Source: a virus
DNA length: 44,365 nt
IMG/VR virus record: IMGVR_UViG_3300042389_000637
Coordinates: 1-44,365 of that record
Reading direction: 5' to 3' (one strand)
Numbering within the stretch: the first letter of the stretch is position 1; each line of letters begins with the position of its first letter. Of this stretch, positions 1 through 44,365 are shown in pieces. The notes beneath the pieces were generated by a model, which saw only the letters and a list, made by a program, of their open reading frames with translations, did no database searches and was not told the DNA's origin. Both the position numbers and the translations under genes were made by a program.

Positions 1-1707
1 CAAGCTACAACAGATTTTCCAAATGTAACTTCTCCGTACACTGCAACAACATTAAATTTAAGAGGAATAACGAGATGGTTTTGGGTAAGAAAATCAACTG
101 GAACACTAAGGTCTAACTGGTTTCCAGCAGGCACTGGTATTACAGCAAGGATCCCACTGTATGCTCCACCTGCTCCAGTAATAACAAATTCTGCACAAAC
201 GCAAAATAGCCTAAGTTGGCACTGGACACAACCTGCACTTACAGCTACTCAAGATGAGCCTACATCGTGGGACTATGCTTTAACTCAAAGCACATCTACG
301 CCATCAAGTTGGACAAATTTAACAACCAGGCCAACTTCAGCTGCCCCTCTTGTTATAGGCTCTTTAACTTCGGGAGTAGATTATTATTTACATGTTAGAG
401 CAAAAAATGACGACAACAGTACGCTTGCTACACCAGTCCTTGGTAGAACAACTTCAAATAAGGTTCCGCCAACAATGGGCACTCCAACCCTATCAGCCGT
501 AGGAGCTTTTGTAGCTGGGCAAAGAAGACTTTCAGTTCCATTTACAGCAGTTAGCGGTTCTGGACCAGCCTATCAAATTTATTGGTATTACAGTTCTACT
601 AAACCGTCAGTGGTATCTACACCAGACGGGTCTGGTACATCAAGCCCAATTTTAGATGAATCTGGCCCGACATCGATTGGTAGATGCTATGCATACATTA
701 GATCTGCTGCCACAACAAGCACTACTGGATCAGTTGCTCCTTCAACAACACTTAGCGATTGGAGTGACGGTGTTTCATTTGACATATCGGGTACAAGAAC
801 ACTAACATATGATGACAACACTACCGATACTACGGCCAGCATGCCAACTAGTCCAGTTAGCGGAACCGATCCCTGGGATGGGTGGGTTACAACAGTATCT
901 GCAACCACCCCAACTAGAACAGGATATACATTTAATGGTTGGAACACATCAACAGATGGAACTTCAGGAACAAATTATGCAGCATCAGCAGCAATTACCT
1001 TAACTTCAAATGTTACCCTCTATGCAAAATGGACTGCCAATACATACACAATAACATATGATGGCAACGGAAATACTTCAGGATCTGTTCCAGATTCTCA
1101 AACTAAAACACATGGCACGAATCTTACTTTAAGAACAAACACGGGCAGTTTAGCAAAAACTGGATTTTCTTTTGGTGGATGGAATACAAATGCAGCAGGC
1201 ACTGGAACAAGTTATACATCAGGTGGTACTTATAGTACTAACGCAGGAGCAACTCTTTATGCTAGATGGACATCAACATTTGTTACTCCACAATGGAATG
1301 GAACTATGCCAACATGGAAAAATACTGGAACTAATGGTGTCTTTAATACAAATGGTTCAAACTTTCAAAGAACATCTACAGCATTAAGATATGGGTGGGA
1401 TAACGGAACGTTTTCATTTAGTGGATCTGTAAGAGGAACTGCTTCTACAGATAGAGGATGGGATTTTTATGTATCTGGAACCGAGCCATCTAGTACAACA
1501 ACAGTTAGAACCCCAACTCATACAAGAGCATATTCTACAACAGCAAATACCAATGCGGTTCATAGCACTAATTTTATATATTATGTTTCACCGACATATA
1601 GCTCTGCTTCTCGTTATGGAAGCATTAGGCCGTACGTATATGGAACAGACAATAATAAATATGTAAGAGGAACCCAGCCAGATGGCACCTGGTCAGCTTC
1701 AATTTAA
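1..1707 (+). CDS. Tail fibre / adhesin-like protein, 5' partial
   Basis: The reading frame is open from the first base, so the start lies outside the window; 568 residues are visible. The N-terminal visible part looks like a fibronectin type III domain (ending DYYLHVRAKNDD). The middle carries two InlB B-type (Flg_new) repeats, recognisable by YTFNGWNTSTDGTSG...TLYAKWT and GFSFGGWNTNAAGTG...TLYARWT. The C-terminus is rich in Ser, Thr, Gly and Tyr. Such beta-rich, Thr-rich domains are usual in phage distal tail fibres and bacterial adhesins, so a receptor-binding role is likely but inferred from domains and from the small virion-type genes that follow. A promoter and a strong SD begin directly after its stop codon. 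Confidence 0.7.
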   Translation, partial: QATTDFPNVTSPYTATTLNLRGITRWFWVRKSTGTLRSNWFPAGTGITARIPLYAPPAPVITNSAQTQNSLSWHWTQPALTATQDEPTSWDYALTQSTSTPSSWTNLTTRPTSAAPLVIGSLTSGVDYYLHVRAKNDDNSTLATPVLGRTTSNKVPPTMGTPTLSAVGAFVAGQRRLSVPFTAVSGSGPAYQIYWYYSSTKPSVVSTPDGSGTSSPILDESGPTSIGRCYAYIRSAATTSTTGSVAPSTTLSDWSDGVSFDISGTRTLTYDDNTTDTTASMPTSPVSGTDPWDGWVTTVSATTPTRTGYTFNGWNTSTDGTSGTNYAASAAITLTSNVTLYAKWTANTYTITYDGNGNTSGSVPDSQTKTHGTNLTLRTNTGSLAKTGFSFGGWNTNAAGTGTSYTSGGTYSTNAGATLYARWTSTFVTPQWNGTMPTWKNTGTNGVFNTNGSNFQRTSTALRYGWDNGTFSFSGSVRGTASTDRGWDFYVSGTEPSSTTTVRTPTHTRAYSTTANTNAVHSTNFIYYVSPTYSSASRYGSIRPYVYGTDNNKYVRGTQPDGTWSASI

Positions 1708-1708
1708 A

Positions 1709-1725
1709 ATGGTATACTATACAAA
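1709..1725 (+). promoter_or_regulatory. Extended -10 promoter for the small gene at 1737
   Basis: TGG-TATACT (hexamer 1713-1718) sits just after the tail-fibre stop. The predicted start near 1725 leaves a 12-base leader that is essentially the SD sequence AAAGGAGG followed by ATG. Confidence 0.55.
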
Positions 1726-1736
1726 GGAGGAAATAA

Positions 1737-1964
1737 ATGAACACAGATCTAACTAATGAAGAAAAGATATTTATTGTTTCGTCTAAGATTCATTTTTTAA
1801 ATGAAACTTTATTTAATTATAACTTAGACCTAGAGTTGCATCAATTTGATGAAAACGTAGACAACGATGAATATTTTACAAACCTAGAACAGTTTAAGAT
1901 TAATGCTGAGGCTAAAAAGGCTGCTTTGCAGACCATGCTAGCAGAGCTAGAATCTTTGAGCTAA
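1737..1964 (+). CDS. Small acidic helical protein, paralogue of the next gene
   Basis: A 75-residue protein with an AAAGGAGG SD seven bases before the ATG. It begins with LTNEEKIFIVSSKI, matching LTNEEKLSIVNQHI of the next gene, and both end in a Lys/Ala-rich helix (NAEAKKAALQTM versus TESKAKRAALVTE). It is predicted mostly helical, with no recognised domain. Its position between tail fibre and another virion-like gene suggests a small tail accessory or chaperone protein; this is inference. Confidence 0.6.
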   Translation: MNTDLTNEEKIFIVSSKIHFLNETLFNYNLDLELHQFDENVDNDEYFTNLEQFKINAEAKKAALQTMLAELESLS

Positions 1965-1970
1965 TAATGA

Positions 1971-1983
1971 TATAATGTGGAAG
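1971..1983 (+). promoter_or_regulatory. -10 box for the gene at 1994
   Basis: A perfect TATAAT at 1971-1976 predicts a start near 1983 and an 11-base leader consisting of AAGGAGGAATAAA before the ATG. Confidence 0.5.
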
Positions 1984-1993
1984 GAGGAATAAA

Positions 1994-2215
1994 ATGACAA
2001 CACTAACAAATGAAGAAAAGCTAAGCATTGTAAACCAGCACATCAAGTCAGTAGACTATAATATTTATGGTCAGGAGCTTGATTTGATTCAGGCTAATGC
2101 AGTGGCAACACCAGATGCTGGACAAATCTCTGCCCTTAATGCTAGAATTACAGAATCAAAAGCTAAAAGAGCAGCCCTCGTTACTGAAAAAAATTCATTA
2201 ACTGAAACAGAGTAA
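1994..2215 (+). CDS. Small helical protein, paralogue of the gene at 1737
   Basis: A 73-residue protein with a strong AAGGAGG SD. It shares the LTNEEK N-terminus and Lys/Ala-rich C-terminal helix with the preceding gene but has diverged in the middle, where an Ala-rich loop (NAVATPDAGQ) appears. It looks like an old tandem duplication. Function unknown; the coiled-coil-like pattern suggests a protein-protein contact role. Confidence 0.6.
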   Translation: MTTLTNEEKLSIVNQHIKSVDYNIYGQELDLIQANAVATPDAGQISALNARITESKAKRAALVTEKNSLTETE

Positions 2216-2225
2216 GGATATAAAA

Positions 2226-2399
2226 ATGGCAGATAAAGCCGAATTAATTATAACTGCTTTGCAACAAAGAATTGGTGAGATCGTCTCAAACTATGAGACT
2301 CAAATTGCTATTCTTCGTGCAGAGATTACAGCTATTATGCAGGAAAAGCAAGAAAAAGAAGAAGCGGTAAAAGAATACGAAAATTCTTTGCCTATATAA
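2226..2399 (+). CDS. Tiny coiled-coil protein (57 aa)
   Basis: It opens at ATG 2226, ten bases after the preceding stop, with an AAGGA SD. The product is almost all helix, with a heptad-like stretch (EIVSNYETQIAILRAEITAI) followed by a Glu/Lys-rich segment. It resembles the two preceding proteins in size and character but has no clear sequence identity to them. It was found by reading the gap between longer frames. Function unknown. Confidence 0.55.
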   Translation: MADKAELIITALQQRIGEIVSNYETQIAILRAEITAIMQEKQEKEEAVKEYENSLPI

Positions 2400-2410
2400 G
2401 GAGATAAACA

Positions 2411-2848
2411 ATGGCAACAAATTCATTTATACCAGTTACATTTAACGACGGGGAGCCACTAGATCCTACAAAGTTAAATAAGCTGGTTGATAATATAAAT
2501 AATATATATCAGTCTAATGCCATATCCTTATCTAACTCATCAACAGGAACAGCTCCTCAAGTTCCCGTTATATTTACATTTAGACATAAGTTTGAAAATG
2601 TAGCTGCTGGAAAGCCACAGAGCACTGTTTTTAATTTTGGTGATAAGTTTACTCAGGCTGAGCTATCCGCAAGCAAAGTATACGTTTCTACAGGAATAAA
2701 GGCTTCTATAAACGATAAAGATGTTATAACCGCAAGCGTAGGTGGAGTTAATACAGGAAGCCCAACGCTATTTGTTAATTTTAGTGGAGACAAAACCCGC
2801 ACCATATATGTAGATGTAATAGCAATCTGCATGAGGGATATCATTTAG
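2411..2848 (+). CDS. Virion-associated protein, probably tail or fibre related
   Basis: A 145-residue protein with SD AAGGAGA. The N-terminal motif FNDGEPLDPTKLNKLVDNIN is of the 'dGe.Ld..kLN.L..ni' type often found at the start of phage tail-fibre, neck or baseplate accessory proteins. The remainder is beta-rich (VYVSTGIKASIND...RTIYVDVIAI), consistent with a small jelly-roll or sandwich fold. It is the last gene of the structural block before a terminator. The structural role is inferred from motif and context. Confidence 0.6.
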   Translation: MATNSFIPVTFNDGEPLDPTKLNKLVDNINNIYQSNAISLSNSSTGTAPQVPVIFTFRHKFENVAAGKPQSTVFNFGDKFTQAELSASKVYVSTGIKASINDKDVITASVGGVNTGSPTLFVNFSGDKTRTIYVDVIAICMRDII

Positions 2849-2853
2849 ATCCC

Positions 2854-2892
2854 TTGACAAGCCCAACAAATATGTTACAATTACTGTAACAT
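2854..2892 (+). promoter_or_regulatory. Promoter overlapped by a perfect 7-7-7 palindrome
   Basis: TTGACA (2854-2859), a 16-base spacer and TACAAT (2876-2881) form a sigma-70-type promoter. The perfect inverted repeat ATGTTAC / GTAACAT (2872-2878 and 2886-2892, 7-base centre) covers the -10 and the predicted start, so it could be an operator. A terminator-like hairpin follows immediately downstream. Confidence 0.5.
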
Positions 2893-2893
2893 C

Positions 2894-2918
2894 AAAGTCA
2901 CGTACCCGTGACTTTTTT
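2894..2918 (+). terminator. Intrinsic terminator
   Basis: The stem AAAGTCACG / CGTGACTTT (9 bp, no mismatch) has a TACC loop and continues into a run of Ts. It closes the structural block, or attenuates the promoter just upstream. Confidence 0.75.
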
Positions 2919-2935
2919 ACATATTAAGGTAGAAA

Positions 2936-3736
2936 ATGAGCAACGATTTAAAATGGATGATTTCATCCGACCAGCAATTTCCATATCAAGATGATAAGAT
3001 GATTGCCCTATGGTTTAAAGTAATGAAATGGTTTAAGCCAGACGTTGTGGACTACCTTGGTGATACAGATGATCAGGCTTGCTACAGCAAGTACACAGAA
3101 GGCAAATCAGCAGAGTTCTTAAATTACCATAAGAATGATAGCAAAGATCTTATTGTTCCTATGATGCGACATGAAGCAAAAGGAGCAAGAGATTTTTATG
3201 CCAAGACAAGAGAGATGCTCCCTGATGCCCAGCTATTTTCAGCCTTAGGCAATCACGACATTAGAGTGTTTAATTATGTAGACGCAAAGTTACCAGAGTA
3301 TATATCTGAGGTAACACCAGAGTCTATGTGGAGCCTAGATTCATTGGGCTATGAATACATTTATTACAACGAACTTCCTAGACGACGCTTTGGAGATATT
3401 CACGTACACCATGGACTTTCAATTGCAGCAGGCGGTGCAGTAAGAAAAGATATGGAAGATCTACAGATATCATTAATCCGTGGACACTCACATAGAATTG
3501 CTTCACATATGGTAACATATGAACTTAGAAACAACGGAGAAGGCGAGACACTTCGTGGCTATGAAATTGGACATATGTGTGATGAGAAGAGTGACGGAAT
3601 GAAGTATAGCCAACACCACGACTGGCAAAAAGGATTTGCTGTAGCGCATATCGTAAATGACTATCCACATATTCAAATGATTCACGTATCTCCTGACTAC
3701 TCATGTGTAGTAGACGGAAAGGTATTTACTCTATAA
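2936..3736 (+). CDS. Calcineurin-like metallophosphoesterase
   Basis: A 266-residue protein with family metal-binding motifs in order: YLGDTDD (around residue 41), LGNHD (around 103), HVHHG (around 157) and GHSHR (around 183). The usual N-terminal DxH motif is represented by SSDQQFP. Such enzymes hydrolyse phosphomonoesters or diesters with two bound metals; phage members act on DNA ends, cyclic nucleotides or nucleotides, and the substrate here is unknown. It opens the block that leads into replication genes. ATG 2936 follows AAGGTAGAAA. The stop overlaps the next ATG (TAATG). Confidence 0.8.
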   Translation: MSNDLKWMISSDQQFPYQDDKMIALWFKVMKWFKPDVVDYLGDTDDQACYSKYTEGKSAEFLNYHKNDSKDLIVPMMRHEAKGARDFYAKTREMLPDAQLFSALGNHDIRVFNYVDAKLPEYISEVTPESMWSLDSLGYEYIYYNELPRRRFGDIHVHHGLSIAAGGAVRKDMEDLQISLIRGHSHRIASHMVTYELRNNGEGETLRGYEIGHMCDEKSDGMKYSQHHDWQKGFAVAHIVNDYPHIQMIHVSPDYSCVVDGKVFTL

Positions 3737-3921
3737 TGTGGTGCGGTAAATGTAGTGGACGGGTTTTTATAGATAGAGTATTTTCTCAAAAACTACATAT
3801 GGAGTTATTTTGTATCATGTGCGGCAGACGCTGGATGTGCAATAAGGAGACGAGTGCTTTTGGAAAATGGCTAGACAAAAAAGAAACAACAAACTCAAAA
3901 AGATACGGTATTTCTTCTTAA
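3736..3921 (+). CDS. Small zinc-ribbon-like protein
   Basis: A 61-residue protein starting at the ATG that shares a base with the preceding stop (TAATG). An upstream in-frame ATG at 3703 lies inside the phosphoesterase and is less likely. Cysteine pairs C-G-K-C and C-I-M-C, plus a further Cys, suggest one zinc site. The gene overlaps the next one by 55 bases. No function recognised. Confidence 0.5.
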   Translation: MWCGKCSGRVFIDRVFSQKLHMELFCIMCGRRWMCNKETSAFGKWLDKKETTNSKRYGISS

Positions 3922-4349
3922 ACGATAAGATACACAAAGTAATTAAATCATCTAGATCAAAGGATGAAATAGTTGCTTGGTGCTACCCAGATAAAAAAAG
4001 AGTTATGTATTCATACTCACAGGTTGAAAAGTACATGGGTAAAGCTTACGGGATGAAAGAAGTATCTGGTTTGTTAAATAAGCATACCGTAACTCTGCAT
4101 GACTATATTTTGGAGGGCAAGATAAAGGCTCCTCAAAAAATATATCCAATAGGTGATCCAGAAAACAAAAATTGGTCTAAGTATATGTTTTGTGAAAAAG
4201 ATATATTAGATCTTCATGAGTTTATATTAGATTCAGGACACTCTGGCAATGTTCCTTCAAGAACAGAATTATTGGGGCTTCTCAAACACAACATTATATT
4301 GTATACTAAGACAGACAGCGGGTTCATACCAGTCTGGAAGGCGGAGTAA
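3867..4349 (+). CDS. Putative DNA-binding protein (excisionase/MerR-like helix-turn-helix)
   Basis: A 160-residue basic N-terminus (MARQKRNNKLKKIR) is followed by two segments that look like winged-helix units: YSYSQVEKYMGKAYGMKEVS and VPSRTELLGLLKHNI. The 'set up the helix, then a Tyr/Phe-rich wing' pattern recalls MerR/excisionase-type domains, but no diagnostic residues prove this. It is embedded in a translationally coupled run leading to the helicase, so a role in replication initiation or regulation is plausible. The start is uncertain because it overlaps the upstream gene. Confidence 0.5.
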   Translation: MARQKRNNKLKKIRYFFLNDKIHKVIKSSRSKDEIVAWCYPDKKRVMYSYSQVEKYMGKAYGMKEVSGLLNKHTVTLHDYILEGKIKAPQKIYPIGDPENKNWSKYMFCEKDILDLHEFILDSGHSGNVPSRTELLGLLKHNIILYTKTDSGFIPVWKAE

Positions 4350-4459
4350 TGGCAAGCAGCAGGATTGTAATTTGCCCAACTTGTAATAAAGAACTAGAAG
4401 TCAGATCAGATTTTGCACACATAACATTATCTAACCACATAAAGAAGGAGCATAAATGA
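4349..4459 (+). CDS. Miniature C2H2-type zinc-finger protein (36 aa)
   Basis: ATG shares a base with the previous stop (TAATG) and its own stop overlaps the next ATG (ATGA). The product has C-P-T-C near residue 9 and H-I-K-K-E-H at the end, i.e. C-x2-C ... H-x4-H, as in classical zinc fingers. The double stop/start overlap strongly supports translation. Such single-finger peptides usually bind nucleic acid; target unknown. Confidence 0.6.
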   Translation: MASSRIVICPTCNKELEVRSDFAHITLSNHIKKEHK

Positions 4460-4659
4460 CAACGAGAGTTAAGGTGGACCTATCTTTTACAAGAAACTTA
4501 GGTAACTACGAAAGCATTAAAATTGGCGTAGGCGTTGAAGATGATCTCCGAGATGGAGAAAATGTAGATACGGCTACTGAGAGAGTTTATAAGTTTGTTG
4601 AAGACAAGCTTATTGAAAAGACTCGTGAGGTGGAAGAAGAATTAAAGCGTGGCAAGTGA
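4456..4659 (+). CDS. Conserved-looking small protein, replication block
   Basis: A 67-residue protein with a beta-rich first half (VKVDLSFTRNLGNYESIKIG) and a helical, highly charged second half. It is coupled to neighbours on both sides: ATGA start and an 11-base overlap with the next gene. It lies just before a loader candidate and the helicase. No family assigned; a small OB-like or accessory replication protein is possible but unproven. Confidence 0.55.
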   Translation: MTTRVKVDLSFTRNLGNYESIKIGVGVEDDLRDGENVDTATERVYKFVEDKLIEKTREVEEELKRGK

Positions 4660-4966
4660 GAAAGAACCGTACGTACTAATTGGCTTGTATTTATCTTTGT
4701 ATAAAGAAAAGTATAATAAGTCTCTTACCGTTAATAGGTTTAGAGAAAAATGGGCTATGAATGACGTTATTGAAAGCGTAGGCTTTGAACGTGCTAAAGA
4801 ACTTTTAATATATTATTTTGCTACCAACAAGCAAGGTCATCCATTAAACTTTTTCTATAACAACTTTGACAGAATTGATTCATTAAACAAAGAAATTAAA
4901 AAGGACAAGATTAACCGAAGCATCCTTTTGGGTGAGACGAAGAAGATGGTGGAGGGCGAAGAGTGA
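4649..4966 (+). CDS. Putative helicase loader / replication accessory protein
   Basis: A 105-residue, predicted all-helical protein starting at GTG inside the preceding gene and ending in a GTGA overlap with the helicase gene. Tight coupling directly upstream of a DnaB-type helicase is the typical position of a phage helicase loader. The segment KQGHPLNFFYNNFDRI resembles the small DnaB-binding domains of loaders only in general character. Function is inferred mainly from position. Confidence 0.45.
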   Translation: MASEKEPYVLIGLYLSLYKEKYNKSLTVNRFREKWAMNDVIESVGFERAKELLIYYFATNKQGHPLNFFYNNFDRIDSLNKEIKKDKINRSILLGETKKMVEGEE

Positions 4967-6228
4967 ATACAGAAGCAACATTAATCTCTGCTGTATGTAA
5001 GAATAAAGATATCAGCACACTATTGGCGGACAACGTAGACGAGCTCTTTACATCACATAGAGACATTTGGGAAAGCTTAAAAGGATACTACTATAAGTTT
5101 AAAGCAGTTCCAGAGGTTGGAGTCTTAATTGAAAGACATAAAGATTTTGAGCCAGTAGAAACAAAGGCAGAAACTGGATACTACTTAGACATGCTTAAGA
5201 ATGAATTTATTTCAAATAAGCTTAAGTCTATTATTATTAAAGGTGGATCTTCACTTAAAGAAGATGCTGCATCAAGAGTTCTTGCACAAATGCAAAGCGA
5301 TCTTGCCAACCTAAGCAGGTTTACAAACAACGTTCGTGACTTAGATATTATTGATGTTGAAAATGCTGCAAGACATTATGAGGCAGTAAAAGAGCGTTCA
5401 TCCGTAATGGGTGGTGCGCCAGGAATCCTAACTGGGTTTAGCGCTATTGATAAAGCTTATCCAACTGGAATGGCCCCAGGACATCTTATTGTCGCTATTG
5501 GCTGGCCAGGACGTGGTAAGACATGGTTTACATCATACCTAGCCTGCAAGGCTTGGGAGCAAGGCTTTAAGCCAATGATCGTGTCTCTTGAAATGTCTCC
5601 AGAAAATATGCGTGACCGTATTTTTACTATGCTCGGCTCTGGTATATTTAAAGCAAGTGATTTGTCAAAGGGAGATATTAATATTGATGACTTCCGATCA
5701 TGGGGTAATAAAAAGTTTGAGGGCAAGAATAGTTTTGTGCTTATTTCAAATGAAGGTGCTGCAGAAGTTACTCCAGCAACTATTCAAGGAAAGATTGACC
5801 AGCATAAGCCTGACCTAGTTATCCTTGATTACCATCAATTATTTAATGATAATAAGAGATCTAATTCTGAAGTTGAACGAAATCGAAATGTGTCTCGTGA
5901 GTTTAAGATGCTTGCTGTGTCAAACAATATTCCTATTATTGACATCACAGCAGCAACAGCTGACGATGTTTCAGATCAAGACAATCCACCTATGATGAGT
6001 CAGGTTGCTTGGTCTAAAGCAATTGAATATGATGCTGATATGGCAATGGCAGTTCATAGATATCCTCAGAGTAATATGATTGAGATCGTATCTAGAAAGA
6101 ATAGACACGGGCACGACTTTAATTTCTATCTAGACTGGGATATCAACCGTGGTATCGTCAAGGAAATTTACGAAAATCCATTTGAGAATGAATCACAAAC
6201 AGATAAAAAGATTCCAAGTAAAGGTTGA
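4963..6228 (+). CDS. dnaB: Replicative DNA helicase, DnaB family
   Basis: A 421-residue hexameric-type 5'-3' helicase with an N-terminal helical domain (about 1-130) and a RecA-like core. Walker A is GWPGRGKTWF at about residues 179-188, motif H1a/2 is MIVSLEMSPENM, and Walker B is LVILDYHQLF at about residue 283. The C-terminal part keeps the Arg-rich ATP-contact region (VSRKNRHGHDFNFYLDWD). GTG start overlaps the preceding stop (GTGA). Together with the separate primase downstream it forms the phage primosome. Length is near the usual phage DnaB size. Confidence 0.9.
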   Translation: MNTEATLISAVCKNKDISTLLADNVDELFTSHRDIWESLKGYYYKFKAVPEVGVLIERHKDFEPVETKAETGYYLDMLKNEFISNKLKSIIIKGGSSLKEDAASRVLAQMQSDLANLSRFTNNVRDLDIIDVENAARHYEAVKERSSVMGGAPGILTGFSAIDKAYPTGMAPGHLIVAIGWPGRGKTWFTSYLACKAWEQGFKPMIVSLEMSPENMRDRIFTMLGSGIFKASDLSKGDINIDDFRSWGNKKFEGKNSFVLISNEGAAEVTPATIQGKIDQHKPDLVILDYHQLFNDNKRSNSEVERNRNVSREFKMLAVSNNIPIIDITAATADDVSDQDNPPMMSQVAWSKAIEYDADMAMAVHRYPQSNMIEIVSRKNRHGHDFNFYLDWDINRGIVKEIYENPFENESQTDKKIPSKG

Positions 6229-6487
6229 GTTTCAAGATGATTCTGGTATTCCAAGACTAAGATATCAATATGAAAGCATGCTAACGCATGATATGAGGAG
6301 TAAAGGATATGTCAGAGTTCTTGACATAGACACCAACTTTTCGGTACAATTTGACGGAGAAACCTGGGTGTTCTTAATGACACTCTATGGAGTATATGTA
6401 GGAAAGAAGAAGGCATGGCTATCAGAGGGCATAACGCAAGGAAAGTTGATTCCACGCAGTATGCGCCAAACCATATCAAGTCAGTAA
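6188..6487 (+). CDS. Small hypothetical protein between helicase and primase
   Basis: A 99-residue protein if translated from ATG 6188, inside the 3' end of the helicase gene; an earlier in-frame ATG at 6149 is possible but overlaps more. Beta-rich sequence with motif SKGYVRVLDIDTNFSVQFDGETW. Its 3' end overlaps the primase gene by 73 bases. This position suggests a replication accessory role. No family recognised. Confidence 0.5.
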   Translation: MNHKQIKRFQVKVEFQDDSGIPRLRYQYESMLTHDMRSKGYVRVLDIDTNFSVQFDGETWVFLMTLYGVYVGKKKAWLSEGITQGKLIPRSMRQTISSQ

Positions 6488-7410
6488 TTAAATCTTTAGG
6501 ATTAGATATTGTGGCGGAACCAGGCAATGAGGTTATGTTTTACTGCCCATTTCATTCTAATAGACATACCGCTTCATGCTGCATAAATAAATCCTCTGGT
6601 GTATGGCTATGCTTTAACCCTTCATGCGGAGAGTCTGGAACTCTAATTGAATTAGTTAGAAGAGTTTTGCATAAGAATGACTTTGAAGCAATGAGATTTA
6701 TTGCTGCAGAAGAAACAGCTATACTGAATAACTTTGATGAAGTAATGGCAGGAATATTTGAAGAGAAACCAGACTTTGAAGAGTTCTCTCAAGATACTTT
6801 AAATAGATTACATGCAGACCTTGCGGGCAATAAAGACGCAAGAGACTACCTTGAATCTAGAGGTATCAATGAAGAGTCCATGAAACATTTTAATCTTGGA
6901 TATTCACCATCAATGAATATGGTTACTACACCAGTGCATAGTCCAGACGGCACCCCTATAGGATTGGTGGGAAGATCAATTGAAGGAAAGTCTTTTAAGA
7001 ATAGCACCAACCTTCCTAAAAGCAAAACATTATTTAATGTGCATCGTGCAAAAAGAATTGGTAACCATGTAATTATTGTTGAGTCTAACTTTGATGCAAT
7101 TAGAATACATCAGGCTGGTTTCCCTAATGTGGTAGCAGTACTAGGTGGTATATTATCTACAGAACAACACAAACTTTTAAATAGATATTTTAATAAAATA
7201 ACAGTAATGACAGACTCAGATTTGGCTGGCAGGGAATTAGGACTAAGCATAGCCAATAGATTAAAGAATAAAGACCTCTTGTGGGCTTCTTATGAATATG
7301 GTAAGATATACCCACATGATGCAAAAGATGCAGGCGATATGACCGATGAGGAAATTAAAGCTTGTATTGTAAACGCAGTATCTGATATAGAATACAGATC
7401 CTGGGCTTAA
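6415..7410 (+). CDS. DNA primase, DnaG-like (zinc finger plus TOPRIM)
   Basis: A 331-residue primase making RNA primers for lagging-strand synthesis. The CHC2-type zinc finger is visible as C-P-F-H (about residue 43) followed by Cys residues in WLCFNPSCGESG. The catalytic TOPRIM domain shows VESNFDAI (about residue 221) and the metal motif TDSDLAGREL (about 265). It is shorter than cellular DnaG and lacks a C-terminal helicase-binding domain. SD AAGAAGG precedes ATG 6415. A new promoter follows its stop directly. Confidence 0.88.
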   Translation: MAIRGHNARKVDSTQYAPNHIKSVIKSLGLDIVAEPGNEVMFYCPFHSNRHTASCCINKSSGVWLCFNPSCGESGTLIELVRRVLHKNDFEAMRFIAAEETAILNNFDEVMAGIFEEKPDFEEFSQDTLNRLHADLAGNKDARDYLESRGINEESMKHFNLGYSPSMNMVTTPVHSPDGTPIGLVGRSIEGKSFKNSTNLPKSKTLFNVHRAKRIGNHVIIVESNFDAIRIHQAGFPNVVAVLGGILSTEQHKLLNRYFNKITVMTDSDLAGRELGLSIANRLKNKDLLWASYEYGKIYPHDAKDAGDMTDEEIKACIVNAVSDIEYRSWA

Positions 7411-7445
7411 TGCTATAATAGTAATACAGATGGATTTATACCATC
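7411..7445 (+). promoter_or_regulatory. Extended -10 promoter with 5' stem-loop for the gp32-like gene
   Basis: TGC-TATAAT (hexamer 7414-7419) predicts a start near 7426. Three bases in, GATGG (7429-7433) can pair with CCATC (7441-7445) around a 7-base loop. SD AAGGAG follows near 7457. No clear -35 box, as is usual for extended -10 promoters. Confidence 0.6.
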
Positions 7446-7467
7446 AACTACATACAAGGAGAAAAAT

Positions 7468-8136
7468 ATGGGAATTGTTAAAGGTTTAAAAGGATTAAAT
7501 CAAGTTATGGACAAGCCGCAAGCTTCAAGCGGAGATGGAACCAAGGGTCGCTGGGTAAAGCTAGAAGACGGTGAGAGCGTAAAGATTCGTTTCTTGCAAG
7601 AATTAGATCCAGATTCACCAACATACAATGAAAAGATGGGTCTAGGATTTATTGCTGTAGAGCACACTAATCCAAAAGATTACCGTCGCAAGGCGCTATG
7701 CTCAATGGATGACCAAGGTAAGTGCTATGGTTGCGAGCAACACCGCAAGGACTACAAGGCAGGATGGAAGGGTCGTTCACGACTTTACATTAATGTTCTT
7801 GTTGACGACGGCAAGGAAGATCCATACGTTGGAATCCTTTCACAGGGTTCAAGCGGAAAGACAGTAACTCCTACTCTTATTGAGTATGCAGGCGAAATGG
7901 GAAGCATTAGTAATCTAATGTGGCGCATTAAGCGAACTGGCACAAAAACAGACACAAGTTATACAATTATTCCACTTGCTAAGGATGAAACACCATTCGA
8001 TTCAAGTTCTCTTGAGCTTTTTAAGCTTGAAGAGACAGCCGTACGTGATATGCCATACACAGAGCAAGAGTCATTCTTTGCTGGTGAAAATGGTCACGGC
8101 GAAGAGTCTTCTGCTTCTAGCAGCGTAGACTGGTAA
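7468..8136 (+). CDS. gp32-like single-stranded DNA-binding protein
   Basis: A 222-residue protein with the layout of T4-type SSB: a basic N-terminus, the opening strand RWVKLEDGESVKIRFLQEL, a Cys-containing loop (C-S-M-D...C-Y-G-C) that likely binds zinc, and an acidic, Ser-rich C-terminal tail ending SSVDW used to recruit partners. It has its own extended -10 promoter, expected for a protein needed in large amounts. It is flanked by primase and polymerase. A second, unrelated SSB is encoded at 13487. Confidence 0.75.
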   Translation: MGIVKGLKGLNQVMDKPQASSGDGTKGRWVKLEDGESVKIRFLQELDPDSPTYNEKMGLGFIAVEHTNPKDYRRKALCSMDDQGKCYGCEQHRKDYKAGWKGRSRLYINVLVDDGKEDPYVGILSQGSSGKTVTPTLIEYAGEMGSISNLMWRIKRTGTKTDTSYTIIPLAKDETPFDSSSLELFKLEETAVRDMPYTEQESFFAGENGHGEESSASSSVDW

Positions 8137-8161
8137 CAGGTTAAGAAGGCGGAGAATTAAG

Positions 8162-11100
8162 TTGAATTTTACACATCTACATGTGCATTCTTTCTATTCA
8201 TTAATGGATGGGCTTAATTCTCCTGCCGAACTTGTTAAAGCAGCAAAAGAAGCTGGACAAACAGCAATTGCAATAACAGATCATGGCACATTGTCTTCAC
8301 ACCGTGAAATGCAAATTGCATGTAAGGATCAAGGCATTAAGCCAATCCTTGGAGTAGAAGCGTATATATCACCAACAGATAGATTTGATCGCTCCTCTAA
8401 AACAGATAAATCAATTCAAGCTTATAACCACATTATTCTACTTGCAAAAAATAAAAAAGGTTTAGAGAATATTAATACATTACAGGAGCTTGCTTGGAAC
8501 GAAGGGTTCTATCATAAGCCACGTATCGACAGGGAGATTTTAAATGATTATAGCGAAGGTGTTATCGTTCTCAGCGGATGTCTTAATGGACTCATTAGTA
8601 AGGCTATCGATAAAGGTAACATGGAAGAAGCTGAACTTCTTCTCAAAGGCTTTAAGAAAACTTTCGGAAAAGATTTTTACGTGGAAGTGCAATCACATAA
8701 CCCTGTGGAGATCAACTCCGCCCTTTTAGAATTAGCAGATAAACTGGGAATTAAAGCGGTGGCAACTGGAGATGCCCACTTCGCTAAAGAAGAAGATAGA
8801 GTTTTAGAAGAGGCTATGCTAATTTTATCAACATCCCCTAAGATGGATAAAGATGCTGACTTTGATATGTCCAGAAATATTAAAGATATTAATGATAGAT
8901 TAAACTATTTATATCCAGATAGAAGAATATCTTTCCAGGATTACAACCTATTTATCCAGACTCGTGAAGAAATTCAAGCTGATTTTGTTAAGGCTGGTTT
9001 CACCAGAACAGATATTTACGAGAATACAATGGAAATTGCTAATAAAATAGGAGAGTATGACTTTAATCAGGGCCTAGACCTCCTACCAGTTCCTAAGACC
9101 GATGCCGATGAAAGACTACGGGAACTGTCCGAAAAGGGCTTAGAGAGGCTTCAGAAGGCTTCAGATGATATCTATAAAGCTCGCCTTGAGGAAGAACTTG
9201 GGGTAATTGCCTCAAAGAATTTTGCCTCATACTTCTTGGTGGTGGCAGATATGATTAACTGGGCTAAAGACAATGATATACGAGTTGGCCCAGGCCGTGG
9301 TTCTGCAGCAGGCTCTTTGGTCTGCTACGCTCTAGGAATTACAGATGTTGATCCAATTAAATATGACCTTTTGTTTTTTAGATTTATTAACCCTGAGCGT
9401 AATGACTTTCCAGATATTGATACAGACTTTGAAGACCGACGTAGAAAAGAAGTTAAAGACTATTTAAAGAAGAAGTTTAAACACGTTGCCTCTATCTCAA
9501 CGTACACCTATTTTAAAGATAAGGGTGTTGTTCGTGATGCTGCTCGTGTATTCATGGTTCCTCTTCAAGAGGTAAACCGTGCACTAAAACCAGTAGATAC
9601 TTTTGAAGACTTTATTGATTCTCCAAATACAAAAGAGTTTAGAACACGTTACCCAGAAGTTGTTTGGCTAGCAGAAAGATTACGTGGTCGTATTCGTTCT
9701 GTTGGTGTACACGCTGCTGGAGTTGTTGTTGCTAAAGACGATATTAGAAAATATGCTCCTGTTGAATCTCGTGAAGACGCACAGGATAAGGTGTCAGGAA
9801 GAATTCCAGTCGTAGCATACGATATGGATACTGTTGCAGACATTGGCCTTATTAAACTAGATGCACTGGGACTTAAAACATTATCTGTTATGTCGGATAC
9901 TCTTAAATCAATTAAGGGCAGAACTGGCAAAGATATAAATCTTTCCGACCTGCCTCTTGATGATCCTAAAGTTTATAAGATGTTAAGCGATGGATATACA
10001 AAGGGTGTGTTTCAGGCCGAAGCAACACCATATACAAACCTTCTTATTAAAATGGGTGTTGATAAGTTTGAAGACCTTGCTGCATCAAACGCACTAGTGC
10101 GTCCAGGCGCAATGAATACTGTGGGTGCTTCGTATATCAAGCGTAAGCACGGGGATGAGGCAGTACAGTTTATTCATCCTATTATGAAGCCGTTTACCGA
10201 GAACACTTATGGTGTTATTATATATCAAGAGCAAGTTATGCAAGCTTGCGTCCACTTAGGTGGCATGTCTTGGTCAGAGGCTGATAAGGTCCGCAAGATT
10301 ATTGGAAAGAAAAAAGATGCAAAAGAATTCGACCAATTCAAGGATCGCTTTATTGATGGGGCTTCAAAGCACATTTCTAAGAAGCAAGCCGAAACGCTCT
10401 GGCATACTTTTGAGGCTCACGCTGGTTATTCTTTTAACCGTTCCCACGCTGTTGCTTATTCTATGCTGTCTTATTACGCTGCTTGGCTTAAGACTTATTA
10501 TCCTCTTGAATTTATGTTTTCAATTCTTAAAAATGAAAATGATAAAGATGCAAGAACAGAATATTTAATTGAGTCCAAGCGACTAGGTCTTCGTGTATCT
10601 CTTCCACACATAAATGAGTCTGACATTTACTTCTCATTGCAAAAAGATAGAATTGTGTTTGGCTTAGCTGAAGTTAAATTTATTTCAGATAGCATTGCTA
10701 ATAAAATTATTGATCAAAGACCATTTAAAGATTATGCTGACTTTATTGACAAAGCCTCAAAGAAAGGTAGTGGAATTAACAGCCGTGCTATTGCGGCACT
10801 TAATGCAATTGGCGGGGCGGCATTCGATGACAACCTTAGAACGGGTAATGAAAAAGATAATTATTATGAATATTTAGGTATACCTACATTTAACCTAGAA
10901 GGAATACCTCCAAGAATTAAAGCTCAAGCAAGACCAATTGAAGACTTTGAAGACCTAGGTTCGTTTGTAATGTTTGGAATGGTCAAGTCAATTAAACGTG
11001 GAAACGGATGGGCTAGAGTAGAGCTGGTAGATGAAACAGGATCAATTGGGTTATTCCATACGGAACAAACTCAAATTGAAACTAATCAGATGTATTTTAT

Positions 11101-11431
11101 TCTTGTAGGAGATAATCGTATTGCAAGATATATTAAGGTAAGCGACATAGACCCAAAGAGTGGAGATATATTTGTTGACTATCTTTATAGAAAAGAGTAT
11201 GATCTTGAAGAGGATGAGTATACTGTTGTTAACTTTACTCCCTATGTTACTAAGGCGGGTAAAACAATGAGCCATATTGTACTCTCTAATAGCAATAAAG
11301 AGCTAACAAGAGTTATTGCTTTCCCAACAATGTATAAGATGTCTTTAGCAAGAATGCGTGAAGGAATGAAGTGTAAGGTTGTTCTATCTACTTTAGATGA
11401 TGGAACTTTAATGGTAAAGGAAATAAAATGA
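8162..11431 (+). CDS. dnaE: DNA polymerase III alpha subunit, DnaE-like (C family)
   Basis: A 1089-residue polymerase. The N-terminal PHP domain begins THLHVHSFYSLMDG, with a later GDAHF motif. The palm has GPGRGSAAGSLVCYALGI (about 378) and the catalytic PDIDTDFEDRRR (about 417); LIKLDALGLKTLSV (about 563) holds the third carboxylate. A C-terminal OB-fold follows (FVMFGMVKSIKRGNGW). The start is TTG 8162 with GGCGGAG upstream. Slightly shorter than cellular DnaE. Most tailed phages use A- or B-family enzymes, so a C-family polymerase beside a gp32-like SSB is noteworthy. Confidence 0.93.
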   Translation: MNFTHLHVHSFYSLMDGLNSPAELVKAAKEAGQTAIAITDHGTLSSHREMQIACKDQGIKPILGVEAYISPTDRFDRSSKTDKSIQAYNHIILLAKNKKGLENINTLQELAWNEGFYHKPRIDREILNDYSEGVIVLSGCLNGLISKAIDKGNMEEAELLLKGFKKTFGKDFYVEVQSHNPVEINSALLELADKLGIKAVATGDAHFAKEEDRVLEEAMLILSTSPKMDKDADFDMSRNIKDINDRLNYLYPDRRISFQDYNLFIQTREEIQADFVKAGFTRTDIYENTMEIANKIGEYDFNQGLDLLPVPKTDADERLRELSEKGLERLQKASDDIYKARLEEELGVIASKNFASYFLVVADMINWAKDNDIRVGPGRGSAAGSLVCYALGITDVDPIKYDLLFFRFINPERNDFPDIDTDFEDRRRKEVKDYLKKKFKHVASISTYTYFKDKGVVRDAARVFMVPLQEVNRALKPVDTFEDFIDSPNTKEFRTRYPEVVWLAERLRGRIRSVGVHAAGVVVAKDDIRKYAPVESREDAQDKVSGRIPVVAYDMDTVADIGLIKLDALGLKTLSVMSDTLKSIKGRTGKDINLSDLPLDDPKVYKMLSDGYTKGVFQAEATPYTNLLIKMGVDKFEDLAASNALVRPGAMNTVGASYIKRKHGDEAVQFIHPIMKPFTENTYGVIIYQEQVMQACVHLGGMSWSEADKVRKIIGKKKDAKEFDQFKDRFIDGASKHISKKQAETLWHTFEAHAGYSFNRSHAVAYSMLSYYAAWLKTYYPLEFMFSILKNENDKDARTEYLIESKRLGLRVSLPHINESDIYFSLQKDRIVFGLAEVKFISDSIANKIIDQRPFKDYADFIDKASKKGSGINSRAIAALNAIGGAAFDDNLRTGNEKDNYYEYLGIPTFNLEGIPPRIKAQARPIEDFEDLGSFVMFGMVKSIKRGNGWARVELVDETGSIGLFHTEQTQIETNQMYFILVGDNRIARYIKVSDIDPKSGDIFVDYLYRKEYDLEEDEYTVVNFTPYVTKAGKTMSHIVLSNSNKELTRVIAFPTMYKMSLARMREGMKCKVVLSTLDDGTLMVKEIK

Positions 11432-11637
11432 CAGAAGAAACAAGCCCACAAGATATTTTAGGAGCAATGAATGCAACACGAGTTCTTGTTTCTATTTTAG
11501 AAACAGTTAAGAATGTTGAAGTTTCAGTAGACACTTTTGTAAATCTAGATGCAGAAAATCGTGAACTAAATATTGATTACGATGGAGACAAAAGAGTCTT
11601 TAATTTCTCATTAAAAAAAGAGGAAAACAATGAATAG
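11428..11637 (+). CDS. Small acidic hypothetical protein
   Basis: A 69-residue protein with an ATGA overlap with the polymerase stop and an 8-base overlap with the next gene. It is acidic, with a helix (ILGAMNATRVLVSILETVKN) followed by strands. Coupling to the polymerase gene suggests an accessory role. No family recognised. Confidence 0.55.
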   Translation: MTEETSPQDILGAMNATRVLVSILETVKNVEVSVDTFVNLDAENRELNIDYDGDKRVFNFSLKKEENNE

Positions 11638-11977
11638 CAATGACGTATTAACAGAGTATGGACTAGATGCGCTTTCTGCTATATTGCATGAAACAGCAAT
11701 AGAAAAAGGATTTTGGCCCCATGAGATAGATACAAATATTGTTTGTACAAAATTAGCTTTAGTGCATTCAGAAGTAACAGAGGTTCTAGAGGCTATTAGA
11801 AAAAATAAACCCACTGAAGAAATTGTAGAAGAAATTGCAGATATATTAATTAGAACTTTAGATTTATATGCGGCTTTAAGAAATCATGAATGGGTTACAG
11901 AAAGCTTAGATGAAATTTTAGAAACAAAGATTAATATAAATAAAGAGCGACCAAGGCTTCACGGCAATTTATTTTAA
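11630..11977 (+). CDS. MazG-like nucleotide pyrophosphohydrolase
   Basis: A 115-residue, all-helical protein with the MazG/dUTPase-like metal-binding pattern: LVHSEVTEVLEAIRK (E-x3-E) followed by EEIVEEIADILIRTLDLYA (E-x2-x-D). These enzymes hydrolyse (d)NTPs to monophosphates; phage copies adjust nucleotide pools or alarmone levels in the infected cell. SD AAAGAGG precedes ATG 11630. Single-domain length is typical for phage MazG. Confidence 0.75.
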   Translation: MNSNDVLTEYGLDALSAILHETAIEKGFWPHEIDTNIVCTKLALVHSEVTEVLEAIRKNKPTEEIVEEIADILIRTLDLYAALRNHEWVTESLDEILETKININKERPRLHGNLF

Positions 11978-11993
11978 TGCTATACTATAAAAA
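11978..11993 (+). promoter_or_regulatory. Extended -10 promoter for the recombinase gene
   Basis: TGC-TATACT (hexamer 11981-11986) directly after the MazG-like stop. The predicted start near 11993 gives a 14-base leader with an AGAGAGAG-type weak SD. Confidence 0.55.
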
Positions 11994-12006
11994 AGAGAGA
12001 GTATAA

Positions 12007-13011
12007 ATGAGCATAGATATCGATAATATATTAGCAAAGCTAGATCCAAAAACACGAGCAAGAGTTCAGTCAGCACAGGATGTACAAGTTGAAAAACAAC
12101 TTACCCCTAGCATTGGATTAAACTTTGCATTGCGTGGCGGTCTAGGATACGGCAGACAAGTTCTGGTATGGGGCAATAAGTCTGCTGGTAAATCCTCTTT
12201 CTGCCTACAAATGATTGCTCTTGCACAAAAAGAAGGCAAGACATGTGCCTGGATTGATGCAGAAGCTTCTTACGATCAGTCTTGGGCTGAACGGCTAGGA
12301 GTAGATTCTTCTTCCCTTATTTACTCTCCAGCAAAAACCGTTAACGATATGGTTGATGTTGCTACTAAATTAATGGATGCAGGTGTAGATATGATTGTAG
12401 TAGATTCAATCTCAGCATTACTTCCTGCAATTTATTTTGAAAAAGATGGAAATGAAATGAAAGATTTGCAAGACACAAAGCAAATCGGCGCTGAAGCAAA
12501 GGATATGACCCACGCAGTCAAAATGTTAAACTATGCAAACAAAAACACATTACTTGTTCTCATCTCACAACAACGAAATCAGTTTGGATCTATGCATGCT
12601 AGTCACATCCCCACAGGTGGCATGGCAGTCAAGTTCTTTTCTTCCACGGTCATTAAGCTCTGGTCGTCTGAGGCTGAGGCTAATGCTATTAAAGCTGGGG
12701 TTAAAGTTGGCGACAAAATCATTGAGCAAAGAGTCGGCAGACCAGTTAACTGGATTATTGATTACAACAAACTCGGTCCCCCAAATCTATCGGGACAATA
12801 CGACTTTTATTACCAAGGGGAAACTCTTGGTGTAGATAGCGTAGGAGAAACTTTAGATGTTGCAGAAATGTGTGGCATTATAGAAAAGGGTGGCGCATGG
12901 TATACAGTAAATGGAGAGCGCTTTCAAGGACGTGCAAAGGCTGTAGCATATTTAAAGGAAAATCCAGATGTTGTAGACAGCTTAATCGGAGAGATAAATG
13001 CCAAGCATTGA
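12007..13011 (+). CDS. RecA/UvsX-like recombinase
   Basis: A 334-residue ATP-dependent strand-exchange protein. Walker A is GNKSAGKSS at about residue 55. The dyad MIVVDSISALLP is Walker B. LVLISQQRNQFG and the L2-type loop SHIPTGGMAVKFFSSTVIKLW are characteristic of UvsX/RecA. The Lys-rich start resembles the RecA N-terminal helix. It likely drives recombination-dependent replication and repair with the two SSBs and the resolvase candidates nearby. The 3' end overlaps the next gene by 14 bases. Confidence 0.88.
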   Translation: MSIDIDNILAKLDPKTRARVQSAQDVQVEKQLTPSIGLNFALRGGLGYGRQVLVWGNKSAGKSSFCLQMIALAQKEGKTCAWIDAEASYDQSWAERLGVDSSSLIYSPAKTVNDMVDVATKLMDAGVDMIVVDSISALLPAIYFEKDGNEMKDLQDTKQIGAEAKDMTHAVKMLNYANKNTLLVLISQQRNQFGSMHASHIPTGGMAVKFFSSTVIKLWSSEAEANAIKAGVKVGDKIIEQRVGRPVNWIIDYNKLGPPNLSGQYDFYYQGETLGVDSVGETLDVAEMCGIIEKGGAWYTVNGERFQGRAKAVAYLKENPDVVDSLIGEINAKH

Positions 13012-13186
13012 TGAATTTCTTAATAAGCCAGAAAAAATATTTTCTCCAGAACTTGAAAGACTAGGTGGAGTTAAGCCTTGTAGCAAGTGCGACAAAGATT
13101 CGGAAGAATATTTTTGGGATGCAATTAATATGACAGTGTCTTGGGAGTGCCCAGACGGACATAAGAATTCATTTACGGTTCAGTAA
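12998..13186 (+). CDS. Small zinc-ribbon protein
   Basis: A 62-residue protein with C-S-K-C and a later C-P-D-G-H, a likely zinc site (C2-CH). The N-terminal segment MPSIDEFLNKPEKIF is helical. It overlaps the recombinase 3' end and its stop shares a base with the next start, so it belongs to the recombination operon. Function unknown; nucleic-acid or partner binding is likely. Confidence 0.6.
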   Translation: MPSIDEFLNKPEKIFSPELERLGGVKPCSKCDKDSEEYFWDAINMTVSWECPDGHKNSFTVQ

Positions 13187-13494
13187 TGTCAGAAAGATCA
13201 GAAGTAAAACGTGATGGTGCTAAGGCTCAAAAAAATAGTGGCCGTGGTGATTATCAAAAAGGTGATGCTAAGTGGAATCAGTTCCTTGTGGATTATAAAG
13301 AAGCAAAGGCATCATTTAATTTAAACAAAGATGTATGGGCTAAAATCTGTACAGATACTTTTAAGGTAAGTAGGGATATGCATCCTGCTCTTAAAATTAT
13401 TATCGGTGAGGATTCCAAGGTTCGTCTTGGAATCATTGAGTGGTCAGTCTTAGAAGACTTGATCGCATTCTGGGAGGAAAATAATAATGGCTAA
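13186..13494 (+). CDS. Putative PD-(D/E)XK Holliday-junction-resolvase-like protein
   Basis: A 102-residue protein. The N-terminal region KNSGRGDYQKGDAKW followed by FLVDYKEAKASF reads like the Hjc/PD-(D/E)XK pattern: a Ser/Gly-Arg-Gly loop, an Asp after Lys-Gly, then D-Y-K as the (D/E)xK dyad on a strand. The rest is helix-strand with IEWSVLEDLIAF at the end. Position between recombinase and SSB fits junction processing. The assignment is motif-based inference. Confidence 0.45.
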   Translation: MSERSEVKRDGAKAQKNSGRGDYQKGDAKWNQFLVDYKEAKASFNLNKDVWAKICTDTFKVSRDMHPALKIIIGEDSKVRLGIIEWSVLEDLIAFWEENNNG

Positions 13495-13909
13495 TCCAAC
13501 AATTACAATAGTTGGTCGTGTAGGGCAAGATCCAGTTAAGCTTAATGGAGGCGGAGTTAGACTACGTATTGTATCTAATGACCGTGTAAAGAATGATTCA
13601 ACGGGTAACTGGGATGACAAAGATACATCTTGGTGGACTGTCAAGGCATGGAAGAGTTTGGCAGAACAGAGTATTGCTACCCTTAAGAAGGGCCAGGAAG
13701 TAGTTATAGTAGGTAAGATTTATGAAGAGACGTGGAAAGATAAAGAAGGCAATAGCAGAACATCTTATGATGTAAATGCGGACACAATTGCAGTCACTAC
13801 ATGGTCTCTATCAAAGGGAGATTCAAATGGATCTAAACAATTCCCTAAGTCAGACTCATGGTCAGCCCCTGCTAAATGGGACATTACAGAGTCAGAGGTT
13901 CCATTTTAA
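13487..13909 (+). CDS. ssb: Single-stranded DNA-binding protein, bacterial SSB type
   Basis: A 140-residue OB-fold protein: ITIVGRVGQDPVKL, SWWTVKAWKSLAEQ and GQEVVIVGKIYEETW are the usual SSB strands. A flexible linker leads to the acidic tip ESEVPF, close to the conserved SSB tail that binds repair partners. It forms a tetramer in known relatives. SD GGGAGG precedes ATG 13487. With the gp32-like protein at 7468 the phage has two unrelated SSBs. Confidence 0.9.
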   Translation: MANPTITIVGRVGQDPVKLNGGGVRLRIVSNDRVKNDSTGNWDDKDTSWWTVKAWKSLAEQSIATLKKGQEVVIVGKIYEETWKDKEGNSRTSYDVNADTIAVTTWSLSKGDSNGSKQFPKSDSWSAPAKWDITESEVPF

Positions 13910-14067
13910 TGAAAGAATTATTCTTCACAACCGTTACTGGAATTGCAGTAGGCGGAGTATTCAGTATATTTAAGTTGCCAATTCCTGCCCCACCAGTATT
14001 CGCTGGACTAATGGGAATTGTAGGGCTATGGATTGGGTATGCTTTAATTCAAAAGGCATTCGCATGA
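13909..14067 (+). CDS. XapX-like small membrane protein
   Basis: A 52-residue protein; the ATG shares a base with the SSB stop (TAATG). Two hydrophobic segments flank the motif PIPAPPVFAGLMGIVGLWIG, which matches the XapX (DUF1427) signature 'sPAPPvlAlvGLlGm.iG'. Such proteins sit in the inner membrane; function is not established. Its stop overlaps the next start (ATGA). Confidence 0.65.
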   Translation: MKELFFTTVTGIAVGGVFSIFKLPIPAPPVFAGLMGIVGLWIGYALIQKAFA

Positions 14068-14162
14068 CAGCATTTCTTATGGGACTAATGGTTGGGTTTG
14101 TAATTGGATACCCTGTAGGGCTATTTCTAGACAAGTGGGATAAGAGGATAAAAAATGGCTGA
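14064..14162 (+). CDS. Single-span membrane peptide (32 aa)
   Basis: ATGA overlap with the XapX-like gene and 8-base overlap with the next gene. The product is one Gly-rich transmembrane helix (FLMGLMVGFVIGYPVGLFL) followed by a basic tail (DKWDKRIKNG). It probably works with the preceding membrane peptide. The tight overlaps support translation. Confidence 0.55.
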   Translation: MTAFLMGLMVGFVIGYPVGLFLDKWDKRIKNG

Positions 14163-14493
14163 AGATAAAAATACTCTTGAGTTAATTAGTGATATTACAG
14201 AATTTAACGATCTGCACGAGTTCATGAAAGATGAACACTTAGACAGAGCTCTTTCAATTGTGGTAAAATTGTTAATGAATCCTGATGTCCCATCAGCAAA
14301 AGCACCACATTTAATTATGGAGCTTCAGGCAATGTCAACAAAGTTTGCAGTGCTTGCATCTGTATATTCTACAATTGCTAAGGACAAAGCGGGAACAGTA
14401 AACAATAACAAAAAGAATATATATTATTCTGTAAAAGAGTCCATAGACAAATTGGTAGATGCGCTTAAATATGTTGTGAGGTACAACTCGTGA
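14155..14493 (+). CDS. Conserved-looking helical phage protein
   Basis: A 112-residue all-helical protein (HLIMELQAMSTKFAVLASVY and KNIYYSVKESIDKLVDALKY). SD AAGAGGA precedes ATG 14155. It has no membrane segment or metal site. The pattern resembles short helical proteins seen in many actinophage and cyanophage genomes, but I cannot name a family. Confidence 0.55.
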   Translation: MAEDKNTLELISDITEFNDLHEFMKDEHLDRALSIVVKLLMNPDVPSAKAPHLIMELQAMSTKFAVLASVYSTIAKDKAGTVNNNKKNIYYSVKESIDKLVDALKYVVRYNS

Positions 14494-14939
14494 AAAACAA
14501 AATAATCATATCGTTATTTGTAGTAGTTTCTTTTGCATTTACGATACAAGCGTTCGGAGTAAAGCCTTCTTGCATAAATCTATATGTAGACTATGGATCT
14601 CTTGCCAAACAAAATAAATTTAACGAATGCATAGAGCAAGACAATATAAATGCATTAGATTTTATAAAACAATCTGGATACAGTACAGAGGGAACCGTTA
14701 AATACGGAGATGCAGTATTATGTAGGTTAAACAATCTTCCTTCAAGCAAAGAGGAATCTTGTAGTGAGATGCCTCCTGAAGATGCATACTGGGCAGTAAT
14801 TATAAAAAAGAAACAGGTTCTTCTTTTCCCAAGAAATGAGTGGGGCTGGGCAGAAAAAGCAATTAATGAAACAACTTTGTACGCTGGTGACAGTATAGGG
14901 TTGGTTTTTTCAAGTGATGGAGAATTGAGATGGCCTTAA
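14490..14939 (+). CDS. Secreted protein, possibly DUF4430/SCO2322-like (cobalamin-associated)
   Basis: A 149-residue protein with GTG start overlapping the previous stop (GTGA). The signal peptide MKNKIIISLFVVVSFAFTIQ is clear, so it is exported. The mature part has paired Cys (C-R-L ... C-S-E) and a C-terminal stretch with AYWAVIIKKK, EWGWAEKAIN and LYAGDSIGLVF. This 'aYW ... w.wa ... GD..g..f' layout recalls actinobacterial DUF4430/SCO2322 proteins found beside cobalamin uptake genes. The similarity is by eye, but the cobalamin adenosyltransferase two genes downstream supports it. Confidence 0.4.
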   Translation: MKNKIIISLFVVVSFAFTIQAFGVKPSCINLYVDYGSLAKQNKFNECIEQDNINALDFIKQSGYSTEGTVKYGDAVLCRLNNLPSSKEESCSEMPPEDAYWAVIIKKKQVLLFPRNEWGWAEKAINETTLYAGDSIGLVFSSDGELRWP

Positions 14940-15076
14940 ATTTATTGGATAAGCCAAATAAAACAAAAAACAAAATATCGATAGAGTATGCAATTCAGCT
15001 AGCAGTTACGTTATTCATAATGTATATTGTTAATAAAATTGGAATTGATATTTGGAGAGCGATAAAGGGACACTGA
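14930..15076 (+). CDS. Single-span membrane protein (48 aa)
   Basis: ATG 14930 lies inside the 3' end of the secreted-protein gene, and the stop shares a base with the next start (TGATG). One hydrophobic helix (IQLAVTLFIMYIVNKIGI) with a Lys-rich N-terminus. The tight coupling on both sides places it in one functional unit with the secreted protein and the adenosyltransferase. Confidence 0.5.
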   Translation: MALNLLDKPNKTKNKISIEYAIQLAVTLFIMYIVNKIGIDIWRAIKGH

Positions 15077-15573
15077 TGGTAATACTAAGTAAGATTTATA
15101 CCAAAACAGGTGATGATGGCCAAACGTCTAATGCCAACAACGATAGAGTTTCTAAGGCTAGCCCTATTATGGAAGCCATCGGCGCTGTAGATGAGGCTAA
15201 CTCTGCTATTGGAATGGCAATCGATGAATATAATGACATTATCGAAAGAGTTCAAAGCGACCTATTTGACCTTGGCGCAGAGCTTGCAGGTGCCGAAACA
15301 ATAAAAATATCTGAAAATAGGATTATATATTTAGAGAATGTAATTGATGACTATAATGAATACCTAGAGCCACTTAGATCTTTTGTTTTGCCTACTGGAG
15401 CATTGCATAATGCAAGAACTATCGTTAGAAGAGCAGAGCGTGAAGTTTGGAAAATAAAAAATATTAATCCAAACATTGCTAAATATTTAAATCGTCTATC
15501 AGACCTACTGTTTGTTATGGCTAGATATCACAACAAAGGAAAAGAAAAAATGTGGGTGCCAAACAATGGGTAG
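15076..15573 (+). CDS. Cobalamin adenosyltransferase, PduO type
   Basis: A 165-residue enzyme that converts cob(I)alamin and ATP to adenosylcobalamin. The N-terminal ATP motif KIYTKTGDDGQTS is diagnostic. Helices carrying GAVDEANSAIGMA, IQSDLFDLGAELAG-like sequence and the C-terminal RTIVRRAEREVW plus YLNRLSDLLFVMARY complete the five-helix bundle and hold the conserved Arg and Asp residues. I chose ATG 15076 (TGATG with the previous stop) over an upstream in-frame TTG. Adenosylcobalamin is the cofactor of class II ribonucleotide reductase, a plausible beneficiary during phage replication. Confidence 0.85.
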   Translation: MVILSKIYTKTGDDGQTSNANNDRVSKASPIMEAIGAVDEANSAIGMAIDEYNDIIERVQSDLFDLGAELAGAETIKISENRIIYLENVIDDYNEYLEPLRSFVLPTGALHNARTIVRRAEREVWKIKNINPNIAKYLNRLSDLLFVMARYHNKGKEKMWVPNNG

Positions 15574-16357
15574 AGATATAGTAAAGAACCTTAAGTTTAA
15601 GAAGCATACTGGCAAGCACTTCGACCCAGAACTATTTGCACAGTTGCTTGATGAGTCGTATCGAAATACTAAACGTGCAGATGGCGAGATGACAAAGAAG
15701 TCATTTAGCCCAAGTTCGCTGGGATACGGTCATGGAACCTGCCCAAGATATTGGTATATGGCTTTCTCTGGAGCAATGTTTATTGATGATAACGATGCAG
15801 TTGCAGTTGCTAATATGGCACAAGGCACACAGGCACACGAAAGACTACAAAAACTTATTTCATCTATGCCACAGTTTAAGGCAGAAGAAGAAGAGATTCT
15901 TAACGAGTATCCACCAATTAGAGGATTTATAGACCTTATTATGGAGTACGATGGTGAAACCGTAATCGGTGAAATCAAGACGGCTAAGCAAGAAGTGTGG
16001 GATACAAGACAGTCTGAGATGAAACCTACAGCTAACCATATGCTTCAATTGCTAACATACATGAAGCTAAAGAATGCTAAAGAAGGTTTCTTTCTATATG
16101 AGAATAAAAACACACAGGAGATCCTTGTCATTCCAATTTCAATGAATGAAAAGAATACTAAAATAATTGAAGATACCTTTACTTGGATGTGTGAGGTTTG
16201 GGATAACTTTAAAGATGGTGACCTTCCAATGCGCCCTGCAGGTGCTTCAAAATCAAAGATGCCTTGCACATACTGCCCAGTTAAAAAAGAATGCTATTCA
16301 AAAGAAACACCTTTAGGCACTGTTCAAATTGAAAAGTTTGAGGTTCCTCTTGTATGA
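15566..16357 (+). CDS. Cas4/RecB-like PD-(D/E)XK nuclease
   Basis: A 263-residue protein. The N-terminal Cys in YGHGTCPRYWYM and the C-terminal cluster CTYCPVKKEC are arranged like the Fe-S cluster ligands of Cas4/AddB-type nucleases. The catalytic core reads GFIDLIMEYDGETVIGEIKTAK (split: Asp, then E-x-K), followed by the QxxxY-type HMLQLLTYMKL. It probably processes DNA ends in recombination. It is not next to any CRISPR array. ATG 15566 overlaps the previous gene by 8 bases and is preferred to earlier in-frame starts. Confidence 0.8.
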   Translation: MGRDIVKNLKFKKHTGKHFDPELFAQLLDESYRNTKRADGEMTKKSFSPSSLGYGHGTCPRYWYMAFSGAMFIDDNDAVAVANMAQGTQAHERLQKLISSMPQFKAEEEEILNEYPPIRGFIDLIMEYDGETVIGEIKTAKQEVWDTRQSEMKPTANHMLQLLTYMKLKNAKEGFFLYENKNTQEILVIPISMNEKNTKIIEDTFTWMCEVWDNFKDGDLPMRPAGASKSKMPCTYCPVKKECYSKETPLGTVQIEKFEVPLV

Positions 16358-16632
16358 TTTGCGAAAATAAGGAGTGTAAGAAAAAGTTTACACCCAAGAC
16401 ACATAATCAAAAGTATTGCAAGGATGAGTGCTGTAGAATTGCAACTAATAAAAGAATTATGGAAAAGTACTATGAGAAAAAAGCAATTAAAAATGGGGCT
16501 GAGAGGCTTTGCAAAAAATGCAACATACAATTAAGCAGGTATAATAAGAATAACATATGCTCATCTTGTGAAAAGAATATAAATACAGGGAATGTTAATT
16601 CTATTTTAAAGAGGATAAATGACGTTAGCTAG
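16354..16632 (+). CDS. Double zinc-ribbon protein
   Basis: A 92-residue, Lys-rich protein. The N-terminus has C-E-N-K-E-C and C-K-D-E-C-C, and the centre has C-K-K-C followed by C-S-S-C, giving two probable zinc sites. ATGA overlap with the nuclease and 14-base overlap with the resolvase candidate. Likely nucleic-acid binding; function unknown. Confidence 0.65.
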   Translation: MICENKECKKKFTPKTHNQKYCKDECCRIATNKRIMEKYYEKKAIKNGAERLCKKCNIQLSRYNKNNICSSCEKNINTGNVNSILKRINDVS

Positions 16633-17185
16633 CTTAAAAAAGATACAGGCCAATAGAGTCTTGGGGATAGATGCATCCACCAACTCTATTGCCTTTTGCC
16701 TTATGGAAAATGACATTCCTTTGAAGTGGGGAAAGATAGACCTAGTTGGGCAAGATATTTATGAGAAAATATATAACGCTAAATTAAGAATGAATATGAT
16801 GCTTAAAGAATTAAAAAGTGATTATATTGCAGTAGAAGGTGCCATACTTGTCAGATCACCCGATGCTGTGATAAAATTGTCTTATGTCTATGGAGTTGTT
16901 ATTGCTGAGCTTATGTCTACTGGTTCTAAGGTTATTACTATTAGCCCATCCTCGTGGCAGGCGCACATTGGCAACAAAAATCCTACGAAAGATGAAAAGT
17001 CTGCAATAAGATTAGCCAACCCAGGATATGCAGATTCCTGGTATAAGAATCAGTTACGCAATATGAGAAAGCAGAGAACTGCTGACTACTTTAATAGAAA
17101 GTATAATTTAAATGTGGTGGATTTTGATGTTGCAGATAGCTTTGGTATTGCACATTATGCTAACAAAGTACTAACTGAAAGATGA
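16619..17185 (+). CDS. RuvC-like Holliday junction resolvase
   Basis: A 188-residue RNase H-fold protein. The first catalytic Asp is in VLGIDASTNSIAFCLM, the second acid in DYIAVEGAILVRS, and the last Asp pair in DFDVADSFGIAHYA, the usual RuvC order. SPSSWQAHIG is a typical middle motif. It likely resolves branched DNA before packaging, which begins with the terminase genes 1.2 kb downstream. SD AGAGGA precedes ATG 16619. Confidence 0.8.
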   Translation: MTLASLKKIQANRVLGIDASTNSIAFCLMENDIPLKWGKIDLVGQDIYEKIYNAKLRMNMMLKELKSDYIAVEGAILVRSPDAVIKLSYVYGVVIAELMSTGSKVITISPSSWQAHIGNKNPTKDEKSAIRLANPGYADSWYKNQLRNMRKQRTADYFNRKYNLNVVDFDVADSFGIAHYANKVLTER

Positions 17186-17328
17186 AGTATTATCAAAGCA
17201 AAGACTGGCTATATAGAAGATATATAATTCAAAAGAAAACTGTTACAGAAATAGGAAAAGAATGCGGAGTTTCTGCAATGACTATACAAAGGTACCTAGA
17301 CCAGTTTGGATTAATTAAAAAGCGATGA
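17182..17328 (+). CDS. Small helix-turn-helix protein (48 aa)
   Basis: ATGA overlap on both sides. The product is one homeodomain-like HTH: a helix RRYIIQKKTVTEIGKECG, then VSAMTIQRYLDQFGLI as the recognition helix, and a basic end. This is similar in size to resolvase/Hin-type HTH domains standing alone. It could regulate late genes or help terminase, but this is inference. Confidence 0.65.
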   Translation: MKYYQSKDWLYRRYIIQKKTVTEIGKECGVSAMTIQRYLDQFGLIKKR

Positions 17329-18074
17329 ATACTATTAACCCATCATCACAATCGATTACATTTTCTAAAGCATTAGATTCGTTCTACGTTTATACTGGAG
17401 ACTCCACAGATAGGTATGTTCAAGCAACATGCAGGAACAGCGGGCATTGGGATATAGAGCTTACGCAATGGATGATAACCAATATACAGCCAGGGTGGAC
17501 TTGTCTTGATGTAGGCGCAAACATATTTTACTTTACAGAAGTGATGGCAAGAACTGTGGGCAATCTTGGGTCGGTGTTGGCTTTTGAACCAATCACTAGA
17601 CTTTGTAGATCATACGAAACATCTAGAACCTTTAATGAATACTCAGATGCTGGAAAAATAGAGGTATTTAATATTGCCTTGTCTAACAAAAAAGATAATT
17701 TAGTTCTAAATATATGGGAAGAAAACATAGGCGGATCGGGAATTGTAAATCAACACCAGTCTGGTAATCATGGTCAACATGGTAATTTTCATACAGAAGA
17801 AATTTTTGCTGATAGATTAGATTCAATATATAATGGCAAAATTGATTTTATTAAGATGGATGTAGAAGGACATGAGCGGTTTGTATTTGAAGGCTTTTCT
17901 GAAGAAGCGTGGAAATGTCCATTACTTGTTGTTGAGCTAGGGGCTGGACAACCAGATGAATTTTTAGTAGAATTAAATGATAAATATACAATGGAATTTT
18001 TAAATGGGGAAGCGGCCACATTTGAAAGAATTAAACAGCATGATGTCGTAAACGTCTTGCTTAGGAGAAAATAA
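17325..18074 (+). CDS. FkbM-family SAM-dependent methyltransferase
   Basis: A 249-residue protein. SAM-binding motif I is CLDVGANIFYFTEV (around residue 64), where the usual Gly after GAN is replaced by Ile-Phe. GSVLAFEPI is motif II and IDFIKMDVEGHERFVFEGF is the FkbM hallmark. Known members O-methylate sugars or small molecules. Substrate is unknown; possible targets are host or virion glycans. It lies between recombination and packaging genes and overlaps both neighbours by 1-4 bases. Confidence 0.85.
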   Translation: MNTINPSSQSITFSKALDSFYVYTGDSTDRYVQATCRNSGHWDIELTQWMITNIQPGWTCLDVGANIFYFTEVMARTVGNLGSVLAFEPITRLCRSYETSRTFNEYSDAGKIEVFNIALSNKKDNLVLNIWEENIGGSGIVNQHQSGNHGQHGNFHTEEIFADRLDSIYNGKIDFIKMDVEGHERFVFEGFSEEAWKCPLLVVELGAGQPDEFLVELNDKYTMEFLNGEAATFERIKQHDVVNVLLRRK

Positions 18075-18406
18075 TGGCGGGATATCCAGAAAAAGATAAT
18101 GGCTATCAGATGTGGATTACAGATCTACAGCTTATGGCAACAGATGCTCCTTCAGGGCATAAAATTATTAGACAGTGTCTTGAGATTGCACAGATGCTAA
18201 TTGAAAAGAATATATCATATGGAGACTCAGCACTTAGTCCAATTCGTATATTTTCCCAGGCGGACAATCAAGAGCAGATTAAAATCCGCATTGATGATAA
18301 GATAAATAGAATTAAGAATGGATCTGGCTTCGCTGGAGATAATGATATTGATGACATGATTGGATACTTAATCCTTTTAAAGATTGCAAAGGCTAATTCC
18401 AATTGA
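18074..18406 (+). CDS. DUF1599 / nucleotide-modification-associated (Nmad1)-like protein
   Basis: A 110-residue, helical protein with the motif set KNISYGDSALSPIRIFS, IRIDDKINRIKNG and DIDDMIGYLILLKIA. The 'K-N-x-x-Y-G', 'R-x-D-D-K-x-x-R' and 'D-D-x-x-G-Y-L' pattern matches the DUF1599/Nmad1 family as I know it, which occurs widely in phages, in some cases near DNA-base modification genes. The exact activity is unknown. The stop (TGA) lies within the -35 of the next promoter. Confidence 0.5.
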   Translation: MAGYPEKDNGYQMWITDLQLMATDAPSGHKIIRQCLEIAQMLIEKNISYGDSALSPIRIFSQADNQEQIKIRIDDKINRIKNGSGFAGDNDIDDMIGYLILLKIAKANSN

Positions 18407-18438
18407 CATTTTAGTCGACTAGAAGTATACTGTATTAA
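18403..18438 (+). promoter_or_regulatory. Consensus promoter, leaderless start of terminase small subunit
   Basis: TTGACA (18403-18408), exactly 17 bases, TATACT (18426-18431). The predicted +1, seven bases past the -10, is the A of ATG 18438. No SD is present. Confidence 0.8.
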
Positions 18439-18974
18439 TGAGCGAAATAGAATTATCACAGCATTTTGACAGAATGAATAGGGTAGTTGAAGAACTCCTT
18501 AAAGGAAGTACGCCTACTCAGATCGCTACAATTACAGGTATCCAGCGCAAAGAAGTTATTGAATTAATTGACGACTGGAAAGACGTTGTGCATAACGATA
18601 GCAACATCAGAGATCGTGCTAGAGAAGCTATTTCAGGGGCGGATCAACATTATGCAATGCTTATCAAAGAAGCTTGGAAAACGGTAGAAGATGCAGATCA
18701 ATCTGGCCAGCTAGGAATTAAGTCTGGCGCATTAAAGCTTATTGCTGATATAGAAACTAAAAGAATTGCAATGCTGCAGTCTATTGGCGTATTAGAAAAT
18801 AATGAAATTGCCGCACAAATTGCAGAGACAGAAAGAAAACAAGATATCCTTGTTAGGATTTTAAAAGAGACCACTTCAACATGCCCTAAGTGTAAGATGG
18901 AAGTTGCAAAAAGATTGTCTCAAATAACTGGAGTGGTTGAATCAGTTCCAGTAGAGGAAGCCAATGTCGTTTGA
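18438..18974 (+). CDS. terS: Terminase small subunit (putative)
   Basis: A 178-residue protein directly upstream of, and overlapping by 11 bases, the large subunit. The N-terminal HTH (PTQIATITGIQRKEVIELID) fits DNA recognition; the middle is a long helical oligomerisation region (ALKLIADIETKRIAMLQSIG). A C-P-K-C pair near the C-terminus is unusual for this family. Small subunits bind the packaging site and regulate the large subunit. Translation probably starts without a leader. Confidence 0.75.
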   Translation: MSEIELSQHFDRMNRVVEELLKGSTPTQIATITGIQRKEVIELIDDWKDVVHNDSNIRDRAREAISGADQHYAMLIKEAWKTVEDADQSGQLGIKSGALKLIADIETKRIAMLQSIGVLENNEIAAQIAETERKQDILVRILKETTSTCPKCKMEVAKRLSQITGVVESVPVEEANVV

Positions 18975-20766
18975 GTTTACCGATCTTATCGATATGCTCG
19001 ATGGAGAGGAGTTTGATGAAAAACCAGTCGATCTTAAAACGTTTGTTAGAAGTCCAGAATACCTTGGGCTTCCAGAACTTTCAGACTATCAATACACGCT
19101 TATCGAAAAAAGCTCCCAGATTTATAAAGAGTCAACGCTCATCAAGCTTTTTGGAGAAGAAGAGGGAAGAATAAGGTTTAAGCAAACTGCTAATGAAGTT
19201 GTTGCTCAGTTAGGAAAAGGATCTGGAAAAGACTACTGTTCAACTATTGCGGTATCATATATAGTATATTTACTATTGTGCCTTAAAGATCCAGCAACAT
19301 ATTATGGAAAGCCCCCAGGCGATAGCATTGATATTATTAACATTGCTATCAACTCTCAACAGGCAAGCAACGTTTTTTTTAAAGGATTTAAAACACGCAT
19401 TGACAAATCCCCTTGGTTTGCTGGAAAATATAATGACAAAGCTTCGGAAGTTAAATTTGATAAAGCTATTACAGTACACTCAGGTCACTCAGAACGTGAG
19501 GCATGGGAAGGATATAACGTAATCGTAGTTATCCTTGATGAGATTTCAGGATTTGCAATTGACAATACAACAGGCCATGAGCAGGCAAAGACAGGCGCAG
19601 CTATATACGATATGTACCGTGCATCCGTAGATTCTCGTTTTCCAGACTTTGGCAAAGTAATTTTGCTTTCATTCCCTAGATATAAGAACGACTATATACA
19701 GCAAAGATATGATGCCGTAGTAGCACAAAAAGAAACCATTGTTCGTGATCATAAATTTAAAATGGATGAAGACCTTCCAGATAATACACAGGGAAATGAA
19801 TTTAGTGTTGAGTGGGAAGAAGACCACATATTGTCTTATAAAATTCCAAAAGTCTACGCACTTAAGAGACCGACCTGGGAAATAAATCCAGTAAGAAAAA
19901 TTGATGATTTTAAGGTTGCATTTTTTACTAACCCTCTTGATGCTCTATCACGTTTTGCATGCATGCCACCAGATGCAGTTGATGCATTTTTTAAATCAAG
20001 AGAAAAGGTTGAGAAAGCTTTTAATAAAGCACACCTTGCAGTAGATAATTTTGGCAGACTTGAAGAGTGGTTTATTCCAGATCCAGATAAAGAATATTTT
20101 ATTCACGTAGACTTAGCGCAAAAGCATGACCATTGTGCAGTAGCAATGGGCCATGTAAACAAGTGGGTAAACGTTAAAGTCACCGATAGCTATTCACAAC
20201 CAGCCCCTGTTGTTGAAATAGATGCAGTCAGGTTTTGGACACCAACAAAAGACAAGTCTGTAGATTTTACTGAAGTAAAAGATTACATTCTTTCTTTAAA
20301 GACACGAGGATTTAAAATTCGTGTATGTACTTTTGACAGATGGAACTCTCATGATATGATGCAACAACTAAAACAATACGGCATCAATACAGAGATTCTA
20401 TCTGTCGCTAAAAAGCATTATGATGATATGGCAATGATTGTGGCAGAAGAAAGACTTTCTGGGCCTCACATACAGTTACTTATAGACGAGTTGCTTCAGC
20501 TTAAAATAATGAGAGACAGGGTTGACCACCCAAGAAAAGGCTCAAAAGACTTGGCGGATGCAGTTTGTGGTGCTATTTACAATGCAATTAGCAGAAGTAA
20601 ATTTGATACAAATCAAGAAATAGATATACATACTTATGAATCTATGAGCTACGACAATGATTTTGGAACAGAAAATGATGGCGAAACAAACTCATATAAT
20701 CTAATAAGGGCACCAAGAATGCCAGGAAATTTACGAGACGCAATGGATAGGATGCAAATAATATGA
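18964..20766 (+). CDS. terL: Terminase large subunit
   Basis: A 600-residue packaging motor. The ATPase domain has the Walker A-like GKGSGKD (about residue 85) and Walker B VVILDEISGF (about 187). The nuclease domain shows FIHVDLAQKHDHCAVAMG (first Asp), VCTFDRWNSHDMM (second) and KDLADAVCGAIYNA (third), the RNase H-like set of terminases. It translocates and cuts concatemeric DNA into proheads. The C-terminus is acidic and Asn-rich. Confidence 0.93.
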   Translation: MSFEFTDLIDMLDGEEFDEKPVDLKTFVRSPEYLGLPELSDYQYTLIEKSSQIYKESTLIKLFGEEEGRIRFKQTANEVVAQLGKGSGKDYCSTIAVSYIVYLLLCLKDPATYYGKPPGDSIDIINIAINSQQASNVFFKGFKTRIDKSPWFAGKYNDKASEVKFDKAITVHSGHSEREAWEGYNVIVVILDEISGFAIDNTTGHEQAKTGAAIYDMYRASVDSRFPDFGKVILLSFPRYKNDYIQQRYDAVVAQKETIVRDHKFKMDEDLPDNTQGNEFSVEWEEDHILSYKIPKVYALKRPTWEINPVRKIDDFKVAFFTNPLDALSRFACMPPDAVDAFFKSREKVEKAFNKAHLAVDNFGRLEEWFIPDPDKEYFIHVDLAQKHDHCAVAMGHVNKWVNVKVTDSYSQPAPVVEIDAVRFWTPTKDKSVDFTEVKDYILSLKTRGFKIRVCTFDRWNSHDMMQQLKQYGINTEILSVAKKHYDDMAMIVAEERLSGPHIQLLIDELLQLKIMRDRVDHPRKGSKDLADAVCGAIYNAISRSKFDTNQEIDIHTYESMSYDNDFGTENDGETNSYNLIRAPRMPGNLRDAMDRMQII

Positions 20767-20993
20767 GTACGTATCAAGAAAAAGCAAAAGAATGTAAATG
20801 CTGTGGCAAGCATGTTCCGCTTCCTACAGTATTAAAAGAATACAACGGGGTGACCTTGTGCCCGACTACATTTGCCAATGTTGTTGAATATAAAAGAATT
20901 TGGAACCTGGCGGGCTCAAGACCAATGGGCAACGTTAGAAAGCATTTTTCTGAGTACGTTCAGCAGATAGTAGAGTCCACAATAAATGATTAA
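20763..20993 (+). CDS. Small zinc-ribbon protein downstream of terminase
   Basis: A 76-residue protein with C-K-C-C near residue 11 and a single later Cys in TLCPTTF. Overlaps the terminase stop (ATGA). The C-terminal half is helical and basic. Function unknown; coupling to terminase suggests a packaging accessory. Confidence 0.6.
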   Translation: MSTYQEKAKECKCCGKHVPLPTVLKEYNGVTLCPTTFANVVEYKRIWNLAGSRPMGNVRKHFSEYVQQIVESTIND

Positions 20994-21077
20994 AACAATT
21001 TTTTATAATGTTTATATATATTTTTATAGAAAAAAAAGCAAAAGAAATATTAAAAAAAGAGGGGACTATATTTACTG
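20994..21077 (+). promoter_or_regulatory. Very AT-rich leader with -10 box
   Basis: TATAAT at 21004-21009 follows a T-rich tract. The following 60 bases are almost all A and T, ending in AGAGGGGAC, a purine-rich SD-like stretch, 8-12 bases before ATG 21078. It opens the SGNH/carbamoyltransferase block. Confidence 0.4.
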
Positions 21078-22094
21078 ATGTCTGAAGAAAGCAGATTCTT
21101 TAACTCATTACTTGGTAATGATAAATTTGTTTATAATAGCAATCAAAAAAATAATTTTTTATATCCTACTTTGCAAAACTTGTCTGTCCCTCATTCTGGT
21201 AGACCACGTCTTTGGGGCCCAGATCAAGGAGAGCATTACATAGAAAATTCAAAAAAATGTTTTTATAAAGATCACCCAGACTATAGCTTGTTTAATCAAG
21301 AAAAGTATACATTTAACAGACAATGGTATAGGGGAGAAGATTTTATTAGCGGTAGCCCAGCCGAAGTTGTTGTTGCGGGATGTTCGCAAACTTGGGGTAC
21401 TGGGTTACCAGATAGTTTAATCTGGCCTAATTTATTAAAAGAAAAGTTAAATGCAAAAAGTTTAAACAATTTAGGGCAACCAGGCAAATCTTTAAGAGGT
21501 GTTGTAGAAATAATTTTTGCTTATTTTAAAGAAGTTGGTCACCCAAAAAACTTATTTATTCTTTTGCCTCCACTACATAGATTTAGGACGGCAAGGACTC
21601 CTAATTTTATGCATTCAAATCAAGTTCACAGCCATAACGATATATTAGTTGATGCAAATGTTTATAGAAATAACAACAGCAAATTTTTTAAGATTCCATT
21701 AAATTTGCAAGAGGTTTTAACAGAAGAAATTGCATATGATCAATCACTTTCTTATTTAAGAGTTTTAGAACAATATTGTAAAAACTTTGATATTAATTTA
21801 AAGTACACAGTTTGGTACCCAGATGACAAAGACCTATTTGATGATATTAGTAATAAAAATGGTTATTATGAAAACTATGTTTCAATTGATTGTGCATGGT
21901 TTAATGAAAGATTTTTTGAAGGGGAGCACCCCAGCTGCCATGAAGATATGGCAAATGATGTAAGGTATAGAATGTTTTGGAAAATAGCAAATGATTATCT
22001 TTTTCATGAAAATGCCCACATAGGTGCTCACGCAAGCATTCACATTGCAGAAAAGTTTTATGAGGAGGTTTTTAATGGATCAACACGGAACTAA
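21078..22094 (+). CDS. SGNH/GDSL-like hydrolase, copy 1
   Basis: A 338-residue protein. The core begins VVVAGCSQTWGTGLP (block I with the nucleophile Ser), followed by LNNLGQPGKS (block II Gly) and a block III-like segment FILLPPLHRF. Near the C-terminus GAHASIHIAEKFYEE has the position of the block V His. The family removes or transfers O-acyl groups. Its neighbour at 22075 is a paralogue with the same G-C-S-Q-T-W-G-T core. Export signal absent. Possibly acts on a sugar or on a polymer-linked ester; substrate unknown. Confidence 0.65.
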   Translation: MSEESRFFNSLLGNDKFVYNSNQKNNFLYPTLQNLSVPHSGRPRLWGPDQGEHYIENSKKCFYKDHPDYSLFNQEKYTFNRQWYRGEDFISGSPAEVVVAGCSQTWGTGLPDSLIWPNLLKEKLNAKSLNNLGQPGKSLRGVVEIIFAYFKEVGHPKNLFILLPPLHRFRTARTPNFMHSNQVHSHNDILVDANVYRNNNSKFFKIPLNLQEVLTEEIAYDQSLSYLRVLEQYCKNFDINLKYTVWYPDDKDLFDDISNKNGYYENYVSIDCAWFNERFFEGEHPSCHEDMANDVRYRMFWKIANDYLFHENAHIGAHASIHIAEKFYEEVFNGSTRN

Positions 22095-23073
22095 AAAATA
22101 TTTTGATTGGTACATGGGTTTAAACGAAAAGACATCAAGAGTTATTTGCTCTAACAAAATAGAAGATCAAATATATGTAAATAGATTTCCGAGGGAATCA
22201 AAGATTTTAAATAATTGGAGTCATTTGGGAGTTGATACCTCTATAAATAAATATGGTTTTAGAGATAAAGATTTTTTTGAAAAGGCAGATTTATTAATTA
22301 ATGGGTGCTCTCAAACATGGGGTACAGCATTGCCAGAAAAGTATAGATTTTCTAACATAATACAGGAAAGATTTTCAGGGACTGTTCATAATATTGGTTA
22401 TGAGGGTAATTCGGTAGGCTCAGTTATTAGATCAACATTTGCTTACATTAAAAAATTTGGAAACCCTAAATACATATATTTAATGTTGCCTCCATTTGAA
22501 AGAATAGAGTTTATACCTGACAAAAATACTTTTACTAAGTCAGACTGGCTCGCATCCTATAAAGAGTTTCAAAAAGAAGGTGTAGAGGATATTGATTTTT
22601 CTCCAATACAAATTACTACTGTTGATATACATACCCCTATTTATGCAAAAGCTCCATTTTATATAGAAGATGTTATGAATCCACAATCAGCATTTTTTTT
22701 AAATATGCAAATGCTTTTAATGCTAGAGCAATATTGCGATGTTGCAGGTATTAAGTTTATGTGGTCAGCCTGGAATAACTCATACAGAATATCTGATTAT
22801 ATATTTAATATGCAAAATAATTTAAATGAGCACAAAAATTATTTTCATATACCAGTATGGGACTGGGAACTTAATGATGAAAAAATAGACATACTAGACA
22901 CAGCAGATTGTCATAAAGATTTAGAGAGAGAAGACCAAATATTTTTTAATCATGCAATGGATATTGGAAAAAGAAAAACAGAAACACCGCATTGGGGATC
23001 TCATAGAAATAGACATATAGCAGAAAAGATTTTGCATGAAATGAAAAATAGATCATATGAAGGGCTACTATGA
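22075..23073 (+). CDS. SGNH/GDSL-like hydrolase, copy 2
   Basis: A 332-residue paralogue of the preceding gene. INGCSQTWGTALPEKY (block I), HNIGYEGNSVGSV (block II), IYLMLPPFERIEF (block III-like) and WGSHRNRHIAEKILHEM (block V-like His) line up with it. I chose ATG 22075, preceded by the strong SD GAGGAGGT, over earlier in-frame starts; it overlaps copy 1 by 20 bases. The C-terminus is coupled to the carbamoyltransferase (ATGA). Tandem duplication with divergence suggests two related substrates. Confidence 0.65.
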   Translation: MDQHGTKKYFDWYMGLNEKTSRVICSNKIEDQIYVNRFPRESKILNNWSHLGVDTSINKYGFRDKDFFEKADLLINGCSQTWGTALPEKYRFSNIIQERFSGTVHNIGYEGNSVGSVIRSTFAYIKKFGNPKYIYLMLPPFERIEFIPDKNTFTKSDWLASYKEFQKEGVEDIDFSPIQITTVDIHTPIYAKAPFYIEDVMNPQSAFFLNMQMLLMLEQYCDVAGIKFMWSAWNNSYRISDYIFNMQNNLNEHKNYFHIPVWDWELNDEKIDILDTADCHKDLEREDQIFFNHAMDIGKRKTETPHWGSHRNRHIAEKILHEMKNRSYEGLL

Positions 23074-24563
23074 TTATTCTGGGTGTTAATGAAACTTCTC
23101 ATGATGCCTCATTATCTTTAATTAAAGATGGAGAAATACTTTTTGCAGGTCATTCAGAAAGATATAGCAAACAAAAAAATGATTGGTATATTAATGATAG
23201 TTTAGTTAAGGACGCTTTGTCATACGGGGTACCAGATAGTATAGCTTACTATGAGAAACCGCTTCTAAAAGCCTCTAGGCTATTTATAAAGGGTGGTGCA
23301 GGAGACTGGAGGCCAAGGTTTGATTTGCCAGGAGTACCCAGAAAATCTTTCAGCCATCATTACTCACACGCATGTGCTGGATATTATACTAGCAAGTTTA
23401 CAGACGCAGTTATTGTAGTTTTAGATGCTATTGGTGAATACAATACCTCAACAATTTGGGTTGGCGAGGGAGAAAAGATTAGCCTAGTTCATAAGAATAA
23501 TTACCCATTTAGCTTTGGGCTATTCTATTCTGCATTTACAAAATTTTTGGGCCTAATGCCAAATCAAGAAGAATATATTATGATGGGCATGGCGGCTTAT
23601 GGAAACCCAGATAGATATTTTGATCAAGTAAATGAATACTTTCCTAGATATAATAGACAAAAGTATAATTTTCATACAGGCATAACAGATTTTAATTGGG
23701 GAACAACCCCTTGTTTTGCAGGATCTGAAGGCACTGGTTATATATCAGAGTGGTTTAAGCAAAGAGAATTTGATTTGGCTGCAGCCGTTCAAAAGGTATA
23801 TGAAAAAAGACTTATTGAGTATATGCGTTATGCTAAGTTAATTACAAAGAAAACTAATTTAGTTTTTATGGGAGGTTGTGCTTTAAACAGTAAAGCAAAC
23901 ACATCCCTATGGAATATATTTAAAGATGTGTGGATTATGCCAAACCCAGGTGACGCTGGTAGTTCCCTTGGTGCGGCAGCAGCACTGTATGGAAAGCATT
24001 TAGAGTGGAAGACCCCTTACTTGGGTTATGACATGGGCGGGGTTTATCCAGTTCAAGAAATAGTTGATAGCATATTGAAGGACGGTATAGTTGCAGTTGC
24101 TTCAGGAAGAGCGGAATACGGCCCAAGAGCTTTAGGAAATAGAAGTATCTTGGCAGATCCAAGAGATCCAAATGTTAAAGATAAAGTAAATCTAATTAAA
24201 CAAAGAGAGTTATTTCGCCCATTCGCACCAGTGGTTATGGAAGAGTGTGCTTCTAAATGGTTTGACATGGACTTCGCTTCTCCATATATGCAGTATACTG
24301 TTAAGTGTTTAAAGCCAGATTTAATTCCTTCAGTTGTTCATGAAGATGGAACATCTAGAGTTCAAACAGTAAATAAAGAGCAGCACAGAGGTTTGTGGAG
24401 AGTTTTAAATAAATTTTATTTGCAAACGGGTGTACCTGTTTTATTAAATACTAGTTTAAATATAAAAGGTCAGCCATTATTAAACGACCATCAGGACGCT
24501 ATTGACTGGCAGGCACATTATGGATATAATATACTAACGGGCAACAATAGCTTAGTTGGTTAA
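23070..24563 (+). CDS. NodU/CmcH-type carbamoyltransferase
   Basis: A 497-residue enzyme that moves a carbamoyl group from carbamoyl phosphate to a hydroxyl via an adenylate intermediate in known relatives. The N-terminal Kae1-like domain shows GVNETSHDASLSLI, the metal-ligand motif SHHYSHACAGY (about residue 94), VLDAIGEYNTS and FMGGCALNSKAN, then NPGDAGSSLGAAAA. The C-terminal domain shows YGPRALGNRSILADPRD and NTSLNIKGQP. It is shorter than most family members, and its last seven codons and stop lie inside a tRNA gene. Substrate unknown: glycans, small molecules and hydroxymethylated DNA bases are all known for the family. Confidence 0.88.
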   Translation: MIILGVNETSHDASLSLIKDGEILFAGHSERYSKQKNDWYINDSLVKDALSYGVPDSIAYYEKPLLKASRLFIKGGAGDWRPRFDLPGVPRKSFSHHYSHACAGYYTSKFTDAVIVVLDAIGEYNTSTIWVGEGEKISLVHKNNYPFSFGLFYSAFTKFLGLMPNQEEYIMMGMAAYGNPDRYFDQVNEYFPRYNRQKYNFHTGITDFNWGTTPCFAGSEGTGYISEWFKQREFDLAAAVQKVYEKRLIEYMRYAKLITKKTNLVFMGGCALNSKANTSLWNIFKDVWIMPNPGDAGSSLGAAAALYGKHLEWKTPYLGYDMGGVYPVQEIVDSILKDGIVAVASGRAEYGPRALGNRSILADPRDPNVKDKVNLIKQRELFRPFAPVVMEECASKWFDMDFASPYMQYTVKCLKPDLIPSVVHEDGTSRVQTVNKEQHRGLWRVLNKFYLQTGVPVLLNTSLNIKGQPLLNDHQDAIDWQAHYGYNILTGNNSLVG

Positions 24564-24614
24564 AGCCCCGAACTCATAATTCGGTAATCGTAGGTTCAAG
24601 TCCTACTTGTTGCA
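24541..24614 (+). tRNA. tRNA with anticodon CAU (Met or Ile2)
   Basis: A full cloverleaf: acceptor GCAACAA / TTGTTGC, D-stem GCTT / AAGC, anticodon stem CCGAA / TTCGG with loop CTCATAA (anticodon 24575-24577), T-stem GTAGG / CCTAC. G1:C72 pairing excludes an initiator. CAU may be elongator Met, or Ile2 after lysidine modification, reading AUA, a codon much used here. No CCA encoded. The upstream CDS ends in its D-loop. Confidence 0.85.
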
Positions 24615-24628
24615 CATAAGGAGAAACA

Positions 24629-24916
24629 ATGGAAGATGAGAATCTAGATTATTATATTGAAATAGGTGCAGTAGATATTAGCGGGGTTGACGAAAACGGA
24701 GAAATTCTATTTTCTATTACTGAAAAAGCAAAAGACGTTGCTCCAGATTTGTGGAAAGCCCATGTAAAATTTATAGATGAAGCTTTAGTAGAATTATTTA
24801 ATAAAAATTTAATAACTGTTGAGTATAATGAAAATCTAGAAGCCCTTATTTCTTATACTCCAGAGGGAAAATCTTTGCTAAAAGATATTGGATTAAGTCA
24901 CAACGATGGGGATTAG
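24629..24916 (+). CDS. Acidic hypothetical protein between tRNAs
   Basis: A 95-residue protein with SD AAGGAG. The second half (LITVEYNENLEALISYTPEG) resembles a winged-helix tail, but no family is clear. The stop codon TAG is bases 8-10 of the following tRNA-Asn, so the last codons overlap the tRNA. Function unknown. Confidence 0.6.
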   Translation: MEDENLDYYIEIGAVDISGVDENGEILFSITEKAKDVAPDLWKAHVKFIDEALVELFNKNLITVEYNENLEALISYTPEGKSLLKDIGLSHNDGD

Positions 24917-24982
24917 CTCAGATGGTAGAGCGTCGAACTGTTAATTCGAATGTCGCAGGATCGATGCCTGCATCCCCAGCCA
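24907..24982 (+). tRNA. tRNA-Asn (GUU) with encoded CCA
   Basis: Acceptor TGGGGAT / ATCCCCA, TA at 8-9, anticodon stem TCGAA / TTCGA with loop CTGTTAA (anticodon 24940-24942), T-stem GCAGG / CCTGC, discriminator G73 and CCA (24980-24982). U1, A72 and G73 match bacterial tRNA-Asn identity. Confidence 0.92.
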
Positions 24983-24983
24983 T

Positions 24984-25058
24984 ACCCTTGTAGCTCAGCG
25001 GAAGAGCAACAGACTTCTAATCTGTTGGCCGCAGGTTCGATTCCTGCCAGGGGTACCA
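24984..25058 (+). tRNA. tRNA-Arg (UCU) with encoded CCA
   Basis: Acceptor ACCCTTG / CAGGGGT (one G-T pair), anticodon stem ACAGA / TCTGT with loop CTTCTAA (anticodon 25016-25018), T-stem GCAGG / CCTGC, then A73 and CCA. It reads AGA, the dominant Arg codon in the phage genes here. One base separates it from tRNA-Asn. Confidence 0.92.
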
Positions 25059-25065
25059 TTAAAAG

Positions 25066-25126
25066 TAGACAATCTAAAAATATTTTGATATAATAATATA
25101 TAGATCGCTCAATGGAGGATCTATAT
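25066..25126 (+). promoter_or_regulatory. Promoter and 5' stem-loop of the Hsp20 gene
   Basis: TAGACA (25066-25071), 17 bases, TATAAT (25089-25094), predicted start near 25101. The leader opens with a stem: ATATAGATC (25098-25106) pairs perfectly with GATCTATAT (25118-25126) around an 11-base loop. SD AAAGGGG follows near 25143. Confidence 0.65.
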
Positions 25127-25154
25127 TAATTTATTCGCTTGAAAGGGGAATAAT

Positions 25155-25580
25155 ATGGTAACACAATTTATGGATCTATTTAATGATCCTTTTTTTATTG
25201 GCTTTAATAGGGATCTAGCCCGTCTCAATAATATACACCGTGAAGCAATCAATGAATCTTATCCGCCGTATGATGTCTTACAGCATGATAACGATGAGTA
25301 TGTCGTTACTTTAGCTGTAGCTGGCTTTAGTAAAGAGGACATTTCGGTACAGGTTGATAATGGCACACTTGTAGTTAAGGGTGAAAGAAAAGATATTACG
25401 GAAAGCGTTCCAAAGCAGGTAGTTCACAAAGGAATTGCTGCTAGAAAGTTTACACGTACATTTGCATTAAGTGAATATATGGAAGTTACAAATGCCTCAT
25501 TAGAGAATGGACTACTTAATATATTCTTGGAAAGAATTGTTCCAGAAGAAAAAAAGCCTAGAACAATTAAAATTAAGTAG
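25155..25580 (+). CDS. Small heat-shock protein, Hsp20/IbpA family
   Basis: A 141-residue ATP-independent chaperone. The alpha-crystallin core runs from YPPYDVLQHDNDEYVVTLAV through GFSKEDISVQVDNGTLVVKG to ASLENGLLNIFLERIVPEE, with the C-terminal TIKIK in place of the I-x-I anchor. Hsp20 genes are common in large phages, where they may protect proteins during virion assembly. The leader stem-loop could affect its translation, but a heat-sensing role is only a possibility. Confidence 0.88.
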   Translation: MVTQFMDLFNDPFFIGFNRDLARLNNIHREAINESYPPYDVLQHDNDEYVVTLAVAGFSKEDISVQVDNGTLVVKGERKDITESVPKQVVHKGIAARKFTRTFALSEYMEVTNASLENGLLNIFLERIVPEEKKPRTIKIK

Positions 25581-25582
25581 GG

Positions 25583-25695
25583 TATAATATAAATCTGCAC
25601 CCCTTCATCGGGGGAGTCGCAGGTAGCGGGCCGTTACCCGCAGGATGGACCTGAGCAAGTCCTCAAACTGCTCTCTATTATTAGTTAGGGAAAAT
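25583..25695 (+). ncRNA. GC-rich structured RNA / 5' leader of the monooxygenase gene
   Basis: TATAAT (25583-25588) predicts a start at 25595. The RNA then folds in blocks: CTGC (25595-25598) with GCAG (25619-25622) enclosing CCCC (25600-25603) with GGGG; GCGGG (25626-25630) with CCCGC (25637-25641); GAGCA (25653-25657) with TGCTC (25668-25672). GCAGGT (25619-25624) can instead pair with ACCTG at 25649 or ACCTGC at 25700, just after the start codon. It is far more GC-rich than its surroundings. I do not recognise a known riboswitch class. Confidence 0.5.
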
Positions 25696-26478
25696 ATGGA
25701 CCTGCATTGGATGTCTGTAAGAGATGATAGTGATTTAATTTCACTTAAACGGCTTTCTAATACTGTCAATGATGCAGGATATAAATCCGTTTTGCTTGTA
25801 TATCACTCCTTGCTCCCAGACTATATGATTAAGGTTGCCAATATTATGGACCCTAAGCATTCGTTTAAATATATGTTTGCAATTAGAACCTATGCTGTTA
25901 GCCCTGAACTTTGTGCAATGATGATGCATTCTTTTCACGAAATAGATAAAGACAGAGTTATGCTGAATGTTGCAGCTGGAGATATGAAAGAAGAAGAAGA
26001 TAGCGTAAACAATATGGTTTTTATATCTGATCAAATGCAAACTAAAGAGCAACGAGTTTTGTATACAACAGAGTGGATAGAAAAGTTTTTAAGGCACCCA
26101 ATGTTAGTAAAAAAACCAGATATTGTTATTAGTGGTACATCTGACAAAACAATTGAGAATTCAGAAAAATATGCAGATATTCATTTAGCAATGCTATCAA
26201 CTTATAAAGATGGGTTTAAGGTAAAAACAAAAAGAAAGATGGCATCAACTATAGTTATAATACGTGATACAGATGAAGAGGCTAAGGCGGTAGCCGATCA
26301 AGAAAAAAATGACATGATGCGTAGGTCTATGGTGCATGGAACAGAAGAAACAGTTATACAAAAATTAAAACAACTAAAGCTTTTAGGTCTAACAGACATA
26401 CTTGTGTCTGATAGCATGTGGGACAATCAGCTATATAGGCTGCATGAAATGGTAAAGAAAGTGCAAGGTGTTCTATAG
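25696..26478 (+). CDS. Luciferase-like flavin-dependent monooxygenase (LLM)
   Basis: A 260-residue protein. Strand/helix pattern with VMLNVAAGDMKEEE, PDIVISGTSDKTIENSEKYADIHL and GTEETVIQKLKQL...LTDILVSDS follows the bacterial luciferase/SsuD/F420-dependent barrel. Shorter than most members (about 330), so some loops are missing. I prefer ATG 25696 to the in-frame ATG 25645, which lies inside the structured leader. Cofactor (FMN or F420) and substrate are unknown. Coupled to an FmdB-type zinc ribbon. Confidence 0.7.
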   Translation: MDLHWMSVRDDSDLISLKRLSNTVNDAGYKSVLLVYHSLLPDYMIKVANIMDPKHSFKYMFAIRTYAVSPELCAMMMHSFHEIDKDRVMLNVAAGDMKEEEDSVNNMVFISDQMQTKEQRVLYTTEWIEKFLRHPMLVKKPDIVISGTSDKTIENSEKYADIHLAMLSTYKDGFKVKTKRKMASTIVIIRDTDEEAKAVADQEKNDMMRRSMVHGTEETVIQKLKQLKLLGLTDILVSDSMWDNQLYRLHEMVKKVQGVL

Positions 26479-26666
26479 TGCCAGTATATGAATACAAATG
26501 CAGTCAAGATGATGCACACGCAACACTTGCAGTAACACGCTCAATCTCAGAAGATGATCCAGGATACATCTGTGAAGAATGTGAGGCGGGAATGATTAGA
26601 CACTTCACCCCATTCGGTATACAGTTTAAGGGTAATGGCTTTTATAAAACAGATAATCCTAAATAG
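26478..26666 (+). CDS. FmdB-type zinc-ribbon protein
   Basis: A 62-residue protein starting at GTG that shares a base with the monooxygenase stop. MPVYEYKC, CEECEAG and the end GIQFKGNGFYKTD match the FmdB/CxxC_CxxC_SSSS family. The first Cys pair is degenerate (C-S-Q-D), so zinc binding may be impaired. FmdB proteins are proposed regulators of amide/C1 metabolism; phage copies are of unknown role. Confidence 0.8.
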   Translation: MPVYEYKCSQDDAHATLAVTRSISEDDPGYICEECEAGMIRHFTPFGIQFKGNGFYKTDNPK

Positions 26667-26671
26667 TTCAA

Positions 26672-26712
26672 TGGTATAATTACTAAGTAAGCAAATATAT
26701 TGCATTACTTAG
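26672..26712 (+). promoter_or_regulatory. Extended -10 promoter and RBS-touching stem-loop
   Basis: TGG-TATAAT (hexamer 26675-26680), predicted start near 26687. CTAAGTAA (26683-26690) pairs with TTACTTAG (26705-26712), extended by GCAA/TTGC. The 3' arm runs into the SD AGGAG (26711-26715) of the TTG-started gene, so the hairpin may limit ribosome access. Confidence 0.6.
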
Positions 26713-26723
26713 GAGATACCTAG

Positions 26724-29261
26724 TTGACTAGAAAGATTAAGTACTTTTTAACCAGCCTTTTTGTAATCGGCTGGCTTTTCCTTTTTAGTCCTAATTTTGC
26801 TAATGCTAATGAGCCTCCTGCTCCTGCGGAACAAGTTGTAGTAAGCCCTGCACAACAAGCAGTAAACACAGCAATTGCAACAGCAACAACAGAAGTAGCA
26901 CAGGCAGCGCAAGCCTCAGATACAGCAACAGTAACAATAGCCACAGCGGTCCAAGCAGTAACAGCATCTAATACAGCCGTAGCTGCAGCAAATACTGCGG
27001 TGACTGCAGCAACTACTGCGGTAGCGGAAGTGTCAAATGTATTACCAGCAGTAGAAACTGCAACAACAGTTGTCCAAACAATTACTTCAACAGTAGCGGC
27101 AGTCACACAAGCTGTAGCCGCAATACCAGTAACAGCCACAACCCAAACACCAGAGGTTGTAGCGGCGCAAACAGTAGTAACGCAAGCCGTTGCTACAATA
27201 GATTCTGCAGTAGCCACGGTAATAGCAACAGCAACTCCATTAATGACGGAGACTCCAACCACGGTTGCACAAGTAGCCACAGCAATTGCAACAGAAGTTG
27301 CCCAATCAGAGACAGCCACAGTTTTAGTTCAATCAGCACAGACAGCAATAGATACGGCTACTGCAACAGTTGCTACAGCAACTACAGCGGTGGCAGCAGT
27401 AACACCTGCACGGACAGAGGCTCAAACACAGTTAACTCAAGCAAACGTAGCAATTAATAACGCCCAAGATGCAGTAAATGCACTTGCCGCAACCATTGGC
27501 ACCACAACAAATGTTTTATCTGGTGTAGATGACGCTGGCGTCCGCATGAATCTACCATTTAATTTACAAATGGGTGGGGTTACATACAACAATGTTTATG
27601 TTGGATCTAACGCAACAATAACTTTTGGAGTAAATGAAGGTGCAAATTACTACACTACGCCAAATGCTCCCTCTATTTCTATAGCTGGATACGACTGGAC
27701 TACTTGGAGTAATGGATCTGGAATCACATATTCAACAACCACAAACACCCTTAGCGTTGCTTGGGATCTTAGAGTTTATCCTTTACAAACAGCCGAGACA
27801 CAAATGACTCAGGTTAGATTTAACGCAGATGTAAACCCATCAAATGGAGCATGGCAAGCCGATGTAAGTGTTACTGGCCCTATCCCAAATGGGGCTAGAT
27901 TCAACGTAAGAGAGACAACGGGCGGCGCTGTAACAGATATTAATAATACAAGCACTACTACAGGCTTTACTGGAACAATCAGTCAAGGCCCCGCATTTAC
28001 ACCTACACCTGATCCAAGCAATGCATCAGTTCAGGCAGCAATAGAAACAGCTAATGCACAAATTGCTACATTAAACTCAGCGGTTACAACAATTGTTGCA
28101 GCAAATACAGCAAACACAAATACAGTTATTGCGCCAATTGCAACAGTTTCACAAAATACAATTACATCATTAAATAATGCAAGCACAGATTTAACAAATA
28201 AAGTAACAGCAATTGCAAATGTTTCAGTAGCTGTAGAAAAAGTAACCACTGCACCTACAATAGTAGCAGCAGCACAAACAGTAATTGATGCAGTTCCTGC
28301 ACCCGCACCTACTCCTCCACCTGCGCCAGCCCCAGAACCTGTACAGCCTGAGCCAGTTGCTCCACCAGTTGTTGAGCCGCCAGTAGTTGTTCCTCCCGTT
28401 GTTGAGCCACCCGCAGAAGAGCCCCCTGCAGAAGAGCCACCCGCAGAAGAGCCACCTGCAGAAGAGCCCCCTGCAGAAGAGCCACCTGCAGAAGAGCCAC
28501 CTGCAGAAGAGCCACCTGCAGAAGAGCCACCTGCAGAAGAGCCCCCTGCAGAAGAGCCACCCGCAGAAGAGCCACCTGCAGAAGAGCCACCCGCAGAAGA
28601 GCCACCCGCAGAAGAGCCAGAGGCGGGATCAGAAGAAGCAGTAGAAGAATCTGTTGATGATGCATTGTCTGATGGGAAAATAGACGAATCAGAAGCAGAA
28701 GATATTTTAAATGAATTAGCAAGTGATGGTGAAGTAACTGCAGAAGAAGTTCAGAACCTTGCAGATGCTTTATCTGAAGATGGAAAATTAACTAATGCAG
28801 AAAAGGAATTAGTTGCAGATGCCCTTGTAGAATCCCTTGAAGATGGAGGGTCTTTAACTAAAGAACAAATACAAGAAGCTGGAATTGAATATAAAGATTT
28901 ACCACCTTCAACACCAGTAGATGTGAGAACAGATGAAAACGGAAATGCTGTTGTAATTACTGCAGCGGTTGCAGCACAGGTAGAATTGCTTCAAGATCCA
29001 GGAGCACTGGTAGAAGAATTATTTACAAATCCAGCAGCAGCATTGGCTGCATTTGGAAGCATAGGCGCAGATATGTCTGACGAAGAAAGAGAAGAGGCAA
29101 CAGATATGGTTGTTGCTACAGTAGTTGCAGCAGGTGCTGCAATTAACGCTGCAGCAGTTGCCACAGGGGGAGCCACAGGAAGTGGCACAGGGGGCGGAGG
29201 AAGTTCTGGTGGAGGCTCAGGAGCCAATTCACCAGGTTCACGAGGAGGAAGAAAATGGTAA
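26724..29261 (+). CDS. Large secreted repeat protein (surface or virion adhesin)
   Basis: An 845-residue protein from TTG 26724, with SD AGGAG eight bases upstream. A signal peptide (YFLTSLFVIGWLFLFSPNFA) is followed by a long Ala/Thr/Val-rich helical region, a beta domain resembling a nidogen-type module (VRMNLPFNLQMGGVTYNNVY), a second Ala/Thr helix, 14 PPAEE repeats, four EF-hand-like units (SDGKIDESE, SDGEVTAEE, EDGKLTNAE, EDGGSLTKE), and a Gly-rich basic tail ending SRGGRKW. No LPxTG anchor. It sits directly before the lysis genes. Either a secreted host-surface modifier or a virion fibre; I cannot tell which. Confidence 0.7.
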   Translation: MTRKIKYFLTSLFVIGWLFLFSPNFANANEPPAPAEQVVVSPAQQAVNTAIATATTEVAQAAQASDTATVTIATAVQAVTASNTAVAAANTAVTAATTAVAEVSNVLPAVETATTVVQTITSTVAAVTQAVAAIPVTATTQTPEVVAAQTVVTQAVATIDSAVATVIATATPLMTETPTTVAQVATAIATEVAQSETATVLVQSAQTAIDTATATVATATTAVAAVTPARTEAQTQLTQANVAINNAQDAVNALAATIGTTTNVLSGVDDAGVRMNLPFNLQMGGVTYNNVYVGSNATITFGVNEGANYYTTPNAPSISIAGYDWTTWSNGSGITYSTTTNTLSVAWDLRVYPLQTAETQMTQVRFNADVNPSNGAWQADVSVTGPIPNGARFNVRETTGGAVTDINNTSTTTGFTGTISQGPAFTPTPDPSNASVQAAIETANAQIATLNSAVTTIVAANTANTNTVIAPIATVSQNTITSLNNASTDLTNKVTAIANVSVAVEKVTTAPTIVAAAQTVIDAVPAPAPTPPPAPAPEPVQPEPVAPPVVEPPVVVPPVVEPPAEEPPAEEPPAEEPPAEEPPAEEPPAEEPPAEEPPAEEPPAEEPPAEEPPAEEPPAEEPPAEEPPAEEPEAGSEEAVEESVDDALSDGKIDESEAEDILNELASDGEVTAEEVQNLADALSEDGKLTNAEKELVADALVESLEDGGSLTKEQIQEAGIEYKDLPPSTPVDVRTDENGNAVVITAAVAAQVELLQDPGALVEELFTNPAAALAAFGSIGADMSDEEREEATDMVVATVVAAGAAINAAAVATGGATGSGTGGGGSSGGGSGANSPGSRGGRKW
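28407..28616 (+). repeat. 14 tandem 15-bp units encoding PPAEE
   Basis: Fourteen copies of CCN-CCN-GCAGAAGAG without interruption. GCAGAAGAG is invariant and only Pro third positions vary (A, C, T), so expansion was recent or is kept homogeneous by recombination. It forms a stiff, acidic proline-rich stalk. Confidence 0.95.
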
Positions 29262-29434
29262 GAATAGTAAAAAATATCCTAAAAGATATGGTAGACCAAG
29301 CATGGACCCTTCTTGGTATGTTTATAGCTTGGGTAGTTTTGGATGGAAGTGCAAAGACTATTGTTGGTTATGGAATCATGGCAACAACTGCTCTTTGGAT
29401 AATTACAAGCCCAATAAGAAATAAGGAGGAATAA
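29255..29434 (+). CDS. Holin-like membrane protein (59 aa)
   Basis: ATG 29255 overlaps the end of the large secreted gene. Two hydrophobic segments, LLGMFIAWVVLDG and IVGYGIMATTALWIIT, are joined by a short turn; basic N-terminus and charged C-terminus. With the next small membrane protein and the endolysin downstream this fits a holin or antiholin. Function inferred from topology and position. Confidence 0.6.
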   Translation: MVRIVKNILKDMVDQAWTLLGMFIAWVVLDGSAKTIVGYGIMATTALWIITSPIRNKEE

Positions 29435-29436
29435 AA

Positions 29437-29724
29437 ATGGCAAAAGCATATATAGAAGAACCAACACAGGTGGGATCAGGAGCAATTGCAAGCATTAATA
29501 ATATTATCATGCGTATAATTGCTGTATTTGCAGCATCAGGATTGTCCGTAATTGGAGCAGGTGCAGTGGTAGGAATTGAAACCTACAAGGCAGTAATATT
29601 GGCTGGAACTTTAGGGGTAGCAACTGTAGTTGAAAGACTAGCAAGAGGCTTCCTGGATGATGGAAAGCTAACTGTATCAGAAATTAATGCAGCATTTTCA
29701 GCAGTAGACAAAAAAGCAAAATAA
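29437..29724 (+). CDS. Putative holin with C-terminal calcium-loop-like motif
   Basis: A 95-residue protein with SD AAGGAGG. Two membrane helices (IIAVFAASGLSVIGAGAVVG and AVILAGTLGVATVVE) are followed by FLDDGKLTVSEINAAF, like the Asp-Gly-x-Leu-Thr ... Glu loop of actinophage holins and EF-hand-like repeats. It lies immediately upstream of the endolysin promoter. Likely forms the membrane lesion that releases or activates the endolysin. Confidence 0.7.
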   Translation: MAKAYIEEPTQVGSGAIASINNIIMRIIAVFAASGLSVIGAGAVVGIETYKAVILAGTLGVATVVERLARGFLDDGKLTVSEINAAFSAVDKKAK

Positions 29725-29725
29725 A

Positions 29726-29741
29726 TGCTATACTACTTGTA
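29726..29741 (+). promoter_or_regulatory. Extended -10 promoter for the endolysin
   Basis: TGC-TATACT (hexamer 29729-29734) right after the holin stop; predicted start near 29741, then SD AAAGGAGG and ATG 29760. Confidence 0.6.
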
Positions 29742-29759
29742 GTCTTAAAGGAGGCAAAA

Positions 29760-30305
29760 ATGTCAAATAACACACACCCAAATGCAGCAAAAGTTGTTGC
29801 CGCAGCAAAAAAGTATGCTGACGAAGGATACTCAGAAGGACCAAACAACGATACAGTTTTTGGAAAAAGATACGGAATGAATCACCAACCTTGGTGTGCA
29901 ATGTTCGTTTCAGGATGCTTTGATGACGCAGGACTAGTTCACCTAGTTGCCGCTTCAACAAAGAAAGGTTTTGCATCATGCGATGCTGGAGCACAATGGT
30001 TTGCAAAGAACAAGAGAATTGTTCCAATTGGTCAAGCACAAGCAGGCGATGTAGTATTTTTTAACTTTGACAAGACACCAACAGATACAGAGCATGTTGG
30101 AATTGTTGTAAAGAATGACGGAAAAAATTTACACTGCTACGAAGGAAACACTTCAGGTAATGCAAAGGGATCACAGGCAAACGGAGATGGCGTATTCCTT
30201 AAGAAGAGAGCCTACAGCCTAGTAATGTCAGTTGCTCGTCCAGATTGGGATGCACCAGCACCAAAAGCTGCACCTGAAAAGAAGGCGGCAGTAAAGAAGA
30301 AGTAA
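29760..30305 (+). CDS. Endolysin, CHAP-type peptidase/amidase
   Basis: A 181-residue protein. The CHAP nucleophile is in HQPWCAMFVSGCF (about residue 46); the His is in DTEHVGIVVKN (about 119) with Glu/Asn in HCYEGNTSG. It cuts peptidoglycan peptide bonds. The C-terminal tail is Ala/Lys/Pro-rich (PAPKAAPEKKAAVKKK), a likely charged wall-binding tail rather than a folded domain. No signal peptide, so release depends on a holin. Its stop shares a base with the next ATG. Confidence 0.85.
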   Translation: MSNNTHPNAAKVVAAAKKYADEGYSEGPNNDTVFGKRYGMNHQPWCAMFVSGCFDDAGLVHLVAASTKKGFASCDAGAQWFAKNKRIVPIGQAQAGDVVFFNFDKTPTDTEHVGIVVKNDGKNLHCYEGNTSGNAKGSQANGDGVFLKKRAYSLVMSVARPDWDAPAPKAAPEKKAAVKKK

Positions 30306-30709
30306 TGTACGAATATCATGTTAAGAAAGTAAACAATGTGGTAGACGGGGACACAATAGATGTAGATATCGATCTAGGCTTTGACATATCCTTTAGCTCA
30401 AGAGTTAGGCTTGCTGGAATAGACACACCAGAAAGCAGAACAAAAGATAAAGCTGAAAAGGTTCTCGGGCTTGAAGCTAAAGAATATGTTAAGTCTAAGA
30501 TTAAAGATGCTAAAGATATTGTAATCAAGACAGAAAAAATGGATTCATCAGAAAAATATGGCCGAATACTTGGCTGGTTATATCTAGATGGATCAACAAC
30601 TTCTGTTAATGAGCAAATGATTGCAGAGGGCTATGCCTGGGGATACTTGGGCGAAACAAAAGTAAAAGACTTTGAAGCCCTTGCAAAACTAAGAAATAAA
30701 AAGAAGTAG
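30305..30709 (+). CDS. Thermonuclease (SNase)-like protein
   Basis: A 134-residue OB-fold nuclease. VVDGDTIDVDIDLG, RVRLAGIDTPESR (catalytic Arg and Asp), EKYGRILGWLYLDG (second Arg) and MIAEGYAWGYLG match staphylococcal nuclease. No signal peptide. It may degrade host DNA, or act in an operon with the endolysin. Ends one base before a convergent gene on the minus strand. Confidence 0.85.
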   Translation: MYEYHVKKVNNVVDGDTIDVDIDLGFDISFSSRVRLAGIDTPESRTKDKAEKVLGLEAKEYVKSKIKDAKDIVIKTEKMDSSEKYGRILGWLYLDGSTTSVNEQMIAEGYAWGYLGETKVKDFEALAKLRNKKK

Positions 30710-30710
30710 T

Positions 30711-31430
30711 CTATCTGTTTTTATGTTTTTCTAAAAACTCAAGAGTTGTTTTAACTTCTTGATGGATTCCATTTCTTGCATTAGTGTATCTTTGTGTTTT
30801 GTAAAAATCATCTGCATTTCTAGAAGAAGGCCAGAAGAATGAAATAAAATTATTTCTTTCACCAGATGTAACGGGAGTAACTTCGTGTGGCACTTCTTCA
30901 TCTCCAGTAAAGAATATAAAAGTTCCAGGTTTAGGCTTAATTTTAAAATTTTGTAATGGAAAGTTTAATTCTCCGCCTTCGCAGTCTGAATAAAAGTATA
31001 AAAGTCCAGATCGGTCTAAATCGGCTCCAGGTCTTTCCAACAATTCATCTTTTGATGATACAAACCTATTGTCCATGTGTAAAACATTTTGTCCGCCAGT
31101 AAGCATCTTGCTGTAAAAAGCTGTCTTTAACTCGTAATCTTCTTTATAAAAATCAGATATTACACGAGACATAACTGGGCATAACATTGAAAGCAAATCA
31201 ATTGCAACATTGTGCCAAGGATCGCTATTATATGGAGAAATTGTTTTTGTTAAGCCAATCTGCTCTGCATCCGCACCAGCGTTGGGCCCAGAGAATACGG
31301 AAGGGCCAGCTTTTTGATGACTCATGTCAACATGAGGATTAATAGCATTGTATATAAACATTGCTGTATCTGGAGAAATAAAATCTTCAATAATGTGAAT
31401 TTTTCCGTCTATGCTTTTGATGTTTTTCAT
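30711..31430 (-). CDS. 2OG-Fe(II) oxygenase (prolyl-4-hydroxylase-like), copy 1
   Basis: A 239-residue protein, the only minus-strand gene in the plus-strand block. Iron ligands H-x-D in VLHMDNRFV and the distal His in VPHEVTPV, with SGERNNFISFF carrying the 2-oxoglutarate-binding Arg. The strand GELNFPLQNFKIKPKPGTFIFF is typical. Such enzymes hydroxylate protein side chains or small molecules; target unknown. A related copy is at 37900. It has a leaderless, extended -10 promoter overlapping a divergent one. Confidence 0.82.
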   Translation of the reverse strand: MKNIKSIDGKIHIIEDFISPDTAMFIYNAINPHVDMSHQKAGPSVFSGPNAGADAEQIGLTKTISPYNSDPWHNVAIDLLSMLCPVMSRVISDFYKEDYELKTAFYSKMLTGGQNVLHMDNRFVSSKDELLERPGADLDRSGLLYFYSDCEGGELNFPLQNFKIKPKPGTFIFFTGDEEVPHEVTPVTSGERNNFISFFWPSSRNADDFYKTQRYTNARNGIHQEVKTTLEFLEKHKNR

Positions 31431-31469
31431 ATATATACTATACCATATTTGTGCTATAATTGATACATG
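31428..31469. promoter_or_regulatory. Overlapping divergent leaderless promoters
   Basis: Minus: TGG-TATAGT (hexamer 31442-31437) predicts +1 at 31430, the A of the oxygenase ATG. Plus: TGC-TATAAT (hexamer 31455-31460) predicts +1 at 31467, the A of the next ATG. Only 36 bases separate the start codons, so two RNA polymerases could not bind together. Confidence 0.7.
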
Positions 31470-31613
31470 GAAAAATATTTAATTAAAGTCAATATTGATA
31501 TAGAGGTTGAAGCCTTCAATGAATCTGATGCAAAAGAATATGCCCTTGACGTATTAAATATAGATAACGAAATTAAACATATAGATATTTTAAAGATAAA
31601 AAAAGTCAAATAG
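31467..31613 (+). CDS. Small acidic protein (48 aa), leaderless
   Basis: ATG coincides with the predicted transcription start. The product alternates strand and helix (YLIKVNIDIEVEAFNESDAKE ... HIDILKIKKVK), like a single beta-alpha-beta unit. 'EVEAFNESDAKEYALD' resembles small phage proteins of this length that lack assigned function. Confidence 0.55.
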   Translation: MEKYLIKVNIDIEVEAFNESDAKEYALDVLNIDNEIKHIDILKIKKVK

Positions 31614-31617
31614 TCTA

Positions 31618-31654
31618 TTGACAATATAGGCTCAGATATTATATAATAGGATAT
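31618..31654 (+). promoter_or_regulatory. Promoter upstream of the WhiB operon
   Basis: TTGACA (31618-31623), 18-base spacer, TATAAT (31642-31647), predicted start near 31654, giving a leader of about 28 bases with AGGAAAATAA before GTG 31682. Confidence 0.65.
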
Positions 31655-31681
31655 AGGCGGAACTAACAGACAGGAAAATAA

Positions 31682-31915
31682 GTGCTAGTTTTGACGCCTA
31701 AAGGAGTTGATGTCTTTATTAAAAGATTTAGCTCTAAAGACAGACAGTCCTATTGGGACAACTATAATCTCATTATATGGAAAAGGAACCCTACTGGATT
31801 CTCTAATAAAAATGGATTATTTAAAAATAATTCTTGGGGAATTGCAGAAAACTTTCCTATAAATACAGACGGAACATGGAAGATGTCGGACAAATATGTC
31901 AAATATTTTAAATGA
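31682..31915 (+). CDS. Conserved-looking small protein upstream of WhiB
   Basis: A 77-residue protein from GTG 31682. Basic and aromatic: DRQSYWDNYNLIIWKRN and NNSWGIAENFPIN. No catalytic or metal motif seen. Overlaps the WhiB gene by 20 bases, so the two are translated together and may be functionally linked. Function unknown. Confidence 0.55.
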   Translation: MLVLTPKGVDVFIKRFSSKDRQSYWDNYNLIIWKRNPTGFSNKNGLFKNNSWGIAENFPINTDGTWKMSDKYVKYFK

Positions 31916-32207
31916 TCTAGGTGTAGAAGAGAACGATTTTAAGTGGTTTGATATTGCTGTATGTAGAGGTATGGATACAAATTTATTCTTTGATAAATAT
32001 GAATCAGACCCAGTTATAGCGGCAAGCATTGATGAGGCCTGCTTAAGTTGTCCAGTTTCCAAAGACTGTTTTGAGTCAGGCTCCATGAACAATGATCACG
32101 GAGTATGGGGCGGAATCTATCTAAACTCTGGCGAGATAGATAAGGTAAAAAATATTCACAAGACAAAAGACTTGTGGCAAAAAATTAGAACAAAAAATGG
32201 TATTTAA
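31896..32207 (+). CDS. WhiB-family iron-sulfur transcription regulator
   Basis: A 103-residue protein. Four Cys ligands for a [4Fe-4S] cluster: Cys in DIAVCRGMD, then C-L-S-C and C in CLSCPVSKDC. The hallmark turn GVWGGIYL and a C-terminal basic region follow. WhiB proteins bind the principal sigma factor and redirect transcription in Actinobacteria. Phage copies can repress host whiB genes and block superinfection (known for mycobacteriophage TM4). It is strong evidence for the host phylum. Confidence 0.9.
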   Translation: MSNILNDLGVEENDFKWFDIAVCRGMDTNLFFDKYESDPVIAASIDEACLSCPVSKDCFESGSMNNDHGVWGGIYLNSGEIDKVKNIHKTKDLWQKIRTKNGI

Positions 32208-32209
32208 CG

Positions 32210-32539
32210 GTGGAGTTTATCAATAAAGATAAAGATCACTTTAAGTATGGTGTTAATGAATGGACAGGTGAACCAAATAAGCCTGTATTTTATACCGCAG
32301 AAATGGCAAAAAGAATCAGGGAAATTAAAAAGCCTGATATGGGTTTGCAGATGGACATAGTGAAGTATCCACAGTTTTTAGCAATAAGACTATATGAAGA
32401 CAATTTTTTAAAATACGAAGGTGTTAAAAAAGAAATGGTAATTGATTATGTTGGAAAGGTTAAAAAGGTAATCGAGTCTTACGGAGTAAGATGCGAACTA
32501 GAGGGGGTACCAAGTGCGAGAATACTACGAAGTAATTAA
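32210..32539 (+). CDS. Hypothetical protein downstream of WhiB
   Basis: A 109-residue protein from GTG 32210, three bases after the WhiB stop region. Predicted helix then strand-helix (FLAIRLYEDNFLKYEG ... YVGKVKKVIESYGVRCELEG). No family recognised. It overlaps the next gene by 26 bases. Confidence 0.55.
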   Translation: MEFINKDKDHFKYGVNEWTGEPNKPVFYTAEMAKRIREIKKPDMGLQMDIVKYPQFLAIRLYEDNFLKYEGVKKEMVIDYVGKVKKVIESYGVRCELEGVPSARILRSN

Positions 32540-32711
32540 GATCGTATTCATTCATTCTGAAAGAGTATACGGCTCAGTAGAAAGCTTGGGCCTATATGCA
32601 TCAAAAGTTAGATACCAAAAAGATGGTATTGAAATAGAAGAGGTGTTGGAAAATGATGAGTTTACTGTAATGGATGAAATTATTTTTGAGCACGAAGAGG
32701 AATCTAATTAA
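32514..32711 (+). CDS. Small acidic hypothetical protein
   Basis: A 65-residue protein from GTG 32514, preceded by GAGGGGG. Beta-rich first half (YYEVIKIVFIHSERVYGSV) with an acidic end (IIFEHEEESN). Its stop shares a base with the next ATG. No function recognised. Confidence 0.5.
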   Translation: MREYYEVIKIVFIHSERVYGSVESLGLYASKVRYQKDGIEIEEVLENDEFTVMDEIIFEHEEESN

Positions 32712-32947
32712 TGGAAAAAATATTGTGTTACTGCTGTAACAAGACAAAAAATAAGCTAAATGTAAGAAAATCAATCTTGATGCCAATTAACCTATTAATG
32801 TGCGAAACATGCATAGCGTCTAAATTTGAGCCAAGATGGGTAATAATTCTTGCGGGCAGGCAACTGGGATCTGAAGCTGTTAAAGAATTCATTATTAAAA
32901 AAAGATACGCAGGCAATGACATTATTGCCTCTGAACTTTTGGTTTAA
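32711..32947 (+). CDS. Small zinc-ribbon protein
   Basis: A 78-residue protein with C-Y-C-C-N-K and a later C-E-T-C, a plausible four-Cys zinc site. The C-terminal half (PRWVIILAGRQLGSEAVKEF) is helical. TAATG coupling to the preceding gene. Function unknown. Confidence 0.6.
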   Translation: MEKILCYCCNKTKNKLNVRKSILMPINLLMCETCIASKFEPRWVIILAGRQLGSEAVKEFIIKKRYAGNDIIASELLV

Positions 32948-32983
32948 GTCAACTAAAAATAATTTAATAAATTTAGATTAGTT

Positions 32984-33019
32984 TTGAATTATAACTATTA
33001 GTCAAGTATAATTTACACA
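32984..33019 (+). promoter_or_regulatory. Leaderless promoter for the gene at 33019
   Basis: TTGAAT (32984-32989), 17 bases, TATAAT (33007-33012); predicted +1 is the A of ATG 33019. No SD. Confidence 0.7.
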
Positions 33020-33300
33020 TGAGCTTATTAGAATGGATTGTGCTGTCGGCTGCTGCAAGCGCTGGACTAGGATACTTTGTAGGCAAATTCATTAAACTAT
33101 TTAAGACTTGGTTTGATTTTATTGATGAGTGGTATGGAACGGAAGATACTCCAGGAATAACCGCTAGGCTAAATGACGGACAAGAGCATTTTAATAAAAT
33201 AGACACTGAGCTGGCAACAATTAAAGCTGAGTTATTTAATAATGGCGGGTCTTCCTTGCGTGATGCAATTGACCGTATTGAAAAAAATACCTCAAAATAG
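33019..33300 (+). CDS. Membrane-anchored helical protein (DUF2746-like)
   Basis: A 93-residue protein. One N-terminal membrane helix (IVLSAAASAGLGYFVGKFI) is followed by a soluble part ending in KAELFNNGGSSLRDAIDRIE. 'N-G-G-S-S-L-R-D-A-I-x-R-I' is typical of small actinophage membrane proteins (DUF2746-type). Role unknown. Leaderless promoter. Confidence 0.6.
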   Translation: MSLLEWIVLSAAASAGLGYFVGKFIKLFKTWFDFIDEWYGTEDTPGITARLNDGQEHFNKIDTELATIKAELFNNGGSSLRDAIDRIEKNTSK

Positions 33301-33325
33301 ACTATACCTTCGAATTTATATTTAG

Positions 33326-33338
33326 TATACTAGATGTA
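33326..33338 (+). promoter_or_regulatory. Leaderless promoter for the Ntn-hydrolase gene
   Basis: TATACT (33326-33331) places +1 exactly at ATG 33338. The -35 region is weak. Confidence 0.55.
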
Positions 33339-33895
33339 TGACCTGTATAGTAGCTATTGCCCAAAATGGTGTTGTTTATATGGCATCCGACCATGCCGCA
33401 TCGGATGACAAAACTGGCTGGATCCTTGCAAGAAAAGAACCTAAAGTATTTAAAGTAGGTCAGTATGGGATTGCATTTACAGATTCATTTCGCATGGGAC
33501 AAATTTTGCAGTATTCGTGGGCTCCACCAAAGTATACACCAACAAAAACTAATTCAGGTTTAGATAAGTTTATGAGAACTAAATTTATTGATTCAGTAAA
33601 ACAAGCATTTAAAGACAATGGTTATGGAAGCATTGGATCTTCTTCAGAAGAAGATACGGGTGGAATTTTTATAGTCGGTGTGTGTGGTCGCATATTTACA
33701 ATAGATGAAGATTTTCATGTTGGAGAAAATGTTGTTAACTATATGGCGGAGGGAAGCGGAGGAATGATAGCACTAGGGGCTCTGTATGCTACAAAGAATC
33801 AGAAGAATCCACGCTTGCGCTTAAAGGCTGCATTAGAAGCTGCTTCAGAGTTCAATATGAGCGTATCTGCTCCCTATACATACATTCAGGTTTAA
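33338..33895 (+). CDS. Proteasome-like Ntn hydrolase
   Basis: A 185-residue protein beginning MTCIVAIAQNGVVYMASDHAAS: Thr2 would become the N-terminal nucleophile once Met is removed, as in HslV and proteasome beta subunits, and ASD follows as in that family. KVFKVGQYGIAFTDSFRMG is the usual second sheet. The Lys of the family active site may be in ARKEPKVF. Size matches HslV-type subunits. No partner ATPase is seen. Leaderless promoter. Confidence 0.8.
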   Translation: MTCIVAIAQNGVVYMASDHAASDDKTGWILARKEPKVFKVGQYGIAFTDSFRMGQILQYSWAPPKYTPTKTNSGLDKFMRTKFIDSVKQAFKDNGYGSIGSSSEEDTGGIFIVGVCGRIFTIDEDFHVGENVVNYMAEGSGGMIALGALYATKNQKNPRLRLKAALEAASEFNMSVSAPYTYIQV

Positions 33896-33897
33896 GG

Positions 33898-33910
33898 TAT
33901 AATAGAACTA
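33898..33910 (+). promoter_or_regulatory. Leaderless promoter for the gene at 33910
   Basis: TATAAT (33898-33903) begins within three bases of the previous stop and places +1 at ATG 33910. Confidence 0.55.
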
Positions 33911-34263
33911 TGAAATGGCTCATAGTAATTGCAGTTACTCTTGCAGTATACATCTGGGCATCAAAAGTTAAAGCCAGGATTAAGCTATTCTTTGATAACT
34001 ATGAGGTTTTGCTGGTAGACAAAGAAGATGTAGAACGAGAAGGATCACACACTGACGATATTTTAAATCTTCGTCCAGAAACTTACGAAAACTCTATTGA
34101 TTTAAGAGGCACTCCAACTCACATTTGTCCCTGTGGATCACAAATATGGAGCCTTAAGGTTATATTTGAAGATTTTGAAATTGCTACATATTTCTTAGAC
34201 ATGGAATGTGTTAGTTGTGGTAGTGTTGCTACAGCACCTACTCCCGTAGACAGAAAGGAATAA
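33910..34263 (+). CDS. Membrane-anchored zinc-ribbon protein
   Basis: A 117-residue protein. N-terminal membrane helix (WLIVIAVTLAVYIWA), a charged linker, then C-P-C-G and C-V-S-C-G forming a zinc ribbon on the cytoplasmic side. TAATG coupling to the next gene. No function recognised; recurrent small zinc ribbons are a theme of this genome. Confidence 0.65.
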   Translation: MKWLIVIAVTLAVYIWASKVKARIKLFFDNYEVLLVDKEDVEREGSHTDDILNLRPETYENSIDLRGTPTHICPCGSQIWSLKVIFEDFEIATYFLDMECVSCGSVATAPTPVDRKE

Positions 34264-34445
34264 TGATGAGAAAGTCAGAAAGACTAAGACTGCTCGAAAT
34301 GCAGGTAGTTAGACTTGAAATGATGGTGGAGCTATACACACAAAGCTTAACTAATCTATTACAATCTCAGGGCCTACAGTCACCAACCAACCTAGACGCT
34401 GGTAAATGGTATAAGGCTAAATTAGATACACTAGACAAAGAATAG
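34263..34445 (+). CDS. Small coiled-coil protein
   Basis: A 60-residue protein with a clear heptad pattern (LRLLEMQVVRLEMMVELYTQ). Start shares a base with the previous stop. The end (KWYKAKLDTLDKE) is charged. Probably an oligomerising partner of the preceding membrane protein. Function unknown. Confidence 0.55.
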   Translation: MMRKSERLRLLEMQVVRLEMMVELYTQSLTNLLQSQGLQSPTNLDAGKWYKAKLDTLDKE

Positions 34446-34449
34446 GCTA

Positions 34450-34485
34450 TTGACAATCTGTCATTATTTAGTAGAATAGATAGTA
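34450..34485 (+). promoter_or_regulatory. Consensus promoter, leaderless start of the subtilase
   Basis: TTGACA (34450-34455), 16 bases, TAGAAT (34472-34477). Predicted +1 at 34484, one base before ATG 34485. Confidence 0.7.
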
Positions 34486-35426
34486 TGAATAAAAAAATAA
34501 TCACGGCTCTAGTAGCCCTAGCACTGGTTTTACCTACAACTGCAACTGCTGCTGTTAAAAACAACATCAGCAATAAGTCAGCACAAGTTCCAACAATAGC
34601 AATCCTTGATACAGCGATTGACACATCTCTACCAATGTTTAAAGACAAAATTATTTATGAGGCATGCGTTGTTCAATGGAGCTCATGTCCTAATGGACTA
34701 TCTGTTATGGAAGGCCCAGGATCTGCTACATTAAAGACAGAATGGCTTTCAAAGAACGGATTTGACCACGGAACACAAATGTCATCTCTTGCGGTTAGGA
34801 CAAACCCAAACATCAATATTGTTTTTGTTAAAATTATCGGTACAAATATTAATGGACTAAGACAGGCTGCTGGAGAAGCAACTGTATTCAATGCATTAGA
34901 TTGGGTAATTCAAAACAAAAATAGGTTTAACATTCAAGCAGTTTCTATGTCCCAGGGGCACCACAACCTTGCGACTGGTTTAGATTATTGCCCTAAGACG
35001 CCAATAACTGAATCAAAAATTGAAACATTAAAGTCAATGGATGTTGGAGTATTTTTCCCAACAGGGAACGCTAGAGACTATTCAAGAATTGATTGGCCTG
35101 CATGTATTCCTTCTGCGATAGCAATTGGTGCTACAATGCCAACAAAAACAGTTGCGGTCTATAGCAACTATGACCCTAAGCTTACAGATTTTTTTGCACA
35201 GGGAACAACTCAAGCAATAACTGTAGGCGGAAAAACTATCAACGTTGCGGGAACTTCTAATGCAACTGTAATTGCAGCAACCTCTTGGGCAACAATCAAA
35301 GCCTCAAAGCCAAACCTTACATATGCACAGATATATGACTTAATTGCTAGAACATCAATCAATACATCTAGTTCTAAAGTACTTTCGGGTAAGTTAATTG
35401 ATCTAACTGGCGCTCTTAATGGCTGA
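34485..35426 (+). CDS. Secreted subtilisin-like serine protease (S8)
   Basis: A 313-residue protein. Signal peptide KKIITALVALALVLPTTATA. Catalytic Asp in TIAILDTAID (about residue 43), His in GFDHGTQMSSLA (about 90), oxyanion Asn in FFPTGNARD, and Ser in VAGTSNATVIAA (about 262). All triad residues are present, so activity is likely. It lacks a long propeptide. Exported from the infected cell or acting at the envelope; target unknown. Confidence 0.87.
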   Translation: MNKKIITALVALALVLPTTATAAVKNNISNKSAQVPTIAILDTAIDTSLPMFKDKIIYEACVVQWSSCPNGLSVMEGPGSATLKTEWLSKNGFDHGTQMSSLAVRTNPNINIVFVKIIGTNINGLRQAAGEATVFNALDWVIQNKNRFNIQAVSMSQGHHNLATGLDYCPKTPITESKIETLKSMDVGVFFPTGNARDYSRIDWPACIPSAIAIGATMPTKTVAVYSNYDPKLTDFFAQGTTQAITVGGKTINVAGTSNATVIAATSWATIKASKPNLTYAQIYDLIARTSINTSSSKVLSGKLIDLTGALNG

Positions 35427-35628
35427 TCAGTTAACCGTACTTGAAGAAATTATTAAAGAAATCGGTGAGGAGTTGTACCAGAAATGGTACAACGCCCTTG
35501 CGATGGAAGATAGAAACGAAGAAGCTTCAAAAGCAATGTCTGTAAATGCAGGCGAAACTGCGTTTTGGGTTGTTCAAACATTTATGAATAAATTTAATAA
35601 TGCAGCAGAGGAACTAAAAGGAGAGTAA
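35419..35628 (+). CDS. Small helical protein upstream of thioredoxin
   Basis: A 69-residue, all-helical acidic protein (LEEIIKEIGEELYQKWYNAL). Overlaps the protease stop by 8 bases; the thioredoxin gene follows two bases after its stop. No family recognised. Confidence 0.6.
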   Translation: MADQLTVLEEIIKEIGEELYQKWYNALAMEDRNEEASKAMSVNAGETAFWVVQTFMNKFNNAAEELKGE

Positions 35629-35629
35629 G

Positions 35630-35932
35630 TTGATAGTTACAGATGAAAGCTTTGATGGAGTGCTTAAGTCTCACGATTTAGTTCTCATTGATTTCTGGGC
35701 TCCATGGTGTGGTCCTTGCAAAAAGATCTCTCCAATCCTAGATGAAATATCAAATGAGCGTGGATTGTGGGTCGGAAAGTTAAATGTTGATGAGAATCCT
35801 ATCAAAACAGCAGAATACTCTGTAACTTCTATCCCTTATATGGTATTATTTAAATCGGGAAAGCCAGTAAAAACAATTGCTGGCGCTAAGCCTAAGCATC
35901 TAATGCTGGAAGAGATTTCAGAATGGATTTAG
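35630..35932 (+). CDS. Thioredoxin
   Basis: A 100-residue thioredoxin with the redox motif WAPWCGPCKK (about residue 26) and cis-Pro in VTSIPYMVLF. Start is TTG 35630 preceded by AAAGGAGAG. It could reduce disulfides, support ribonucleotide reduction, or act as a DNA polymerase processivity factor as in T7, though the polymerase here is C-family. Slightly shorter than host thioredoxins. Confidence 0.92.
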   Translation: MIVTDESFDGVLKSHDLVLIDFWAPWCGPCKKISPILDEISNERGLWVGKLNVDENPIKTAEYSVTSIPYMVLFKSGKPVKTIAGAKPKHLMLEEISEWI

Positions 35933-36123
35933 AATTTGATTCCGAAGACTCTAATCACTTAGAGTTTGAAATCTGGCTTAAGAATGGCTATGACCGTGGA
36001 TGGGTATCGGATGTATTTTGCGATACTCATGATGGTCCACCAATGTCAGATGAAGAAATGCAAGAATGGGATGAAGGTGGAGATCCCTGCTCGTTTCATG
36101 TAAAGATACATGAATTACACTAA
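35923..36123 (+). CDS. Small acidic protein with two Cys
   Basis: A 66-residue, very acidic protein (WVSDVFCDTHDGPPMSDEEM ... DPCSFHVKI). Overlaps thioredoxin by 10 bases. 'C-D-T-H-D-G-P-P' and 'D-P-C' could form a metal site. It resembles a short protein recurrent in actinobacterial phages as far as I recall; function unknown. Confidence 0.6.
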   Translation: MDLEFDSEDSNHLEFEIWLKNGYDRGWVSDVFCDTHDGPPMSDEEMQEWDEGGDPCSFHVKIHELH

Positions 36124-36161
36124 CTTTCTGTGCTCACATAAGACACAGAAGAAATAAGGAG
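36097..36161 (+). promoter_or_regulatory. Inverted repeats and SD upstream of the surface-protein gene
   Basis: CATGTA-AAGA-TACATG (36097-36112) lies at the end of the preceding gene. TTCTGTG (36126-36132) pairs with CACAGAA (36144-36150). AAGGAG (near 36157) is the SD. No clear promoter, although TACACT (36116-36121) could be a -10. Confidence 0.4.
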
Positions 36162-36171
36162 AATAAATTAA

Positions 36172-37203
36172 ATGAACTCATTTAAGAAAGTATCGCTAAT
36201 CATCGCTGCAGCCCTGACTAGCACAATGCTAGTATCGCCAGCAGCTAACGCTAACGCTGGAACTGTCACCCTAACGGTGGCGGGTTCTGCAGCAACAGGT
36301 GGAACAGTAGTAACAACTCCTGTAGCACTGCCAGTACCAGCAGATAACAGTATCGATGCAGCAGATGCATTGAAGATTGCCGTAACATCAGTAGACACAG
36401 GCACAGTAGTAACAGCAGTTGCAGTTAATGCAACAATTGTTCCTGCCCTAACTGGAACTACAGTAGTCACAGCATCATCTGGAACATCAACACTTTCAGT
36501 TTCAACAGGAACTGGAAACTCAGCAGACTTTTATGTATATACTAAAAGTACAGCAGTAGGATCAGTATCGATTACTCGTGCTGGAACTACAACAGTTTAC
36601 TATGTACAAGGTACCGCAGGTGCTTTGAACTCAATTACACTAACCGCTCCTGCATCAGCAGCAGCAGGTACATCACAGGTGCTTAAGGTATCTGGATTTG
36701 ACGTGTTCGGTAATCCAAAGGGTGGGGCCACTATCAATACATTGGTTTCAAGCTCAGGTGCAGCATTGTCAACAGCGCTAACAACTGACACAGCAACAGC
36801 AACTATTGGAACAAAAGAGCAGACAATTACAATTCCTGCAACTGGTTCAGTAACAGTAGTTGCATACGCAACAGTTGCTACAGCAGTAACAGGACTTGCA
36901 ACTCCAATTGGATCAGCAAGTGCTACTATTGCAGTGCGTGATGTAGTAGGAGAGCTTGCAGCAGCAAACTCAACAATTGCAACACTTCGTGCAGAACTAG
37001 CAGCAGCTAATTCAGCACTAACAGCAGAAAAGGCTGGACGTGCAGCAGACAAGGCTGCATCAGATTCAGCAACAGTTACCGCCAAGGCAGCATCTGATCT
37101 AGCGGCAGCAACAGCAGCAGCAAAGTACAAGGCGGAATACAATGCACTTGCTACAAAGTGGAACAAGAAGTTCCCTAAGCTAAAGGTAGCACTAAAGAAG
37201 TAA
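36172..37203 (+). CDS. Secreted host-like surface protein
   Basis: A 343-residue protein. Signal peptide SLIIAAALTSTMLVSPAANA. The mature part is Thr/Val/Ala-rich beta sequence with an Ig-like unit (SQVLKVSGFDVFGNPKGGAT), then a coiled coil (GELAAANSTIATLRAELAAA) and the terminal motif YNALATKWNKKFPKLKVALK. That tail resembles abundant envelope proteins of freshwater Actinobacteria as I recall them. No sorting signal. It has its own terminator. Likely captured from the host; could mask receptors or alter the cell surface. Confidence 0.65.
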   Translation: MNSFKKVSLIIAAALTSTMLVSPAANANAGTVTLTVAGSAATGGTVVTTPVALPVPADNSIDAADALKIAVTSVDTGTVVTAVAVNATIVPALTGTTVVTASSGTSTLSVSTGTGNSADFYVYTKSTAVGSVSITRAGTTTVYYVQGTAGALNSITLTAPASAAAGTSQVLKVSGFDVFGNPKGGATINTLVSSSGAALSTALTTDTATATIGTKEQTITIPATGSVTVVAYATVATAVTGLATPIGSASATIAVRDVVGELAAANSTIATLRAELAAANSALTAEKAGRAADKAASDSATVTAKAASDLAAATAAAKYKAEYNALATKWNKKFPKLKVALKK

Positions 37204-37214
37204 TTCTTTAAATT

Positions 37215-37244
37215 AAAGGGGCAGGACTTAGGTCTTGCCCCTTT
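37215..37244 (+). terminator. Intrinsic terminator after the surface-protein gene
   Basis: A 13-bp stem AAAGGGGCAGGAC / GTCTTGCCCCTTT (one G-T pair) with a 4-base loop; 3' arm ends in TTT. The strongest hairpin in the window. Confidence 0.88.
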
Positions 37245-37270
37245 ATACTATAAATGATAGAATAGGGCTA
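37235..37270 (+). promoter_or_regulatory. Leaderless promoter starting inside the terminator
   Basis: TTGCCC (37235-37240, inside the terminator arm), 17 bases, TAGAAT (37258-37263); +1 is the A of ATG 37270. Confidence 0.6.
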
Positions 37271-37425
37271 TGGATAAACTCATAGAGTACCTAGATGAAA
37301 ATCATAGAAAAAAAATTGCGGACGAGATAAGATATTTAGAATTGCCTCCAGAGTGGAGACCACATGAAGTTATACGATATATAGTAAGGATTATAGAAAA
37401 GCAAAATGGGCAAACACCACGATAA
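37270..37425 (+). CDS. Small helical protein (51 aa), leaderless
   Basis: Found by reading the gap after the terminator. Helical and charged (DKLIEYLDENHRKKIADEI, then WRPHEVIRYIVRIIEKQ). Overlaps the next small gene by 20 bases. The 'LPPEWRP.EVI.YI...' segment suggests a compact helical domain. Function unknown. Confidence 0.55.
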   Translation: MDKLIEYLDENHRKKIADEIRYLELPPEWRPHEVIRYIVRIIEKQNGQTPR

Positions 37426-37549
37426 GATTAAAAAAGCACTAGAGCAAAGAATTGCTGCAACACCAAACGGTGCAGGATTTAAAAAGCCTGGTTCTATGAA
37501 TAAAAAGAAGACAGGTTACCGTGGTCAAACGGCCAAAGGATCTAAATAG
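37406..37549 (+). CDS. Very basic small protein (47 aa)
   Basis: ATG 37406 within the preceding gene. Rich in Lys, Gly and Thr (KKPGSMNKKKTGYRGQTAKG). Likely disordered and nucleic-acid binding. TAGTG coupling to the next gene. Function unknown. Confidence 0.5.
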   Translation: MGKHHDKIKKALEQRIAATPNGAGFKKPGSMNKKKTGYRGQTAKGSK

Positions 37550-37671
37550 TGTTTGGTGAAATATGTGAGTGGCCTGGATGTAGCAACAAATCCACTAGGA
37601 TAGCTGCTAAACCAGAAGGCGGAATTATAGATATCTGTGACAAATGCTGGCACAATAGCTACAAAAGTTAA
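37549..37671 (+). CDS. Tiny zinc-finger-like protein (40 aa)
   Basis: GTG start shares a base with the previous stop. C-E-W-P-G-C and C-D-K-C-W-H form a C-x4-C ... C-x2-C site. The pattern 'iCewpGCs.k.t.....ggiidICdkCw' is compact and complete. Function unknown. Confidence 0.55.
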   Translation: MFGEICEWPGCSNKSTRIAAKPEGGIIDICDKCWHNSYKS

Positions 37672-37681
37672 GAGGAATAAA

Positions 37682-37900
37682 ATGGAATCAAATAAAAGAA
37701 GTCTGTACAAGTCATTGTCTTGGCCTGCAGTTCATATCCTTTTTGTAGGAACATTAGTTTATTGTTTTGAACTGCTTATTACTGGAGAAGCACACTGGGA
37801 ATATGCTGGTACATTTGCAATAATTTATACTATGTGTGAAGCCCTAGGCTTTTTCCTACACGAAAGAGCATGGAACAAGTATGGGAATAAAATTAAGTAA
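37682..37900 (+). CDS. DUF2061-like membrane protein
   Basis: A 72-residue protein from ATG 37682 with SD AGAGGAA; earlier in-frame ATG rejected because it lies in the preceding gene. RSLYKSLSWPAVHILFVG, a second membrane helix, and ALGFFLHERAWNKYG match DUF2061. Two membrane spans. Role unknown. TAATG coupling to the oxygenase. Confidence 0.75.
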   Translation: MESNKRSLYKSLSWPAVHILFVGTLVYCFELLITGEAHWEYAGTFAIIYTMCEALGFFLHERAWNKYGNKIK

Positions 37901-38517
37901 TGAAAGTATTATCAGACAGAATTTTCATAATTGAAGATTTTTTATCTGAAGATACTTGTAATTTTTTAATAAAAAGCTTTTCTAATAATCTAATAAAAGC
38001 ACCAGAGTGGACACTTGGATCAGGAGATTATTCTGGCGGAGCAAGTAAAGGGTTCTGGAAAGAAGGAGTTTTTGCAGGACCATCTTACGGATACAAGCAT
38101 AGGCAAGTAGAGCTTTCTGCTACCAACAAAATAATACCTTATAATGGGGATAACGATTTATCAAAAGATTTATTAACTGGCGTAGGTATTTTACAAGAAA
38201 AAGCAGTTGCAAATATATTTAAAAAAGATATACATTTGGATCATATGCTTTACTGCCATATGATCCCAGGTGCAAAAAATGAATTGCATTGGGACAATTG
38301 GCTAGACATTCAGACAGAAGATCACTCTGGATTATTATATTTAACTGATGATTATGAAGGCGGACTTCTTCAGTTTCCAGATCAGGGTATTTCTTTAAAG
38401 CCTAAAAGAGGAACTTTTATATGCTTTAAGGGAGATGATGATTTGCCGCATGAGGTTACAGAAGTAACCTCTGGGAATCGTATAAATCTAATAACATTCT
38501 ACTCAATTAGATCTTAG
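37900..38517 (+). CDS. 2OG-Fe(II) oxygenase (prolyl-4-hydroxylase-like), copy 2
   Basis: A 205-residue protein related to the minus-strand gene at 30711. H-W-D in LHWDNWLDIQ gives the first two iron ligands; LPHEVTEVTSGNRINLITFY has the distal His and the 2-oxoglutarate Arg. GGLLQFPDQGISLKPKRGTF is the same central strand set. It has a complete active site. Its substrate may differ from copy 1 because the N-terminal halves diverge. Confidence 0.82.
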   Translation: MKVLSDRIFIIEDFLSEDTCNFLIKSFSNNLIKAPEWTLGSGDYSGGASKGFWKEGVFAGPSYGYKHRQVELSATNKIIPYNGDNDLSKDLLTGVGILQEKAVANIFKKDIHLDHMLYCHMIPGAKNELHWDNWLDIQTEDHSGLLYLTDDYEGGLLQFPDQGISLKPKRGTFICFKGDDDLPHEVTEVTSGNRINLITFYSIRS

Positions 38518-38533
38518 TCTATTAAAAAATAAA

Positions 38534-38572
38534 TGCTATAATAGAGGTATAGATGGACCTCTAGACCCATCT
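38534..38572 (+). promoter_or_regulatory. Extended -10 promoter with 5' stem-loop
   Basis: TGC-TATAAT (hexamer 38537-38542), predicted start near 38549. AGATGG (38551-38556) pairs with CCATCT (38567-38572). SD TAGGAG follows. The stem sequence repeats that of the promoter at 7411 (GATGG/CCATC). Confidence 0.6.
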
Positions 38573-38597
38573 AAATACAACCTATAGGAGTAATACA

Positions 38598-38756
38598 ATG
38601 ACAAACGGAAATGATCTAACAGGATTCAATGAAGTAAAAGCACCAACAACGACAGCTTGGAATGGCGAGCAATATGCAGCAGATCCTGCAGCAGCGTTCC
38701 CATCAACAGATAAGTCGTCACAAGATGGTTCAGGCCTAGGCAACGGCGGTAAGTAA
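38598..38756 (+). CDS. Small Gly/Ala-rich protein (52 aa)
   Basis: SD AGGAG and own promoter. Low-complexity sequence (YAADPAAAFPSTDKSSQDGS) ending GNGGK. It resembles short linker or scaffold-like phage proteins but has no recognised family. The dedicated promoter suggests significant expression. Confidence 0.5.
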   Translation: MTNGNDLTGFNEVKAPTTTAWNGEQYAADPAAAFPSTDKSSQDGSGLGNGGK

Positions 38757-38758
38757 TA

Positions 38759-38905
38759 ATGTGTACAGAATGCGGATGCAACATCTTTGGAATGGCTTAT
38801 ATGGAGCCAGTAACCATCGTTGATGCGTCAACAGATGGAGAGTCAGGTCTAACATTAGAAATGACTGCAACACCAGAGCAGACAAGACAATTTATTAATG
38901 AGTAA
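38759..38905 (+). CDS. Small Cys-rich N-terminus protein (48 aa)
   Basis: ATG 38759, two bases after the previous stop. Begins MCTECGCNIFG, with three Cys that could bind metal with the region's other small proteins. The remainder is strand-rich (VTIVDASTDGESGLTLEM). Overlaps the next gene by 8 bases. Confidence 0.5.
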   Translation: MCTECGCNIFGMAYMEPVTIVDASTDGESGLTLEMTATPEQTRQFINE

Positions 38906-39110
38906 TTTTCAAAAAGAAGACGGTACTGGAATGACTCCACCAGTCGGAGCAGGATCTCCCTCTGGAGCGGTAACAAGTCGTGATGCTACAAGAAAATATC
39001 CAAAGCAAGGCATTAAGCCAAGAATGAAGATAGATGTTAATAGTCACGGAATACGCAGAGAGACATCATTAGATCCAAAGCCTAAGAAGACAAGACCAAA
39101 GAAGGTCTAA
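38898..39110 (+). CDS. Basic, disordered small protein (70 aa)
   Basis: Gly/Pro-rich start (GMTPPVGAGSPSGAV) and Lys/Arg-rich end (LDPKPKKTRPKKV). Followed by a terminator. Basic tail suggests DNA or RNA binding. Function unknown. Confidence 0.5.
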   Translation: MSNFQKEDGTGMTPPVGAGSPSGAVTSRDATRKYPKQGIKPRMKIDVNSHGIRRETSLDPKPKKTRPKKV

Positions 39111-39121
39111 CTATATATTAG

Positions 39122-39152
39122 ATATGGCCCCGTAACTGGGGCTATATTTATT
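39122..39152 (+). terminator. Intrinsic terminator
   Basis: ATATGGCCCC (39122-39131) pairs with GGGGCTATAT (39138-39147), 10 bp with one G-T pair, followed by T-rich sequence. Confidence 0.7.
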
Positions 39153-39163
39153 TAAGGATAACA

Positions 39164-39253
39164 ATGTGCAAGAAATGTGGTAACTGTTCAGCAGAGCATA
39201 ATGGAAGAACTATAGATGATGCTATAGATGAGATCCTTGACTCTCCTATTTAA
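39164..39253 (+). CDS. Micro-protein with CxxC-GNC motif (29 aa)
   Basis: SD AAGGA before ATG 39164. Begins MCKKCGNCSAEH and ends with an acidic helix (TIDDAIDEILDS). Three Cys and a His could bind one metal. Short, so support is weaker, but SD, position after a terminator and Cys pattern agree. Confidence 0.4.
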   Translation: MCKKCGNCSAEHNGRTIDDAIDEILDSPI

Positions 39254-39259
39254 ATATTA

Positions 39260-39272
39260 TATAATGTTATAT
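39260..39272 (+). promoter_or_regulatory. -10 box before the small genes at 39313
   Basis: TATAAT (39260-39265) in an AT-rich stretch; predicted start near 39272 gives a leader of about 40 bases with AGAAGG before ATG 39313. Confidence 0.4.
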
Positions 39273-39312
39273 AGTCACAATTAGTGCAAAAAGTGCGGCG
39301 AAAAGAGAAGGC

Positions 39313-39450
39313 ATGTTAAGAATTAAAAGTATTTTGTGTAAGATTAAAGGACACACATTAGTAATGGCGGGATCATGCCCTTTTACTGGATCAACTTATG
39401 AATATTGTGAAAGATGCACTGCAATGATTCCTATTCAGGTGGCAGTATGA
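39313..39450 (+). CDS. DUF1660-like small zinc-binding phage protein (45 aa)
   Basis: Reads ILCKIKGHTLVMAGSCPFTG...YEYCERCTA: C-x3-G-H, then C, then C-x2-C. This matches the short 'C-x-x-x-G-H ... C-x-R-C' DUF1660-type prophage proteins. Probably a structural zinc site. ATGA overlap with the next gene. Confidence 0.6.
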   Translation: MLRIKSILCKIKGHTLVMAGSCPFTGSTYEYCERCTAMIPIQVAV

Positions 39451-39557
39451 AAGAACCAAAGATTATGAAAATGGACTGGCGTTCATTAGGCTACTGGCCT
39501 GTATATAAAGATGGAAAGCTTACATGGGAAAAGGATATAGATGAAAATGTTAATTGA
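39447..39557 (+). CDS. Tiny protein (36 aa)
   Basis: ATGA overlap with the preceding gene and 17-base overlap with the next. Sequence includes MDWRSLGYWPVYKDGKLTWE. Translation is supported by coupling only. Function unknown. Confidence 0.45.
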   Translation: MKEPKIMKMDWRSLGYWPVYKDGKLTWEKDIDENVN

Positions 39558-39822
39558 GTTTGTAGAAAAATATCTAATGCGTCCTAAGCGCCTGCGACAT
39601 GCAATTGAGGCGGTTGTTCATGAGAATGATGAATTGCTACGTAGACTATCAGAGTATAAAGAAGATGGACCAACCAATCTGACATGGGCTGAAGGCGATA
39701 AATGGTATGGCTGGACATATAATAAGTCTAAGGGTAGATACTACTTTGACGACATTGGCAACGAATCATTGATGGGTCTATGGGAAGATCAATGGGCTAG
39801 GGAAGAAGCAGAATCTAAATAA
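39541..39822 (+). CDS. Hypothetical protein, Trp/Tyr-rich
   Basis: A 93-residue protein. Helical first half (LRHAIEAVVHENDELLRRLS), then aromatic WAEGDKWYGWTYNKSKGRYY and an acidic end. TAATG coupling to the next gene. No family recognised. Confidence 0.55.
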   Translation: MKMLIEFVEKYLMRPKRLRHAIEAVVHENDELLRRLSEYKEDGPTNLTWAEGDKWYGWTYNKSKGRYYFDDIGNESLMGLWEDQWAREEAESK

Positions 39823-40034
39823 TGTGGTCATATGTATTAGCAGCTATTGGCGTAACAGGCATATTTTTTGTTGGTCGTAAGACTATATGGGGATGGCTTG
39901 TATTGCTTCTAAATGAATGTCTATGGATTATATATGCGGTAACAACTGAGCAGTATGGATTTATATTTGCAGCAATTGCTTATGGAGTTGTTTATATTAA
40001 GTCTTATTTACTTTGGCGACGTGAAGCAGTATGA
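39822..40034 (+). CDS. Small multi-span membrane protein (PnuC-like fragment)
   Basis: A 70-residue protein with two to three hydrophobic spans (VLAAIGVTGIFFVG, GWLVLLLNECLWIIYAV, AAIAYGVVYIKSYLLW). The pattern 'l.NEclWiiYa..t.QyGF' resembles the PnuC/small actinophage membrane protein family. It is too short for a full transporter. Function unknown. Confidence 0.6.
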   Translation: MWSYVLAAIGVTGIFFVGRKTIWGWLVLLLNECLWIIYAVTTEQYGFIFAAIAYGVVYIKSYLLWRREAV

Positions 40035-40234
40035 GAAGACTTTTAAATGGGTCGGAAGTTCCAGAGACAGAAAAAGCTGTAGATCTAACAATACATACTA
40101 AAGCTCCAGGCAAATGGCTTTTAACTGATTTAGAGACGGGCCAAGAGTATATTGGATCAGAGCAACCTAACCTATATGGTAAATGGAAACGCATTAAGGA
40201 CAGGTCTGAGTTTTCTCAAGACGAATTATGGTAG
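40031..40234 (+). CDS. Hypothetical protein
   Basis: A 67-residue, strand-rich protein (KAVDLTIHTKAPGKWLLTDL, then GQEYIGSEQPNLYGKWKRI). ATGA overlap with the membrane protein gene and 7-base overlap with the next. No family recognised. Confidence 0.55.
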   Translation: MRRLLNGSEVPETEKAVDLTIHTKAPGKWLLTDLETGQEYIGSEQPNLYGKWKRIKDRSEFSQDELW

Positions 40235-40407
40235 CAGGAGATTATACTTATTCCTTTATATGTAAATGTAAATCTGAAACATATATCGAATTGTCTAAAG
40301 AAATAGATTACAATCCTAAATGTCTTAAATGTAATTCTAGTCAACTAAGATTAAGATACACAATAATTAATGGTGAGCTTTGGATGGATCCAAGACTACA
40401 CGAATAA
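40228..40407 (+). CDS. Small zinc-ribbon protein (59 aa)
   Basis: Found in the gap. YSFICKCKSETYIELS followed by KCLKCNSSQLRLRY: C-x-C ... C-x2-C, a compact ribbon, with a C-terminal strand. Overlaps its neighbour by 7 bases. Function unknown. Confidence 0.55.
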   Translation: MVAGDYTYSFICKCKSETYIELSKEIDYNPKCLKCNSSQLRLRYTIINGELWMDPRLHE

Positions 40408-40412
40408 AGAAA

Positions 40413-40428
40413 TGGTATAATTGGAATA
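40413..40428 (+). promoter_or_regulatory. Leaderless extended -10 promoter
   Basis: TGG-TATAAT (hexamer 40416-40421) places +1 at the A of ATG 40428. This decides the start of the downstream gene. Confidence 0.65.
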
Positions 40429-41192
40429 TGAGCAAAGAGGGATATAAGCCAACTTCAGGAATGCAATCTGCTGCACGTAGAGCAATTAAGCTTAAAGAGC
40501 AGGGCAAGGCAAATGGTGCAGGAACAGCCGTAGGCTGGACAAGAGCTGGACAATTAGCAAGAGGCGAAGCGTTGAGCTTGTCTACAGTTAAGCGTATGTA
40601 TTCTTATTTTTCACGTCACGAAGTAGATAAAAAGGGTAAGGATTGGGATAACGCAGAGAGCCCATCAAATGGCAAGATTATGTGGCTTGCTTGGGGCGGG
40701 GATGCAGGATTCTCCTGGTCTAGAAAAATTGTTGAAAGAGAGAAGAATATGAAAAAAGACTGGCACGGGCACGAAGAAGAAATCATAGAAGAGATTAAAG
40801 ATATGTTGGATGATGTAGTCAACCCTATTACTAAAGCAATTGAAATTGAGATTGAAGAAGAAGACGAAGAAGAAATGGAAGACACAGAGGGCTGTGAGTG
40901 TGAAGGATGCACTGAATGTAAGGCAAAGGGCGGATGCGTTAATAAGATGTGCTCTGGACACAAAAAGGTAAAGAAGTCAGAAACCCTTACTGATGAAGAG
41001 ATTTCCAAGTCATATGAGTCAGACAACGAAGAAGAAGACAACTGGGATAACATCCAGAAAGCTTGCTGGGCGGGATACAAGCAAGTAGGAATGAAGGATA
41101 AAGGCGGAAGAAAAGTTCCTAATTGTGTTCCTATCAAGAAGTCAATCTTTGGTACCGAAGGGCCTCAATCAATCATACCTAGGAATAAGTAA
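40428..41192 (+). CDS. Conserved-looking phage protein with Cys-rich insert and CW...PNCVP tail
   Basis: A 254-residue protein. I start it at ATG 40428, the predicted +1, rather than the in-frame ATG 40380 that lies across the promoter. Domain 1 (1-90): AARRAIKLKEQ...STVKRMYSYFSRHEVDKKG...WLAWGGDAGFSWSRK, a helical module seen in phage proteins. Middle: very acidic, with C-E-C-E-G-C-T-E-C-K-A-K-G-G-C, probably zinc-binding. C-terminal: CWAGYKQVGMKDKGGRKVPNCVP. Role unknown; may be virion-associated. Confidence 0.65.
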   Translation: MSKEGYKPTSGMQSAARRAIKLKEQGKANGAGTAVGWTRAGQLARGEALSLSTVKRMYSYFSRHEVDKKGKDWDNAESPSNGKIMWLAWGGDAGFSWSRKIVEREKNMKKDWHGHEEEIIEEIKDMLDDVVNPITKAIEIEIEEEDEEEMEDTEGCECEGCTECKAKGGCVNKMCSGHKKVKKSETLTDEEISKSYESDNEEEDNWDNIQKACWAGYKQVGMKDKGGRKVPNCVPIKKSIFGTEGPQSIIPRNK

Positions 41193-41193
41193 T

Positions 41194-41364
41194 ATGGGTA
41201 TTCTAGATAACCTTGAATCTTATTTAGAGCAATCTGAAGATAAAGATAAGTGCCATTATTGTACAAATAAAGCTAAATATACAGACGTTGCTGAGATAGC
41301 CAAGCAAGGCTATGCAGTTATAGGTGTATGTCAATGTCATTATATACAAGATGTAAGTAGTTAA
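41194..41364 (+). CDS. Small zinc-binding protein (56 aa)
   Basis: ATG 41194 with upstream AGGAA; an earlier in-frame ATG lies in the preceding gene. C-H-Y-C and later C-Q-C-H form one likely zinc site. Helical ends. Function unknown. Confidence 0.55.
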   Translation: MGILDNLESYLEQSEDKDKCHYCTNKAKYTDVAEIAKQGYAVIGVCQCHYIQDVSS

Positions 41365-41415
41365 ATATTATTATATAGGTCCGAATAGTGAAAAAGTTCG
41401 GCGGTAGAGACCCCC

Positions 41416-41451
41416 TTGACGGTACCCGTCAGATATACTATAATATAAATA
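41416..41451 (+). promoter_or_regulatory. Consensus leaderless promoter with palindromic -35
   Basis: TTGACG (41416-41421), 17 bases, TATAAT (41439-41444); +1 is the A of ATG 41451. TGACGG-TAC-CCGTCA (41417-41431) is a perfect inverted repeat covering the -35, a possible operator. Confidence 0.7.
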
Positions 41452-41660
41452 TGATTCAAGATATGGAAATCCCTGATCCATTTGCTAAATTTGTGGCGCA
41501 CAAGTATGCCAACTTTAAAGGTATGCAATATGACTTCTTTGGCAAGGAATGGCATTTAAAGACTGCCTGCTGTGGGGAAGAGCTTTATGCCCCTAATAAG
41601 AAGATCATGAATAAGATTAGGCTATATCACACTCGTAACGAGTGTTTGGGCGGGTACTAG
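41451..41660 (+). CDS. Small protein with CC motif, leaderless
   Basis: A 69-residue protein from ATG 41451, the predicted +1; the earlier in-frame ATG 41388 overlaps the promoter. Basic, with HLKTACCGEELYAP and a late Cys (NECLGG) that could bind metal. Function unknown. Confidence 0.6.
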   Translation: MIQDMEIPDPFAKFVAHKYANFKGMQYDFFGKEWHLKTACCGEELYAPNKKIMNKIRLYHTRNECLGGY

Positions 41661-41676
41661 AAAAGGCGGGGAACCA

Positions 41677-42003
41677 ATGGCATATAGCAGATTCACCAAT
41701 AGCGATATATACATATATCCCAATGTAGCAGGACATATCGAATGTGCAGCCTGTTATTTAAATGAACCACAAGATGAATATTCCTTATTTTCAATGTCTG
41801 AGAATATAACCAATGATGATCAATTAAGAGCTCATCTGGAAGAACATGCCAGAGCTGGTCATGATATGCCAGAGAACTTGCTTCAAGATATCCTGGCTGA
41901 TCCAGACAGATATGGCAGAATGATAGGATATTCTACAGGCAAATGGTCAGATGATGATGATATGCATCCTACAATCACTCCTATATTTGGACCAAATAGG
42001 TAG
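41677..42003 (+). CDS. Conserved-looking small protein with C2H2-like pattern
   Basis: A 108-residue protein with SD AAGGCGGGG-like. YIYPNVAGHIECAACYLNE followed by LRAHLEEHARAGHDMP gives C-x2-C ... H-x4-H, as in a zinc finger. The arrangement is common in actinophage proteins of this length. Last plus-strand gene before the non-coding region. Confidence 0.65.
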   Translation: MAYSRFTNSDIYIYPNVAGHIECAACYLNEPQDEYSLFSMSENITNDDQLRAHLEEHARAGHDMPENLLQDILADPDRYGRMIGYSTGKWSDDDDMHPTITPIFGPNR

Positions 42004-42060
42004 CTAACTCCTATATCCCCCCGCCCATAAACATGGCTCATATGGCCTCCTAGACCCCTT

Positions 42061-42107
42061 ATAAATGGAGTAAAGTGGAGCATAGTGGAGAATTTATACT
42101 ATAGATA
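42061..42107 (+). repeat. Three helically phased 10-bp repeats with a -10 box
   Basis: The 10-bp units at 42061, 42071 and 42081 all end in TGGAG, so the TGGAG cores lie on one face of the helix. TATACT (42095-42100) follows, with no -35, which would fit an activator-dependent promoter starting near 42107. Confidence 0.55.
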
Positions 42108-42216
42108 CAGTTAGATTAGTTATAGCTTTATCGACAAATATATGTATGTGTAATTGTGCCCTTTCATATGATGCGCCGTAATGTCAAATTTGATCTGGAG
42201 ACATATGGACACATCT

Positions 42217-42270
42217 ACCAAATTTCAGGGATTTTGTCAATGCCCTCGTAAATGGCATATTTTGCCCACA
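42217..42270 (+). repeat. 54-bp direct repeat, copy 1
   Basis: Core AAATTTCAGGGATTTT (42220-42235), 10 variable bases, TCGTAA (42246-42251), 7 variable bases, ATTTTGCCCACA (42259-42270). Blocks and spacings equal those of copy 2. Confidence 0.9.
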
Positions 42271-42373
42271 TTGTCAATAGATTTTATGTAGAAAATTCTG
42301 ACAAATTCTGGGTATATTATGCTTAATTCATTATATGTTTTAAATGATTTTATATAGATTTGTCGACATTTCC

Positions 42374-42427
42374 TACAAATTTCAGGGATTTTTAATATGC
42401 TGTCGTAAAGGAGAAATTTTGCCCACA
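42374..42427 (+). repeat. 54-bp direct repeat, copy 2
   Basis: AAATTTCAGGGATTTT (42377-42392), TCGTAA (42403-42408), ATTTTGCCCACA (42416-42427), same spacings as copy 1. A half copy of the first block occurs near 42300-42321 and a looser copy at 43441-43489. Confidence 0.9.
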
Positions 42428-42440
42428 TGACCACAACAAA

Positions 42441-42473
42441 AAATCCACAGGATGTGGATAACCCTGTGGATAA
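42441..42473. other. DnaA-box cluster with nested palindromes
   Basis: TGTGGATAA occurs at 42453-42461 and 42465-42473, each a perfect reverse complement of the DnaA box TTATCCACA, 12 bp apart. ATCCACA (42443-42449) forms an inverted repeat with the first, and TCCACAGG / CCTGTGGA (42444-42451, 42463-42470) forms a second. Confidence 0.75.
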
Positions 42474-42527
42474 TTTGGGCTCATATACTAACCAACTAAG
42501 TATATGTTTGCCTTAGATAAATTTAAT

Positions 42528-42740
42528 CTATTGCCATCTATGTCTAGGTTTTTCTAGATTGATTAATATAGGTGATAGATCTATATTAGGTGAAGATGTT
42601 ACTACCAGTCCCACCCGCCTTGGTTTAATACTTGGCTTAGGGTTGTTAACAGCTTTGTGTGCGTTCCTGATGTGATCAGGTAGTGATCTTTCCCATCGAG
42701 CAAGCTCTTGGGTGGTTGGATATTTTCTTTTTTCTTTCAT
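42528..42740 (-). CDS. Small basic protein, minus strand
   Basis: A 70-residue, Lys/Arg/Pro-rich protein: LARWERSLPDHIRNAHKAV and KPSIKPRRVGLVVTSS. Two bases downstream of its upstream neighbour, so one operon. A HTH-like helix is possible. Function unknown. Confidence 0.5.
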   Translation of the reverse strand: MKEKRKYPTTQELARWERSLPDHIRNAHKAVNNPKPSIKPRRVGLVVTSSPNIDLSPILINLEKPRHRWQ

Positions 42741-42742
42741 GA

Positions 42743-43168
42743 TTAGATAAAGGGATGGTCTATCGTTACATGTGTTCTGGTATCTGTGTCGTGCAACCAG
42801 GAATGTCGGTAGCTTTGGGTTTCAACCTTCGGCATCTTTTTAATAAACTTAGCAGGGTCCACTGGAAGCTTTATATTTTCCCATTTGTAAGTCTTAATTA
42901 ATCTATTAAGAGTTTCATTTAACTCATTTGCTAGGAACAATCCTTCAGATGATTGTCCTGAATTATATATACCGTCTTCTGTATTTAATTCATCATTATG
43001 TCTGTTGGCCTGCCACCTAATAATTTGGGCGACTAGTTCCATAATGCGGTCAACTGTATAAAATGGTTGGTCTGTTAGATATCTTGCCAATATGGCAGGA
43101 TTAAACCAATGGTCTTCCGTTAGGTTGACTAGGTCTTCTGCTACTTTGATTTCTCTTGTCTTACTCAT
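42743..43168 (-). CDS. Hypothetical helical protein, minus strand
   Basis: A 141-residue protein with SD-like AAGGCGGAAG. Helical: DRIMELVAQIIRWQANRH and LFLANELNETLNRLIKTYKW. C-terminal His-rich stretch (SYRHSWLHDTDTRTHVTIDH). It has its own promoter. No family recognised. Confidence 0.6.
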   Translation of the reverse strand: MSKTREIKVAEDLVNLTEDHWFNPAILARYLTDQPFYTVDRIMELVAQIIRWQANRHNDELNTEDGIYNSGQSSEGLFLANELNETLNRLIKTYKWENIKLPVDPAKFIKKMPKVETQSYRHSWLHDTDTRTHVTIDHPFI

Positions 43169-43190
43169 ACTTCCGCCTTCCGCCTTGGTA

Positions 43191-43226
43191 ACTACTCATT
43201 ATATCAAAATTAGGGAGGGGTGGCAA
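43191..43226 (-). promoter_or_regulatory. Minus-strand promoter for the gene ending at 42743
   Basis: On the minus strand TTGCCA (43226-43221), 17 bases, TATAAT (43203-43198), predicted start near 43191; 22-base leader with a double AAGGCGG purine tract before the ATG. Confidence 0.65.
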
Positions 43227-43245
43227 CTCTCGTCAACCACCCCTC
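43215..43245 (-). terminator. Terminator-like hairpin after the Lsr2-like gene
   Basis: GAGGGGTGG / CCACCCCTC, 9 bp, 13-base loop; on the minus strand it is followed by CCCTAATTTT. It overlaps the -35 of the next minus-strand promoter. Confidence 0.6.
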
Positions 43246-43252
43246 GTTCTAT

Positions 43253-43405
43253 TTACTTGGCCTTGTTGGTAACTGGCTGTGGGTCTGTAAAGGTAACGCC
43301 TTTGTTCATAGCTTCCTGGATTGCAACCTTAGCTGCGCCTGAGAAACGTCCACGTACACCTACTGTGATGCCTTGTGACTTGAGATATTCTCGCTTTGTT
43401 GTCAT
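43253..43405 (-). CDS. Lsr2-like DNA-binding peptide (50 aa)
   Basis: Found by reading the minus strand between larger genes. REYLKSQGITVGVRGRFSGA matches the C-terminal DNA-binding domain of Lsr2 ('reWa...G..vsdRGRip..v..Ay'), including the R-G-R that enters the AT-rich minor groove. The N-terminal dimerisation domain of Lsr2 is absent. SD AAAGGATC, own promoter and terminator. A candidate xenogeneic-silencer mimic or antagonist; function inferred. Confidence 0.6.
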   Translation of the reverse strand: MTTKREYLKSQGITVGVRGRFSGAAKVAIQEAMNKGVTFTDPQPVTNKAK

Positions 43406-43424
43406 TATGATCCTTTCTAGATCT

Positions 43425-43460
43425 TTTATTAATTATAACAGATTTTCACGGGATTGTAAA
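43425..43460 (-). promoter_or_regulatory. Minus-strand extended -10 promoter of the Lsr2-like gene
   Basis: TTTACA (43460-43455), 17 bases, TGT-TATAAT (43437-43432), predicted start near 43425. The promoter overlaps the third, degenerate copy of the long repeat. Confidence 0.65.
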
Positions 43461-43489
43461 TACCTGTCGTAAAGCGGACAATTTGCCCC
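43441..43489 (+). repeat. Degenerate third copy of the long repeat
   Basis: GATTTTCACGGGATT, then TCGTAA (43467-43472), 7 bases, AATTTGCCC (43480-43488). Block order and the 7-base spacing match copies 1 and 2; the first gap is one base shorter. Confidence 0.65.
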
Positions 43490-43653
43490 TACTTTAAAAT
43501 TTTTGCTGCCAACTTATCTTTAATTAGTTTTTGTTCTTCACGCCAGCGCTGCCAATGATTAACTTGTTTAATCTCAACATCAACTTCGGGCGGGCATTCG
43601 AGAATGTATGGGACTCCCCCAACTATCTCTATCTTTACTTTATACTGACTCAT
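43489..43653 (-). CDS. Small hypothetical protein (54 aa), minus strand
   Basis: Starts at ATG 43653, inside the 3' end of the next gene upstream (14-base overlap). Strand-rich start (YKVKIEIVGGVPYILECPPE), then a basic helix (WQRWREEQKLIKDKLAAKIL). Function unknown. Confidence 0.55.
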   Translation of the reverse strand: MSQYKVKIEIVGGVPYILECPPEVDVEIKQVNHWQRWREEQKLIKDKLAAKILK

Positions 43654-43777
43654 CGACTAACCTATCTTTAATTAGTTTAGCAATTAGATTATGTGCTTCG
43701 ATGTTCTCTGTTTCAGATCCGCCCCACAAAAGCTTTTGGGCCTCTGCAAGGACGGAGTCTACATATTGATCACTCAT
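43640..43777 (-). CDS. Small helical protein (45 aa), minus strand
   Basis: I prefer ATG 43777, which overlaps the upstream gene by 8 bases, to longer in-frame starts that read through its Glu/Asp tail. VDSVLAEAQKLLWGGSETEN and a second helix. 'LIKDRL' recurs in similar form (LIKDKL) in the next protein. Function unknown. Confidence 0.55.
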   Translation of the reverse strand: MSDQYVDSVLAEAQKLLWGGSETENIEAHNLIAKLIKDRLVDESV

Positions 43778-44096
43778 CTTCATCTTCTTCCTCATCTTCC
43801 TCTTCGTCTTCCTCAAACATTGTGTCCACAATGTATTCACGATTCATCATCCATTCAAGGACATCCTCCTGATGTTGTTCTGCCCCATACTCTAGGGAGA
43901 AGCCGTGTCCAGCCTCCACAGCCTCACACAGGTGCCCCCACATATCATCCTGAGTAACGCTAGCCCTGTAGGTCTCATCGTCTAGGATGTTGTTAATTGT
44001 GCTCCACGTCCACAACCAAACCAAGGACAGCCCAAGGTCGGTGGTATCAAGAATCTTTAAACATTCGTTTAGTTTATCTTTATCTGCTGGCTTCAT
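43770..44096 (-). CDS. Acidic protein, minus strand
   Basis: A 108-residue protein. Helical, Trp-rich (LGLSLVWLWTWSTINNILDD), ending in a run of Glu and Asp (FEEDEEEDEEEDED). The acidic tail could mimic DNA. Overlaps both neighbours. Function unknown. Confidence 0.6.
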   Translation of the reverse strand: MKPADKDKLNECLKILDTTDLGLSLVWLWTWSTINNILDDETYRASVTQDDMWGHLCEAVEAGHGFSLEYGAEQHQEDVLEWMMNREYIVDTMFEEDEEEDEEEDEDE

Positions 44097-44316
44097 ATGC
44101 TAATTCCTTTTCTTCCCATTGTGCGAGTGTTCTGACTGTAAAGTCTTTTCCGAGATTGTAGCAGAATCGAACGGATTCCTCAAGTGTGGTAGCACTAAAA
44201 ATCGGAGGATTAGAATGGTCACGTTCATCAAGACTATAGACTTCAAACTCATCAATACCTCCAGGACTAATAGAATAGTTTACTTCTAAAATTTCTAAAC
44301 TAGGTTTATCATACAT
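44080..44316 (-). CDS. Hypothetical protein, first gene of the minus-strand operon
   Basis: A 78-residue protein from ATG 44316, chosen because GGAG lies 7-10 bases upstream; an in-frame TTG at 44334 is possible. Strand-rich (SLEILEVNYSISPGGIDEFE) with a helix (TLEESVRFCYNLGKDF). Overlaps the next gene by 17 bases. Function unknown. Confidence 0.6.
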   Translation of the reverse strand: MYDKPSLEILEVNYSISPGGIDEFEVYSLDERDHSNPPIFSATTLEESVRFCYNLGKDFTVRTLAQWEEKELAYEASR

Positions 44317-44346
44317 CTCGTGCTCCAATCGCAAATGATAGTTGAT

Positions 44347-44359
44347 ATGTTAGATTATA
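44347..44359 (-). promoter_or_regulatory. Minus-strand -10 box at the window edge
   Basis: TATAAT on the minus strand (44359-44354), predicted start near 44347, about 30 bases before ATG 44316. The -35 lies beyond the window. Confidence 0.5.
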
Positions 44360-44365
44360 TAGTTC

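Follow-up and report, generated by a model that had tools for sequence, protein, structure and literature searches.

We analysed a 44,365-nucleotide stretch of viral DNA (IMG/VR record IMGVR_UViG_3300042389_000637, positions 1 to 44,365; hereafter the window) and found that the non-coding element at positions 42004-42527 is most likely, as judged from its sequence, the left end of the packaged genome of this phage, that is, a concatemer junction. The whole explanation, which we consider probable, is of a left terminus with a cut at 42155^42156, followed by a terminal repeat of approximately 14 kb and flanked by sites for the host proteins MraZ and DnaA. The computed support for this explanation comprises conservation of the element, synteny with phages whose ends have been mapped, end motifs, and a match to bacterial MraZ operators. 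Placement of a terminus at the element is well supported for the window's phage by comparison with these end-mapped relatives.

A non-coding element between converging genes

The element and its surroundings contain the following features (coordinates in the window, strand, description).

41677-42003, plus strand: gene of 108 aa with no family match, the final rightward gene left of the element
42004-42527, no strand: non-coding element between converging genes, with three blocks conserved in divergent viral contigs
42065-42090, plus strand: triple MraZ operator, ATGGAG, GTGGAG and GTGGAG at 10-bp steps, with bacterial counterparts upstream of mraZ; in 31/31 covering alignment rows
42091-42146, no strand: A+T-rich stretch between the MraZ boxes and the predicted terminus, seen in sequence and alignment
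42147-42160, plus strand: predicted left-end motif TGTGTAATT^GTGCC, rank 1 of 218,538 by matrix in G001; the predicted first packaged base is 42156
42156-44365, no strand: start of the predicted 14,064-bp direct terminal repeat, which runs past the window to base 41880 of G001
42177-42187, plus strand: conserved word CGTAATGTCAA from the alignment, with CGTAATGTC in 31/31 covering rows
42199-42271, plus strand: direct repeat copy 1 (CAGGGATTTT ... TCGTAAA); similar TCGTAAA repeats occur in gaps of cultured phages
42356-42428, plus strand: direct repeat copy 2, from a repeat search
42434-42471, minus strand: terminator-like hairpin with U-run from folding, holding DnaA boxes, downstream of the leftward genes
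42453-42461, minus strand: perfect DnaA box TTATCCACA, from a box scan
42465-42473, minus strand: perfect DnaA box TTATCCACA, from a box scan
42528-42740, minus strand: gene of 70 aa with no family match, the last leftward gene, adjoining the element

Genes lie on the plus strand up to 42003 and on the minus strand from 42528, in a convergent arrangement. The initial annotation had proposed this element as a candidate replication origin, and the sequence features on which it relied were confirmed: three [AG]TGGAG repeats start at 42065, 42075 and 42085; the two long direct repeats are real, at 73 nt each, 74% identical and offset by 157 bp; and two perfect DnaA boxes lie 12 bp apart within an inverted repeat (I2). 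These boxes are the sole perfect pair in the window, which holds 2 perfect boxes against 0.54 expected from base composition. The assertion that this is the longest non-coding stretch of the window held at an ORF cut-off of at least 70 aa, where the gap is 524 bp, but not at other cut-offs. With a 60-aa cut-off the gap 42004-42527 is split by a 65-aa ORF on the minus strand (42237-42434), and with an 80-aa cut-off the longest gap is 38518-39540, of 1023 bp. G001, a longer record of this phage, has gaps at the 70-aa cut-off that exceed that of the element and reach 1719 bp. This 1719-bp ORF-free stretch was considered as a second origin candidate and rejected, as by eye it consists of tiny leftward ORFs in succession.

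Loci L008-L010 and L012-L014 match the final rightward gene only in its last ~25 codons (41925-42003), which are 93-96% conserved; in L005, L006 and L008 several hundred bases separate this stretch from the element. An Rfam search of the window returned tRNAs only, and a DNA search of cultured phages with the element as query gave zero matches. The window also carries a Nol-like carbamoyltransferase and three tRNA genes (Met, Asn and Arg) at 23070-24563 and 24541-25058.

The phage is an environmental relative of cultured actinophages

The protein families found included a PolIII alpha subunit, a DnaB-like helicase, a primase, a RecA/UvsX-type recombinase, RuvC, a terminase and WhiB. The WhiB gene points to an actinobacterial host, WhiB having been described as a sign of actinophages (PMC10202952). 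The same phage is represented by G001, a viral record of 109,282 bp with 99.9% identity over 1524 bp around the element, whose ends overlap by 138 bases and which therefore maps as a circle. The nearest cultured phages by polymerase are Stanwilliamsviridae, at 50-58% identity, and we predict that the window's phage is an environmental relative of this family with a packaged genome of ~123 kb. The polymerases of eight records fetched by means of the MraZ pattern are 53-57% identical to that of the window, and that of G015 is 63% identical. ParB, DnaA and MraZ domains were each detected in 0 of 16 phage records, which weakens a reading of the phage as a phage-plasmid or as the possessor of its own DnaA.

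The element is conserved in divergent viral contigs

Three blocks of the element, 42004-42107, 42219-42270 and 42373-42481, keep their order in many divergent viral contigs. We aligned 35 rows (the window and its own phage included) picked by similarity to 42372-42482. The MraZ triple was present in 31/31 rows covering its region, and the perfect DnaA pair in 32/35 rows, a figure that leans upward because the query used to pick the rows included the boxes. The array that had been put forward as an origin recurs in related phages, with perfect boxes at the element absent in L007 and L011. The DnaA pair was present in 43 of the 47 records searched. We also examined 19 records found by their polymerase, which are the longer contigs (62 kb and more) among at least 80 matches listed. 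Six of these 19 carry the MraZ triple among the matches listed, and all six also carry the DnaA pair, at +388 to +417. Polymerase and element lie 25-37 kb apart in complete records, and judged by this distance most of the other 13 polymerase-found contigs end before the element, with G152 and G160 borderline.

Synteny and end motifs predict a packaged-genome left end

When rotated to the element, G001 is largely collinear with LukeCage, Peebs, BillNye and Annadreamy, with 56, 54, 58 and 55 tblastn matches respectively, some of which are antisense ORFs over the same genes. The deposited LukeCage and Peebs genomes have identical end repeats of 12,291 and 11,072 bp, with zero mismatches, which begin in a convergent gap 60 and 49 bp past DnaA boxes, and the leftward genes of G001 match genes within these repeats. 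The 11,072-bp repeat of Peebs is reported from read pile-up and doubled coverage (PMC5764925), and PhageTerm mapping gave the 12-kb repeat reported for Coruscant (PMC7650747). The left end of the Stanwilliamsviridae repeat, as in Peebs and LukeCage (cluster BE Streptomyces phages), shares with the element converging genes, a non-coding gap, DnaA boxes near the end and TCGTAAA repeats, in addition to collinear gene order. The two differ in the position of the DnaA pair, which is inside the predicted repeat for the window's branch and outside the repeat in Peebs and LukeCage. The predicted repeat encodes DUF932 (L164:13909-14916) and GP88 (L164:17346-18134) proteins, which have counterparts in the LukeCage and Peebs repeats.

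The left-end motif TGTGTAAT.GT.C of Peebs and LukeCage and their right-end motif are also present in the window's phage. The sequence TGTGTAATG^GTGC or close variants is common to the ends of LukeCage, Peebs, Coruscant, Gilson, Wakanda and Faust, and a left-end matrix was built from these six cultured ends. This matrix ranked the site at 42147-42160 first of 218,538 in G001, and in the distant record G017 the site ranked first of 221,328 also lies inside the element. Several results count against a left end here. The aligned site in the near relatives G002-G006 ranks only 18-83 genome-wide, and no good left-end site was found by the matrix in the elements of G013 or G015. The matrix also omitted BillNye and Annadreamy, 2 of 8 cultured ends with known context; in both, the deposited end comes 24 nt after GGGTAATA and is missed by the matrix. 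The deposited end of these two phages, at the start of the right-hand repeat, directly follows a hairpin-like 24 nt after GGGTAATA, a placement suggesting that the end carries a hairpin or that its call is shifted.

The right-end motif TATC[AG]TACA...TAACATTT lies at the end of the repeat in 4/4 cultured phages. It occurs once each in G001, G002, G004, G005 and G006 (5/9 environmental records; in G006, near the start of a linear contig), with an expectation of 0.011 per 110 kb from mononucleotide shuffles. The strict motif is absent in G003, G013, G017 and G015, which also weighs against the terminus, and a looser pattern was found in G015 only. From the position of the motif in G001, the repeat is predicted to span 14,064 bp and the packaged genome ~123.2 kb (109,144 + 14,064), which is the size class of the cultured relatives. 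Contig ends were considered as proof of a terminus and rejected. They fall near the element at varying bases (5 of the 43 records that carry the DnaA pair stop 147-413 bp left of it and 6 more within 0.5-3 kb), and they do not constitute proof because shared sequence of coexisting phages can also break assemblies.

The 10-bp repeats match bacterial MraZ operators

An exact search of bacterial genomes with the triple gave at least 138 sites in at least 119 stretches. Among the matches listed, a MraZ start motif lies no more than 900 bp downstream of 95 of the 138 sites, mostly at 60-150 bp, and 8 sites had less than 300 bp of sequence downstream. Many of the remaining 43 sites are simple tandem repeats. 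All four proteins tested downstream of bacterial sites were MraZ by Pfam (PF02381). The 10-bp repeats of the element are identified as an MraZ operator by this match to bacterial sites: the MraZ operators of bacterial division clusters, like the element, consist of three direct repeats at 10-bp steps, and the letters of the element's triple are those of operators in Microbacterium, Clostridia, Bacteroidales and other bacteria. In Mollicutes, MraZ is reported to bind direct repeats AAAGTG[T/G] and to repress the division cluster, and it represses its own cluster in E. coli and M. genitalium (PMC8475190). Unlike the bacterial operators, the viral sites are not followed by mraZ: a MraZ motif was found within 700 bp downstream of 0/100 unique viral sites (which include ten simple repeats in one locus, L345), and none of the 16 phage records encodes MraZ.

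To relate the triple to DnaA boxes we grouped the 110 viral sites remaining without L345 into 74 clusters, which gave 65 representatives with full flanks. In this set the MraZ boxes are present by construction and the DnaA boxes are not. A perfect DnaA box lies within -170 to +500 of the triple in 57/65 lineage representatives, whereas control sequence held 7 boxes in 251,136 bp, or 0.019 per 670 bp. The other 8 lacked a perfect box, and some of these hold just a one-mismatch box. In a second, distant phage branch, the DnaA box is just upstream of the triple (54/65 lineage representatives) and the gene arrangement is also convergent, with mostly rightward genes left of the site and leftward genes right of it. 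In G015, three DnaA boxes lie just downstream of the triple.

The triple was found in 0/10 cultured records and is seen only in environmental phages, which counts against host MraZ sites as a part of the left end, and a limited literature search found no published report of an MraZ operator in phages. Use of the MraZ box as a host identifier was tried and rejected, the exact pattern being present in 10/119 genomes of the order of one actinobacterial bin.

DnaA boxes lie in a terminator-like palindrome and cluster in cultured relatives

On the minus strand, the palindrome that contains the DnaA boxes folds into a hairpin followed by a U-run (-20.7 kcal/mol, z -3.4) and reads as a leftward intrinsic terminator as well. 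L007 and L011 have lost the boxes but keep a stronger hairpin (z -6.2), in which the two differ by a single compensatory pair.

We searched the cultured records of nine Streptomyces phages and one Rhodococcus phage, and in 8/10 two or three DnaA boxes are clustered at one locus. Clustered boxes were not found in Coruscant, which has no perfect DnaA box near its terminus, or in Rhodococcus phage Peregrin. In four phages, Annadreamy, Faust, Gilson and LukeCage, the DnaA locus coincides with an annotated gap measuring 1.27-1.76 kb. Peebs has three boxes, two within a 0.98-kb gap and the third inside the end of a small annotated gene; those of BillNye are found at the border of a small annotated gene and within a gap of 353 bp. 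In five cultured phages (BillNye, Annadreamy, Faust, Gilson and Wakanda) the locus lies 5.4-6.5 kb from the start of the right-hand repeat, which argues against a left end flanked by host sites. The DnaA locus is thus separable from the terminus in cultured relatives, which speaks for a job of its own. A limited literature search for DnaA boxes at phage terminal repeats gave one Ori-Finder prediction, of boxes at 70.5-70.9 kb of a 95-kb Pseudomonas phage with a 628-bp repeat (PMC11512268).

The 21-mer TTATCCACAGGGTTATCCACA, which holds two DnaA boxes, was present in at least 119 viral contig stretches (loci L044-L162). It is often inside tandem DnaA-box arrays, with up to 12 perfect boxes in 500 bp (L127), in phages that the element does not link to this one. 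Since it matches many unrelated tandem arrays, that word alone cannot identify the element.

In G001, 7/8 perfect DnaA boxes fall in the leftward arm or the element. Those other than the pair are in leftward-arm intergenic modules (L164:15028-15070, L164:17150-17210 and L165:540-620), which carry CAGGG and CGTAA words resembling the window's direct repeats. CRP-type palindromes TGTGA-N6-TCACA are likewise confined to the leftward arm (7/7 G001 sites, 6.9-13.3 kb from the DnaA pair); they include the site L164:15008-15023, and one is ~74 bp upstream of a predicted leftward start, by eye. The minus strand of G001 holds 11 copies of a promoter-like pattern, TGTCAG-N6..9-TGnTAnnnT, and the plus strand holds 0 (0.4 in shuffles). 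All 11 sites are in the leftward arm (L164 and L165), and the pattern is similar in other environmental records (nine in all). The TGTCAG word lies near -28 and recalls activator-dependent phage middle promoters.

Alternative explanations for the element

A DnaA-dependent origin, in which host DnaA on the box pair and a phage initiator on the repeats would open the A+T-rich stretch and load the helicase, is a serious possibility that falls somewhat short of being probable, and the origin and terminus readings can both be true. Bacterial and plasmid origins with DnaA boxes, like the element, combine perfect boxes in pairs, repeats and A+T-rich sequence within a single non-coding stretch, and in the element this arrangement lies in a conserved region. 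Clustering of the boxes at one locus in most cultured records, even 5.4-6.5 kb from the terminus, indicates that they are not merely part of a packaging site, and the finding that none of the 16 phage records encodes DnaA also favours dependence on the host protein.

Unlike those origins, however, the element, which is known here from sequence alone, has converging genes and a skew maximum. Detrended cumulative GC skew, proposed in the initial annotation as a check, reached its maximum at or near the element in the 9 records, the opposite of a classical bidirectional origin and the pattern of a terminus. The maximum was within 350 bp of the element in 5/9 records and 1.6-7 kb off in the other 4; this is weak evidence on an origin because skew follows gene strand here. 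An exceptionally unstable duplex that could act as an unwinding element was also rejected, as the least stable duplex near the element ranks 2-29 in 60-bp windows or 5-34 in 100-bp windows and never first. Perfect boxes are missing in 8/65 lineage representatives, in L007 and L011, and near the Coruscant terminus, and the other G001 boxes lie in leftward-arm intergenic modules. The origin proposal was therefore borne out in the conservation of its DnaA boxes, but not in skew, duplex stability or the presence of perfect boxes in every relative.

The element could instead be a hub of host regulators, with an MraZ-controlled rightward promoter and boxes that sense or titrate DnaA and MraZ while replication starts elsewhere. 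The MraZ boxes of the window's branch stand close behind a -10-like TATAAA or TATATA, DnaA boxes share the leftward-arm intergenic modules with CRP-type palindromes, and the repression by MraZ of its own cluster noted above would fit such a role. However, no rightward ORF of 60 aa or more follows before the leftward genes, and promoter-like sites are no commoner than in shuffles (9 found vs 7.3 expected), and we consider this explanation unlikely. That the DnaA boxes are mere arms of an intrinsic terminator and DnaA has no role is quite improbable: the hairpin of the window and the stronger, box-free hairpins of L007 and L011 agree with it, but the second branch and cultured phages keep perfect boxes elsewhere near the same junction, and the loop of the window's hairpin contains a further box that is not needed for the stem.

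Discussion

Taken together, the MraZ match, the synteny and end motifs, and the terminator reading make the element most likely a left end flanked by sites for host factors. In the mechanism that we propose, terminase would cut at 42155^42156, and the leftward genes would lie in a direct terminal repeat of ~14 kb that starts at the cut. The triple MraZ operator, just outside the cut, would be bound by the host cell-division regulator MraZ, and the DnaA-box pair, in the leftward-gene terminator hairpin ~300 bp inside the cut, would be bound by host DnaA. MraZ and DnaA would then govern replication that starts at the terminal repeat, or the copying of this repeat, before packaging. Control by the host proteins of replication at the repeat, or of its copying, would be the most likely role for these sites.

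A phage with a long terminal repeat has to generate a second repeat copy out of its concatemers; in T5 the repeat holds the pre-early genes. To our knowledge, how synthesis of the second repeat starts is not settled for most long-terminal-repeat phages. The predicted 14,064-bp repeat is in a similar length class to those of T5 and SPO1 (10,139 and 13,185 bp; PMC5764925), to which it is likened by length alone. A conserved DnaA-box region touches a mapped end in culturable Streptomyces phages, and thus the question of repeat synthesis is testable now.

The MraZ operator, if true, would be a direct wire from the phage to host division control. We suggest, tentatively and with some doubt, that in a widespread group of actinobacterial phages an MraZ operator and DnaA boxes beside the packaging cut may gate copying of the terminal repeat, or packaging, by the host cell cycle.
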